DNA of 25,516 nucleotides, taken from IMG/VR virus record IMGVR_UViG_3300005590_000069, positions 1-25,516 of that record. One strand, written 5' to 3'. Numbering within the stretch: position 1 is the first letter of the stretch; the number at the start of each line of letters is the position of its first letter. Both the position numbers and the translations under genes were made by a program. Positions 1-25,516 of the stretch are shown here, piece by piece. The DNA comes from a virus. The notes beneath the pieces are model-generated. The model was not told the origin of the DNA. It worked only from the letters and a program-made list of their open reading frames with translations, and made no database searches.

Positions 1-55
1 TTCGGTACACAATGGCACCGTCTTGTTCGGGTACGTAAAACGGGTCTGTGGCCAT
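1..55 (-). CDS. 5' end of an unidentified gene, cut by the window edge
   Basis: An ATG at 55-53 opens a frame of 18 codons (MATDPFYVPEQDGAIVYR) that runs off the left edge. It starts two bases after the TAA of the upstream gene, the same tight spacing seen along this operon, which is the main reason to call it. Too short to assign a family. Confidence 0.5.
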   Translation of the reverse strand, partial: MATDPFYVPEQDGAIVYR

Positions 56-57
56 AG

Positions 58-297
58 TTACACATCCCCCCACAACGACCCTGTTTCGCCACGCACAACG
101 TGCTCCATGACCATCGCCTCAACGCTCAGGCACCTGTCGTAACGCCACCTAGATCCCCTCAGAACGTACCTGTGGATCTTGTCGGGGTCTACCTCGTCCA
201 GGTGGTACATGAACTCTACGCTTGCCCCGTAGAACATCGGGATGACCTTGTGGTATTGGCCGTCTAAGGGTCCGCCGTAGCATTCGGTGTGGGTCAT
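58..297 (-). CDS. small phage protein with a CxGGPLDGQ N-terminus
   Basis: A 79-residue protein starting MTHTECYGGPLDGQ. The Cys-x-Gly-Gly-Pro-Leu-Asp-Gly start is familiar from many small accessory proteins of phages that infect Proteobacteria and Actinobacteria; I know no function for it. The rest is polar, with YHLDEV and YVLRGSRWRYD segments, and there is no membrane helix or signal peptide. It begins two bases after the TAG of the preceding (frameshifted) ORF and ends two bases before the next ATG, so it is probably translated by coupling within the leftward operon. Function unknown. Confidence 0.7.
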   Translation of the reverse strand: MTHTECYGGPLDGQYHKVIPMFYGASVEFMYHLDEVDPDKIHRYVLRGSRWRYDRCLSVEAMVMEHVVRGETGSLWGDV

Positions 298-299
298 GG

Positions 300-435
300 C
301 TAGTCTTCCTCTTTGTCTCTAAGAAGAACAAGGATGTTCTCTGCCAAGTCGCCGATAGCCTGGACACCCCAATAAACAACACAGATTAATACAAAGGCAT
401 AAATGGTCGCCGCCAGGGCAAGTCCAGTTTTTCAT
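300..435 (-). pseudogene. small one-helix membrane protein, apparently broken by one base in an A5 run
   Basis: The ATG at 435-433 overlaps the upstream TGA (ATGA), and a TAG at 302-300 lies two bases before the next ATG, so the gap is shaped like a gene. The length is 136 nt, one base too many. Read from the ATG, the frame gives a Cys-rich product unlike its neighbours. Dropping one A from the A5 run at 432-428 gives MKTGLALAATIYAFVLICVV followed by YWGVQAIGDLAENILVLLRDKEED, a typical single-span membrane peptide of 44 residues. Either a true frameshift, a +1 recoding site, or a homopolymer sequencing error. The gene call rests on the coupling at both ends and the coherent hydrophobic segment. 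Confidence 0.5.
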
Positions 436-686
436 GGGTTAGTCTCGTGCCTCTCAATGAATCGAGACCAAGCTTTAGTGTCAATGTCCATCCCTGAGTG
501 TCCGTTTTCTATTGCCTCTTTTGTTTCTTTGATGATTCGGTATCGTGTGTTCTGGTCGATCTGGCCCCAGTGTTTATCAAGCCAATCAATGCACGACCCG
601 ACGATGTAGCTTGCACGGCCAAGGCAATACCGGTGTGCGGCCATGACCATGAGCATCTCGTCCGTGTTGTGCGTAAGCTTTGCCAT
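432..686 (-). CDS. conserved phage protein of the 'AHRYCLGRxSYIVG' type
   Basis: 84 residues, start ATG at 686 behind an AAGGAAAGGA Shine-Dalgarno (a TTG one codon upstream is less likely). The segment AAHRYCLGRASYIVGSCIDW, followed by a Trp/Thr-Arg region and an acidic helix ending in WSRF, matches a family I recognise from many phage and prophage genomes; its function is not known to me. No membrane segment. Its TGA overlaps the ATG of the next (frameshifted) membrane ORF, so the two were probably coupled. Confidence 0.75.
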   Translation of the reverse strand: MAKLTHNTDEMLMVMAAHRYCLGRASYIVGSCIDWLDKHWGQIDQNTRYRIIKETKEAIENGHSGMDIDTKAWSRFIERHETNP

Positions 687-738
687 CAATCCTTTCCTTA
701 AACCCCTAAACCCGCTTTCACGGGCATTGGGGTGAGTG

Positions 739-882
739 CTACTTCAACGCTTCTTGGATGCCCTTAAAGTCATCTTGGAACTGATGTTCAAAGTCATATG
801 GCTTCAGAATCTTGACTATTAGTATCAATATGCGACACACTAATCTCTCGCGTGGTGTTAAATCCGCTTTTGGTTCTGCCAT
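739..882 (-). CDS. 47-residue protein of unknown function
   Basis: A short frame from ATG 882 to TAG 741-739, preceded by a good Shine-Dalgarno (GAAAGGG, 7 bases from the ATG). The product begins MAEPKADLTPRERLVCRILI and ends in a polar helix (FDDFKGIQEALK-like). The middle ILILIVKIL is hydrophobic but too short for a confident membrane helix; an amphipathic helix is more likely. It overlaps the 3' end of the upstream ORF by 25 bases. Unrecognised. Confidence 0.55.
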   Translation of the reverse strand: MAEPKADLTPRERLVCRILILIVKILKPYDFEHQFQDDFKGIQEALK

Positions 883-1067
883 GCTCGTACCCTTTCACTA
901 GGCTTCGTGACTGTCTCACGCCGCAAGCACTCAAATGCGTCTGGCCGGTCCTGCCCCGGCTGGGTGTTGCAAGCGGATATACCGCTGCGCGTCAATTCGA
1001 CTTCTAGTGCCCATATATGCGGGCACGCCCCATTCATCCCATTGGCCAATTGGGAATAGCGTGTCAT
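858..1067 (-). CDS. possible 69-residue protein
   Basis: An open frame that fills the gap between the Ala-repeat protein gene (ends 1100) and the 47-residue gene (starts 882). It starts MTRYSQLANGMNGACPHIW and is rich in Arg and Cys, ending WQNQKRI. The ATG has no convincing Shine-Dalgarno and no motif is recognisable, so this is a candidate based mainly on position and absence of a better frame. Confidence 0.35.
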   Translation of the reverse strand: MTRYSQLANGMNGACPHIWALEVELTRSGISACNTQPGQDRPDAFECLRRETVTKPSERVRAWQNQKRI

Positions 1068-1099
1068 ATGGCCACGCCGCAGACGCAGTTATTTGGTTG

Positions 1100-1927
1100 T
1101 CAAACCAACAAAACCTCCCGAATCGCAGGGGAAGGTATTTCTTTTGCCGGACGTTGATTTTGTTCTTTATCCGGGAACGGAGAATTGGCCATCTCGATAA
1201 TCAGTTGCTCGGCCATTCTCTGAATGTGCGCTGCCCGCGCCGCCCAGACTTCCTCCGCTGACTGCGCTTCCCGCGCTTCCACCGCTTCCCGCACTGCATG
1301 CGATGACATCACTGCCCAAAATGGCTCCGATCCCCCCGCTGACCACAATACCCCCGCTTCCACCGCTGCCCCCGCTGACCGCGCTGCCCACAATGGCCGC
1401 GCTGCATCCGCTGCCAGCGCTGCATCCGCTGCCCGCGCTGCATCGGTCCATTCTGACTCTGTTGGCATATCCCCCGCCGATGAACGACGACATAGCAGTC
1501 CAACCTCTTGAATGGCCAATCTGGCCTGTTCTTGTGATTCACAGGCAATAACACCATAATCAGGGTCGATCAGCATCCAAGCCATGAACGACCAATATCC
1601 ACGATCCAGGTCAGCGCCCACAGGCATCGCGTCAATAACTGATTCGCTCCATAGCCTGTCCTTTTGCATGGGCAGACTTTCAAAGAAATACTCTTGAAGA
1701 TTCGATATCTCTGGATGACAGTTAACCAAATCCGAGAACTGCCGGTGCCAGTTGCCACGCTTGCCGGTAACGGACATCACAGCACAGCCCAGGTGACAAC
1801 CCTTGCCTTCTTCAAAGTATTCACCTAGGCCCTGAACAAAGGTGTCGCCACGCCTGTGCGCGATAGCTGAACGCAACATCTTGTCTTTAATGGTTGGGTC
1901 GTTGTGGAACGCGGGTTTAAATTCCAT
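1100..1927 (-). CDS. phage accessory protein with a 'GKGCHLGC' domain and an Ala-rich tripeptide tail
   Basis: 275 residues. Residues 1-145 form a domain I recognise from many phages: FEEGKGCHLGCAV near 38-50, a His-containing stretch, a 'FFESLP' segment near 81-86, WSESVIDAMPVGADL near 93-107 and FMAWMLIDPDYGV near 114-126. No function is established to my knowledge. From about residue 160 the chain becomes Ala-rich; around 163-176 it reads as AAR-AAD-AAL-AAD-AA tripeptides, mirrored in the DNA by a 9-base period near 1395-1440. It then becomes irregular with W and E residues until about 235. The end (residues 246-275) is unique sequence. It belongs with the two other register-repeat proteins in this window (5441-6193 and 7797-8411). 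Confidence 0.8.
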   Translation of the reverse strand: MEFKPAFHNDPTIKDKMLRSAIAHRRGDTFVQGLGEYFEEGKGCHLGCAVMSVTGKRGNWHRQFSDLVNCHPEISNLQEYFFESLPMQKDRLWSESVIDAMPVGADLDRGYWSFMAWMLIDPDYGVIACESQEQARLAIQEVGLLCRRSSAGDMPTESEWTDAARAADAALAADAARPLWAARSAGAAVEAGVLWSAGGSEPFWAVMSSHAVREAVEAREAQSAEEVWAARAAHIQRMAEQLIIEMANSPFPDKEQNQRPAKEIPSPAIREVLLV

Positions 1928-1949
1928 GATCGTTTCCTTTCTGTGTTAT

Positions 1950-2123
1950 TCAATACCCATCGTCAGCGTCAGCTTCGGCGGGAGTCGTTTCAATCTGTTT
2001 TTGATGTAAGTAATCTTGGATCATTAGGCCTGAACGGATTTCGACAAGACCTTCCACCATCCACACAATGACCAATACATAAATCATTACAGTCAACCAA
2101 CAGATGTTTAGTTTTTCACTCAT
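1950..2123 (-). CDS. 57-residue single-span membrane protein
   Basis: ATG at 2123, TGA at 1952-1950. The product starts MSEKLNICW and has one strong hydrophobic segment, LTVMIYVLVIVWMVEGLV (about residues 10-27), then a polar and finally acidic C-terminus (EADADDGY). Probably an inner-membrane peptide with a short N-terminal side. No family recognised; small membrane proteins recur in this operon (300-435, 3177-3302, 4384-4623). Confidence 0.6.
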   Translation of the reverse strand: MSEKLNICWLTVMIYVLVIVWMVEGLVEIRSGLMIQDYLHQKQIETTPAEADADDGY

Positions 2124-2201
2124 GACCTAAACCCACGCCACCACCATTAAGCGGTGACGGGTGTGCCCCGTTTCTTGTCCGTGGGGCGGGCGGGGTTGGG
2201 G

Positions 2202-2897
2202 TTAGACCCTGTCTGGGGTGTCTGTGGGTACACTTGGCGGCGCAGTTGATGAAGGCTCGCCAACATGAACGGTTCCGCCCATCGGCGTAGGTGTAACGCG
2301 ACCAGTGCGTCCAAAATCTGGCCACTGCTCGCCGGTTAAAAACTTGCCTTCGCTCGCATCTCCCGACTGCTCGCCGGTACCCAACTCGGTATCGATAAAG
2401 TCCTCGATTTCCTCTACCGACTTTTCGATGTCGTCAATGGCGGCCTCGTCGATGAACACCTGCAGGCTGCTGCCCTGCTTCTCAAGCAGCGTTCTAAATA
2501 GGTGCCAGTTCAGGTACGCCAACCCACGGAACGGTGTATTGGGCATGGACTGCAACTCACCGAGCGATGCAAACGCAATCGGGTGCGTTGTTTCGTACAG
2601 CGTGTCGCCACCGCCACGATTGAACTTCTTAGTCCTGTTCCAAACCCTTCGGAGTGTTTGCTTGTAAGCAATTGCGTTCTTGATGTCCTTGGGGTCTTTG
2701 ACGGAGCCGACGTTGTTGCTTTCGGATTCAATCAGCCAAAGCGTGTTGTGGCTTACTAAGTCTGCAATCGGCAAGAGCTTTCTGTTTTGAACCGTTCCGG
2801 GCGTTAGGGTGATCGACATACCGCCTTCGGGCACGACAGGCTTGATAATGGTTTCTGTCTGCATTGAAGTACCTGGGTTAGGTATCTGGCTCATCAT
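2202..2897 (-). CDS. 231-residue phage protein of unknown function
   Basis: Starts at the first of two tandem ATGs (2897 or 2894), behind an AAAGGA Shine-Dalgarno. The N-terminus (1-35) is Pro/Thr-rich and probably flexible. Residues 36-150 look globular and mostly helical, with WLIESESNN, KQTLRRVWNRTKKFNRGGG and LAYLNWHLFRTLLEK. Residues 155-185 are an acidic helix (DIEKSVEEIEDFIDTELG), and the last 50 residues are low-complexity Gly/Pro/Thr. I do not recognise a family. Its place next to the ssDNA-binding-like gene makes a DNA-metabolism role possible, but nothing in the sequence proves it. Confidence 0.7.
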   Translation of the reverse strand: MMSQIPNPGTSMQTETIIKPVVPEGGMSITLTPGTVQNRKLLPIADLVSHNTLWLIESESNNVGSVKDPKDIKNAIAYKQTLRRVWNRTKKFNRGGGDTLYETTHPIAFASLGELQSMPNTPFRGLAYLNWHLFRTLLEKQGSSLQVFIDEAAIDDIEKSVEEIEDFIDTELGTGEQSGDASEGKFLTGEQWPDFGRTGRVTPTPMGGTVHVGEPSSTAPPSVPTDTPDRV

Positions 2898-2948
2898 TCA
2901 TTCCTTTATGGAGTGGTGTGTATAAAAACTCGCCACGCGGCGGGTTTG

Positions 2949-3173
2949 TTATTGGTCTTGAGATTCCTGCAGCTTCCGTTCACCCGCCTGCACGAACTGG
3001 TCGAACATGCCTTTGTAGATGTAATTGATGTTCATAAGACCTTTGTCGTCCACGCGCACGTTGTCGAACGTATGCCTGTGTTCAAACCCGATGGCGGCGC
3101 CGGGGTCCGACGGGTTGTTTTCCTTAAGCCTTAATATCAGTTCCAGATTGCCCCGCCGGTTGTCGCGTTCCAT
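2949..3173 (-). CDS. 74-residue protein of unknown function
   Basis: Starts MERDNRRGNLELILRLKEN, 3 bases after the stop of the upstream membrane peptide gene. Charged, with a central GFEHRHTFDNVRVDDKGLM stretch and a helical Gln-rich end (VQAGERKLQESQDQ). Cytosolic by composition; no motif recognised. Coupled to its neighbours by position. Confidence 0.6.
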   Translation of the reverse strand: MERDNRRGNLELILRLKENNPSDPGAAIGFEHRHTFDNVRVDDKGLMNINYIYKGMFDQFVQAGERKLQESQDQ

Positions 3174-3176
3174 GAG

Positions 3177-3302
3177 TTAAATCCCTTGTAAAAATCGGTA
3201 AAAGAAAGATAAACCACCGTAACAAACGGCGGACAATAAAATCATGAATATCACAAATGCGATTCGTTCGTACCGCTTGGCTTGCATGTAGGTAATGGGC
3301 AT
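3177..3302 (-). CDS. 41-residue single-span membrane peptide
   Basis: ATG at 3302-3300, TAA at 3179-3177. The product starts MPITYMQAKRYERIA, followed by one hydrophobic span, FVIFMILLSAVCYGGLSFFY (about residues 16-35), and a short tail. The positive residues before the span suggest an N-in orientation. It fills the gap between two genes with only 3 bases to the next ATG, which supports it over the longer overlapping frame in another register. Unrecognised. Confidence 0.6.
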   Translation of the reverse strand: MPITYMQAKRYERIAFVIFMILLSAVCYGGLSFFYRFLQGI

Positions 3303-3315
3303 GGTTAACCAATCA

Positions 3316-3852
3316 TCAAAACGGAATTTCTTCGTCGTCATCAGCCCTGTTTTTCACGTTCGAAATAATCTCTCTGACAAATGGCGTACACGCCTCGGCG
3401 CTCCACTTATCAAAACCTTCCATCTTGAGTTTTGCTTTTAGCTCGTCCTCGGTTACGCCCACATCCTTGCAGTTAAGCACGGCCTCTTGGTAGGTCATCA
3501 GGGGCATGTCGGTGCGGGCTTGTGTTACGGGCGACCCGTTCGGTATCCTAAACCTGATGCCCCCGACACGCTTTGACCCAAACATGACGTTCGGGTCAAC
3601 GTAAAGCTCGATTTTTTTACCGCTCCAGTCGTCGGATTCTTCCCCGTATGCGTCCTCGCAGGTCATCCAGTTGATCGTGTTGAGGATATACGGCTTCACG
3701 CCGGGCTCGCGGAAGTGCATAATCGCCTTGCGCTCTAGACCGGCCTCGCCCTTCACGTCGTCTTGACGGACGTAGTCGATTGTGAATGTAGGTGTTCCAG
3801 ACACGTCGTCTTTGCCCATGTAGTTAGACGGGAACGCTTCTGATCTTCTCAT
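3316..3852 (-). CDS. ssDNA-binding-like phage protein with an SSB-type acidic tail
   Basis: 178 residues. The N-terminal half (about 1-110) matches a phage family I recognise by its pattern: EAFPSNYMGKDD, a beta-rich TFTIDYV segment, ILNTINWMTCEDAYGEESDDW, then GKKIELYVDPNVMFGSKRVG and GIRFRI. These proteins usually sit in phage replication/recombination clusters. The last eight residues, DDDEEIPF, copy the C-terminal acidic tip of bacterial SSB, which recruits repair and replication proteins. Inference: a ssDNA-binding or recombination accessory protein that uses an SSB-like docking tail. Its ATG lies 29 bases inside the upstream gene. Its first residues (MRRSEAFP) resemble those of the upstream gene product (MKRNEAFP). 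Confidence 0.7.
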   Translation of the reverse strand: MRRSEAFPSNYMGKDDVSGTPTFTIDYVRQDDVKGEAGLERKAIMHFREPGVKPYILNTINWMTCEDAYGEESDDWSGKKIELYVDPNVMFGSKRVGGIRFRIPNGSPVTQARTDMPLMTYQEAVLNCKDVGVTEDELKAKLKMEGFDKWSAEACTPFVREIISNVKNRADDDEEIPF

Positions 3853-4387
3853 CGGTTTCCTTTCTGTTTGGGGTATGTATCGGGTTCGATTTCTTGAGCA
3901 ATTTAATCGGCTTCCCTGTTTTCAGTTCAAGCTGTTTTTCGGTGGTATATAGATCTTCAAATGTGTCTTGTCCTAATTTTGTTTTAACCGAGCCGTGCTT
4001 CCAGCCCTCGGACTTAATGAAACCGAAAACCTCGTCAAGATCACCATTACATCTTTCGGTCAGGGCCAAGCCAACACGGGTCAAGTCACGGCACTTCGTA
4101 ACCGTATCTTTTCCCACGTAGTACCGGGTGTCGTTATCCACCTCGATATCCCCGTGTTCTTCGATCCAGTCGATTATGGCCAGCTTCATATCGGACTGTA
4201 GCCGCTTGGCTGCCTGCACAAAGCCGTCGATCCGCGCCATAAACGCCACAACCTGTTCCGGCGTCGCATGGTGCCCGACCGATTCGATCATGCTGTCGTA
4301 GTAATGCTGTATCTCGTTATTGGCCGGGGTGTCTAACGGGATTGGCGCGTCGAAGGTTTTGTTGGGAAATGCTTCGTTTCGTTTCAT
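3824..4387 (-). CDS. 187-residue protein of unknown function
   Basis: Starts MKRNEAFPNK at an ATGA overlap with the upstream gene. Residues 25-80 are helical (EIQHYYDSMIESVGHHATPE, then ARIDGFVQAAKRLQSDMKLA), followed by an alpha/beta part with DTRYYVGKDTVTKCRD and a basic C-terminus (KLLKKSNP, PNRKETDEKI). I do not recognise the family. It overlaps the next gene, the ssDNA-binding-like protein, by 29 bases and shares its N-terminal octapeptide pattern M-[KR]-R-x-E-A-F-P, so the two probably work together or share a partner. Confidence 0.7.
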   Translation of the reverse strand: MKRNEAFPNKTFDAPIPLDTPANNEIQHYYDSMIESVGHHATPEQVVAFMARIDGFVQAAKRLQSDMKLAIIDWIEEHGDIEVDNDTRYYVGKDTVTKCRDLTRVGLALTERCNGDLDEVFGFIKSEGWKHGSVKTKLGQDTFEDLYTTEKQLELKTGKPIKLLKKSNPIHTPNRKETDEKIRSVPV

Positions 4388-4623
4388 TTGCCACCCCCAA
4401 TCCTGTCACACTCGCCCTGCCAACGAATCACGTAAACGCCCGTAAATACTTGGATCAACGCCATAACGAGCCATTCGTAGTTGATGTACGTTGTGTGCAG
4501 GTGCCACATATAAAGGCCGTGAAGGATGATCAGGGGCAGGAATAGCACGGACTCTATCACGGCCTTGCGCACCTCGGACGGGTCTACGGCTGTCGGGCTG
4601 TCTGGGTTGATGGGGGTCGTCAT
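4384..4623 (-). CDS. 79-residue protein with two membrane spans
   Basis: Polar N-terminus (about 1-22), then two hydrophobic spans, VLFLPLIILHGLYMWHL (near 26-42) and EWLVMALIQVFTGVYVIRW (near 50-68), and a short polar end. ATGA overlaps at both ends bind it into the operon. Two spans and small size would fit a holin-like protein, but no lysis gene is visible beside it and I would not assign that role. Confidence 0.65.
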   Translation of the reverse strand: MTTPINPDSPTAVDPSEVRKAVIESVLFLPLIILHGLYMWHLHTTYINYEWLVMALIQVFTGVYVIRWQGECDRIGGGK

Positions 4624-4823
4624 GAAACAGACCTCTTGTGTTCCTCAAATTCAGAAACCGTCTTGAAACAACCGTTTGACGATTTAAAAACATTCCTGTC
4701 TTTACGCTCCAGCATCCGGATGTAAGACCGCTTTCTTCGCTCTTTGGTGGCAGGGTTTTTGTCCTTTCCGTGGTACGGGCCGCTGCCGTGCTTGCAGTAA
4801 ATAATGTGTGAATCCCAAATCAT
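4620..4823 (-). CDS. 67-residue basic protein
   Basis: Starts MIWDSHIIYCKHGSGPYHGK and is strongly basic in the middle (KERRKRSYIRMLERKDRN). It ends with a segment (FEEHKRSVS) like short nucleic-acid-binding or ribosome-associated peptides. ATGA overlaps on both sides. No family recognised; nucleic-acid binding is only an inference from charge. Confidence 0.6.
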   Translation of the reverse strand: MIWDSHIIYCKHGSGPYHGKDKNPATKERRKRSYIRMLERKDRNVFKSSNGCFKTVSEFEEHKRSVS

Positions 4824-5086
4824 GCCTTCACTCCAGTGGATTTGAGGCGTTCAATAGGTACGAAGTGCCTGCCCCGTGGTCCACAACCATTGACATCATC
4901 GCGCTCAGACTTGCACAGCGGCATGTCGGGCGTATAGAACGAGCCGTCAACAAGATTGACTTGCTCTCTCTTGTCGTGGTGGCACTCCAAGCAATCTCGG
5001 TCGTGGATATGACTAGCGGTTGTACCGCGTGCCCAATCCGGCCTGACAGAGTGCCCGCAGTCTTTGCACAGTCGCTGTTTATTCAT
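4820..5086 (-). CDS. Cys-rich phage protein with a zinc-binding look
   Basis: 88 residues. CKDCGH (7-12), DCLECHHDK (31-39), a Leu-Val-Asp-Gly segment, PLCKSERDD and CGPRGRHFVPIE match a small phage family I recognise (CxxC pair near the start, 'CxxxRxxxxxCGxxGRxFxP' near the end). The paired CxxC/CxxC spacing suggests one structural zinc site. Function unknown. Overlaps the upstream gene by 8 bases and the next by ATGA. Confidence 0.75.
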   Translation of the reverse strand: MNKQRLCKDCGHSVRPDWARGTTASHIHDRDCLECHHDKREQVNLVDGSFYTPDMPLCKSERDDVNGCGPRGRHFVPIERLKSTGVKA

Positions 5087-5444
5087 CGATCTCCACCTCG
5101 TAAGTAACGGTCGTCCTTCCGGTCTCGGGGTCTACCTGCATGTGATAAGCCGCGAACCGGATACACTCGATCGGGTAACAGTCTTTTTCCGTGATGTCGT
5201 TTACCGGGCCATTCGGCGTGTAGTTAGTGACCTCGAACGACATCGCAAGCTGAGAATCGTCGAAGTTCATAGCGTTACGCAGTTTTGTGATGTCCACCAC
5301 TACAGCGTTGCTGTTTAGTCTTGCTTCCCAGAAAAAGCCGTCGTCATCTAGCTCGTAACCCCAATCGCAGTGATCCGCGATGTGACTATCGATGCTGTAA
5401 GCCTCGCCCTGCGTGTCGATGATTAGGTCGGGTGTGGTGGTCAC
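5079..5444 (-). CDS. 121-residue acidic protein of unknown function
   Basis: The only good start is a GTG at 5444-5442, overlapping the upstream TGA (GTGA). The product begins MTTTPDLIIDTQGEAYSIDS and contains WGYELDDDGFFWEA and DSQLAMSFEVTNYTPNGPV; it is acidic, beta-rich by composition and soluble. I do not recognise a family. It lies directly behind the tetrad-repeat protein and before the zinc-binding-like protein. Confidence 0.6.
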   Translation of the reverse strand: MTTTPDLIIDTQGEAYSIDSHIADHCDWGYELDDDGFFWEARLNSNAVVVDITKLRNAMNFDDSQLAMSFEVTNYTPNGPVNDITEKDCYPIECIRFAAYHMQVDPETGRTTVTYEVEIDE

Positions 5445-6193
5445 GTCGACACCCCTTCCAACCCAAGCAACCCAATAAGCCTGGATTCAAGCTCTTTGTT
5501 TTGACTTTCAATTTCGGCATTCCTGTCGGCATTCCTGGCGGCAGCCCAGACGGCAGCCCTGGCGGCAGCCAAGACGGCATTCCTGGCGGCAGCCCAGTCG
5601 GCAGCCCAGAAGGCAGCCCTGTCGGCAGCCAAGACGGCAGCCCAGTCGGCATTCCTGTCGGCATTCCAGACGGCAGCCCTGGCGGCAGCCCAGGCGGCAG
5701 CCCTGGCGGCAGCCCTGGCGGCAGCCCAGGCGGAATACAATTCTTCATCCGATGCTTTACCTGACAGCCATTGACGCTTGGTTTTTATCGCGTACCAAGA
5801 ACGCTTGTCCGCTTTCTTCTTATTTCGTTTTTCCCAATGCGTTAAAGCACTTTCCGCGCACCAACATGAAAACTCATGCAACAAATCACTCGCGTCATCC
5901 ATTGCAATGCAGGAGCGGTGCGTGGCAACTAGCTTGTCATTTCCAAATACCACATCGCCCAAAAGCACTACCCGACACACAACGGGACCGGGGGCATAAA
6001 TCAATGCGTCCATAGCACGGGCAGATGCGTGCATTCCAGATTGACACAATACCGGTTGATCAGCCGACTCAAGCGTCTCACCAACAACGACCAACCGGCC
6101 GTCACCGTTGCCTAGGCGCCGGTCTTCCGTCAGGAAGTGCCAGGCAAGAGCCTTGGTTTGGGTGTCGGGCATTGTATCGTTAATGGTGTTCAT
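5441..6193 (-). CDS. DUF7666-like phage protein with a [WRL]-x-Ala-x tetrad repeat
   Basis: 250 residues. Residues 12-125 carry the pattern of the phage domain known as DUF7666: ALAWHFLTEDRRLGNGDGR, a VGETL segment, LCQSGMHASARAMDALIYAP, VVCRVVLLGDVV, NDKLVATHRS and LLHEFSCWCAESAL. Its function is unknown. Residues 126-150 are a basic linker. Residues 156-227 are an 18-unit tetrad repeat: every fourth residue (156, 160 ... 224) is W, R or L, the residue two after it is always Ala, and the rest are mostly A, N, V or D. The end (228-250) is a short Glu/Leu helix. The repeat is probably a long Ala-based helix or solenoid. A terminator-like hairpin lies upstream (6219-6256). Confidence 0.8.
   Translation of the reverse strand: MNTINDTMPDTQTKALAWHFLTEDRRLGNGDGRLVVVGETLESADQPVLCQSGMHASARAMDALIYAPGPVVCRVVLLGDVVFGNDKLVATHRSCIAMDDASDLLHEFSCWCAESALTHWEKRNKKKADKRSWYAIKTKRQWLSGKASDEELYSAWAAARAAARAAAWAAARAAVWNADRNADWAAVLAADRAAFWAADWAAARNAVLAAARAAVWAAARNADRNAEIESQNKELESRLIGLLGLEGVST
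5513..5728 (-). repeat. 12-base tandem repeat encoding the tetrad tract
   Basis: About 18 units of a 12-base pattern (plus-strand form close to GGCAGCCCTGGC / GGCATTCCTGTC) encode the W/R/L-x-A-x tetrads. The units are not identical but never lose phase. Several other frames are also open across the array, a by-product of the repeat; I do not treat them as genes. Confidence 0.85.
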
Positions 6194-6218
6194 TATTTCT
6201 TGCCTCTAACGTCTAATC

Positions 6219-6256
6219 AAAACCTCCCCAGGCCCGCAGGCCTGGGAAGGCGGAGG
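6219..6256 (-). terminator. terminator-like hairpin ahead of the tetrad-repeat gene
   Basis: Reading leftward there is a perfect 8-bp stem (CCCAGGCC, loop TGCG, GGCCTGGG at 6246-6227). It can be extended by CCTC/GAGG across a small internal loop and is followed by TTTT at 6222-6219. It lies in the 71-base gap between the 132-residue gene and the tetrad-repeat gene. Either an intrinsic (possibly leaky) terminator or an mRNA processing hairpin. Confidence 0.5.
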
Positions 6257-6264
6257 GGAGAAAG

Positions 6265-6663
6265 CTAGGTTCTATGGTTTGTTTGGGAGGACGTTACGTT
6301 GGCGATGGCTTGTTCAACAAAATCTGCATCACGTCTAGCCGATTCGCTGTGTGTATGCGGTTCTTCATCGCCCGCGTCGGCAGAAGCTATATCGTCTACG
6401 TATGGCATCGCCAACTTGCACATCGCCAACAAATCATCGCGCTGCTTGCGTAGCTGTGTGGGGTCGGGGATGCCTTCGCAGGCGTTCCAGCAATCCAAAA
6501 TCCGTTTAGTGTTTGCCCGCCTTTTCTCTATGGGTACTGCGGAGGCTAAGCTACAATCAGAAACGAGCGCTTCATCTTGCCCAAAAAGATGCAGGCCATT
6601 GCTGCTGATTTGCAATCGCCCGCAGGCATGCGTGGCTTTGTTTTCTTGCGTCGATTCGCTCAT
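6265..6663 (-). CDS. phage protein with an 'RANTKRILDCWNACEGI' motif
   Basis: 132 residues. The core motif RANTKRILDCWNACEGI (about residues 49-65) is familiar from many phage accessory proteins, where it follows a variable beta-rich N-terminus and is followed by a Leu/Arg-rich helix (QLRKQRDDLLAMCKLAMPYV here). Function unknown. The C-terminal 35 residues are polar (SARRDADFVEQAIANV). The gene is followed by a terminator-like hairpin. Confidence 0.7.
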   Translation of the reverse strand: MSESTQENKATHACGRLQISSNGLHLFGQDEALVSDCSLASAVPIEKRRANTKRILDCWNACEGIPDPTQLRKQRDDLLAMCKLAMPYVDDIASADAGDEEPHTHSESARRDADFVEQAIANVTSSQTNHRT

Positions 6664-6687
6664 CGCGTGGCTCCAAAAACCGGGGCA

Positions 6688-6951
6688 TCAGTGATCGGTG
6701 CTAGAAAACAGTTCCGTAAAATCAATATCCAGAGACTCCGCCTTGTCCTCAACCATCTTTTCTATGGCGGTTCGCTTGGTGTATTTCATGCCGCCCAAAC
6801 CTGACATCACAGTCATGCGTGCAGCCAATTGATCCAGAAGGACCGCGTGCTTCTTGCTGATCATGATGGTCAAGGTATCTAGCGTTTTATCGTTTTGTGC
6901 GGCCGTTTGGGTCATATCTTGATTCTCGCTCGGGGTGTTATTTTCGTCCAT
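6688..6951 (-). CDS. 87-residue protein, possibly ribbon-helix-helix-like
   Basis: Polar N-terminus (1-24), then DTLTIMISKKHAVLLDQLAA (about 25-44), a Met/Gly-rich turn, and YTKRTAIEKMVEDKAESLDI. A short beta strand followed by two helices, the second starting after T-K-R-T-A-I-E-K, resembles ribbon-helix-helix DNA-binding proteins, but the match is by shape only. Start ATG at 6951 with an AGGA Shine-Dalgarno. Its 5' leader contains the hammerhead/structured RNA at 6972-7155, so its expression may depend on that element. Confidence 0.65.
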   Translation of the reverse strand: MDENNTPSENQDMTQTAAQNDKTLDTLTIMISKKHAVLLDQLAARMTVMSGLGGMKYTKRTAIEKMVEDKAESLDIDFTELFSSTDH

Positions 6952-6971
6952 GATTTTTATCCTAATTTATA

Positions 6972-7155
6972 ATCTCATAGAACCCTTGAAGGGTGAGCCG
7001 CCTAGGTCACCAGTTATTCCCCGGCTGGGGTGACTCCGCGGTACGCTTTTGCGTTTCGACCGTAGTCTCATCAGCCAACCCCCGAAGGGGTGCCGGGCCA
7101 GATGCTTCCTTGTCAGCGGCTCTGGGAAGCCCACGGTTCAAGGGTTCTATGAGAT
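6972..7155. repeat. 184-base structured element with perfect 19-bp terminal inverted repeats
   Basis: ATCTCATAGAACCCTTGAA at 6972-6990 is the exact reverse complement of 7137-7155. Inside, on the minus strand, further complementary pairs are visible: GAGCCGC (7123-7117) with GCGGCTC (7001-6995), GCTTCC with GGAAGC, CCAGA with TCTGG, CCCGGC with GCCGGG, and GTCACC with GGTGAC. Some of these cross and so imply a pseudoknot or alternative folds. The element lies between the tRNA and a small gene and codes for nothing convincing. It is read here as a folded RNA; a small mobile element with terminal inverted repeats is the alternative. No clear target-site duplication is visible. Confidence 0.75.
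7020..7097 (-). ncRNA. hammerhead ribozyme, type I topology (open at stem I)
   Basis: On the minus strand the conserved core is complete. CUGAUGA (7074-7068) is followed by stem II, GAC-UACG-GUC (7067-7058), with a stable UNCG-class loop. Then GAA (7057-7055), then stem III, A-CGC / GCG-U, with loop AAAA (7054-7043), then A17 (7042), giving a GUA cleavage triplet and predicted scission between 7042 and 7041. Stem I is UGG/CCG (7077-7075 with 7041-7039), a 7-base bulge, then GGGGU/ACCCC (7082-7078 with 7031-7027) and CCCGGC/GCCGGG (7097-7092 with 7025-7020). The first ACCCC (7091-7087) can compete for the same G-run, so a switch is possible. Activity is inferred, not shown. Confidence 0.75.
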
Positions 7156-7184
7156 CATCGAAATAAATAAACATTCTGAATATC

Positions 7185-7213
7185 ATGTTATCGAACAAAT
7201 AAACTCACGTCAA
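7185..7213 (-). promoter_or_regulatory. possible sigma70-like promoter upstream of the hammerhead RNA
   Basis: Leftward TTGACG (7213-7208), 17 bases, TAACAT (7190-7185), in an A/T-rich stretch. Initiation near 7178 would start the transcript about 25 bases before the 19-bp terminal helix. The -10 box is only a moderate match. Confidence 0.35.
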
Positions 7214-7265
7214 CATAAAATATCAAAATTATCTATTTGGACAATTGATATTTTGGCGTTCTAAA

Positions 7266-7338
7266 TCAGGGGCACAGGATTCGAACCTGTTTCCTTGGGA
7301 TCACAACCCAAAGATTTATCCACATAAGCTAGCCCCTA
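7266..7338 (-). tRNA. tRNA with GUG (His) anticodon
   Basis: A 73-nt cloverleaf on the minus strand. Acceptor stem TAGGGGC / GCCCCTG (first pair U-G), D arm GCTT/AATC with one mismatch, anticodon stem TTGGG/CCCAA around loop TTGTGAT (anticodon GTG), a 4-base variable loop, and a perfect T arm ACAGG-TTCGAAT-CCTGT. No CCA is encoded. The base before position 1 is T and position 73 is A, so the usual His identity pair G-1:C73 is absent; alphaproteobacterial tRNA-His is the known exception of this kind. It probably supplements His decoding during infection. Confidence 0.9.
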
Positions 7339-7433
7339 AATGCGTCTGGCGGGGTTGCCTGACCAAGCCACGCTACCTCATCGCATGGACACCCAGCCAA
7401 GTACCACCCAGAATCGGTGTCTATTCTCAGACG

Positions 7434-7466
7434 AAAAACCCCGCCGCTGGTCTCCCAACGGCGAGG
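7434..7466 (-). terminator. strong intrinsic terminator after the entericidin-like gene
   Basis: Leftward: CCT-CGCCGTTGG, loop GAGA, CCAGCGGCG-GGG, then TTTTT (7438-7434). This is a 12-bp stem with two G-U wobbles and a GNRA loop, directly followed by five T. It separates the repeat-protein/lipoprotein unit from the tRNA and hammerhead segment to its left. Confidence 0.85.
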
Positions 7467-7537
7467 CTGATACGGAAAGCTATTGTTTTATCTCCCCGTT
7501 TGCGTCCACCCAGTTAGCCCGACGATCACGCTTGGCC

Positions 7538-7729
7538 TCAAACGCCCTGGGATTGCGTTGTAAGACCGAGTAGTTGCGGAAGGCCCTTTTGGGTGAACCG
7601 AGACGCTTCGGCCACGTCTGTGCCCAGGCCTTCCATCATACGGCAACCTGAGCCAAAGCACATCGCCCCGGCAATAAACGCGGCTGTGATTAGGCCGCAC
7701 AACTTGGGTAAACAGTCTTTGCGTTGCAT
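7538..7729 (-). CDS. entericidin-like small lipoprotein
   Basis: 63 residues. N-terminus MQRKDCLPK, hydrophobic GLITAAFIAGAMCF, then a lipobox ending in GSGC (Cys 29 or so). The segment after it, CRMMEGLGTDVAEASR, matches the entericidin A/B pattern (C-x-x-x-x-G-x-G-x-D-V/I-x-x-A). Entericidins are tiny envelope lipoproteins; EcnB is a bacteriolytic toxin and EcnA its antidote. The gene has a GAAAGG Shine-Dalgarno and is followed by a strong terminator. In a phage it could act on the host envelope (lysis or exclusion), which is inference. The last 15 residues are longer than usual for the family. Confidence 0.7.
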   Translation of the reverse strand: MQRKDCLPKLCGLITAAFIAGAMCFGSGCRMMEGLGTDVAEASRFTQKGLPQLLGLTTQSQGV

Positions 7730-7796
7730 TTTCTTGCCTTTCGTTAAATAGCCTCCATGATGTGTTTAGTCCGGTCTTCCCTATGGCCGGATTTGG

Positions 7797-8411
7797 TTAG
7801 TTATTTGACTGGATCTTCCCGGTGCAGTATGTGCAGCCGGCGCATCCGGCGCATCCGGTGCAGCCCTTGCAGTTGGTGCAGTTGGCGCAGTTGGTGCAGT
7901 TGGTGCAGCCTTTTGATCCAGTGCAGCCGGAGCAGTATGTGCAGCCTTTTGATTCGGTGCAGCCGGAGCAGCCGGCGCAGTTGGTGCAGTATGTGCAGCC
8001 GGAGCAGCCGGAGCAGCAGGTGCAGACGGAGCAGTCGGTGCAATTGCAGCAGCCGTTGCAGTCGGTGCAGCCGGTGCAATTGTTGCAGTTCCAATTGCCT
8101 CTATCGTCGCATTCGCCATTTAAAGCGGCTAAAATATGTTCAGGTTTTGCTAACGAATTATTCATAATCCGTACAGCCAAACACACAAGAGGGTCTTTTT
8201 GGTCGAATTGATTGTGTTTGGGGCCATCGTCTGTTGGGCCAAATCCGGCAATTAAATGAGCCGCACCCCACACACAACAAGACGTTCCGCAGTCCCATTG
8301 TGATTGATCGTAAACCCTTTTGAATCCTCCGATCTCGCCCCCATAATAACGGTGTTCGATCGCCCATTTACATGCGTCGATCATGTTCTGTTTTGTTACT
8401 ATCTTTTCCAT
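7797..8411 (-). CDS. phage protein with a 30-unit Cys-x-x triplet repeat
   Basis: 204 residues. Residues 1-100 form an N-terminal domain with MIDACKWAIEHRYYGGEIGG, DQSQWDCGTSCCVWGAAHLI and AGFGPTDDGP. The 'WDCGTxCCxWGAA' pattern is one I associate with phage accessory proteins, function unknown. From Cys109 to Cys196 there is a residue of the repeat every third position without a single slip: 28 of 30 positions are Cys and two are Ser (154 and 166). The intervening residues are mainly T, N, G, S, A and Y, with two extra Cys out of register. No signal peptide, so the Cys would be in the reducing cytoplasm; metal binding or a polyproline-II-like rod with one Cys face is possible. Confidence 0.8.
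   Translation of the reverse strand: MEKIVTKQNMIDACKWAIEHRYYGGEIGGFKRVYDQSQWDCGTSCCVWGAAHLIAGFGPTDDGPKHNQFDQKDPLVCLAVRIMNNSLAKPEHILAALNGECDDRGNWNCNNCTGCTDCNGCCNCTDCSVCTCCSGCSGCTYCTNCAGCSGCTESKGCTYCSGCTGSKGCTNCTNCANCTNCKGCTGCAGCAGCTYCTGKIQSNN
7824..8087 (-). repeat. 9-base tandem repeat encoding the Cys-x-x tract
   Basis: About 30 units of a 9-base pattern (plus-strand forms CAGTTGGTG and CAGCCGGAG) encode the triplets. Codons vary but phase is perfectly kept. Plus-strand and other frames are also open through the array and are not called as genes. Confidence 0.85.
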
Positions 8412-8427
8412 ATCATTAATCTACTTG

Positions 8428-8658
8428 TTAAATCAACTCCGGGCTGTAATCATCTCCCCAGTCCATATCGGCCAGAAGGTCGATGCACATTAGGTCGGCT
8501 TCAATCATGCGGTTCAGGCGAGCCACAAGCGCCTGGCCACGGTCGATCTCGTCTGGGGTCATGGGCAGTTCACCGGCATACAAGCACAGCTTGGGTCCGC
8601 ACTTTCCGTCTTTTATGGCCATGATACGCCAGCGGGAAACTCGGAATTTGGGTTGCAT
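8428..8658 (-). CDS. 76-residue protein of unknown function
   Basis: Starts MQPKFRVSRWRIMAIKDGKC; then a predicted helix with MTPDEIDRGQALVARLNRMI and an acidic end (DMDWGDDYSPELI). Soluble, no motif I can name. It follows the 18-codon peptide frame by 11 bases and precedes the Cys-repeat gene. Confidence 0.6.
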   Translation of the reverse strand: MQPKFRVSRWRIMAIKDGKCGPKLCLYAGELPMTPDEIDRGQALVARLNRMIEADLMCIDLLADMDWGDDYSPELI

Positions 8659-8669
8659 GGATTAGACCC

Positions 8670-8726
8670 CTACATAAGCGCAGCCATTGCGATTATGAAA
8701 TACAGCCTGATCTTGCGGGTGTTCAT
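8670..8726 (-). CDS. possible 18-residue membrane peptide
   Basis: ATG at 8726-8724 overlaps the upstream TGA (ATGA). The frame encodes MNTRKIRLYFIIAMAALM and stops at TAG 8672-8670. Basic start followed by a hydrophobic stretch resembles a micro-peptide or a translation-coupling leader for the next gene. Supported only by overlap and composition. Confidence 0.3.
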   Translation of the reverse strand: MNTRKIRLYFIIAMAALM

Positions 8727-9025
8727 GGCCTTTCACCGGTCGCCTTGGCGATGGCGGCGCGTGCCATGTCCAGCGCCTTGAAAGATATCCCAAAGCCGTC
8801 GTTTTCGTCATTCTCACCAACCATAAATTCACATGCCGCGTACAACTCAGGCGCAGCAGCGATTAGGCGGGCGTTGGCGTTTGCTTCTTCAGAATTCCCG
8901 TTTATCTCGGACACCGCGCCTATTAATTCATGTCGCCCCTTGCCTTTGAATAGCCAGTGCGACCATTCTCTGCGGTGACCGCTCTCATCCGCCCTCCACG
9001 GCCCCGGTGTGTGCTTGCTTTCCAT
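8723..9025 (-). CDS. widespread phage protein of the 'HTPGPW...NARLIAAAPEL' family
   Basis: 100 residues. MESKHTPGPWRADES at the start and ANANARLIAAAPELYAACEF in the middle are the two hallmarks of a very common small phage protein family of unknown function. The C-terminal helix (FKALDMARAAIAKATGE) is also typical. A good AGGAG Shine-Dalgarno precedes the ATG, and the leftward promoter at 9063-9090 lies just upstream, so this is the first gene of the accessory operon. Confidence 0.8.
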   Translation of the reverse strand: MESKHTPGPWRADESGHRREWSHWLFKGKGRHELIGAVSEINGNSEEANANARLIAAAPELYAACEFMVGENDENDGFGISFKALDMARAAIAKATGERP

Positions 9026-9062
9026 ATCAGTACTCCTGCAAGAGTAATAAAGTCTACGTCAC

Positions 9063-9090
9063 ACTATACACTATATCAGCTATGTGTCAA
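9063..9090 (-). promoter_or_regulatory. leftward sigma70-like promoter of the accessory operon
   Basis: TTGACA (9090-9085), 16-base spacer, TATAGT (9068-9063), about 38 bases before the ATG at 9025. The -35 box is perfect and the -10 box is one base from consensus. Confidence 0.75.
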
Positions 9091-9108
9091 GCGGGGATTA
9101 ATAAAAAA

Positions 9109-9148
9109 TGTAAACTTTACAATTTTAATTTATATCGTAAGATATAAT
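9109..9148. promoter_or_regulatory. two palindromes and a -10 box in the divergent gap
   Basis: TGTAAA-C-TTTACA (9109-9121) and TTATATC-GTAA-GATATAA (9130-9147) are perfect inverted repeats. The second overlaps a plus-strand TATAAT (9143-9148), which could be the -10 box for the rightward gene at 9196; no good -35 is seen at normal spacing, so that promoter may need an activator. The palindromes are plausible operators. Confidence 0.5.
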
Positions 9149-9195
9149 AAGCCTGAATGATAACTTAAACCATTGTTTTAGAAAGGATTACAGAA

Positions 9196-9501
9196 ATGAA
9201 TAACCACACTTTACTATTGATTCTCGCGGTATTGGCATTTGTCGGTATTGGGGCGGCATCACCAAAGGAAGGTGGTCCTTATCAGCTATCAATCATTCAA
9301 TTGCGTGGACGACCGATAGGCTGGGTCATTGACCAATCCAACGGGGATCTGTTTGTCGTAGAGAATCCGGACGTTATTCCGGGCGTCGAATGCGGGGGCC
9401 GGTATATCGGCAATGTCAGGTTCATGGAGCAGGTCGCTATCCAGAGCGGTCTGGAGCAGTTCGGCAAACCGATGAAGATCGTGCCCCGGCGATACCCGTG
9501 A
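9196..9501 (+). CDS. small exported or membrane-anchored protein, the only plus-strand gene
   Basis: 101 residues. N-terminal signal-like segment: MNNHTLLLILAVLAFVGIGA, with possible cleavage after A-A-S. The rest is soluble, with an IIQLRGRPIGWVIDQSNGD strand-rich region and a VPRRYP-like end (KIVPRRYP). Shine-Dalgarno AAAGGA 8 bases before ATG. It is convergent with the sulfotransferase gene (14 bases apart) and divergent from the accessory operon across an A/T-rich regulatory gap. Opposite orientation and separate regulation make it a candidate moron-type gene. No family recognised. Confidence 0.65.
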   Translation: MNNHTLLLILAVLAFVGIGAASPKEGGPYQLSIIQLRGRPIGWVIDQSNGDLFVVENPDVIPGVECGGRYIGNVRFMEQVAIQSGLEQFGKPMKIVPRRYP

Positions 9502-9515
9502 TAGACGATGAGTGA

Positions 9516-10328
9516 TCACCACTTTCCGGCCGGGCATGTCTGCCCCTTGATGGCGGTCTTGGCTTTGAGCAGGCAGCCGCACTTGCCGCACCTGCAATAC
9601 CTGCCGACTTTCCCGACACAAGGTATCGCGTGTTCGCACCCTCGGCAGATTGCCCTGCGTCGGTTCACCACATCCTGGATGGGCCGGTCGCGGTGCATGG
9701 CGTAATCAAATATTCCTTTGGCGCCCTGCAGAATGGTCGAACCGCGCTTAGAACACCGGCACCTCTTGGGCTTGGGTTCATGGGAAGACAGGTATTCATA
9801 AATCGACTGGTCCTTCTGGTTGTGATCCATCAGCCAGGATCTCTGGGCGTCACTCAAATCCAATGGGCCCGAGCTGTTGCGGTCGCCACAACCCTGGTCG
9901 ATACTAAATCCAAAAGACCTGCCCAGGCCTGATAGGAACTCATCGTAACGATCATAAAGACCGACGGCGTCAAACAGCGACAGGTTATCGATCGCCTCCT
10001 GGACCGATCCGTGTTTCGTTAGCCGGTTGACCATCGCGTTGCACAGCTCAAACGAATCGGGACGCAAAATAGAATCCAGATCGGTCCACCCAGACTCTTT
10101 GGAAAAGTAGCCCTGCTGCTTCCGTAGCCCGCGTGCGTAGGTCAGGTAGCTGCACAACCGGTCGATCGGGTTTCGGATGATGGTCAGAACAACATAACCG
10201 TCCTTGGCGTTCCATTGCCGGGCGTTGTGTCCCCCGTGAACACCGACGCCCTGGTCACGCAATGAGCTTGATAGATAAGTTCCGCCCGTGCGTGGGTGAT
10301 GCACGAAATAGACGCCCTTGCAGCCCAT
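9516..10328 (-). CDS. PAPS-type sulfotransferase fused to a Cys-rich 'CPAGKW' domain
   Basis: 270 residues. FVHHPRTGGTYLSSSL (8-23) is the 5'-phosphosulfate loop of sulfotransferases of the HxPRTGGT type, and IIRNPIDRLCSYLTYARG (50-67) is the 3'-phosphate-binding motif, so the N-terminal 180 residues should transfer sulfate from PAPS to a sugar or similar acceptor. After a basic linker, residues 225-270 (RRRAICRGCEHAIP ... CRCGKCGCLLKAKTAIKGQT CPAGKW) form a Cys-rich putative zinc ribbon, a short domain I recognise from proteins of marine and other phages. Sits at the end of the tail operon; ATG overlaps the upstream TGA. A virion- or host-glycan target is inference. Confidence 0.8.
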   Translation of the reverse strand: MGCKGVYFVHHPRTGGTYLSSSLRDQGVGVHGGHNARQWNAKDGYVVLTIIRNPIDRLCSYLTYARGLRKQQGYFSKESGWTDLDSILRPDSFELCNAMVNRLTKHGSVQEAIDNLSLFDAVGLYDRYDEFLSGLGRSFGFSIDQGCGDRNSSGPLDLSDAQRSWLMDHNQKDQSIYEYLSSHEPKPKRCRCSKRGSTILQGAKGIFDYAMHRDRPIQDVVNRRRAICRGCEHAIPCVGKVGRYCRCGKCGCLLKAKTAIKGQTCPAGKW

Positions 10329-10519
10329 CAGATACCTTCCTCAAGATCGGTTTCCTCAAACAGGTCATTCCTGGGCTCTTGGGGTGGCGGTGTACGAACG
10401 TGGCAATTGCGTTCGATCACCTCGTTTCCAGGGCCGATAAGCTCGTAGAGGTATAGATAAGGCGTGTCGATCTTGACCACGCGGTTAACGTCTTGGATGG
10501 GTTTGACATACATGCCCAT
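10328..10519 (-). CDS. 63-residue protein of unknown function
   Basis: Starts MGMYVKPIQDVNRVVKIDTP; followed by YLYLYELIGPGNE and an acidic end (LFEETDLEEG). Lies 4 bases after the Cys-rich structural gene and its TGA overlaps the ATG of the sulfotransferase. Composition suggests a small beta-rich tail or adaptor protein. Unrecognised. Confidence 0.65.
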   Translation of the reverse strand: MGMYVKPIQDVNRVVKIDTPYLYLYELIGPGNEVIERNCHVRTPPPQEPRNDLFEETDLEEGI

Positions 10520-10523
10520 AGGT

Positions 10524-11231
10524 TTAGCAAGCGCAGGGTACGATTGTTGCGGTCCCTCCGGTGGCGCCGATCATCGTTGTGTCACCGGCGGGGTCGTTCG
10601 TTCGATAAGAGCAGGTTACGTTATCGTTAGCGATCACGATTTCATCATTACACTGGTTTGTCGTCTTGGACGTTGATCCTGTAAATAAGCTTGTAAAGAT
10701 AGGTATATTCACCACGCCTGTTGGTGACGTGTCGTCGGTCACGTCGATCGACCAATCGCTGCCGTCGAGGGTCACAAACAGGCTTGCCCCAAACCCCGCG
10801 TTATGGGTATCCGTGCCTGCGTCGCACGTATCGTTGTAGGGCGCGCCGGTGTAAATCGTGATGTCGTAGGTCAGGCTACCGCCCGTAGAACTCCAATCGC
10901 ATACACCCCCAACCTCGGAAGTAAACTCGCAGCAGTACGTCCCGTTGATGCCGTTGGTGTGCGCGTCGGTCGAGGCCGGGCCGCCTGTCGTTCCGACAAA
11001 AGTCCACGGTATACAGCCACACATGGTGACGCCTGCAATCGTCACCTGTATGGAATGCGGCACTCCGTCAGGATCTGTGCCGCACTGCGTGCAGATATCC
11101 CCCTCGTCGCAATTACCTGCGCAGCAACAAACCCTTACCATCGACAGGCCAAGACGCCTATGGTTTTTTCTGATAAACCACGGCTTAAGCCCTCCGCACC
11201 GGTGGCAGTCATGGCTCCTATTGCGGTTCAT
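10524..11231 (-). CDS. Cys-rich putative virion (distal tail) protein
   Basis: 235 residues from ATG 11231, one base after the TAA of the upstream gene; a longer frame to 11348 would overlap that gene and is rejected. Residues 1-25 are basic (RCGGLKPWFIRKNHRRLGLS), followed by VRVCCCAGNCDEGDICTQCG, HSIQVTIAGVTMCGC, several Gly/Thr/Ser-rich beta segments, and a last TATIVPCAC. About twenty Cys are spread over the chain. It sits among tail genes and looks like a secreted or virion-surface beta protein held by disulfides or metal. No confident family. Confidence 0.7.
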   Translation of the reverse strand: MNRNRSHDCHRCGGLKPWFIRKNHRRLGLSMVRVCCCAGNCDEGDICTQCGTDPDGVPHSIQVTIAGVTMCGCIPWTFVGTTGGPASTDAHTNGINGTYCCEFTSEVGGVCDWSSTGGSLTYDITIYTGAPYNDTCDAGTDTHNAGFGASLFVTLDGSDWSIDVTDDTSPTGVVNIPIFTSLFTGSTSKTTNQCNDEIVIANDNVTCSYRTNDPAGDTTMIGATGGTATIVPCAC

Positions 11232-11232
11232 A

Positions 11233-11880
11233 TTATCCCCGGATATCACACAAGAGCCAGGCCGCGCCGATAATGCCGATGACCGCCGTTCCGGTTGCGC
11301 CGTCGTTGATGGCCGTGGTGATCCGAAGGTCCAGCCAGTCGCCCGCAACTACCCCGGTAGGCGTCACGGTAAAGTCGATGTCGGCCAGGGTCAGGCTATT
11401 GATCGTGGTCGCGGCAGTGGTCACCAGGTCCGACCCGATGCCCGCCTCGTTGTCGGACTTGTAGGCCTCGGCGTCCAGCGTCGCCGTGGTGTCGGATACG
11501 GTGGTGAGCATACCCGCCCTGAACCTCAGCGTGATCGTCTCGCCCGAATCGTACTCTGTGGGTATCCGTACCATCGCCCTGGCACGGTTGTTGGTCGCCC
11601 CGGCCGCCTTGAGGTCTTCGGTCTGAAGGCTCGGCGATGACGTGCCGAACGTCCCGTGAACCAGGCCCAGGTCGTCCGTCGCGGGCGTGGATGGCAGCAG
11701 CGTGTCCATATCGTCCCAAACCCTAAAATCCGTGAACGGGATCAGGAACTTGGCGATCGGGTTTTGAGCAAGCTGCGTCCGGGCGATATTGGCGTTGTTG
11801 GACATATCGGCCCCGGTGATCGAGAAGTCTTCCAACGCGGCCGGTACCGGCTGCAGCGTGATGGTTGTATTGATGGCCAT
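11233..11880 (-). CDS. putative phage structural protein, beta-rich
   Basis: 215 residues, starting MAINTTITLQPVPAAL behind GAAAGG. The C-terminal 110 residues alternate hydrophobic and Thr/Ala residues as in jelly-roll virion proteins (VRIPTEYDSGETITLRFRAG, TTAATTINSLTLADIDFTVT, GDWLDLRITTAIND). The last segment, AVIGIIGAAWLLCDIRG, is a buried-strand type ending. In position between tail genes this is likely a fibre, baseplate or decoration protein. Function unproven. Confidence 0.7.
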   Translation of the reverse strand: MAINTTITLQPVPAALEDFSITGADMSNNANIARTQLAQNPIAKFLIPFTDFRVWDDMDTLLPSTPATDDLGLVHGTFGTSSPSLQTEDLKAAGATNNRARAMVRIPTEYDSGETITLRFRAGMLTTVSDTTATLDAEAYKSDNEAGIGSDLVTTAATTINSLTLADIDFTVTPTGVVAGDWLDLRITTAINDGATGTAVIGIIGAAWLLCDIRG

Positions 11881-11898
11881 ATAAAGAACCTTTCATTG

Positions 11899-12489
11899 CT
11901 ATTCGTCGCACGTTCCGTCGTGCGAATTGACTTTGTCGAACCAGTATTGAACCGCGCCTACCGTATTAACCACCTCATATATCCAGACGGGCACATCATA
12001 CTTATGCGTGTTGTCCGTGCCCGCGCCGCCGATGGGGCGTAACGCAAAGCCGTCCGGGTAATCGTCCCCCTGTACGTCCACGCCCGCCTGGTACTGGGCA
12101 TTATTGAAAACCTCATACATGTTTAACAAATAATCCTGGGATGTCGTGCCAGACCGGTAGTGCGATGGCGTCCCCATCACGTCGATCGAATCGCTCTTAA
12201 ACTCTGCCTCGGACCAGGCATACTTCCACCGGAATGCCTGGCCGGGGCTAAACGCGGCGCTGCCGGTAATGACACCCAGGAATATATCCAGCACGTCGCG
12301 TATCCCGTTGTTGTTTAGCGGGCTGGGTATGGATATCGCCGTGCCCGCCCCGGTCTGGTCCACCCCGGCAACGCCGCCGGGCGCAATCTGGCTAACCATA
12401 CCGACACGGACGCGCATCTCCTCCAGGCGCCTGGTGGTGTTGCGTATGTCCTGGCCGGGCCTAAATGGGGGGATGTTACGGTTTCTCAT
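11899..12489 (-). CDS. putative phage structural protein of unknown role
   Basis: 196 residues. N-terminus MRNRNIPPFRPGQDIRNTTR is basic, then LEEMRVRVGMVSQIAPGG and a core with FLGVITGSAAFSPGQAFRWK, YAWSEAEF, YLLNMYEVFN and VPVWIYEVVN. These features suggest a small-domain baseplate or tail-tip component. It precedes the 215-residue structural gene by 18 bases. No family recognised. Confidence 0.7.
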   Translation of the reverse strand: MRNRNIPPFRPGQDIRNTTRRLEEMRVRVGMVSQIAPGGVAGVDQTGAGTAISIPSPLNNNGIRDVLDIFLGVITGSAAFSPGQAFRWKYAWSEAEFKSDSIDVMGTPSHYRSGTTSQDYLLNMYEVFNNAQYQAGVDVQGDDYPDGFALRPIGGAGTDNTHKYDVPVWIYEVVNTVGAVQYWFDKVNSHDGTCDE

Positions 12490-12491
12490 GG

Positions 12492-13301
12492 CTATGCACT
12501 GATCGTGCTGATGGTGCTGAACGAGATTTCTTCAAACCACAGGATATCCAGCCGTGCGGTGACCTGACTCGAAACGTCGGAATAGGGCAGCCCGGACCTG
12601 TCCGTGGCCACTACCGTTACCGGGTTCCAACCCTCCGATTTGTTCTGGAACGTAAACGTGAACTTGGCACGCGTAACCTTGCCGTTGGTGTCACGAGAGA
12701 CCGGCTCCCAATCGCCGTTGGTCACCTTCCACTGCTTCTCATCCCCGGCGGTTAAAAACTGGTCTGCATTGATCTTATTCTTGAACATATCGACGTGTCT
12801 CTGGGCCTGCTTTGCGCCATCCGGTGTTGCGATCGAGACGATACCGGTCGTTGAAGACCTGGAAGCCGTCACGCTGATCCTGGCGCCCTGCTCCCGGACG
12901 CCACTGGAGTTAAGCCCGCTGTGCGGGTGCTGCAAAATGATCGGGTCGTCGTCTGGGTTTGGACCAAGTCGCTCTGAAAATACCGACTCCACGCCGCCGC
13001 CCCCACCGATAAGCTGCATCGGGTTGGGGTTCCATCGGTAGGTCAGCGTGACGCGCGATTGTGAATCGCTGATCGGCACGGCCACCCGATCTTCCAGCAG
13101 CAGGTCGGCCTGGCTTGGGTGGACATCTCCGGGCTGGGGCATCGCGTCGCCAGAGAACCCCGCACCGCTTAAAGCCTGAACCAATGTCGCGTCGTTTCCT
13201 GTCAGGCCCGATACGTAAGCGATCCGGTCCAGCTCTGTAATAAGCCCGCCACGCTCAATGACCCTGGCGCCTTCGATAATGTCGATCTTTCCCGTAGGCA
13301 T
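12492..13301 (-). CDS. putative distal tail or baseplate protein
   Basis: 269 residues directly after the tape measure (TAA followed at once by ATG). MPTGKIDIIEGARVIERGG starts a beta-rich N-terminal part; Gly-rich QLIGGGGGVE near 97-106; Arg/Ser-rich ARISVTASRSSTTGIVS; and a C-terminal beta part with RAKFTFTFQNKSEGWNPVTV. In siphoviruses the gene just after the tape measure usually encodes the distal tail protein, but I cannot match this to that fold from sequence alone. Confidence 0.65.
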   Translation of the reverse strand: MPTGKIDIIEGARVIERGGLITELDRIAYVSGLTGNDATLVQALSGAGFSGDAMPQPGDVHPSQADLLLEDRVAVPISDSQSRVTLTYRWNPNPMQLIGGGGGVESVFSERLGPNPDDDPIILQHPHSGLNSSGVREQGARISVTASRSSTTGIVSIATPDGAKQAQRHVDMFKNKINADQFLTAGDEKQWKVTNGDWEPVSRDTNGKVTRAKFTFTFQNKSEGWNPVTVVATDRSGLPYSDVSSQVTARLDILWFEEISFSTISTISA

Positions 13302-14150
13302 TTAATTCAATTCCGTAACGGGTTTTAAACCGCCACCAACAATGGCCGTACTAATCAGGTCACGCATTTCTTCAAGGACAGAAACCTCCGGCGACTTGAC
13401 GGGCAATCCCACGCCACCGGGCACCTGGAACCGTGTATTGATCTGTTCACCAAACCGACCCAACCCCGCCGATTCTTCAAGCCGTGCGTTAATGTTGTTC
13501 AGCAGCGCCTGCGCGCCACGCTCAAAGTTCACACCCACCGCCGCGATGGCGGATTCCAGGTTGCGTCGGCCCTCGGGGTCTTGGGTGGTGCGTAGCTGAT
13601 CCCTAAGCTGTCTCTCTCGATCCGCCGCACCAAACGCCAACGCCTCGAACTCTTTTCTAAAACCCGTCAGACCGATCGTCTGGCCCTGCCGAAGCACGTC
13701 GTTGAGCGCCCTCTGGCTATCGAGCCGCTGCTTGGACAGCTTGGCGGCCAGCTCAAGCTGACGGTTGGCGCGTTTCTGTAGCTCCTCCTGTTCTTTAAGC
13801 TCCTGGTTAAACCCCGTCACCTCACGCAGAAGGCCATCCAGGCCTGTGGCTAATGCGCCGATCCCGAGTGGCAGCGACTTGATCGAGGCCGCTGCGGATT
13901 CCCACTCGCCCTTAAACACCGCCGTTATCGCCGTGGCCGACTTGATACCCGCCTCGATCAAACTAAACGCCGCGAACGCCTTGAGCGCCGTCTTGGCCAC
14001 ACCCCCGATGCCCTGCTTCTCAAGCTTGTCTTCAATATTCTTGCCCGCGCGTAGCGTCTTGGATTCCGCTTCTTTAAGGCCTTTATCGAGCTTTCCGAGC
14101 CGTGCGAAGATATCGACACCGAGTTGTCCGACCGATCCAAACTGTGACAC
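13302..14150 (-). CDS. short tail tape measure protein
   Basis: 282 residues. The N-terminus (SVGQLGVDIFARLGKLDKGL, then EAESKTLRAGKNIEDKLEKQ) has the typical start of tape measure proteins. Residues 50-120 carry hydrophobic helices (AFAAFSLIEAGIKSATAITA, LGIGALATGLDGLL), then long charged helical stretches (QEELQKRANRQLELAAKLSK) likely to form coiled coils. Start is the GTG immediately after the TAG of the hidden chaperone ORF. At about 1.5 angstrom per residue it would set a tail near 42 nm, short for a siphovirus. The position after the tail chaperones supports the call. Confidence 0.8.
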   Translation of the reverse strand: MSQFGSVGQLGVDIFARLGKLDKGLKEAESKTLRAGKNIEDKLEKQGIGGVAKTALKAFAAFSLIEAGIKSATAITAVFKGEWESAAASIKSLPLGIGALATGLDGLLREVTGFNQELKEQEELQKRANRQLELAAKLSKQRLDSQRALNDVLRQGQTIGLTGFRKEFEALAFGAADRERQLRDQLRTTQDPEGRRNLESAIAAVGVNFERGAQALLNNINARLEESAGLGRFGEQINTRFQVPGGVGLPVKSPEVSVLEEMRDLISTAIVGGGLKPVTELN

Positions 14151-14309
14151 CTAGCCACACCCCCTTGCCAGGCGCAGCGCCTGGCGCTGGGGGTCGATAC
14201 CACCGTCCCGGTTGAGCTGGCGGATGTCCTCCGTGCATTCCAGGTACGCGTCCCACTGCTCTTGGTTGAGCAGCATCGGGTCCATAGATGGGTAGTAGTG
14301 ACGCAGCAT
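14151..14309 (-). CDS. second tail-assembly chaperone segment (T-like), probably made by -1 frameshift
   Basis: ATG 14309 to TAG 14153-14151, 52 residues: starts MLRHYYPSMDPMLLNQEQWD and contains LECTEDIRQLNRDGG and RQALRLARG. The same frame is open upstream to 14363. Ribosomes slipping -1 at CCCTTTA (14351-14345) in the preceding gene would enter it and make a 179-residue G-T fusion: the first 115 residues of the chaperone, a 12-residue bridge, then these 52. It lies exactly where phages of the lambda/HK97 type encode the frameshifted tail chaperone, immediately before the tape measure. Confidence 0.7.
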   Translation of the reverse strand: MLRHYYPSMDPMLLNQEQWDAYLECTEDIRQLNRDGGIDPQRQALRLARGCG

Positions 14310-14317
14310 AGCGGCCT

Positions 14318-14689
14318 CTAGGAACCAGTCTCTTGAGGGTTTTCTAAAGGGGGCTGGTCTTGATCACCGCCTTCCGGCCTGCGCACCCCTAGGTGGGCCG
14401 CGATGATCTTGTCGATCAGCTCGAACCGTTCGTCGTCGGTCAGTGTCGATTGAATCACGCCGATGGTCACCGACGTGTCGTGCTTCTTGGACGCCTGCTC
14501 CAGCGCGATATCCACGCCCTGGTAGCTGTAGCAGAACCGAACCACATCGATCTTCTCGACAAACGGACGCCGGTCGTCGGGCAGCGGCACCTTGTTCTGG
14601 ATACACGCCATATCGCTCATGTTCAGGCTGTATTCTCGGCCGTGCTTGTCCGTAACGACCCGACCCTTAAGTGCTTCTAACGATTCCAT
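14318..14689 (-). CDS. tail assembly chaperone (G-like)
   Basis: 123 residues: MESLEALKGRVVTDKHGREY, a strand-rich N-terminus, then FVEKIDVVRFCYSYQGVD and a helical LTDDERFELIDKIIAAHLGV, ending in a polar Asp/Gln/Pro tail. Small acidic protein between tail tube and tape measure, as expected for lambda gpG-type chaperones that coat the tape measure before tube polymerisation. A slippery heptamer lies 8 codons before the stop. Two layers of evidence (position and frameshift) support the call better than similarity does. Confidence 0.7.
   Translation of the reverse strand: MESLEALKGRVVTDKHGREYSLNMSDMACIQNKVPLPDDRRPFVEKIDVVRFCYSYQGVDIALEQASKKHDTSVTIGVIQSTLTDDERFELIDKIIAAHLGVRRPEGGDQDQPPLENPQETGS
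14345..14351 (-). promoter_or_regulatory. -1 programmed frameshift site CCCTTTA
   Basis: Read leftward, C-CCT-TTA fits the X-XXY-YYZ rule with zero-frame codons CCT TTA. After slipping, both tRNAs re-pair on CCC and TTT. The -1 frame continues through AGA AAA CCC and on into the 52-codon ORF. No downstream stem or pseudoknot was worked out. Confidence 0.7.
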
Positions 14690-14701
14690 AACGCGGCCCC
14701 T

Positions 14702-14971
14702 TTACTGGCTGTGCTTGTGGATCACCTCGAACCAAGACGGCGGCTGGGGTAACTGATCGTTGGGTATCAGGTCCACCTCACGGCTTTCGTTCTTGCACTG
14801 GTTGATATAACCGGCGACCTCATTGATCACCCGGTTCATGGCGTACTCTTTGTCGGCGTGTTCAAGCATGACACCCTCTTTGTTGGGGCAACGCAGTGTG
14901 TGAACGCCACGGTAATCGTCGTAAACGGCCCACACCTGCCAGTCATAGATCGGTGGCGTGGCTGTTACCAT
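14702..14971 (-). CDS. 89-residue tail-region protein of unknown function
   Basis: Starts MVTATPPIYDWQVWAVYDDY and contains GVHTLRCPNKEGVMLEHADK and an amphipathic helix with VINEVAGYINQCKNE. Its ATG overlaps the TAA of the tail tube gene by 7 bases, showing it is co-translated. Lies between tail tube and chaperone genes; it may be another small tail assembly factor. Unrecognised. Confidence 0.7.
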   Translation of the reverse strand: MVTATPPIYDWQVWAVYDDYRGVHTLRCPNKEGVMLEHADKEYAMNRVINEVAGYINQCKNESREVDLIPNDQLPQPPSWFEVIHKHSQ

Positions 14972-15357
14972 GTCTGTGTGATCGCCCCGCTAGACAAGAA
15001 GCTGAGCGTGATATCGTGCTTCGCATCAAACGGTCGGTTGTGTGCGATGTTGTTGACCACGGCGGTGCATGAATAGGCCTTGCCCGTATCGGACGTAAGC
15101 GTGGTTGTGACTTTGGCCGCGTCGGGGTCTGGCGTTGCCGTGAATACCGCCGAGGGCACCGGCGACGTTCCGTCGTCCGCCGTCCCGGATATCGTCCCGT
15201 CCATACTGACGGTCGTGGCCTCACGGACCAGATATCCGGCGTCGTCAAATCCCGACGTGTCGGTCGTGCCGATGACGATGTTGGCCGTCCAACCGCTGGC
15301 CTTGATCCCAAACCCGGTGGCGACCGCCACGCCGCCTATACCCTGAATCGTTGCCAT
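14965..15357 (-). CDS. tail tube (major tail) protein
   Basis: 130 residues, beta-rich with few helices: MATIQGIGGVAVATGFGIKA, STVSMDGTISGTADDG-like strands, then KVTTTLTSDTGKAYSCTAVV. The length, alternating strands and position just after the DUF3168-like terminator and before chaperone genes match tail tube proteins of siphoviruses. No specific subfamily can be assigned by eye. Expected to stack as hexamers around the tape measure. Confidence 0.65.
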   Translation of the reverse strand: MATIQGIGGVAVATGFGIKASGWTANIVIGTTDTSGFDDAGYLVREATTVSMDGTISGTADDGTSPVPSAVFTATPDPDAAKVTTTLTSDTGKAYSCTAVVNNIAHNRPFDAKHDITLSFLSSGAITQTW

Positions 15358-15372
15358 AACAAAACTCCTAAG

Positions 15373-15777
15373 TTACGCGCTGGCCCAAATACGCCAGCGG
15401 CTCAATATCCTGATCGCGTCTTCTTCCGTGGTGGGCACGCCACGGTCCAGGTTGAACGCCTGCGTTCCGGTAAAGCCCGTGATGGTGACGGCCTGGCCGT
15501 CGAGTACCGTGTATAGCTTGTCGTTGATATCACTCAACGCGTCATAGCCCGCGCCGATCGCGCCCCACAGATCGATCTGCACCGTCGACTCGATATCGTT
15601 CACGTTGCCGCCGTAACGGAACGGCGGGTCGTCGATGACGTTAACCACGCAGTGTGGCAATACCTCATCCTGGTCGGCTTGAAGAAAACTGATCCTGCCG
15701 CCTATATCGTCGTAGAACGATCCCGACGTCTGATCGGTGGTCAATAGCGTGTACAGCCCGTCTGTCATGACACTCAT
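15373..15777 (-). CDS. tail terminator protein, DUF3168-like
   Basis: 134 residues: MSVMTDGLYTLLTTDQTSGS, then FYDDIGGRISFLQADQDEVL and PHCVVNVIDDPPF, STVQIDLWG, and IRILSRWRIWA at the end. These follow the DUF3168 pattern (short helical start, 'P...V..D', 'VQIDLW', C-terminal strand), which belongs to the tail completion/terminator family closing the tube at the head. Overlaps the HK97-gp10-like gene by 4 bases. Confidence 0.75.
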   Translation of the reverse strand: MSVMTDGLYTLLTTDQTSGSFYDDIGGRISFLQADQDEVLPHCVVNVIDDPPFRYGGNVNDIESTVQIDLWGAIGAGYDALSDINDKLYTVLDGQAVTITGFTGTQAFNLDRGVPTTEEDAIRILSRWRIWASA

Positions 15778-16220
15778 TGCGCCAGCCCCCTGATGCGCGA
15801 AATCGCTAACCTAATGGCCTGATCGATCCGTTTCAACGCACTGGGCCGTGCCTGGTTCAATGACCGGTTGAGCCACGGGCGCGGCGCGATATTGCGTGTG
15901 CCGAACTCCATCCAACGCCCGTAGGGCTGATCGGTTCCGATACGAACACGCAGCTCATTGCTGGCTTGCGTGAGCTGTCTGTCGTCGATCTGAACACTTC
16001 TGCCCAGATTGCCCGTGTCTTTGGCGGGCGGGTTGCCCGGCAGCGACGCGACGTGGACACGACCGCCACGCTTGACGTACACGCGGCCACGTCCCTCTCG
16101 GTTGAGCGTGCGCTGCGCCTCGGACTGCACCTCGATCGCCGCGCCAGACAATCCCTGGCGCGCAGCCTGCTTGATGATCTCGACGGCCTGCGGGCCGCGC
16201 CAATCAAGAATCGCCATCAC
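15774..16220 (-). CDS. HK97 gp10-like head-tail joining protein
   Basis: 148 residues. IIKQAARQGLSGAAIEVQSE helix, a central HVASLPGNPPAKDTGNLGRS segment, then LRVRIGTDQPYGRWMEFGTR followed by NIAPRPWLNRSLNQ. The 'G...P...TG.L..S', 'YA..ME.GT', 'aRPWL' arrangement is the hallmark of the gp10 family (PF04883), which joins head and tail. Overlaps both neighbours by 4 bases. Confidence 0.85.
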   Translation of the reverse strand: MMAILDWRGPQAVEIIKQAARQGLSGAAIEVQSEAQRTLNREGRGRVYVKRGGRVHVASLPGNPPAKDTGNLGRSVQIDDRQLTQASNELRVRIGTDQPYGRWMEFGTRNIAPRPWLNRSLNQARPSALKRIDQAIRLAISRIRGLAQ

Positions 16221-16576
16221 TGGGTCTCCTGGCAGATCAGCCTAAGCACCACGCCCGCAAGCTGGGCGTTCTTGGTCTCCTGGACATCCAGCGTCCTGCT
16301 GGTCGTAACGCCGCTGGTCTTGTCGGTGAACACAACGCGGTCTTTGGCCTGGATATCCACGCCCGGCGCCGTGAACACGCGCCACATGTTTCGGGTCGAT
16401 TCGCGTCCGTACCGGATCGCCTCCGAACCGCTCATGGGCTGGAAACGGCCCTTGAGGTTGGATAGGTGCGCAGCCCAGGAATCTGCGGGCGACCCGCTCG
16501 AATCCTTGGTGGGCGTGTTGCGTTCAACGCTAAACACCGTGCCGAAAAGATGGGTCGGTGGTGAAATCGCCATCAC
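16217..16576 (-). CDS. head closure protein (SPP1 gp16-like, head-tail joining)
   Basis: 119 residues: a typical small beta-barrel start (LFGTVFSVERNTPTKDSSGS), WAAHLSNLKGRFQPMSGSEA, then RVFTAPGVDIQAKDRVVFTD and an end in VVLRLICQETQ. The sequence of barrel strands with 'R..P.sG.E' and 'DI..kDRV' fits the phage head-tail joining family that caps the connector. Position between gp6-like and gp10-like genes supports it. Confidence 0.8.
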   Translation of the reverse strand: MMAISPPTHLFGTVFSVERNTPTKDSSGSPADSWAAHLSNLKGRFQPMSGSEAIRYGRESTRNMWRVFTAPGVDIQAKDRVVFTDKTSGVTTSRTLDVQETKNAQLAGVVLRLICQETQ

Positions 16577-17466
16577 GCCGCACCCCCTACCGCAAGGTCC
16601 GTGTACGGCATGAGTAATTCTCGGTACTCGTCGCCGATCTGGACCCCCGACGCTAATGAGTACGAATAATCACCCAGGCTCTCGCTGGCGAGGCTGCGGT
16701 TTAGGGGCTTGGACTTGTACGCCTGCGAAACCAATTCATTGGCCAGCCATACGATCTGCGCCGGTATCGTCTCAAACCCGCAACGCGCCTCAACAAGGAA
16801 GCCCTGGAACGATGATGTGAGGTTTTTAGAGCCCAAATCAAACCCAACCGCCTGGTCGTGGACCAGCCGCACCCGACCGGTGTCGTAGTCGATACGGTAA
16901 TTGCTGTCATCCTGATCGGGGTAGGTGAAATTCACAGTTCGTGACTTGGCGTCAACACCCCCGGTGGGATGCAGGTCGGCCGACGGCGTGTCCTGGACCA
17001 GCGTGCCGGTCCACCCGCTGACCGCCGTAACCGCCGTAGCCATCGCCGAAGCCGATCCGTTGGACGCCACCGTCAACTCATTGGTGGTTCGTGCGCCCGA
17101 CGAGTCATAGCTGACCAGACGGATACCCCCCGTGTTGCCCTCGGAGTCGCGGTACACCTGCGCGGTGGCGCGGATGGCCGATCCGCTGTACGAGACGCTC
17201 AGCGCGTCCTGGGCGCCGTGGGCGATCCTGTTGACGTATATCACCGGGTATTGTGGGATTAATAGCGTCCGGCTGTGCTTCATGGTCAGCCAGAACCGCC
17301 AGTCGCGGGCCTTGAACTTGCGGCCGTTGGCCAGGTCTTCGATCCGGCCCGAGAGCTGATTGATCAGCGTGATCAGCAGCGCGTCGTCATCGTGGCCCGA
17401 AACGCCGATGTGGCGCTTGACGCTGTCGAGCGTGGTCAATGCGTTGGCATCTACCTCAAACGCCAT
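16573..17466 (-). CDS. gp6-like head-tail connector (adaptor), with a large insertion
   Basis: 297 residues. TTLDSVKRHIGVSGHDDDAL at 11-30, then LITLINQLSGRIEDLANGRK, is the standard start of gp6-like adaptors (helix bundle with 'D....L..LI...S..IE...GR'). The end, CGFETIPAQIVWLANELVSQ followed by SYSLASGVQ, is also typical. Residues roughly 80-195 form a Thr/Ser/Asp-rich beta insert (RLVSYDSSGARTTNEL, VTAVSGWTGTLVQ) that makes the protein much longer than usual (about 100-200). The insert may be a surface domain on the neck. Confidence 0.8.
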   Translation of the reverse strand: MAFEVDANALTTLDSVKRHIGVSGHDDDALLITLINQLSGRIEDLANGRKFKARDWRFWLTMKHSRTLLIPQYPVIYVNRIAHGAQDALSVSYSGSAIRATAQVYRDSEGNTGGIRLVSYDSSGARTTNELTVASNGSASAMATAVTAVSGWTGTLVQDTPSADLHPTGGVDAKSRTVNFTYPDQDDSNYRIDYDTGRVRLVHDQAVGFDLGSKNLTSSFQGFLVEARCGFETIPAQIVWLANELVSQAYKSKPLNRSLASESLGDYSYSLASGVQIGDEYRELLMPYTDLAVGGAA

Positions 17467-17473
17467 GGGTCAC

Positions 17474-17656
17474 CTACTTGGTTTGGACTACGGGTTTATT
17501 GGATGCCCTGCGACGCTTCTTGGGACGCAGCATCTTGTCTCGGCCTACGGGTTCGGCGAATCCGCCTCGCACCACGGCCAGGCCCTCGTCGTCGGGCAGT
17601 TCCGCGATATCGCCTATAGCGTAACCCGAATACTGCGATGTAAACCTGACGCGCAT
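17474..17656 (-). CDS. 60-residue neck-region protein
   Basis: ATG 17656 is preferred over an in-frame GTG at 17668 that lies within the upstream hairpin. MRVRFTSQYSGYAIGDIAEL starts a small SH3-like strand-rich segment (YAIGDIAELPDDEGLAVVRG), followed by a very basic end (LRPKKRRRASNK). Similar short proteins between the capsid and gp6 genes are seen in many HK97-type phages. The start codon follows a terminator's T-run directly. Confidence 0.65.
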   Translation of the reverse strand: MRVRFTSQYSGYAIGDIAELPDDEGLAVVRGGFAEPVGRDKMLRPKKRRRASNKPVVQTK

Positions 17657-17684
17657 AAAAACCCGCACCCGCGTTAACGGGTGC
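17657..17684 (-). terminator. intrinsic terminator/attenuator between capsid and neck genes
   Basis: Leftward: GCACCCG, loop TTAACG, CGGGTGC (7-bp stem at 17684-17665), then GGG and TTTTT (17661-17657) followed at once by the ATG of the next gene. It would lower expression of downstream genes compared with capsid, and may also mask the next start. Confidence 0.7.
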
Positions 17685-17693
17685 CGGTTGGTT

Positions 17694-18146
17694 TTAGTTA
17701 ACGATCTCGTCGACAGTCGACAGGTCGTTGTCGCTGGCCGGTGCGAACCGTGGGTTGAGGCCCAACAGGATCGCGCTCGAATCGCTGGTCGCGACAGCCG
17801 TGGTCAGCACGATCGCTACGTGCGTAAAACCGCCGTCCACGTCCAGCTCCTCGGCCCGGACATTGATCAAGGCCTGCTTGTCGTCGTCGGACCCGGCCTC
17901 CGTAAGCTGGCTGATCGCCTTGCCTGTGATGTCTTTGGCGCCGGTTCCGGACGAATCGGTTGCCTGCTGGAGCTTGGCGTCGATCGTGCCGCTCGAACCC
18001 AGCACACCGACCTGGACAATACCCAGGAGGCTTTCGAACTGGGACGCATCGCCCCAGTCGGACGTCAGCGCCCCGGCGGCGTTGGCGTCCGGGTCGATAG
18101 AACCCAAGACCGCCACTTTCTCAGAAGGTAATGTATTAACTGACAT
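17694..18146 (-). CDS. putative head decoration or capsid-associated protein
   Basis: 150 residues, start ATG behind GGAGA. MSVNTLPSEKVAVLGSIDPD, then SDWGDASQFESLLGIVQVGV, TIDAKLQQATDSSGTGAKDI and KQALINVRAEELDVDGG-type strands. The compact beta-rich layout with 'IDAKLQQATDSSGT' is one I have met in phage head genes next to capsid proteins. It lies between the capsid gene and a terminator, so is made at capsid level. Decoration is inference; the exact role is not proven. Confidence 0.65.
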   Translation of the reverse strand: MSVNTLPSEKVAVLGSIDPDANAAGALTSDWGDASQFESLLGIVQVGVLGSSGTIDAKLQQATDSSGTGAKDITGKAISQLTEAGSDDDKQALINVRAEELDVDGGFTHVAIVLTTAVATSDSSAILLGLNPRFAPASDNDLSTVDEIVN

Positions 18147-18186
18147 GGTGATGTCTCCATGAAAAACGTTTAAGAATGAACAGAAA

Positions 18187-19557
18187 CTACGCCCGTGCGG
18201 CCAGATTCACGAACGGCGACAGGTTGTTCGAGCCGTTGTTTGGCGTGATGGACGAACTGAGCCACGGCTGCCCGTCGACACGGAATACGGCCTTGAAAGC
18301 CGTCATGTCGTAATCGAAGAACAGGTGGATGCTGGTCTGGTTGATGATGTCCTTTTTGATCGTGGCGTAAGACGCCATGTCCGCGAAATAGATATCACCT
18401 GCGTCGCCTACCGTCTTGGCGGTCTGCGACAGGATCACCGGCCGTCCGAACAGCATTCCGCCCGGCGCGTTCGTTAATCCGGTCGACGGCGGTGTCCATA
18501 TCGGTTGGTTACCCAGCGTCATCGTGATCAACTGAGGAAACACGTCGTTGTTGGCGATCCAGACGGCCGTGCCGATACCCGATGCGGGCACGCGTGCGTA
18601 CATCTTGGCTACGTTGGCCGCGACGACCGTATCGGCCGTCTGGCTCGTTTCCTTAGCCACCGTCACCAGCGCGCTGGAATTGGCAATACCCAACGGCTGG
18701 CCCGCGCCTGTGCCGTTGATAATCGCATCGTTAGTCTTCCACCGGATCGACCGAGCCGTCGCATTGGTGATAAACGCCTCAAGGGTAGAGGTGTCGCTCA
18801 GCAACTCGTCGGTCATCGGAACCAACGCGATCAGCTTGTTCAGACGTAGCGTGCGCTGCTTGAGTACGGGCTTGGTCTGCGTAGCCTGGTCGCCCTCGCC
18901 TTCCCAGAAGCAACGAACACCGTTGGAGCCCCAGGGGGTGGTCTCGTCCGCCGGGAACGTCATGCTGTTGCCTTGAACGGGCATCTCGTCCGTCAGAGGT
19001 AACAGCGCGTCGCCCTCAAGAGAATGCTCACGGATCTGGTCGCTAAACTCCGGCGGGACCAGGAACCCGCCGTCGGCACCCACGCCCTCGGATGCGTAGG
19101 TCGTGGGGGCTTTGGTCATCAGGCGATGGTCAAGAACCGACCCCGACTTGTTGCCCGCCTGGTACACGGCCCACGCGAACTCGCCGAAGCTCTTAAAGCC
19201 TTGCGTCCTCTTTTCGTCGTTACGGTAATCACCGCCTGTGACGACAGGGATCTTCTTACCGGTCTTGACCGACTTGATGGCCGACTGGATCTCGCGGCGG
19301 ATCATCGATTGTAGGCTGGCCTGCGTCACATCGGCGGGCTGATCCTGGGGCGTTTCCTGGGCCTCGGGATCGGCAGGCGCTCCGACCAGGATGATCTGCT
19401 CGATCTCTACCGGCGATCCGTCCTCATTCACGACTGGGACTTCTTCTTCCTCGCCCTGCTTCAGAAAAGCGCCGACCTTGTTACGAAGCTCGTCTAAGTC
19501 TTTGGACTCGGCCTGCAGCTTGGGCAGGACGAACTCCATGAATTGCTTGATTTTCAT
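18187..19557 (-). CDS. HK97-type major capsid protein
   Basis: 456 residues. A helical N-terminal delta domain (MKIKQFMEFVLPKLQAESKD to about residue 100, with acidic KQGEEEEVPVV) acts as built-in scaffold and should be cut away by the adjacent protease. The capsid fold follows: GGFLVPPEFSDQIREHSLEG, MPVQGNSMTFPADETTPWGS, LNKLIALVPMTDELLSDTST, NDAIINGTGAGQPLGIANSS, and P/A-domain end with MASYATIKKDIINQ and a final AVFRVDGQPWLS. Starts after a 143-base gap that carries its own promoter. Confidence 0.95.
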   Translation of the reverse strand: MKIKQFMEFVLPKLQAESKDLDELRNKVGAFLKQGEEEEVPVVNEDGSPVEIEQIILVGAPADPEAQETPQDQPADVTQASLQSMIRREIQSAIKSVKTGKKIPVVTGGDYRNDEKRTQGFKSFGEFAWAVYQAGNKSGSVLDHRLMTKAPTTYASEGVGADGGFLVPPEFSDQIREHSLEGDALLPLTDEMPVQGNSMTFPADETTPWGSNGVRCFWEGEGDQATQTKPVLKQRTLRLNKLIALVPMTDELLSDTSTLEAFITNATARSIRWKTNDAIINGTGAGQPLGIANSSALVTVAKETSQTADTVVAANVAKMYARVPASGIGTAVWIANNDVFPQLITMTLGNQPIWTPPSTGLTNAPGGMLFGRPVILSQTAKTVGDAGDIYFADMASYATIKKDIINQTSIHLFFDYDMTAFKAVFRVDGQPWLSSSITPNNGSNNLSPFVNLAARA

Positions 19558-19586
19558 TTCCAGAACCTTCGATAGGTACAGTGATA

Positions 19587-19654
19587 AAGCTCACGTCTTG
19601 AGCTTGTCGCTGCCTATCCGGCTCCGGCGATTAAGAAATGCGCCTATCCGGCTC
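19587..19654 (-). promoter_or_regulatory. capsid leader: hairpin and 30-base-spaced direct repeat
   Basis: A perfect hairpin AAGCTCA-AGACG-TGAGCTT (19605-19587) and a 13-base direct repeat (plus-strand GCCTATCCGGCTC at 19612-19624 and again at 19642-19654) sit in the 5' leader of the capsid mRNA. Possible mRNA stability or protein-binding signals. Confidence 0.45.
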
Positions 19655-19682
19655 TGGCCGCTGGGCCTGACGATTCATCCAT

Positions 19683-19712
19683 ATTTTAGACCACACGGTC
19701 TTATGATGTCAA
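19683..19712 (-). promoter_or_regulatory. promoter for the major capsid gene
   Basis: Leftward TTGACA (19712-19707), 18-base spacer, TAAAAT (19688-19683). Its -35 overlaps the end of the protease gene. The spacer holds the inverted repeat AGACC-GTGT-GGTCT, a possible operator. Confidence 0.6.
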
Positions 19713-20492
19713 GTAAATTTTGCCCGATTGACGCGCCATCTCGAAGCGGACCAATTCAGACTCGCTTGCGCTACGGACGGACACGGCGGGATTGCGGAAA
19801 CCCTTCGGATCACAAAATGCCACATAGGCCTTGGACCTTAAGAGTTCAGGGTCGTTGACCATTTGAGTCTGGGGCAATACGCCCGCAGGAATCCCGAACT
19901 CCTTCACAGCAACGCCACGCGGGATCAAGCCCTTGCCCACGGCCGTGACAAAAGCGTCCGCATTGGACTGGACCGGCGCGACAGACCATTCCAAGAGCTT
20001 CCACTTAGATATCACGTTACGCACCGATTCGCCAAACATCTCCTTATCGCGTTTGCTGGGCTGGCGTTGCTCGATGGGGATAAACCCCACGCTGATGCCC
20101 ACGCGTTTGCCCAGCTCCTTGGATTGGGTCACAAACGCACGCACAAAATCGGGGAAAAACTCGCCCGAAAAATCCTTGGGCCGCTTCAGAAAATTCGCCT
20201 TGGCCAGCCAGCCCTTGTCGGATCTTTTTAACGCGCCGGGGATCGCAATGGGCCTGTCGTAATTGTGGTTCCAGAACACAGAACCCGACACGTTGAATTC
20301 GCTGGGGTCCATGCCCAGAGGCAGCAAAACCTCTTTGTCGCGATCAACCGAATCCGTCGTGATCTTGGCCGTGAACGCGAACGGGTCGATCTCAGAATCA
20401 ACCTCGGCTGCGACCTGCTTGAGCTTGACCTCGGCATCTTCGTCGAGGCGGTGCCGTTTCTTGATGCCCGCAATAACAAGATTAGTTTCCAT
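19701..20492 (-). CDS. HK97-type prohead protease
   Basis: 263 residues. VFWNHNYDRPIAIPGALKR (72-90) carries the catalytic His of the family (His 76), and GKRVGISVGFIPI (128-140) the catalytic Ser (Ser 134), as in HK97 gp4-type assemblins. EWSVAPVQSNADAFV (173-187) is another standard segment. It cleaves capsid delta domains and itself during prohead maturation. The start overlaps the portal stop by 11 bases. Confidence 0.9.
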   Translation of the reverse strand: METNLVIAGIKKRHRLDEDAEVKLKQVAAEVDSEIDPFAFTAKITTDSVDRDKEVLLPLGMDPSEFNVSGSVFWNHNYDRPIAIPGALKRSDKGWLAKANFLKRPKDFSGEFFPDFVRAFVTQSKELGKRVGISVGFIPIEQRQPSKRDKEMFGESVRNVISKWKLLEWSVAPVQSNADAFVTAVGKGLIPRGVAVKEFGIPAGVLPQTQMVNDPELLRSKAYVAFCDPKGFRNPAVSVRSASESELVRFEMARQSGKIYLTS

Positions 20493-23049
20493 CGTTCACG
20501 TCCCTTAATACAGCCACCAGGTCGCACCGGTCGTTCGGGTGCAGGGGTGGTCCCTGGATGTCCCTGAAATTCACCTTGAGTGTACCGCCCTCCGTGCCCT
20601 GAACCACATCGCCCAGCTTGAAAAAACTATCGTCTAGCCCGACCGTCTTGTTATTGAACTGTGCCGCTAGAGACTTGCAGAACTCGCAGGCGTTCGGTGC
20701 CAGCAGCCACTGCACGCCCTCGACCACGCCCGACTGGCGCCACGACTCTTTCTTGCCCTGGACAAACGCGTCGGCCGATTCGGTGCGGGCGATTGCGTCG
20801 GCACGGGCACGGCTAAACGCGCCGGTCTCCTCGATCGATCGGCTCAACTCTGTAGGGGTAGCGCCCTGGCCGACCCCATCGTTCAACACCTGCTCGACAC
20901 GGGCGCGGGTCACGCCGCTTAATTCACCGGCCAACAGTGTGGTGCGGCTACGGATAAAGTCTGTCACCTGCTGTGATGTGATATCAAACCCGGTAACGCC
21001 GATATCCGACAGCCCACGCTCAAAAGACGCCCTGAGCATTTCAGACAGCGGCTCAAATATGGCGTCCTCCAGGTCACCGCTCATGGCTTCGATACGGTCC
21101 AGCACGCGCTGAATCTCACGGCTTGTGATCTTGAGGCGCACATCGCCCTTGAGCGTCTTGCCAACGATGCCCATAACGTCTTCGGACACCTGATCGAACA
21201 CGCCCTGCACCGCGTCACGCAGACGCGTCTCGGGCGTCACCGGCTGGTCGTCTCGGATGTCCTGGTCTGCGGCGACCTTGTAGATTAGTTCTGATTGGCT
21301 AAATGACTTTCCTGACGGGCAGTTGCAGCCGTCATTGGCTAGGTCTGTATGCTTGGCGGCGGGTTGGGTGGAGTCGGCCTCTGATGCGTCGGCGCTGGCG
21401 TCCTGTTCGTTGGCCAAGGAGGCCGATTCCTCTCCGACCCCAGTATCGGCCTCCACTGCTTTAGGGACCACTCCACTAACATCGACATCAGATCTTTCAC
21501 TATCCAACACATCCACGCCATCAACACCACCGGCAACGCTATCAGCTTCTTCATCACGACTAAGCCCCTTTAATACCTTCTCCACAATCTTCTCGATATC
21601 ACTGTCCTGCAAGCCTACCGACCGGTTCTCAATCTGGATACGTGCCGACTCCTGCTCCGTCGCGGGACGCGCCGACGGCTGCGCGGACAACCCAAAGCCA
21701 GCCAGCGGGTTGGGCTGAACACCGATGGGCTGGCCGTTGACCAGCAACTTGTCCGCCATCGGGTCGTCGTGCGGCTCGTCGCCGATCCGCTCCCGCACCT
21801 CGTTCAGCGTGCGGATACCACCGCTCGACAGGCGCGTGTTTTCCTCTAGCTCAAACTGCTTGTCCGCAGGCACGGGGTTATCAAACGCCAGCACCGCGTC
21901 GTCCTGGATATCGAACATCGGCAACAGCTTCTCGTTGAGCTTCTGCTCGATCAGCTTGATGCTCGGCAGGATCGTCGATTCACGCCACTGAGCGTACCCG
22001 GTCTTGCTCGACGCCAGGTTCGGGTCGTTGGCCTTGAGCATCGACACCGGCACGCCAAACACCGCCGAGATTTCTTCAACCACCTCGTCGCGACCCGTAA
22101 GGTCTTTGGGCGGGAAGTTGAGCGGCTTAAGCTCAACGTCACCGGAAAAGCTCAAGAACCTGCCGGACTTGCGAGAACCCATCAGCTTCTGTTCGACCTT
22201 CGTCTCAAGGCGGTCAAGCTGATCTCCCTGCGTACCCGCCTTAGCCACCATCAGGTAATCCGGCCGGGCGTGGTTGTCGGCCATCGCAAGGTCCATCTCG
22301 TGGTTGGACTCATTGAGCTTCACTACACCCCACGCCGCCTCGGGCTTGCCCATTCCGTAATACAACCCGTCACGGCCGGGGTTAGTGGTCCTGAAGTGCA
22401 CCACCTCATCAACCGCGTAATCAAGCTGCGACGAACTATCGCGGCCGTACACGTAGCCACGGATGAACTGTTCACGGTCGGGCACGACAAACATCCACTG
22501 GCTGGGCATGGGCCACAGCTCGCCGGGCACGCCCAGGTTATTGACCACGGGGTGCAGGTACGCGTTGCCGATCAGCTCAAGGTAAAGCGCAACCAATTGG
22601 ATCAGGTCGAACTGATTGAACCACGGGTTCACGTTCTTGAGCAGTTCCAGGACCGGGTGGGTATCTACGACCTCCTCGAAATCTTCGCCGAACTCGATCA
22701 CCTTCCGCATGGTCTGCTTGTGGGGCGTGATCATGCCCATAGGGCCAGACGCATCGCCATACAGATACCGCTTGGATTGCCTCGTAGCGGGCCGTGTGTT
22801 CCACAGCTTGTTGACGCCTGATCGATTCCGAACAAACAGACGCAACGGCACGGACGATACCGCGGTGGCGTTGATGCTGGCGGCGGCATAAACCCAGGAC
22901 CGGTACGACGCGATCGCCGCCTCAGGATTGAACGGACGCTGCTTGGCACCGAACCGGCCCGAGCCCTCGATGACGCGAACCGATGAGTTGAGCCACTGGT
23001 CGCGGCTGGACTGTGCCTTGTGATAGATATGGGGCGCGTAGGGTTTCAT
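20482..23049 (-). CDS. portal protein fused to a MuF-like minor head domain
   Basis: 855 residues from ATG 23049 (ATGA with the terminase stop; an in-frame GTG lies at 23055). Residues 1-460 are a phage portal of the HK97/SPP1 type: PHKQTMRKVIEFGEDFEEVV, NAYLHPVVNNLGVPGELWPM, EVVHFRTTNPGRDGLYYGMG, and ISAVFGVPVSMLKANDPNLA. Residues 480-620 are a low-complexity acidic linker with Cys-containing DGCNCPSG. Residues 640-855 are a MuF/SPP1-gp7-like region: RARVEQVLNDGVGQGATPTE, RARADAIARTESADAFVQGK, CEFCKSL and GPPLHPNDRCDLVAV. Normally these are two genes. Confidence 0.9.
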   Translation of the reverse strand: MKPYAPHIYHKAQSSRDQWLNSSVRVIEGSGRFGAKQRPFNPEAAIASYRSWVYAAASINATAVSSVPLRLFVRNRSGVNKLWNTRPATRQSKRYLYGDASGPMGMITPHKQTMRKVIEFGEDFEEVVDTHPVLELLKNVNPWFNQFDLIQLVALYLELIGNAYLHPVVNNLGVPGELWPMPSQWMFVVPDREQFIRGYVYGRDSSSQLDYAVDEVVHFRTTNPGRDGLYYGMGKPEAAWGVVKLNESNHEMDLAMADNHARPDYLMVAKAGTQGDQLDRLETKVEQKLMGSRKSGRFLSFSGDVELKPLNFPPKDLTGRDEVVEEISAVFGVPVSMLKANDPNLASSKTGYAQWRESTILPSIKLIEQKLNEKLLPMFDIQDDAVLAFDNPVPADKQFELEENTRLSSGGIRTLNEVRERIGDEPHDDPMADKLLVNGQPIGVQPNPLAGFGLSAQPSARPATEQESARIQIENRSVGLQDSDIEKIVEKVLKGLSRDEEADSVAGGVDGVDVLDSERSDVDVSGVVPKAVEADTGVGEESASLANEQDASADASEADSTQPAAKHTDLANDGCNCPSGKSFSQSELIYKVAADQDIRDDQPVTPETRLRDAVQGVFDQVSEDVMGIVGKTLKGDVRLKITSREIQRVLDRIEAMSGDLEDAIFEPLSEMLRASFERGLSDIGVTGFDITSQQVTDFIRSRTTLLAGELSGVTRARVEQVLNDGVGQGATPTELSRSIEETGAFSRARADAIARTESADAFVQGKKESWRQSGVVEGVQWLLAPNACEFCKSLAAQFNNKTVGLDDSFFKLGDVVQGTEGGTLKVNFRDIQGPPLHPNDRCDLVAVLRDVNDGN

Positions 23050-24290
23050 TGCCACATGCTTTCATTGTTAAACCTGCCGGTTTCGCCTGAGTCGCCGATC
23101 ACGCGGACACGCACAGTATTCTTGGTCTGTTCTTTCCAGCACTTCACGGCCAATGCCAGGGCACAAACGCCGTCGTCATGCAATCCAGAGGGCGCTTGGT
23201 ATCGAACATGACCGCCGGGGCGGTACTCGTACTCGAACGACTCGACCTCGTTAGTGAGCCAGCCCTCGGGGAAGCGAACCTCGTTGCGCTGGATCGAAGA
23301 TGCCAGGCCTTCCATGAGCTGCTGCTTGCTGGTGCTCGTAAACTTGAACCCGCTGATATTGGCCCGGATGCGCTGAAAATCTTCCACGATAGGGTCGCCG
23401 ACACCCGTCGAGTCCACCAGCGTCTTCCAGCCATTGACTTGTGATAGCACGCGCTGGCGCGTCTGGCCCCAATCGATCTGGAACCGGTCCAACGAACACA
23501 CACGTCCCTCCGCGTCCAATCCGCATACAACGGTCCAGTCCTGGCTCTTGGCAAGGTCCACGCCAAACGCCACCGGTGGTGATTCAGAAATCCTATCGAT
23601 CACGCATTCACGTATGGCCTTGATGCCGAACGGGTTGCCGCCGTCATCGGCCGGGATGCCTAAATATTCCTGCTCAAAAATGTGCAAGAGCCCCGACTTC
23701 TCGTATTCGGCCCTCGCTTCATCGACCTCGCCCATGTTGATGTAAGGGTTGTCTGCCGTGCCCATACACCAAGAGGCCCAGCCCTTGTCGCCCTGCTCAC
23801 CCTTGGCAAACAGTGTCTGGAAATACTTACGGCCACGCGGCGTCCCCAAAAACCATCCGTCACCGCCAAGATCAGACAACGTGGGACGTAGTGATTCGGT
23901 CCAGACCCGCTGTAGGTCACGCACAAGTGAGGCCTCGTCAACAATGATGCGTTTGTATTTCCTGCCGCGTCCCGAGTCGGGGTCATCCAGTGACCAGAAG
24001 TCGATGGACCCGCCCGTAATCAGATCGACGCGCTGCTCTGTTTTATTGACGGACGATATCAACGTCTTGATCCGTCTTGTGATTTCCCGCCAAGGCTCCA
24101 TAAGGTACTTGTAGGTCGGTGCGAACCACCCGACCGGATCTCCATGGAACGCGGGGTCTTGGGCAAGGTCTTGACCAAACCTCGTCTTGCCCCATCTCCT
24201 GCCGCAACGCACAACGTTGAATCGCTTCGCGTTATCGAGGATGTGCTGCTGCCCAGCGTGAAGCTTGGGCACATCAATCGTGAAGTTCAT
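23046..24290 (-). CDS. terminase large subunit
   Basis: 414 residues. Walker A CGRRWGKT (29-36), Walker B RIIVDEAS (114-121), coupling motif GTPRGR (150-155) for the ATPase that pumps DNA into the prohead. The nuclease part has FGVDLAKSQDWTVV (243-256), DSTGVGDP (294-301) and the acidic LHDDGVCALAL (371-381), the usual RNase H-like metal sites. All motifs are intact. Overlaps the small subunit gene by 17 bases. Confidence 0.97.
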   Translation of the reverse strand: MNFTIDVPKLHAGQQHILDNAKRFNVVRCGRRWGKTRFGQDLAQDPAFHGDPVGWFAPTYKYLMEPWREITRRIKTLISSVNKTEQRVDLITGGSIDFWSLDDPDSGRGRKYKRIIVDEASLVRDLQRVWTESLRPTLSDLGGDGWFLGTPRGRKYFQTLFAKGEQGDKGWASWCMGTADNPYINMGEVDEARAEYEKSGLLHIFEQEYLGIPADDGGNPFGIKAIRECVIDRISESPPVAFGVDLAKSQDWTVVCGLDAEGRVCSLDRFQIDWGQTRQRVLSQVNGWKTLVDSTGVGDPIVEDFQRIRANISGFKFTSTSKQQLMEGLASSIQRNEVRFPEGWLTNEVESFEYEYRPGGHVRYQAPSGLHDDGVCALALAVKCWKEQTKNTVRVRVIGDSGETGRFNNESMWQ

Positions 24291-24618
24291 CTTCGCTCTG
24301 CCTTACGGGTTCTTCGACCCGGTTAATCGTGATATTGATTTGCCCGTCGCTCTTGAGTTCTTGCTTGTCGGTTTGATCTAACTCTTGCTTGCCCAGCCAT
24401 ATGAGCATCGTCGGGTTGCCTGAACTGGCGCATAACATCTGCAATTTCCTGATCTGCATCCTCCTTCGCGACCTGCTTTTTCTTAATATTTCGGAAAAAC
24501 GCTTGCGTATGGTGCCTTCATCACAACCCATCACGTCCGCGATGTCGGTATTCCTAGCGCCGTCTTCGGCTAACTGAGCAACTTGCTGCTCGTCAATATC
24601 AAGTTTGGGCCTCGCCAT
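24274..24618 (-). CDS. terminase small subunit-like protein
   Basis: 114 residues with a helix-turn-helix, ARNTDIADVMGCDEGTIRKR (21-40), a Lys/Arg-rich helix RKSRSRRRMQIRKLQMLCAS, a 'GNPTMLIWLGKQELDQ' segment typical of phage small terminases, and an acidic tail. Shine-Dalgarno AAGGGA. Location directly before the large subunit with a coding overlap supports it. Confidence 0.85.
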   Translation of the reverse strand: MARPKLDIDEQQVAQLAEDGARNTDIADVMGCDEGTIRKRFSEILRKSRSRRRMQIRKLQMLCASSGNPTMLIWLGKQELDQTDKQELKSDGQINITINRVEEPVRQSEDELHD

Positions 24619-24635
24619 CGATTATCCCTTGACTT

Positions 24636-24986
24636 TCAGCTCGAATCAGCAATAACATCAAGCTCCACATTGCGCACAAGCGTTTGAGCGGGACTTGAAT
24701 CTGTTGTTGCTGTGATCTTGATCGTGTAACGCTTTGTTGACGCATCACCTCCACTGACACTGAACTGAACCGCCTGACCTATCGCAACGGACTCACCCAG
24801 TATCGTAAGCGCTGCTGTATTGACAACCTTACTGCCCAGCGTCAGGTCTGATGTCGTGACCTCAACGATTGTAGGCGTGCCTGTTAGAAGCTCTCCTGTA
24901 TCGAGCAGTTCGGCAAACGACACCGCGACGTTACGCACATCACTTTCGGTCTTGCACTGGACTTGTGGCGCTGTGGCTACACTCAT
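24636..24986 (-). CDS. beta-rich virion protein, possibly a fibre-tail adaptor
   Basis: 116 residues, ATG in an ATGA overlap with the upstream gene. Two-part beta sequence: FAELLDTGELLTGTPTIVEV, LTLGSKVVNTAALTILGESV, AIGQAVQFSVSGGDASTKRY, TIKITATTDSSPAQTLVRNV. The pattern 'F..LDTGE.L.GTP.i.v' fits small Ig-like proteins annotated in some phages as fibre-tail adaptors (Gp77-like), so virion location is likely, but that name is tentative. Confidence 0.7.
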   Translation of the reverse strand: MSVATAPQVQCKTESDVRNVAVSFAELLDTGELLTGTPTIVEVTTSDLTLGSKVVNTAALTILGESVAIGQAVQFSVSGGDASTKRYTIKITATTDSSPAQTLVRNVELDVIADSS

Positions 24987-25156
24987 GACCCTTCGCCTTC
25001 CTTAGCAGAGTAATGCAACTTGTTTTCTTCCATAGCGTAATGAACCTTTGAATCGTCCATCTTGTATTGCAGCCCTTCTGCGGTGGGTACTTGAACGATA
25101 GGCGCCGTACCGCCTCCCATCCCAACACCATGCAATAACAGAAGCACTAAAGACAT
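24983..25156 (-). CDS. 57-residue phage protein
   Basis: ATG 25156, one base after the upstream TGA. MSLVLLLLHGVGMGGGTAPI begins with a short hydrophobic segment and Gly-rich turn, then VPTAEGLQYKMDDSKVHYAM and a charged end. Reads like a small membrane-targeted or virion peptide. A longer frame starting at 25189 overlaps the upstream gene and is less likely. Confidence 0.55.
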   Translation of the reverse strand: MSLVLLLLHGVGMGGGTAPIVQVPTAEGLQYKMDDSKVHYAMEENKLHYSAKEGEGS

Positions 25157-25157
25157 A

Positions 25158-25516
25158 TCAGACCTCGACGTATGTAAGGCATCCGTCAACCGAAACGGCA
25201 GCGCTCAATTCCAGGTTAAGCAACGCGTTGTCAGCGGTTTCAAACCAACCTGCCGGGTTGTATGGCAGAGTAAAACCACTGTTTGCCGTAAGGTCCATCT
25301 GACCCGTAAGTGCTGTCCCGCCTGCGCCAGATTCAAACCTGGCATCGACATCACCACCCGCAACCATAAAAAGTGACAAGACCCTTATTTTGATACCTGC
25401 GCCCGCAGCGGCAACGAGCGTATTATCTCCCGACGAAGCGTCATCAATCACTGCGTATTGAACCGCTGATGTGGCATCTGGGAGCTGCGTCGTTTTGAGA
25501 TTACCGAACCGGTCGG
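25158..25516 (-). CDS. virion-associated conserved phage protein, 5' end cut by the window
   Basis: An open frame from the right edge (DRFGNLKTTQLPDATSAVQY, ...) to TGA at 25160-25158; an internal GTG at 25451 is only an apparent start, because the upstream frame is open and family-like. The core, GAGIKIRVLSLFMVAGGDVD, then ARFESGAGGTALTGQM and GFTLPYNPAGWFETA, ending NLELSAAVSVDGCLTYVEV, is a widespread phage family of structural-type beta proteins with unknown exact role. Confidence 0.8.
   Translation of the reverse strand, partial: DRFGNLKTTQLPDATSAVQYAVIDDASSGDNTLVAAAGAGIKIRVLSLFMVAGGDVDARFESGAGGTALTGQMDLTANSGFTLPYNPAGWFETADNALLNLELSAAVSVDGCLTYVEV

Follow-up and report, generated by a model that had tools for sequence, protein, structure and literature searches.

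Introduction

Many hammerhead ribozymes are known in DNA genomes and, to our knowledge, little has been proven about their role beyond viroid-like replication. The locus described here raises the same question for a virus. A reading of the letters of record IMGVR_UViG_3300005590_000069 (25,516 nt, referred to as the window, meaning this whole stretch of DNA) reported a complete hammerhead in the leader of a phage gene (6688-6951) and next to a tRNA. To what does such a ribozyme belong, and what would its cleavage serve? The phage origin is borne out by terminase, portal and head genes which, together with the adaptor gene, lie on the strand of the RNA in this 25.5-kb record. The first reading overlooked a 19-bp outer stem (7155-7137 / 6990-6972) and the RNA which it encloses; the parts of both ribozyme and RNA are collected in Table 1.

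Table 1. Features of the ribozyme, the enclosing RNA and their surroundings in the window.
Feature	Position	Strand	Basis
Whole RNA element, outer stem P1 to P1'	6972-7155	minus	fold, model match
P1 5' arm, perfect 19 bp with 6972-6990	7137-7155	minus	sequence, fold
P1 3' arm	6972-6990	minus	sequence, fold
Module A: CCGUGGG (N_A = C7136), hairpin P2, loop L2, tail CAUCUGGCCCGGC	7092-7136	minus
Hairpin P2 of module A	7130-7125 / 7109-7104	minus	covariation in 82 distinct cores
Loop L2 of module A	7124-7110	minus
PK2 5' strand GAGCCGCU, in loop L2, partner 7002-6995	7115-7122	minus	own versus shuffled partner score
PK1 5' strand CCCGGC, partner 7025-7020	7092-7097	minus	covariation
Linker, tail A to hammerhead; window-specific hairpin CCCC-UUCG-GGGG (7090-7079)	7078-7091	minus	sequence
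Type I hammerhead insert; 3' strand of stem I doubles as part of module B	7036-7078	minus
Hammerhead stem I, UGG/CCG, 3 bp	7077-7075 / 7041-7039	minus
CUGAUGA	7074-7068	minus	read from sequence
Hammerhead stem II, GAC-UACG-GUC	7067-7058	minus	read from sequence
Hammerhead GAA	7057-7055	minus	read from sequence
Hammerhead stem III, ACGC-AAAA-GCGU, A15.1-U16.1 present	7054-7043	minus	read from sequence
Module B: CCGCGGA (N_B = C7041), hairpin P4	7005-7041	minus
Hairpin P4 of module B	7034-7030 / 7010-7006	minus	covariation in 82 distinct cores
PK1 3' strand GCCGGG, in P4 loop	7020-7025	minus	covariation
Conserved GGGGAAUAACUG in module B	7022-7011	minus
PK2 3' strand GGCGGCUC, module B tail	6995-7002	minus	own versus shuffled partner score
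Lone tertiary pair	G7132-C7013	minus	covariation in 82 distinct cores
Weak sigma-70-like promoter TTGACG-17-TAACAT, between tRNA and RNA	7185-7213	minus	9/12 match
tRNA-His(GUG), 129 nt upstream of RNA core	7265-7339	minus	ARAGORN; Rfam 43.1 bits

The Hammerhead Core

All elements of a hammerhead occur in order on the minus strand, as had been claimed, and this is confirmed both by the sequence and by a covariance model (R1) built from 33 relatives with the window excluded, which scores the site at 43.1 bits (E=1.5e-7) and the runner-up site in the window at 15.9 bits only. The topology is indeed that of type I, with stems II and III closed by loops, and is conserved in 55 distinct related hammerheads. 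The predicted cut falls on the minus strand between A7042 (position H17) and C7041; the sequence yields the position originally given, and the core around it is conserved in the same 55 hammerheads. Judged by these letters, the window ribozyme is a real type I hammerhead core and very probably cuts itself, although cleavage may be slow because GUA replaces the usual GUC triplet and because the stem I of 3 bp has no proven loop-loop contact. Another hammerhead-like match (19126-19080) lies inside the head gene with E=0.12 and is regarded as due to chance.

None of the Rfam hammerhead models, which had been proposed as a check, matches the window even at E<=10, probably because stem I has just 3 bp, and a relative from E. 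coli reaches 24.7 bits with the type I model (RF00163), below the gathering score of 34. This threshold is a detection rule, not a biochemical criterion. The Rfam miss is a problem of sensitivity and not a sign of absence, as model R1 finds the window hammerhead; the Rfam result taken alone would have dismissed a motif that is real. Another proposed check, covariance in related phages, supports the ribozyme: the first pair of stem I covaries and the catalytic core is kept in 55 distinct copies.

Stem I had been drawn as a long, bulged helix, of which only the proximal UGG/CCG stands. The extension is rejected since its partner bases covary elsewhere: those of the 5-bp segment are part of hairpin P4, and the 6-bp segment, CCCGGC/GCCGGG, does form a helix, namely pseudoknot PK1 of the enclosing RNA.

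Relatives of the Enclosing RNA

A blastn search with the region returned short matches to Arthrobacter, Mycobacterium, Enterobacter and Microcystis phages, to 15 genomes of E. coli (the match examined, in one of them, lies in a lambdoid prophage) and to a phage-like Aquitalea plasmid, which carries terminase genes; side-by-side comparison of these matches revealed one RNA common to all. A pattern describing module B alone was then found in 64 viral contigs and in 3 contigs of bacterial or archaeal metagenome-assembled genomes, with module A close by in every match whose contig did not end too early. The first pattern left out P2, the variable positions of P4, PK2, N and the hammerhead. With further patterns, 91 unique members were collected from phages, many of them unrelated to one another, prophages and the phage-like plasmid, with hosts ranging from Mycobacterium to cyanobacteria, and about 20 additional relatives missed by the strict parser are visible by eye and with a second model (R2). 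Counts given below out of 91, 82 and 55 refer to unique members, distinct cores and distinct hammerheads, respectively. That the RNA family is real is virtually certain.

Two paralogous copies of the RNA lie in tandem, about 170 nt apart, on the minus strand of contig L057 (modules A/B at 1283-1549), one with the G-C and the other with the U-A type of the lone pair described below. In Pectobacterium phage Pappous (L164:2035-2151) the RNA is annotated as a hypothetical protein gene, which is probably spurious.

Architecture and Pseudo-Symmetry

In the window, the segment 7165-6960 folds at -91.6 kcal/mol (z=-5.7 versus shuffles), and 7136-6991 scores 45.2 bits (E=1.2e-9) with a model of hammerhead-less relatives from which the window was excluded. 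One plan is common to both modules: a strand NCGYGGR leads into a hairpin, and a tail follows. The consensus of module A reads N CGUGGG, hairpin P2 and CAUCUGG-CCCGGC, and that of module B reads N CGYGGA, P4 with the loop CCCNGYYGGGGAAUAACUG, C(U)AGG and a variable stretch of 6-8 nt; some letters of module B were fixed in the search patterns, so that conservation at these letters is partly by construction. Each tail grips the loop of the other module: CCCGGC of the A tail pairs with GCCGGG in the B loop (PK1), and the B tail pairs with the A loop (PK2). The linker between tail A and the hammerhead differs in relatives.

These helices are borne out by covariation among the 82 distinct cores. 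Standard pairs are present in 94-100% of the cores for P2 and in 81-82 of the 82 (99-100%) for P4, both with covariation, and likewise in 81-82/82 for PK1, whose inner pairs exchange GC, AU and CG. Variable helix positions show three or four base-pair types, and for the truly variable pairs none of 2000 shuffles matches the observed values. PK2 scores 7.4 with its own partner as compared with 4.1 (maximum 4.5) for shuffled partners. A lone pair joins the first of the three G in CGUGGG (module A) to the C of AAUAACUG (module B); it is G-C in 67 cores and U-A in 15, consistent in 82/82, with 9 joint changes on the tree. The outer stem P1 scores at least 9 in 23/74 relatives versus 1.3 expected.

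An unusual coupling links the first positions of the two modules. N_A and N_B are identical, not complementary, in 79/82 cores (shuffle maximum 47), the shared base being C, G, U and, once, A. The coupling ranks fifth among all column couplings, which contain no better partner for either position, and the 25 and 24 changes of N_A and N_B on the tree are jointly explained by 25. Pairing in stem I was considered as the sole cause and rejected, as the identity persists in 25/26 hammerhead-less members. This rare identity covariation points to an internal two-fold pseudo-symmetry, which makes the RNA a good target for structure determination; by analogy with the OLE dimer discussed below, we infer that N_A and N_B would meet near the pseudo-two-fold axis.

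The order of the modules is not fixed: A-B occurs in 80 and B-A in 11 of the 91 members. The B-A members come mostly from enterobacteria and in most of them P1 is closed by a loop; in A-B members P1 is open, or tRNA flanks the RNA. P1 is commoner in hammerhead-bearing A-B members (20/52 versus 6/28), as the pathway proposed below predicts, but not significantly so (p=0.14).

The Hammerhead Across Relatives

A hammerhead is found in 62/91 members, directly 5' of N_B in both module orders. Among the 55 distinct copies, CUGANGA is present in 53 and both GAA and A15.1-U16.1 in all; H17 is C in 38, A in 13, U in 4 and never G. In these copies the conserved NCGY of module B serves as the 3' strand of stem I, whose first pair covaries (GC 32, CG 17, AU 5, UG 1); stem I measures 3-6 bp among members. 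The hammerhead of Mycobacterium phage Gaia (L006:1465-1515) carries UUGAUAA, a compensatory C3U/G8A change, and is in effect a natural double mutant of the core with U3-A8 for C3-G8. In the hammerhead of contig L019 one extra base is inserted in CUGANGA.

About a third of the relatives lack the hammerhead and retain the rest of the RNA, with 2-5 nt or linkers of 14-37 nt at its position. As far as comparison of these sequences goes, the hammerhead is an optional, detachable insert of a larger non-coding RNA and, since hammerhead-less members exist, cleavage would not be essential to the core.

Genomic Setting

The tRNA reported beside the hammerhead was confirmed by ARAGORN and Rfam. The promoter-like sequence that separates it from the RNA is barely above shuffles and is not evidence of function. 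A strong terminator-like hairpin (7468-7437, minus strand) lies upstream of tRNA-His, so that the tRNA and the RNA may lie at the start of a new transcript.

Association with tRNAs extends to the family: a tRNA lies within 50 nt in 17/91 members versus 4.6 expected, and tRNAs within 500 nt are on the strand of the RNA in 23/23 cases. Hammerhead-less members are more often inside tRNA arrays, and a hammerhead is present in 9/23 tRNA-adjacent members versus 53/68 others (p=0.0014, kinship ignored). In several members (L004:1440-1500, L006:1342-1411, L163:1838-1924) N_A starts within a few nucleotides of a tRNA or tRNA-like 3' end, which would fit a 5' end of the RNA made by tRNA processing.

No conserved downstream gene, as expected of a cis-acting leader or riboswitch, was found among 79 downstream ORFs of relatives; these make up 69 clusters that are unrelated to one another. 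Terminator-like hairpins were seen after 9 members versus 0.75 expected. A leader or riboswitch reading of the RNA is disfavored by the lack of a conserved downstream gene; unshared downstream genes, together with nearby same-strand tRNAs above chance, suggest a stand-alone RNA rather than a leader switch.

Copies in E. coli prophages are found in the late leader, flanked by Q and the holin gene and immediately 3' of the terminator of this leader. Lambda and HK75 have other short inserts in the same hairpin slot, 3' of tR' (L161:450-520, corresponding to lambda J02459 ~44793-44863, and L162:410-475, respectively), which were considered as short relatives and rejected, as the core model has no match in L161 or L162. 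The annotation of CUS-3 calls the flank of this slot a boundary sequence.

A Proposed Maturation Pathway and its Rivals

The reading favored here, to which we give a probability of roughly 60%, is that of a stand-alone phage non-coding RNA that probably acts in trans, has a compact pseudo-symmetric fold and is processed by its own predicted hammerhead. After transcription, the type I hammerhead would cut between H17 and N_B, leaving a 5'-OH exactly where module B starts. The NCGY strand, which can leave the ribozyme because stem I has only 3-6 bp, would then take its place in the core, and the halves would be held together by P1 (19 bp in the window), PK1 and PK2. Genes of A-B order with an open P1 and genes of B-A order with a looped P1 would reach the same topology, in which P1 connects the halves and the opening lies at the hammerhead; in hammerhead-less members a short linker would join the halves. 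Our best guess, drawn from a setting like that of ROOL and GOLLD, is that the finished RNA may scaffold a protein or another RNA that is produced late in infection. The wider proposal, slightly less likely than not, is that of a new class of phage RNA defined by pseudo-symmetric halves, a mutual loop-tail grip, the N_A = N_B contact, tolerance of permutation and maturation by a hammerhead into a two-piece or permuted molecule.

The ribozyme could instead be a passenger that spreads into a tolerant loop of a functional RNA and cuts without a role. On a tree of poor resolution, the hammerhead is gained or lost some 18 times, and the insertion loop also tolerates ends (B-A order) and linkers of 14-37 nt; such a passenger is nevertheless unlikely considering that the catalytic positions are near-invariant in 55 distinct copies and that the conserved NCGY of module B is built into stem I. 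Hammerheads can ligate as well as cut, and successive ribozymes might free B-P1-A monomers for ligation into circles, in the manner of viroid-like RNAs and retrozymes. The B-A order is the expected product of two successive cuts, tandem units recur every 224 nt in contig L121 and two copies are present in L057; however, nearly all members are single-copy with one hammerhead, not the two in tandem that flank a unit of viroid-like RNAs or retrozymes, tandem units were found only in these two contigs, and hammerhead-less members exist, all of which makes a source of circular or permuted RNA quite unlikely.

The original prediction placed the cut in the leader of gene 6688-6951; as a leader ribozyme, the hammerhead would set the expression of that gene. 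The location holds, the end of the RNA being some 20 nt upstream of the ATG at 6951, and hammerheads directly upstream of phage genes are known, for example in haloviruses HF1/HF2 (PMC3088659). The function does not follow the location: with unrelated ORFs and an excess of terminator-like hairpins downstream of relatives, and with a hammerhead that a third of them dispense with, a leader ribozyme is very unlikely. Most improbable is an element acting at the DNA level, in which P1 would be a recombination hairpin and the RNA unit a mobile cassette, given that helices, pseudoknots and hammerhead covary in the manner of RNA; it would accommodate the hairpin slot of lambdoid phages, with its other inserts in lambda and HK75, and the unit of L121, whose repeats of 224-nt period (L173:177-1157, L174:269-591) lie next to a gene for an integron integrase (TIGR02249, 292.5 bits, cut-off 265). 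The hairpin between the L121 units resembles attC as judged by eye.

If the wider proposal is correct, hammerheads would have a non-viroid job, the opening of a covalent link inside a folded RNA. The hammerhead is here tied to a well-defined and widespread phage RNA, which some members carry without the ribozyme and which comes in two permutations. Since culturable phages possess it (Gaia, Karkharias, Constance, M. abscessus prophages, Pectobacterium phages and E. coli prophages), its role is directly testable.

Relation to Known RNAs

The ribozyme by itself belongs to a known type, and the enclosing RNA is apparently what is new. Members share with hammerhead type I (RF00163) all positions of the catalytic core, the three stems, the topology and the H17 rule, and differ in that stem I, of 3-6 bp, is built on the conserved NCGY of another RNA domain. 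The enclosing RNA matches no family of Rfam 15 and was not found in the open-access literature, which yielded phage hammerheads and ROOL/GOLLD; an earlier mention in subscription articles or supplements is possible. With its nested ribozyme it is apparently undescribed so far.

Hammerheads in intergenic regions of phages and prophages, a location shared by the present members, have been described for instance in PaP3 and Bcep176 (Perreault et al. 2011, PMC3088659); these two were rejected as members as they lack the two-module RNA and give only sub-significant model matches. ROOL and GOLLD are pseudoknotted RNAs of phages and prophages, of unknown function and often near tRNA islands (PMC12286853). 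The family of the window RNA is also pseudoknotted and close to phage tRNAs, whereas its core is of about 100 nt (versus 600-800 nt), carries a hammerhead and occurs permuted; the ROOL and GOLLD models of Rfam have no match in the window, L004-L006, L008 and L009 at gathering, nor in the window and the L008 and L011 regions at E<=10. Permutation also involves the hammerheads of type SGC, which are non-circularly permuted (PMC10085705), but there the ribozyme itself is permuted and here an ordinary type I ribozyme has its host RNA permuted around it. A parallel to the proposed N_A = N_B contact, like-to-like pairs at a symmetric interface, is the OLE RNA dimer with its two-fold symmetric contact of A-A pairs (PMC12286853); in OLE two copies of a large RNA, unrelated in sequence, form a homodimer, whereas the pseudo-symmetry proposed here lies within one chain.

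Follow-up and report, generated by a model that had tools for sequence, protein, structure and literature searches.

What kind of RNA is encoded where a hammerhead ribozyme lies inside a perfect inverted repeat, with crossing helices in between? The locus sits on the minus strand of the window, the whole 25,516-nucleotide stretch of DNA analysed here (positions 1 to 25,516 of IMG/VR virus record IMGVR_UViG_3300005590_000069). Comparison with its relatives indicates that the minus-strand RNA 7155-6972 is a member of a family of phage-encoded structured RNAs that is absent from Rfam 15. The family consists of ~90-nt pseudoknotted RNAs, apparently undescribed, that occur in many unrelated bacterial viruses and often among tRNA genes.

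The window RNA and its relatives

The two 19-nt arms at 6972-6990 and 7137-7155 form an exact inverted repeat with the ends originally assigned to it, and the chance of such a repeat is ~6e-8 within 184 nt and 3e-5 for the whole window (arms within 300 nt). The minus-strand RNA folds with z = -5.8 relative to shuffled sequences, none of 200 shuffles being equally stable. The complementary segments that had been listed inside the repeat are likewise present in the minus-strand RNA, namely GCTTCC/GGAAGC (7130-7125 / 7109-7104), the crossing GAGCCGC/GCGGCTC (7122-7116 / 7001-6995), GTCACC/GGTGAC and CCCGGC/GCCGGG. The 184-base unit of the original prediction is a real element, but it was misdrawn: what is conserved is a core spanning 7135-6995, and the 19-bp ends are accessory. 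The parts are as follows.

7265-7339, minus: tRNA-His, immediately upstream on the same strand
7137-7155, minus: 5' strand of P1, the outer closing helix (19 bp, exact), optional in the family (P1 score, below)
6995-7135, minus: conserved core including the hammerhead insert (65-member alignment and R1 match)
7131-7135, minus: CGUGG motif, whose fourth nucleotide pairs with the C of GAAUAACU (no exception in 117)
7125-7130, minus: P2 5' strand, GCUUCC (pairing and covariation)
7116-7122, minus: PKa 5' strand, GAGCCGC, within the P2 loop (covariation)
7104-7109, minus: P2 3' strand, GGAAGC (pairing and covariation)
7098-7103, minus: AUCUGG, conserved joining motif (family conservation)
7092-7097, minus: PKb 5' strand, CCCGGC (pairing and covariation)
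7078-7091, minus: linker hairpin ACCCC-UUCG-GGGGU, not conserved in relatives (comparison of relatives' linkers)
7038-7078, minus: hammerhead insert with stem I (core, NUH and covarying stems in 45 relatives)
7033-7040, minus: CGCGGAGU, core motif conserved with or without the hammerhead, its first bases lying in the stem I 3' strand
7029-7034, minus: P3 5' strand, GUCACC (pairing and covariation)
7020-7025, minus: PKb 3' strand, GCCGGG, within the P3 loop (pairing and covariation)
7012-7019, minus: GAAUAACU, conserved loop motif (family conservation)
7006-7011, minus: P3 3' strand, GGUGAC (pairing and covariation)
6995-7001, minus: PKa 3' strand, GCGGCUC (covariation)
6972-6990, minus: P1 3' strand (exact inverted repeat)

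In the window the RNA lies beyond a tail-fibre-like gene, after the tRNA-His and upstream of an 87-codon gene of no assigned function, and it is single-copy in the 25.5-kb phage record. The R1 match to the window covers 6988-7135 (E 5e-11). Sensitive BLAST matched only the inner part, and not the outer arms, in Arthrobacter phages Karkharias and Constance, Mycobacterium phage Gaia and Enterobacter phage SDFMU_EhYP. A scan of IMG/VR with the conserved loop GCYGGGGAATAACTNNNNACC returned 100 stretches, mostly clear members, versus 20 stretches in 84,980 bacterial and archaeal species genomes, only 3 of which are genuine by context (L110, L113 and L122), pointing to a phage-specific RNA. Pattern CGAAACGCNNNNGCGTACCGCGGAGTC, which was too specific, and pattern CATCTGGCCCRGCNNNNNCGYGGAGT, which fixes a linker length not found in the family, gave no matches. 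Extra scans with other motifs, together with BLAST matches, raised the total to 117 distinct non-permuted members, among which the search patterns themselves account for part of the conservation of the search motifs (GGGGAATAACT and CGYGGAGT). Circularly permuted members, at least a dozen, add to these, in phages and prophages of many bacteria. The named hosts include Arthrobacter, Mycobacterium smegmatis, M. abscessus, Microcystis, Pectobacterium, Enterobacter and E. coli. Hypothetical proteins are annotated over or beside the RNA in Constance (L005 2461-2571), Gaia (L007 2548-2841) and Pappous (L131 3035-3151), and at least some of these are likely false genes.

A pseudoknotted core supported by covariation

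As judged from paired substitutions, the conserved core is composed of helices P2 and P3, pseudoknots PKa and PKb, and one tertiary G:C/U:A pair. A 27-pair model applied to 34 ungapped sequences finds 99.0% of cells paired, a percentage that is partly built in for P2, P3 and PKb, since the parser of the larger set from which these sequences were drawn required those helices to pair; the count of compensating changes (both partners vary in 22 of the 27 pairs), PKa and the isolated pair are free of this constraint. The covariation score of the 34 sequences is 0.625, as against 0.166 in shuffles (0 of 500 as high) and 0.05-0.12 in slid registers. In agreement with this, P2, P3 and PKb are almost fully paired, with compensating changes, in the first set of 65 members, which had been placed by motif spacing and not by pairing, and for which pairing in P2, P3 or PKa was no criterion of choice. 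The longest PKa pairing in those 65 averages 8.2 bp in native sequences versus 4.6 bp when loops and tails are swapped between sequences. The tertiary pair joins the fourth base of CGUGG to the seventh of GAAUAACU; it is G:C in 100 and U:A in 17 of the 117 members, with no exceptions, and played no part in member selection. A model-fitted alignment, A3, placed the hammerhead insert in the wrong loop and was excluded from the pair counts.

The crossing pairs had been taken to imply either a pseudoknot or two exclusive folds. The pseudoknot stands, and exclusive folds are ruled out, because the two crossing helices, P2 and PKa, both covary and are kept together. A further proposal, that two ACCCC copies compete for one GGGGGU and make stem I switchable, does not survive comparison. 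The two copies (7091-7087 and 7031-7027) and the single GGGGGT are where they were said to be, but the linker hairpin that contains the first (7091-7078) is peculiar to this phage, relatives having short, mostly unpaired linkers at that site, and the second overlaps the covarying helix P3.

The core is also rich in conserved unpaired bases that are near-invariant, which suggests that the RNA engages something conserved across bacteria. Separately, one locus carries a tandem pair of diverged RNA copies (L087 2876-2559, minus strand), with the tertiary pair G:C in one and U:A in the other and a strong terminator after them.

An optional hammerhead at a single site

The hammerhead seen earlier on the minus strand of the window is borne out by its relatives, which keep its core and three stems. 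In the window it comprises CUGAUGA (7074-7068), stem II (7067-7058, GAC-UACG-GUC), GAAA (7057-7054), stem III (7054-7043, ACGC-AAAA-GCGU) and a GUA triplet ending at 7042, closed by stem I (UUGG 7078-7075 / CCGC 7041-7038). This stem I is weak, with two G-C pairs, one wobble and one mismatch (3 of 4 pairs). Across 45 aligned hammerheads all three stems covary, A15.1-U16.1 is invariant (45/45), and CUGANGA is found in 44, counting two script-misregistered rows (both CUGACGA) as read by eye. The cleavage triplet conforms to NUH throughout, position 17 being C in 34, A in 10, U in 1 and never G. Stem I is ~4 bp in the family, and its 3' strand is borrowed from the core motif CGYGGAGU, which is conserved with or without the hammerhead.

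Comparison of the 117 members places the hammerhead at one site only, between PKb and CGYGGAGU; 89 members have it and 28 lack it, most of the latter having 2-6 nt there. On a poorly resolved 85-column tree its presence changes at least 14 times, 4 of these changes being forced by supported branches. No significant link was found between hammerhead presence and tRNA proximity (Fisher p = 0.28).

Rfam hammerhead models report nothing at E<=1 in the window; in two relatives they score 28.7 and 26.6 bits, below the gathering score of 34, which is a detection threshold and not a mechanistic feature. Stem II opens with A.A in 20 of the 45 hammerheads, and the screen of Perreault 2011 (PMC3088659) discarded mismatches at the start of stem II, so the family may have been overlooked for this reason. 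The PaP3 hammerhead named in that study was considered as a member and set aside, as R1 matches in PaP3 are at chance level only. Two variants are recorded here: the Gaia hammerhead (L007 2409-2559) reads UUGAUAA in place of CUGANGA, so that the active-site pair C3-G8 is apparently U3-A8, a natural double change, and a subgroup (L016, L023 and L048) has an extra G+C-rich hairpin between PKb and the hammerhead.

The outer helix and the surroundings of members

The window P1 scores 22, equal highest of 65 relatives, where the 99th percentile of mispaired arms is 11. A P1 scoring at least 12 is found in 42 of the 117 members, and in non-permuted members the arm sequences differ from phage to phage. 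P1 is therefore best read as a helix kept by structure and not as a conserved terminal repeat. The prospect that relatives might keep the ribozyme and lose the terminal repeat or the internal pairs proved half right: relatives that have the ribozyme and lack the repeat are common, which makes the repeat accessory, and the internal pairs are the conserved core.

Comparison of member neighbourhoods also reveals a linkage to tRNA genes. tRNAs lie within 60 nt of 24 members, always on the same strand (34/34), and in several cases they abut the core, at a distance of -1 to 5 nt, on one side or on both. Terminator-like hairpins stand directly downstream at 13 of 113 loci, as against 1.15 in mononucleotide shuffles; upstream there are 4. 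No constant protein partner was found across the neighbourhoods, where only common packaging genes recur; downstream neighbours include terminase, portal and HNH genes. One phage tRNA array that holds the RNA also holds a tmRNA gene (L025 663-967).

Circular permutation and lambdoid prophages

In SDFMU_EhYP and in E. coli prophages the parts occur in permuted order, with the hammerhead first, followed by CGYGGAGU-P3, P1 closed by a loop, P2 and PKb. Further permuted relatives in other phages have the identical order, so that the order around the loop is kept, and the five permuted rows in the tree form one group. Whatever the architecture, wherever a hammerhead is present its predicted cut has the same position relative to the core.

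In lambdoid prophages the permuted module lies within the arms acaacaggtaagagcattg ... cagtgctctttccgttgt, a late-leader position directly ahead of the lysis genes. Between Q and S, lambda itself has these arms around a different 37-nt interior. The core-hammerhead version is present in 15 of 5426 complete E. coli genomes, and 193 match at least 80% of the lambda version. The lambda structure is a late-leader stem-loop right after tR' (J02459 44788-44863; L128 989-1064), its arms being common to several lambdoid interiors. A second copy of the lambda-type stem-loop, with yet another interior, occurs at L021 8231-8163, and the stem tip looks like an exchangeable module.

Relation to known RNAs

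Searches with Rfam 15 (4227 families) gave no match to the core, whether in the window or at twelve other loci; the window yielded the neighbouring tRNA-His alone, and elsewhere only tRNA, hammerhead and stray sub-threshold matches were reported. No earlier description of the core was found in the literature searched, which left subscription journals and most preprints outside, so one may exist. What appears to be new is the core RNA class; neither the hammerhead nor the notion that phages have RNAs near their tRNA genes is.

The insert resembles type I hammerheads (RF00163) in its CUGANGA, GAAA and NUH triplet and in three stems that covary in the family, but here a 4-bp stem I joins the ribozyme to a larger conserved RNA that also exists alone. 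GOLLD and ROOL are likewise phage-encoded, structurally complex, often near tRNA islands and of no assigned function; however, they are far larger, many GOLLD RNAs exceeding 800 nt (PMC12286853), and the family core has no covariance-model match. HDV-like theta ribozymes (PMC10879173) are self-cleaving RNAs beside phage tRNAs too, yet they have another catalytic fold and cut at the tRNA 3' end, whereas here the predicted cut is inside the RNA. Two-piece circularly permuted tmRNA (PMC10085705) likewise has its gene order permuted and functions as two RNA pieces, but the family RNA has no tRNA-like or coding domain and its break would come from an internal ribozyme. T4 rnaC and rnaD are also small stable RNAs within a phage tRNA cluster; on inspection they do not contain the conserved family motifs and were rejected as members.

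The core is a class of conserved, pseudoknotted RNA shared by phages whose hosts differ widely, and its optional hammerhead is a module gained or lost repeatedly at one site. The continuous, nicked and permuted natural forms offer a direct comparison by which the purpose of small phage ribozymes can be tested.

A proposed role and its alternatives

We lean towards a stand-alone phage structured RNA, with a functional and probably trans-acting core, that is nicked or trimmed by its own hammerhead, an explanation we judge to be just on the probable side. The RNA would be co-transcribed with neighbouring tRNAs or late genes, and its boundaries would be set by abutting tRNAs or by the outer closing helix P1 (19 bp in the window). 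The core (P2, P3, PKa, PKb and the tertiary pair) would be the conserved, probably functional part, with a type I hammerhead, joined through stem I, occupying the loop between PKb and CGYGGAGU. The hammerhead is predicted to cut between A7042 and C7041, so that the upstream piece would end in a 2',3'-cyclic phosphate and a 5'-OH would be left directly ahead of CGCGGAGU. The two pieces would stay associated through P1, PKa and PKb as a nicked RNA, and in permuted forms the same break would become the mature 5' end. The clamping of the two halves by the outer helix, as first suggested, would be in keeping with this anatomy. The RNA may then act in trans on a widely conserved host component. A stand-alone RNA is argued for by the same-strand and abutting tRNAs, the downstream terminators and the lack of any shared protein neighbour beyond packaging genes. 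The nick would not be needed universally, because about a quarter of members have no hammerhead.

A rather unlikely alternative, on the whole, is that the locus is a cis element for processing or stability, the hammerhead cleaving a long phage transcript from within a tight fold; the fold would insulate neighbouring genes, and both ends would be protected, the upstream RNA by its cyclic phosphate and the downstream RNA by its 5'-OH. Members are intergenic and often lie upstream of HNH or terminase genes, and operon processing was proposed for prophage hammerheads by Perreault 2011 (PMC3088659). However, the same core is kept in members without a hammerhead, the downstream gene is inconsistent, some members stand directly before a terminator or between abutting tRNAs, and a long outer helix would rejoin the halves. 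For the lambdoid copies, with their late-leader position ahead of the lysis genes, a cis role is equally possible.

It seems improbable that the RNA is a natural aptazyme, in which the core would recognise a ligand or protein and, by vying with stem I for the CGY strand, make nicking depend on binding. The double use of CGYGGAGU, conserved with and without the hammerhead and serving as a stem I strand, would suit such a device, as would a stem I of only 4 bp and the many conserved unpaired bases of the core; however, neither a ligand nor a regulated gene is apparent, and the hammerhead at the 5' end of permuted forms looks like simple trimming. We also give little credence to an RNA that acts on the transcribing polymerase (put/EAR-like antitermination) or in DNA packaging (a pRNA-like motor part). 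That part of the family lies in the late leader or near terminase genes, and a use in long untranslated tRNA arrays, would fit, but members also occur amid tRNA arrays and, as in the window, downstream of tail genes, and Rfam pRNA is unmatched.

The other reading offered at first, a small mobile element that carries the ribozyme between terminal inverted repeats, is very improbable despite the perfect 19-bp ends and a permuted cassette with the same arms in unrelated phages, as the RNA is single-copy in this genome, no target duplication was seen when permuted copies were compared at the lambdoid locus, the arms of non-permuted members are unrelated in sequence between phages and often absent, and the different interior within the same arms in lambda is a module swap and not an empty site.

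Follow-up and report, generated by a model that had tools for sequence, protein, structure and literature searches.

A phage accessory protein with a conserved helical head and a cysteine-triplet tail that probably forms a cysteine-cored rod

The cysteine-triplet gene and its surroundings

The DNA analysed here, a linear viral record of 25.5 kb, is in its whole length referred to as the window. It carries the head genes of a tailed phage, all on the minus strand: the terminase large subunit (23046-24290), the portal (20482-23055), a protease (19701-20492) and the major head protein (18187-19557). ORF 7797-8411, on the same strand, is surrounded by small accessory genes and lies, in its own reading direction, directly upstream of a tRNA-His gene (7265-7339). 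No match was returned by PADLOC. Other products of this phage contain repeats or Cys-rich parts as well. The protein encoded at 5441-6193 (minus) resembles DUF7666 (E 2.8e-5, below the Pfam cut-off) and ends in period-4 repeats, e.g. WAAARAAARAAAW, being a second protein of the same phage that consists of a head plus short repeats; a collagen-like ORF (PPGLPPGLP; 5386-5748, minus) overlaps its repeat part in another frame and is probably a by-product of a 12-nt array. A third repeat-tailed protein, encoded at 1100-1927 (minus), matches phrog_3416 and includes an Ala-rich stretch with a degenerate three-residue period (AARAADAALAADAAR). The product of 9516-10328 (minus) is weakly similar to sulfotransferases (phrog_3347, E 1.7e-4) and has a Cys-rich domain at its C-terminus (phrog_13558, E 4.5e-9).

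The protein encoded by ORF 7797-8411 starts with a head domain (residues 1-99; 8115..8411, minus) that has the motif R-x-Y-x-Q-x-x-W-D-C-G-T-x-C at residues 32-45. A linker (residues 100-108, ECDDRGNWN; 8088..8114, minus) separates the conserved head from the first register Cys of a Cys-x-x (Cxx) tract (residues 109-196; 7824..8087, minus), and the protein ends with residues 197-204 (TGKIQSNN) and the stop codon (7797..7823, minus); none of the C-terminal caps that other Cxx proteins have follows the tract. Residues 109, 112 and so on up to 196 make 30 sites three apart, of which 28 are Cys and two are Ser (Ser154, TCA, 7950..7952; Ser166, TCA, 7914..7916; both minus). The thirty registered Cys of a preliminary description of this sequence were thus slightly generous, while its count of 30 Cys in 88 residues, with two out of register (residues 122 and 132) and two Ser, is borne out by the translation. 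In 20,000 shuffles of residues 101-204, the number of Cys sharing a phase never exceeded 21, against the 28 observed, and chance as the source of the register is excluded. As had also been pointed out, no export signal is visible.

The DNA of the tract forms a tandem array of 9-nt units (7819-8078, 28.9 copies, 68% matches), and every copy spacing is a multiple of 9. All 28 registered Cys are encoded by TGC; the remainder of the same protein has 4 TGT and 2 TGC, and 18 other window genes have 31 TGC and 12 TGT. Both Ser units read TCA AAA GGC and lie 12 residues apart, and they may therefore go back to a single substitution that a 36-nt duplication copied, and not to two independent events. 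The array leaves several frames open, and the listed ORFs cover the tract in other frames too. The Cys frame is nevertheless the correct one, since residues 1-99, for which other phage proteins have homologous heads, continue into the tract without interruption. Searches against Pfam gave no match in the window protein, pentapeptide repeats (A(D/N)LxX) included, and no family for its tract or for a relative from Vibrio phage 1.238 even at E 10. The tail matches phrog_15341 (E 2.1e-8).

Tails carried by the head and by a C-terminal cap

Relatives of the head were collected from viral contigs by a motif scan and a profile scan. Six clear relatives were found in phage contigs, with 30-43% identity over ~95 residues (tblastn E 7e-20 to 2e-8), giving a head family of seven members with 17 invariant columns, among which W-D-C-G-T-x-C is fully conserved. 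The AlphaFold model of the window head is mostly alpha-helical (pLDDT about 66-93 per ten-residue block). In all six relatives, the final helix of the head is immediately followed by repeats. Four of them (L137, L138, L139, L142) have pentapeptide tails, with five-residue A(D/N)LxX repeats in contrast to the three-residue Cxx of the window protein; PF00805 was detected at E 2.7e-68 and 1.9e-40 in the two that were scanned. The other two (L140, L141), with a head that is homologous as well, have six-residue [LIV]GxxVx hexapeptide repeats of the left-handed beta-helix type (PF00132, E 5.9e-26 and 1.7e-32). Homologues of the N-terminal domain, which the preliminary description had proposed to search for in order to see whether their tails keep a three-residue register, therefore exist; their tails, however, are pentapeptide or hexapeptide, none of the six being Cxx, and within the head family the pairing with Cxx is found in the window protein only. 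Judged from the shared head, the window tract is located where the relatives have one or the other of two known beta-solenoid types.

A more distant look-alike of the head (L003) is followed by ankyrin-like repeats. No match was obtained in cultured phages, searched with the whole protein and with the head, or in bacterial genomes and PDB sequences, both searched with the head. Structural comparison of the head model gave only matches with Z of 2.4 or less. Homology of the window head to the THCRAGW C-cap described below was considered and not accepted (profile probability 2.4%, E 0.02), as the resemblance is limited to a short motif.

Cxx tails are widespread in other phages. We scanned viral contigs for 15 successive TGY triplets; as matches to the tract pattern include many wrong-frame repeats, these were set aside and only capped ORFs were counted. 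This gave at least 60 distinct capped tracts, the window's included, of 12 to 59 units and with recurrent caps. The capped Cys-triplet phage proteins have in common with the window protein a strict Cxx tract of ten or more units, and they differ from it in their ends: their N-caps (WxxDxNGN..., NGVxQ...) are unlike the WDCGT head, and many have a C-cap (WHTCxTTHCRAGW) that the window protein lacks. Since the TGY scan itself demands register, an unbiased evaluation of the register was based on the set found with this C-cap (A3), searched alone and without reference to the tract. The cap is encoded in 381 viral stretches. Among the best 80 of these, a Cxx tract of at least 6 units lies upstream in 75, while in the remaining five either the tract is shorter or the sequence upstream is insufficient. 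The 70 distinct tracts that precede the cap in these best 80 of 381 stretches hold 1825 Cys at 1828 register sites. In bacterial genomes (Pseudomonadota, Bacteroidota and other phyla), the A3 cap is associated with a Cxx tail at 16 of 35 loci and with a pentapeptide tail at 15 of 35. A tree of the cap places the Cxx tails almost wholly in one clade, so exchange on the C-cap may have happened once; the window head is a second, separate case of tail exchange.

Several further observations concern these relatives. The THCRAGW cap is also preceded by an Ala-Ala-x tail in L255 and by one resembling leucine-rich repeats in L240, and one phage contig has several Cys-triplet paralogues that differ in tract length (L039, L021, L074, L082). 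Cys-triplet tracts are present in cultured phages too. The Vibrio phage 1.238 protein NVP1238A_68, which has an N-cap and a Cxx tail, is annotated as 'insect antifreeze protein' via InterPro IPR016133. For Flavobacterium phage FL-1 (L143, KY421186.2 24468-29750), the Cxx tract and the C-cap are in different frames as deposited, and the annotated gene (27047-27271) contains only the cap end. PHROG 15341 and 31265, both of unknown function, cover parts of the Cys-triplet proteins.

Maintenance of the cysteine register

The preliminary description argued from the window gene that structural selection, and not simple slippage, keeps the register. For a single gene this argument is weak, because duplications within a 9-nt array leave the frame intact by themselves and both Ser may derive from one event. 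A repeat expanded by 9-nt slippage, with the register as a by-product and the head as the sole functional part, would explain the 68%-match array of the window, its uniform TGC codons and its identical Ser units, and also the variation of tract length between relatives, from about 4 to 59 units. The relatives nevertheless argue against such an explanation. In tracts with mixed TGT and TGC codons (16/17 in L119, 8/7 in L061, 11/6 in L018), TG is kept at 97-100%, whereas the other positions are scrambled, at about 30-70%. Likewise, the register sites of tracts found through the C-cap are almost completely occupied by Cys, and slips are rare: among 128 capped proteins we found three slips of one or two residues (L021, L099, L227) compared with twelve in-register replacements. 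The frequent small indels that the preliminary description had named as evidence against a structural register were not observed. We consider a purely DNA-level origin of the register very unlikely. Comparison of the relatives supports a register kept by selection on the protein, and in the Cys-triplet family both processes, lengthening by 9-nt units and selection for register, are at work.

Where Cys is replaced in register, the substitute is mainly Ser, Phe, Leu, Thr, Asn, Met, Ala, Gly or Ile, and never His, Asp, Glu or Lys. As these substitutes are mainly small or hydrophobic, a buried site fits better than a metal ligand. At the second variable position of the triplet (x2), Asp, Arg, Tyr, Asn and Gly are frequent in Cxx tracts, and this combination of mainly small or hydrophobic replacements with a polar x2 is as expected for Cys that point inward.

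Fold and possible role of the tail

The structure prediction suggested in the preliminary description was performed with AlphaFold and gave a confident head; the window tract was modelled at pLDDT 36-59, with isolated DSSP bridges every third residue, and the tract of a relative at about 26 with no bridges. At such low confidence no fold is established for the tract. A profile of 11 Cxx tracts compared with the PDB had its best match in the beetle antifreeze protein 1ezg (E 1.3e-5, with a composition bias that exceeds the score), and the best structural alignment of the low-confidence window tract model is likewise with 1ezg (Z 4.2, 78 residues, rmsd 3.8). Foldseek of the window model found no match under E 1 (1ezg appeared at E 4), a missing match being no proof of a new fold. 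In the 1ezg solenoid the inward residues recur every third position, and each of its 12-residue coils has four inward residues, Cys, Ser, Cys and Ala, at three-residue steps. By analogy, a Cxx repeat would fill this inward pattern entirely with Cys. The Tenebrio molitor antifreeze protein (1ezg/1l1i) is Cys-rich and has the every-third-residue inward positions that the Cxx tract might have, but its repeat is 12 residues long with Cys at only two of the four inward positions; it is moreover secreted and has a Thr ice-binding array, neither of which is seen in the window protein. The residue before each register Cys of the window (x2) is Gly, Asn, Tyr, Asp, Val, Cys or Glu and never Thr, so that the Thr-x-Thr (TCT) array is absent from the tract and ice binding is unlikely.

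A 12-residue coil was also considered for the Cxx tract itself. Its signal dropped from z 4.0 against unit shuffles to z 2.4 in a tract bootstrap over 16 lags, and the lag vanished once duplicated stretches were removed; thus, no coil length is claimed. Tract lengths showed no preference for multiples of 3 to 6 units.

The chemistry of so many Cys allows for different readings. Overlapping CxxC motifs at this very high density could make the 30 Cys a metallothionein-like tail that binds zinc, copper or soft metals, or a redox sink, and the lack of a visible export signal would leave the thiols reduced; the weak PDB profile matches (E 0.037 and above) include zinc-binding CXXC domains. Yet Pfam, NCBIfam and PHROG gave no metallothionein match, and metallothioneins are less strictly periodic than the Cxx tract. 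The replacements in register, never His, Asp or Glu, do not resemble metal ligands, and Cys-free tails are present on the same head and on an unrelated cap. We regard a metal- or thiol-buffering tail as unlikely. The missing export signal weighs in the opposite direction on a solenoid laddered by disulfides, in which Cys would pair across the core in the virion, after lysis or in an oxidising host cytosol and produce a very stable rod. The best PDB profile match, 1ezg, is such a disulfide-bonded solenoid, and the antifreeze annotation of the Vibrio phage 1.238 relative points the same way; odd numbers of Cys, however, are common among the tracts, and the ice-binding array does not occur in the window. 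This arrangement is, in our estimation, quite improbable.

We favour a tail that is probably a cysteine-cored rod and not a copying accident. The specific form that we propose, a helical head joined to a rigid beta-solenoid with a Cys core that is equivalent to the repeat tails of other phages, has in our judgement about an even chance of being correct. In the accessory protein, a small and mainly helical head would be joined to a stiff rod, the narrow core of which would be a ladder of inward Cys at every third residue; x1 (Thr/Ser/Ala) and x2 (Gly/Asn/Tyr/Asp) would occupy the turns and the surface. The preliminary description had instead suggested that all thiols lie along one edge of a polyproline-II structure or a tight three-residue solenoid; the tails of the head relatives speak for a beta-solenoid with Cys inside. 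In the reducing cytosol, the Cys would serve mainly as small hydrophobic core residues and not as disulfides or metal ligands, and we consider the solenoid fold, the inward orientation and this role of reduced Cys to be the most likely arrangement. Duplication of 9-nt units would lengthen or shorten the tract, while selection on the protein would remove frame slips and replacements of core Cys. The Cxx rod would then do the same job as pentapeptide and hexapeptide solenoids, that is, provide a stiff and easily lengthened scaffold with a variable surface. Some pentapeptide proteins bind gyrase, and by analogy the rod surface may bind a host protein during infection. The interchange of tails suggests that it is the length and surface of the rod that count, and not the chemistry of the thiols in itself. 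The C-cap can, however, also carry an Ala-rich tail, and the weaker head relative has an ankyrin-like one; these two are probably no beta-solenoids. A broader formulation, to which we give slightly less than an even chance, is that Cxx is a distinct and widespread phage solenoid with a continuous Cys core, which replaces pentapeptide or hexapeptide repeats on at least two unrelated caps and inside which thiols might work in reduced form, as disulfides or with metal.

Cys-triplet proteins are encoded in hundreds of phage contigs, with up to 59 Cys codons in one small protein. In the literature searched, with most subscription journals outside its reach, we found no relevant description of Cxx repeats in phages, of their fold or of their function, and at least one such gene has been deposited under the name 'insect antifreeze protein', which is probably misleading. 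Should the tract prove to be a Cys-core solenoid, a new minimal repeat would become available for protein design. A head with a Cys-triplet tail is a variant of a common, undescribed phage architecture. That tails are interchanged on one head is a sign that, for phages, rods of several repeat chemistries are equivalent, and their structure and function thereby become testable by direct comparison.
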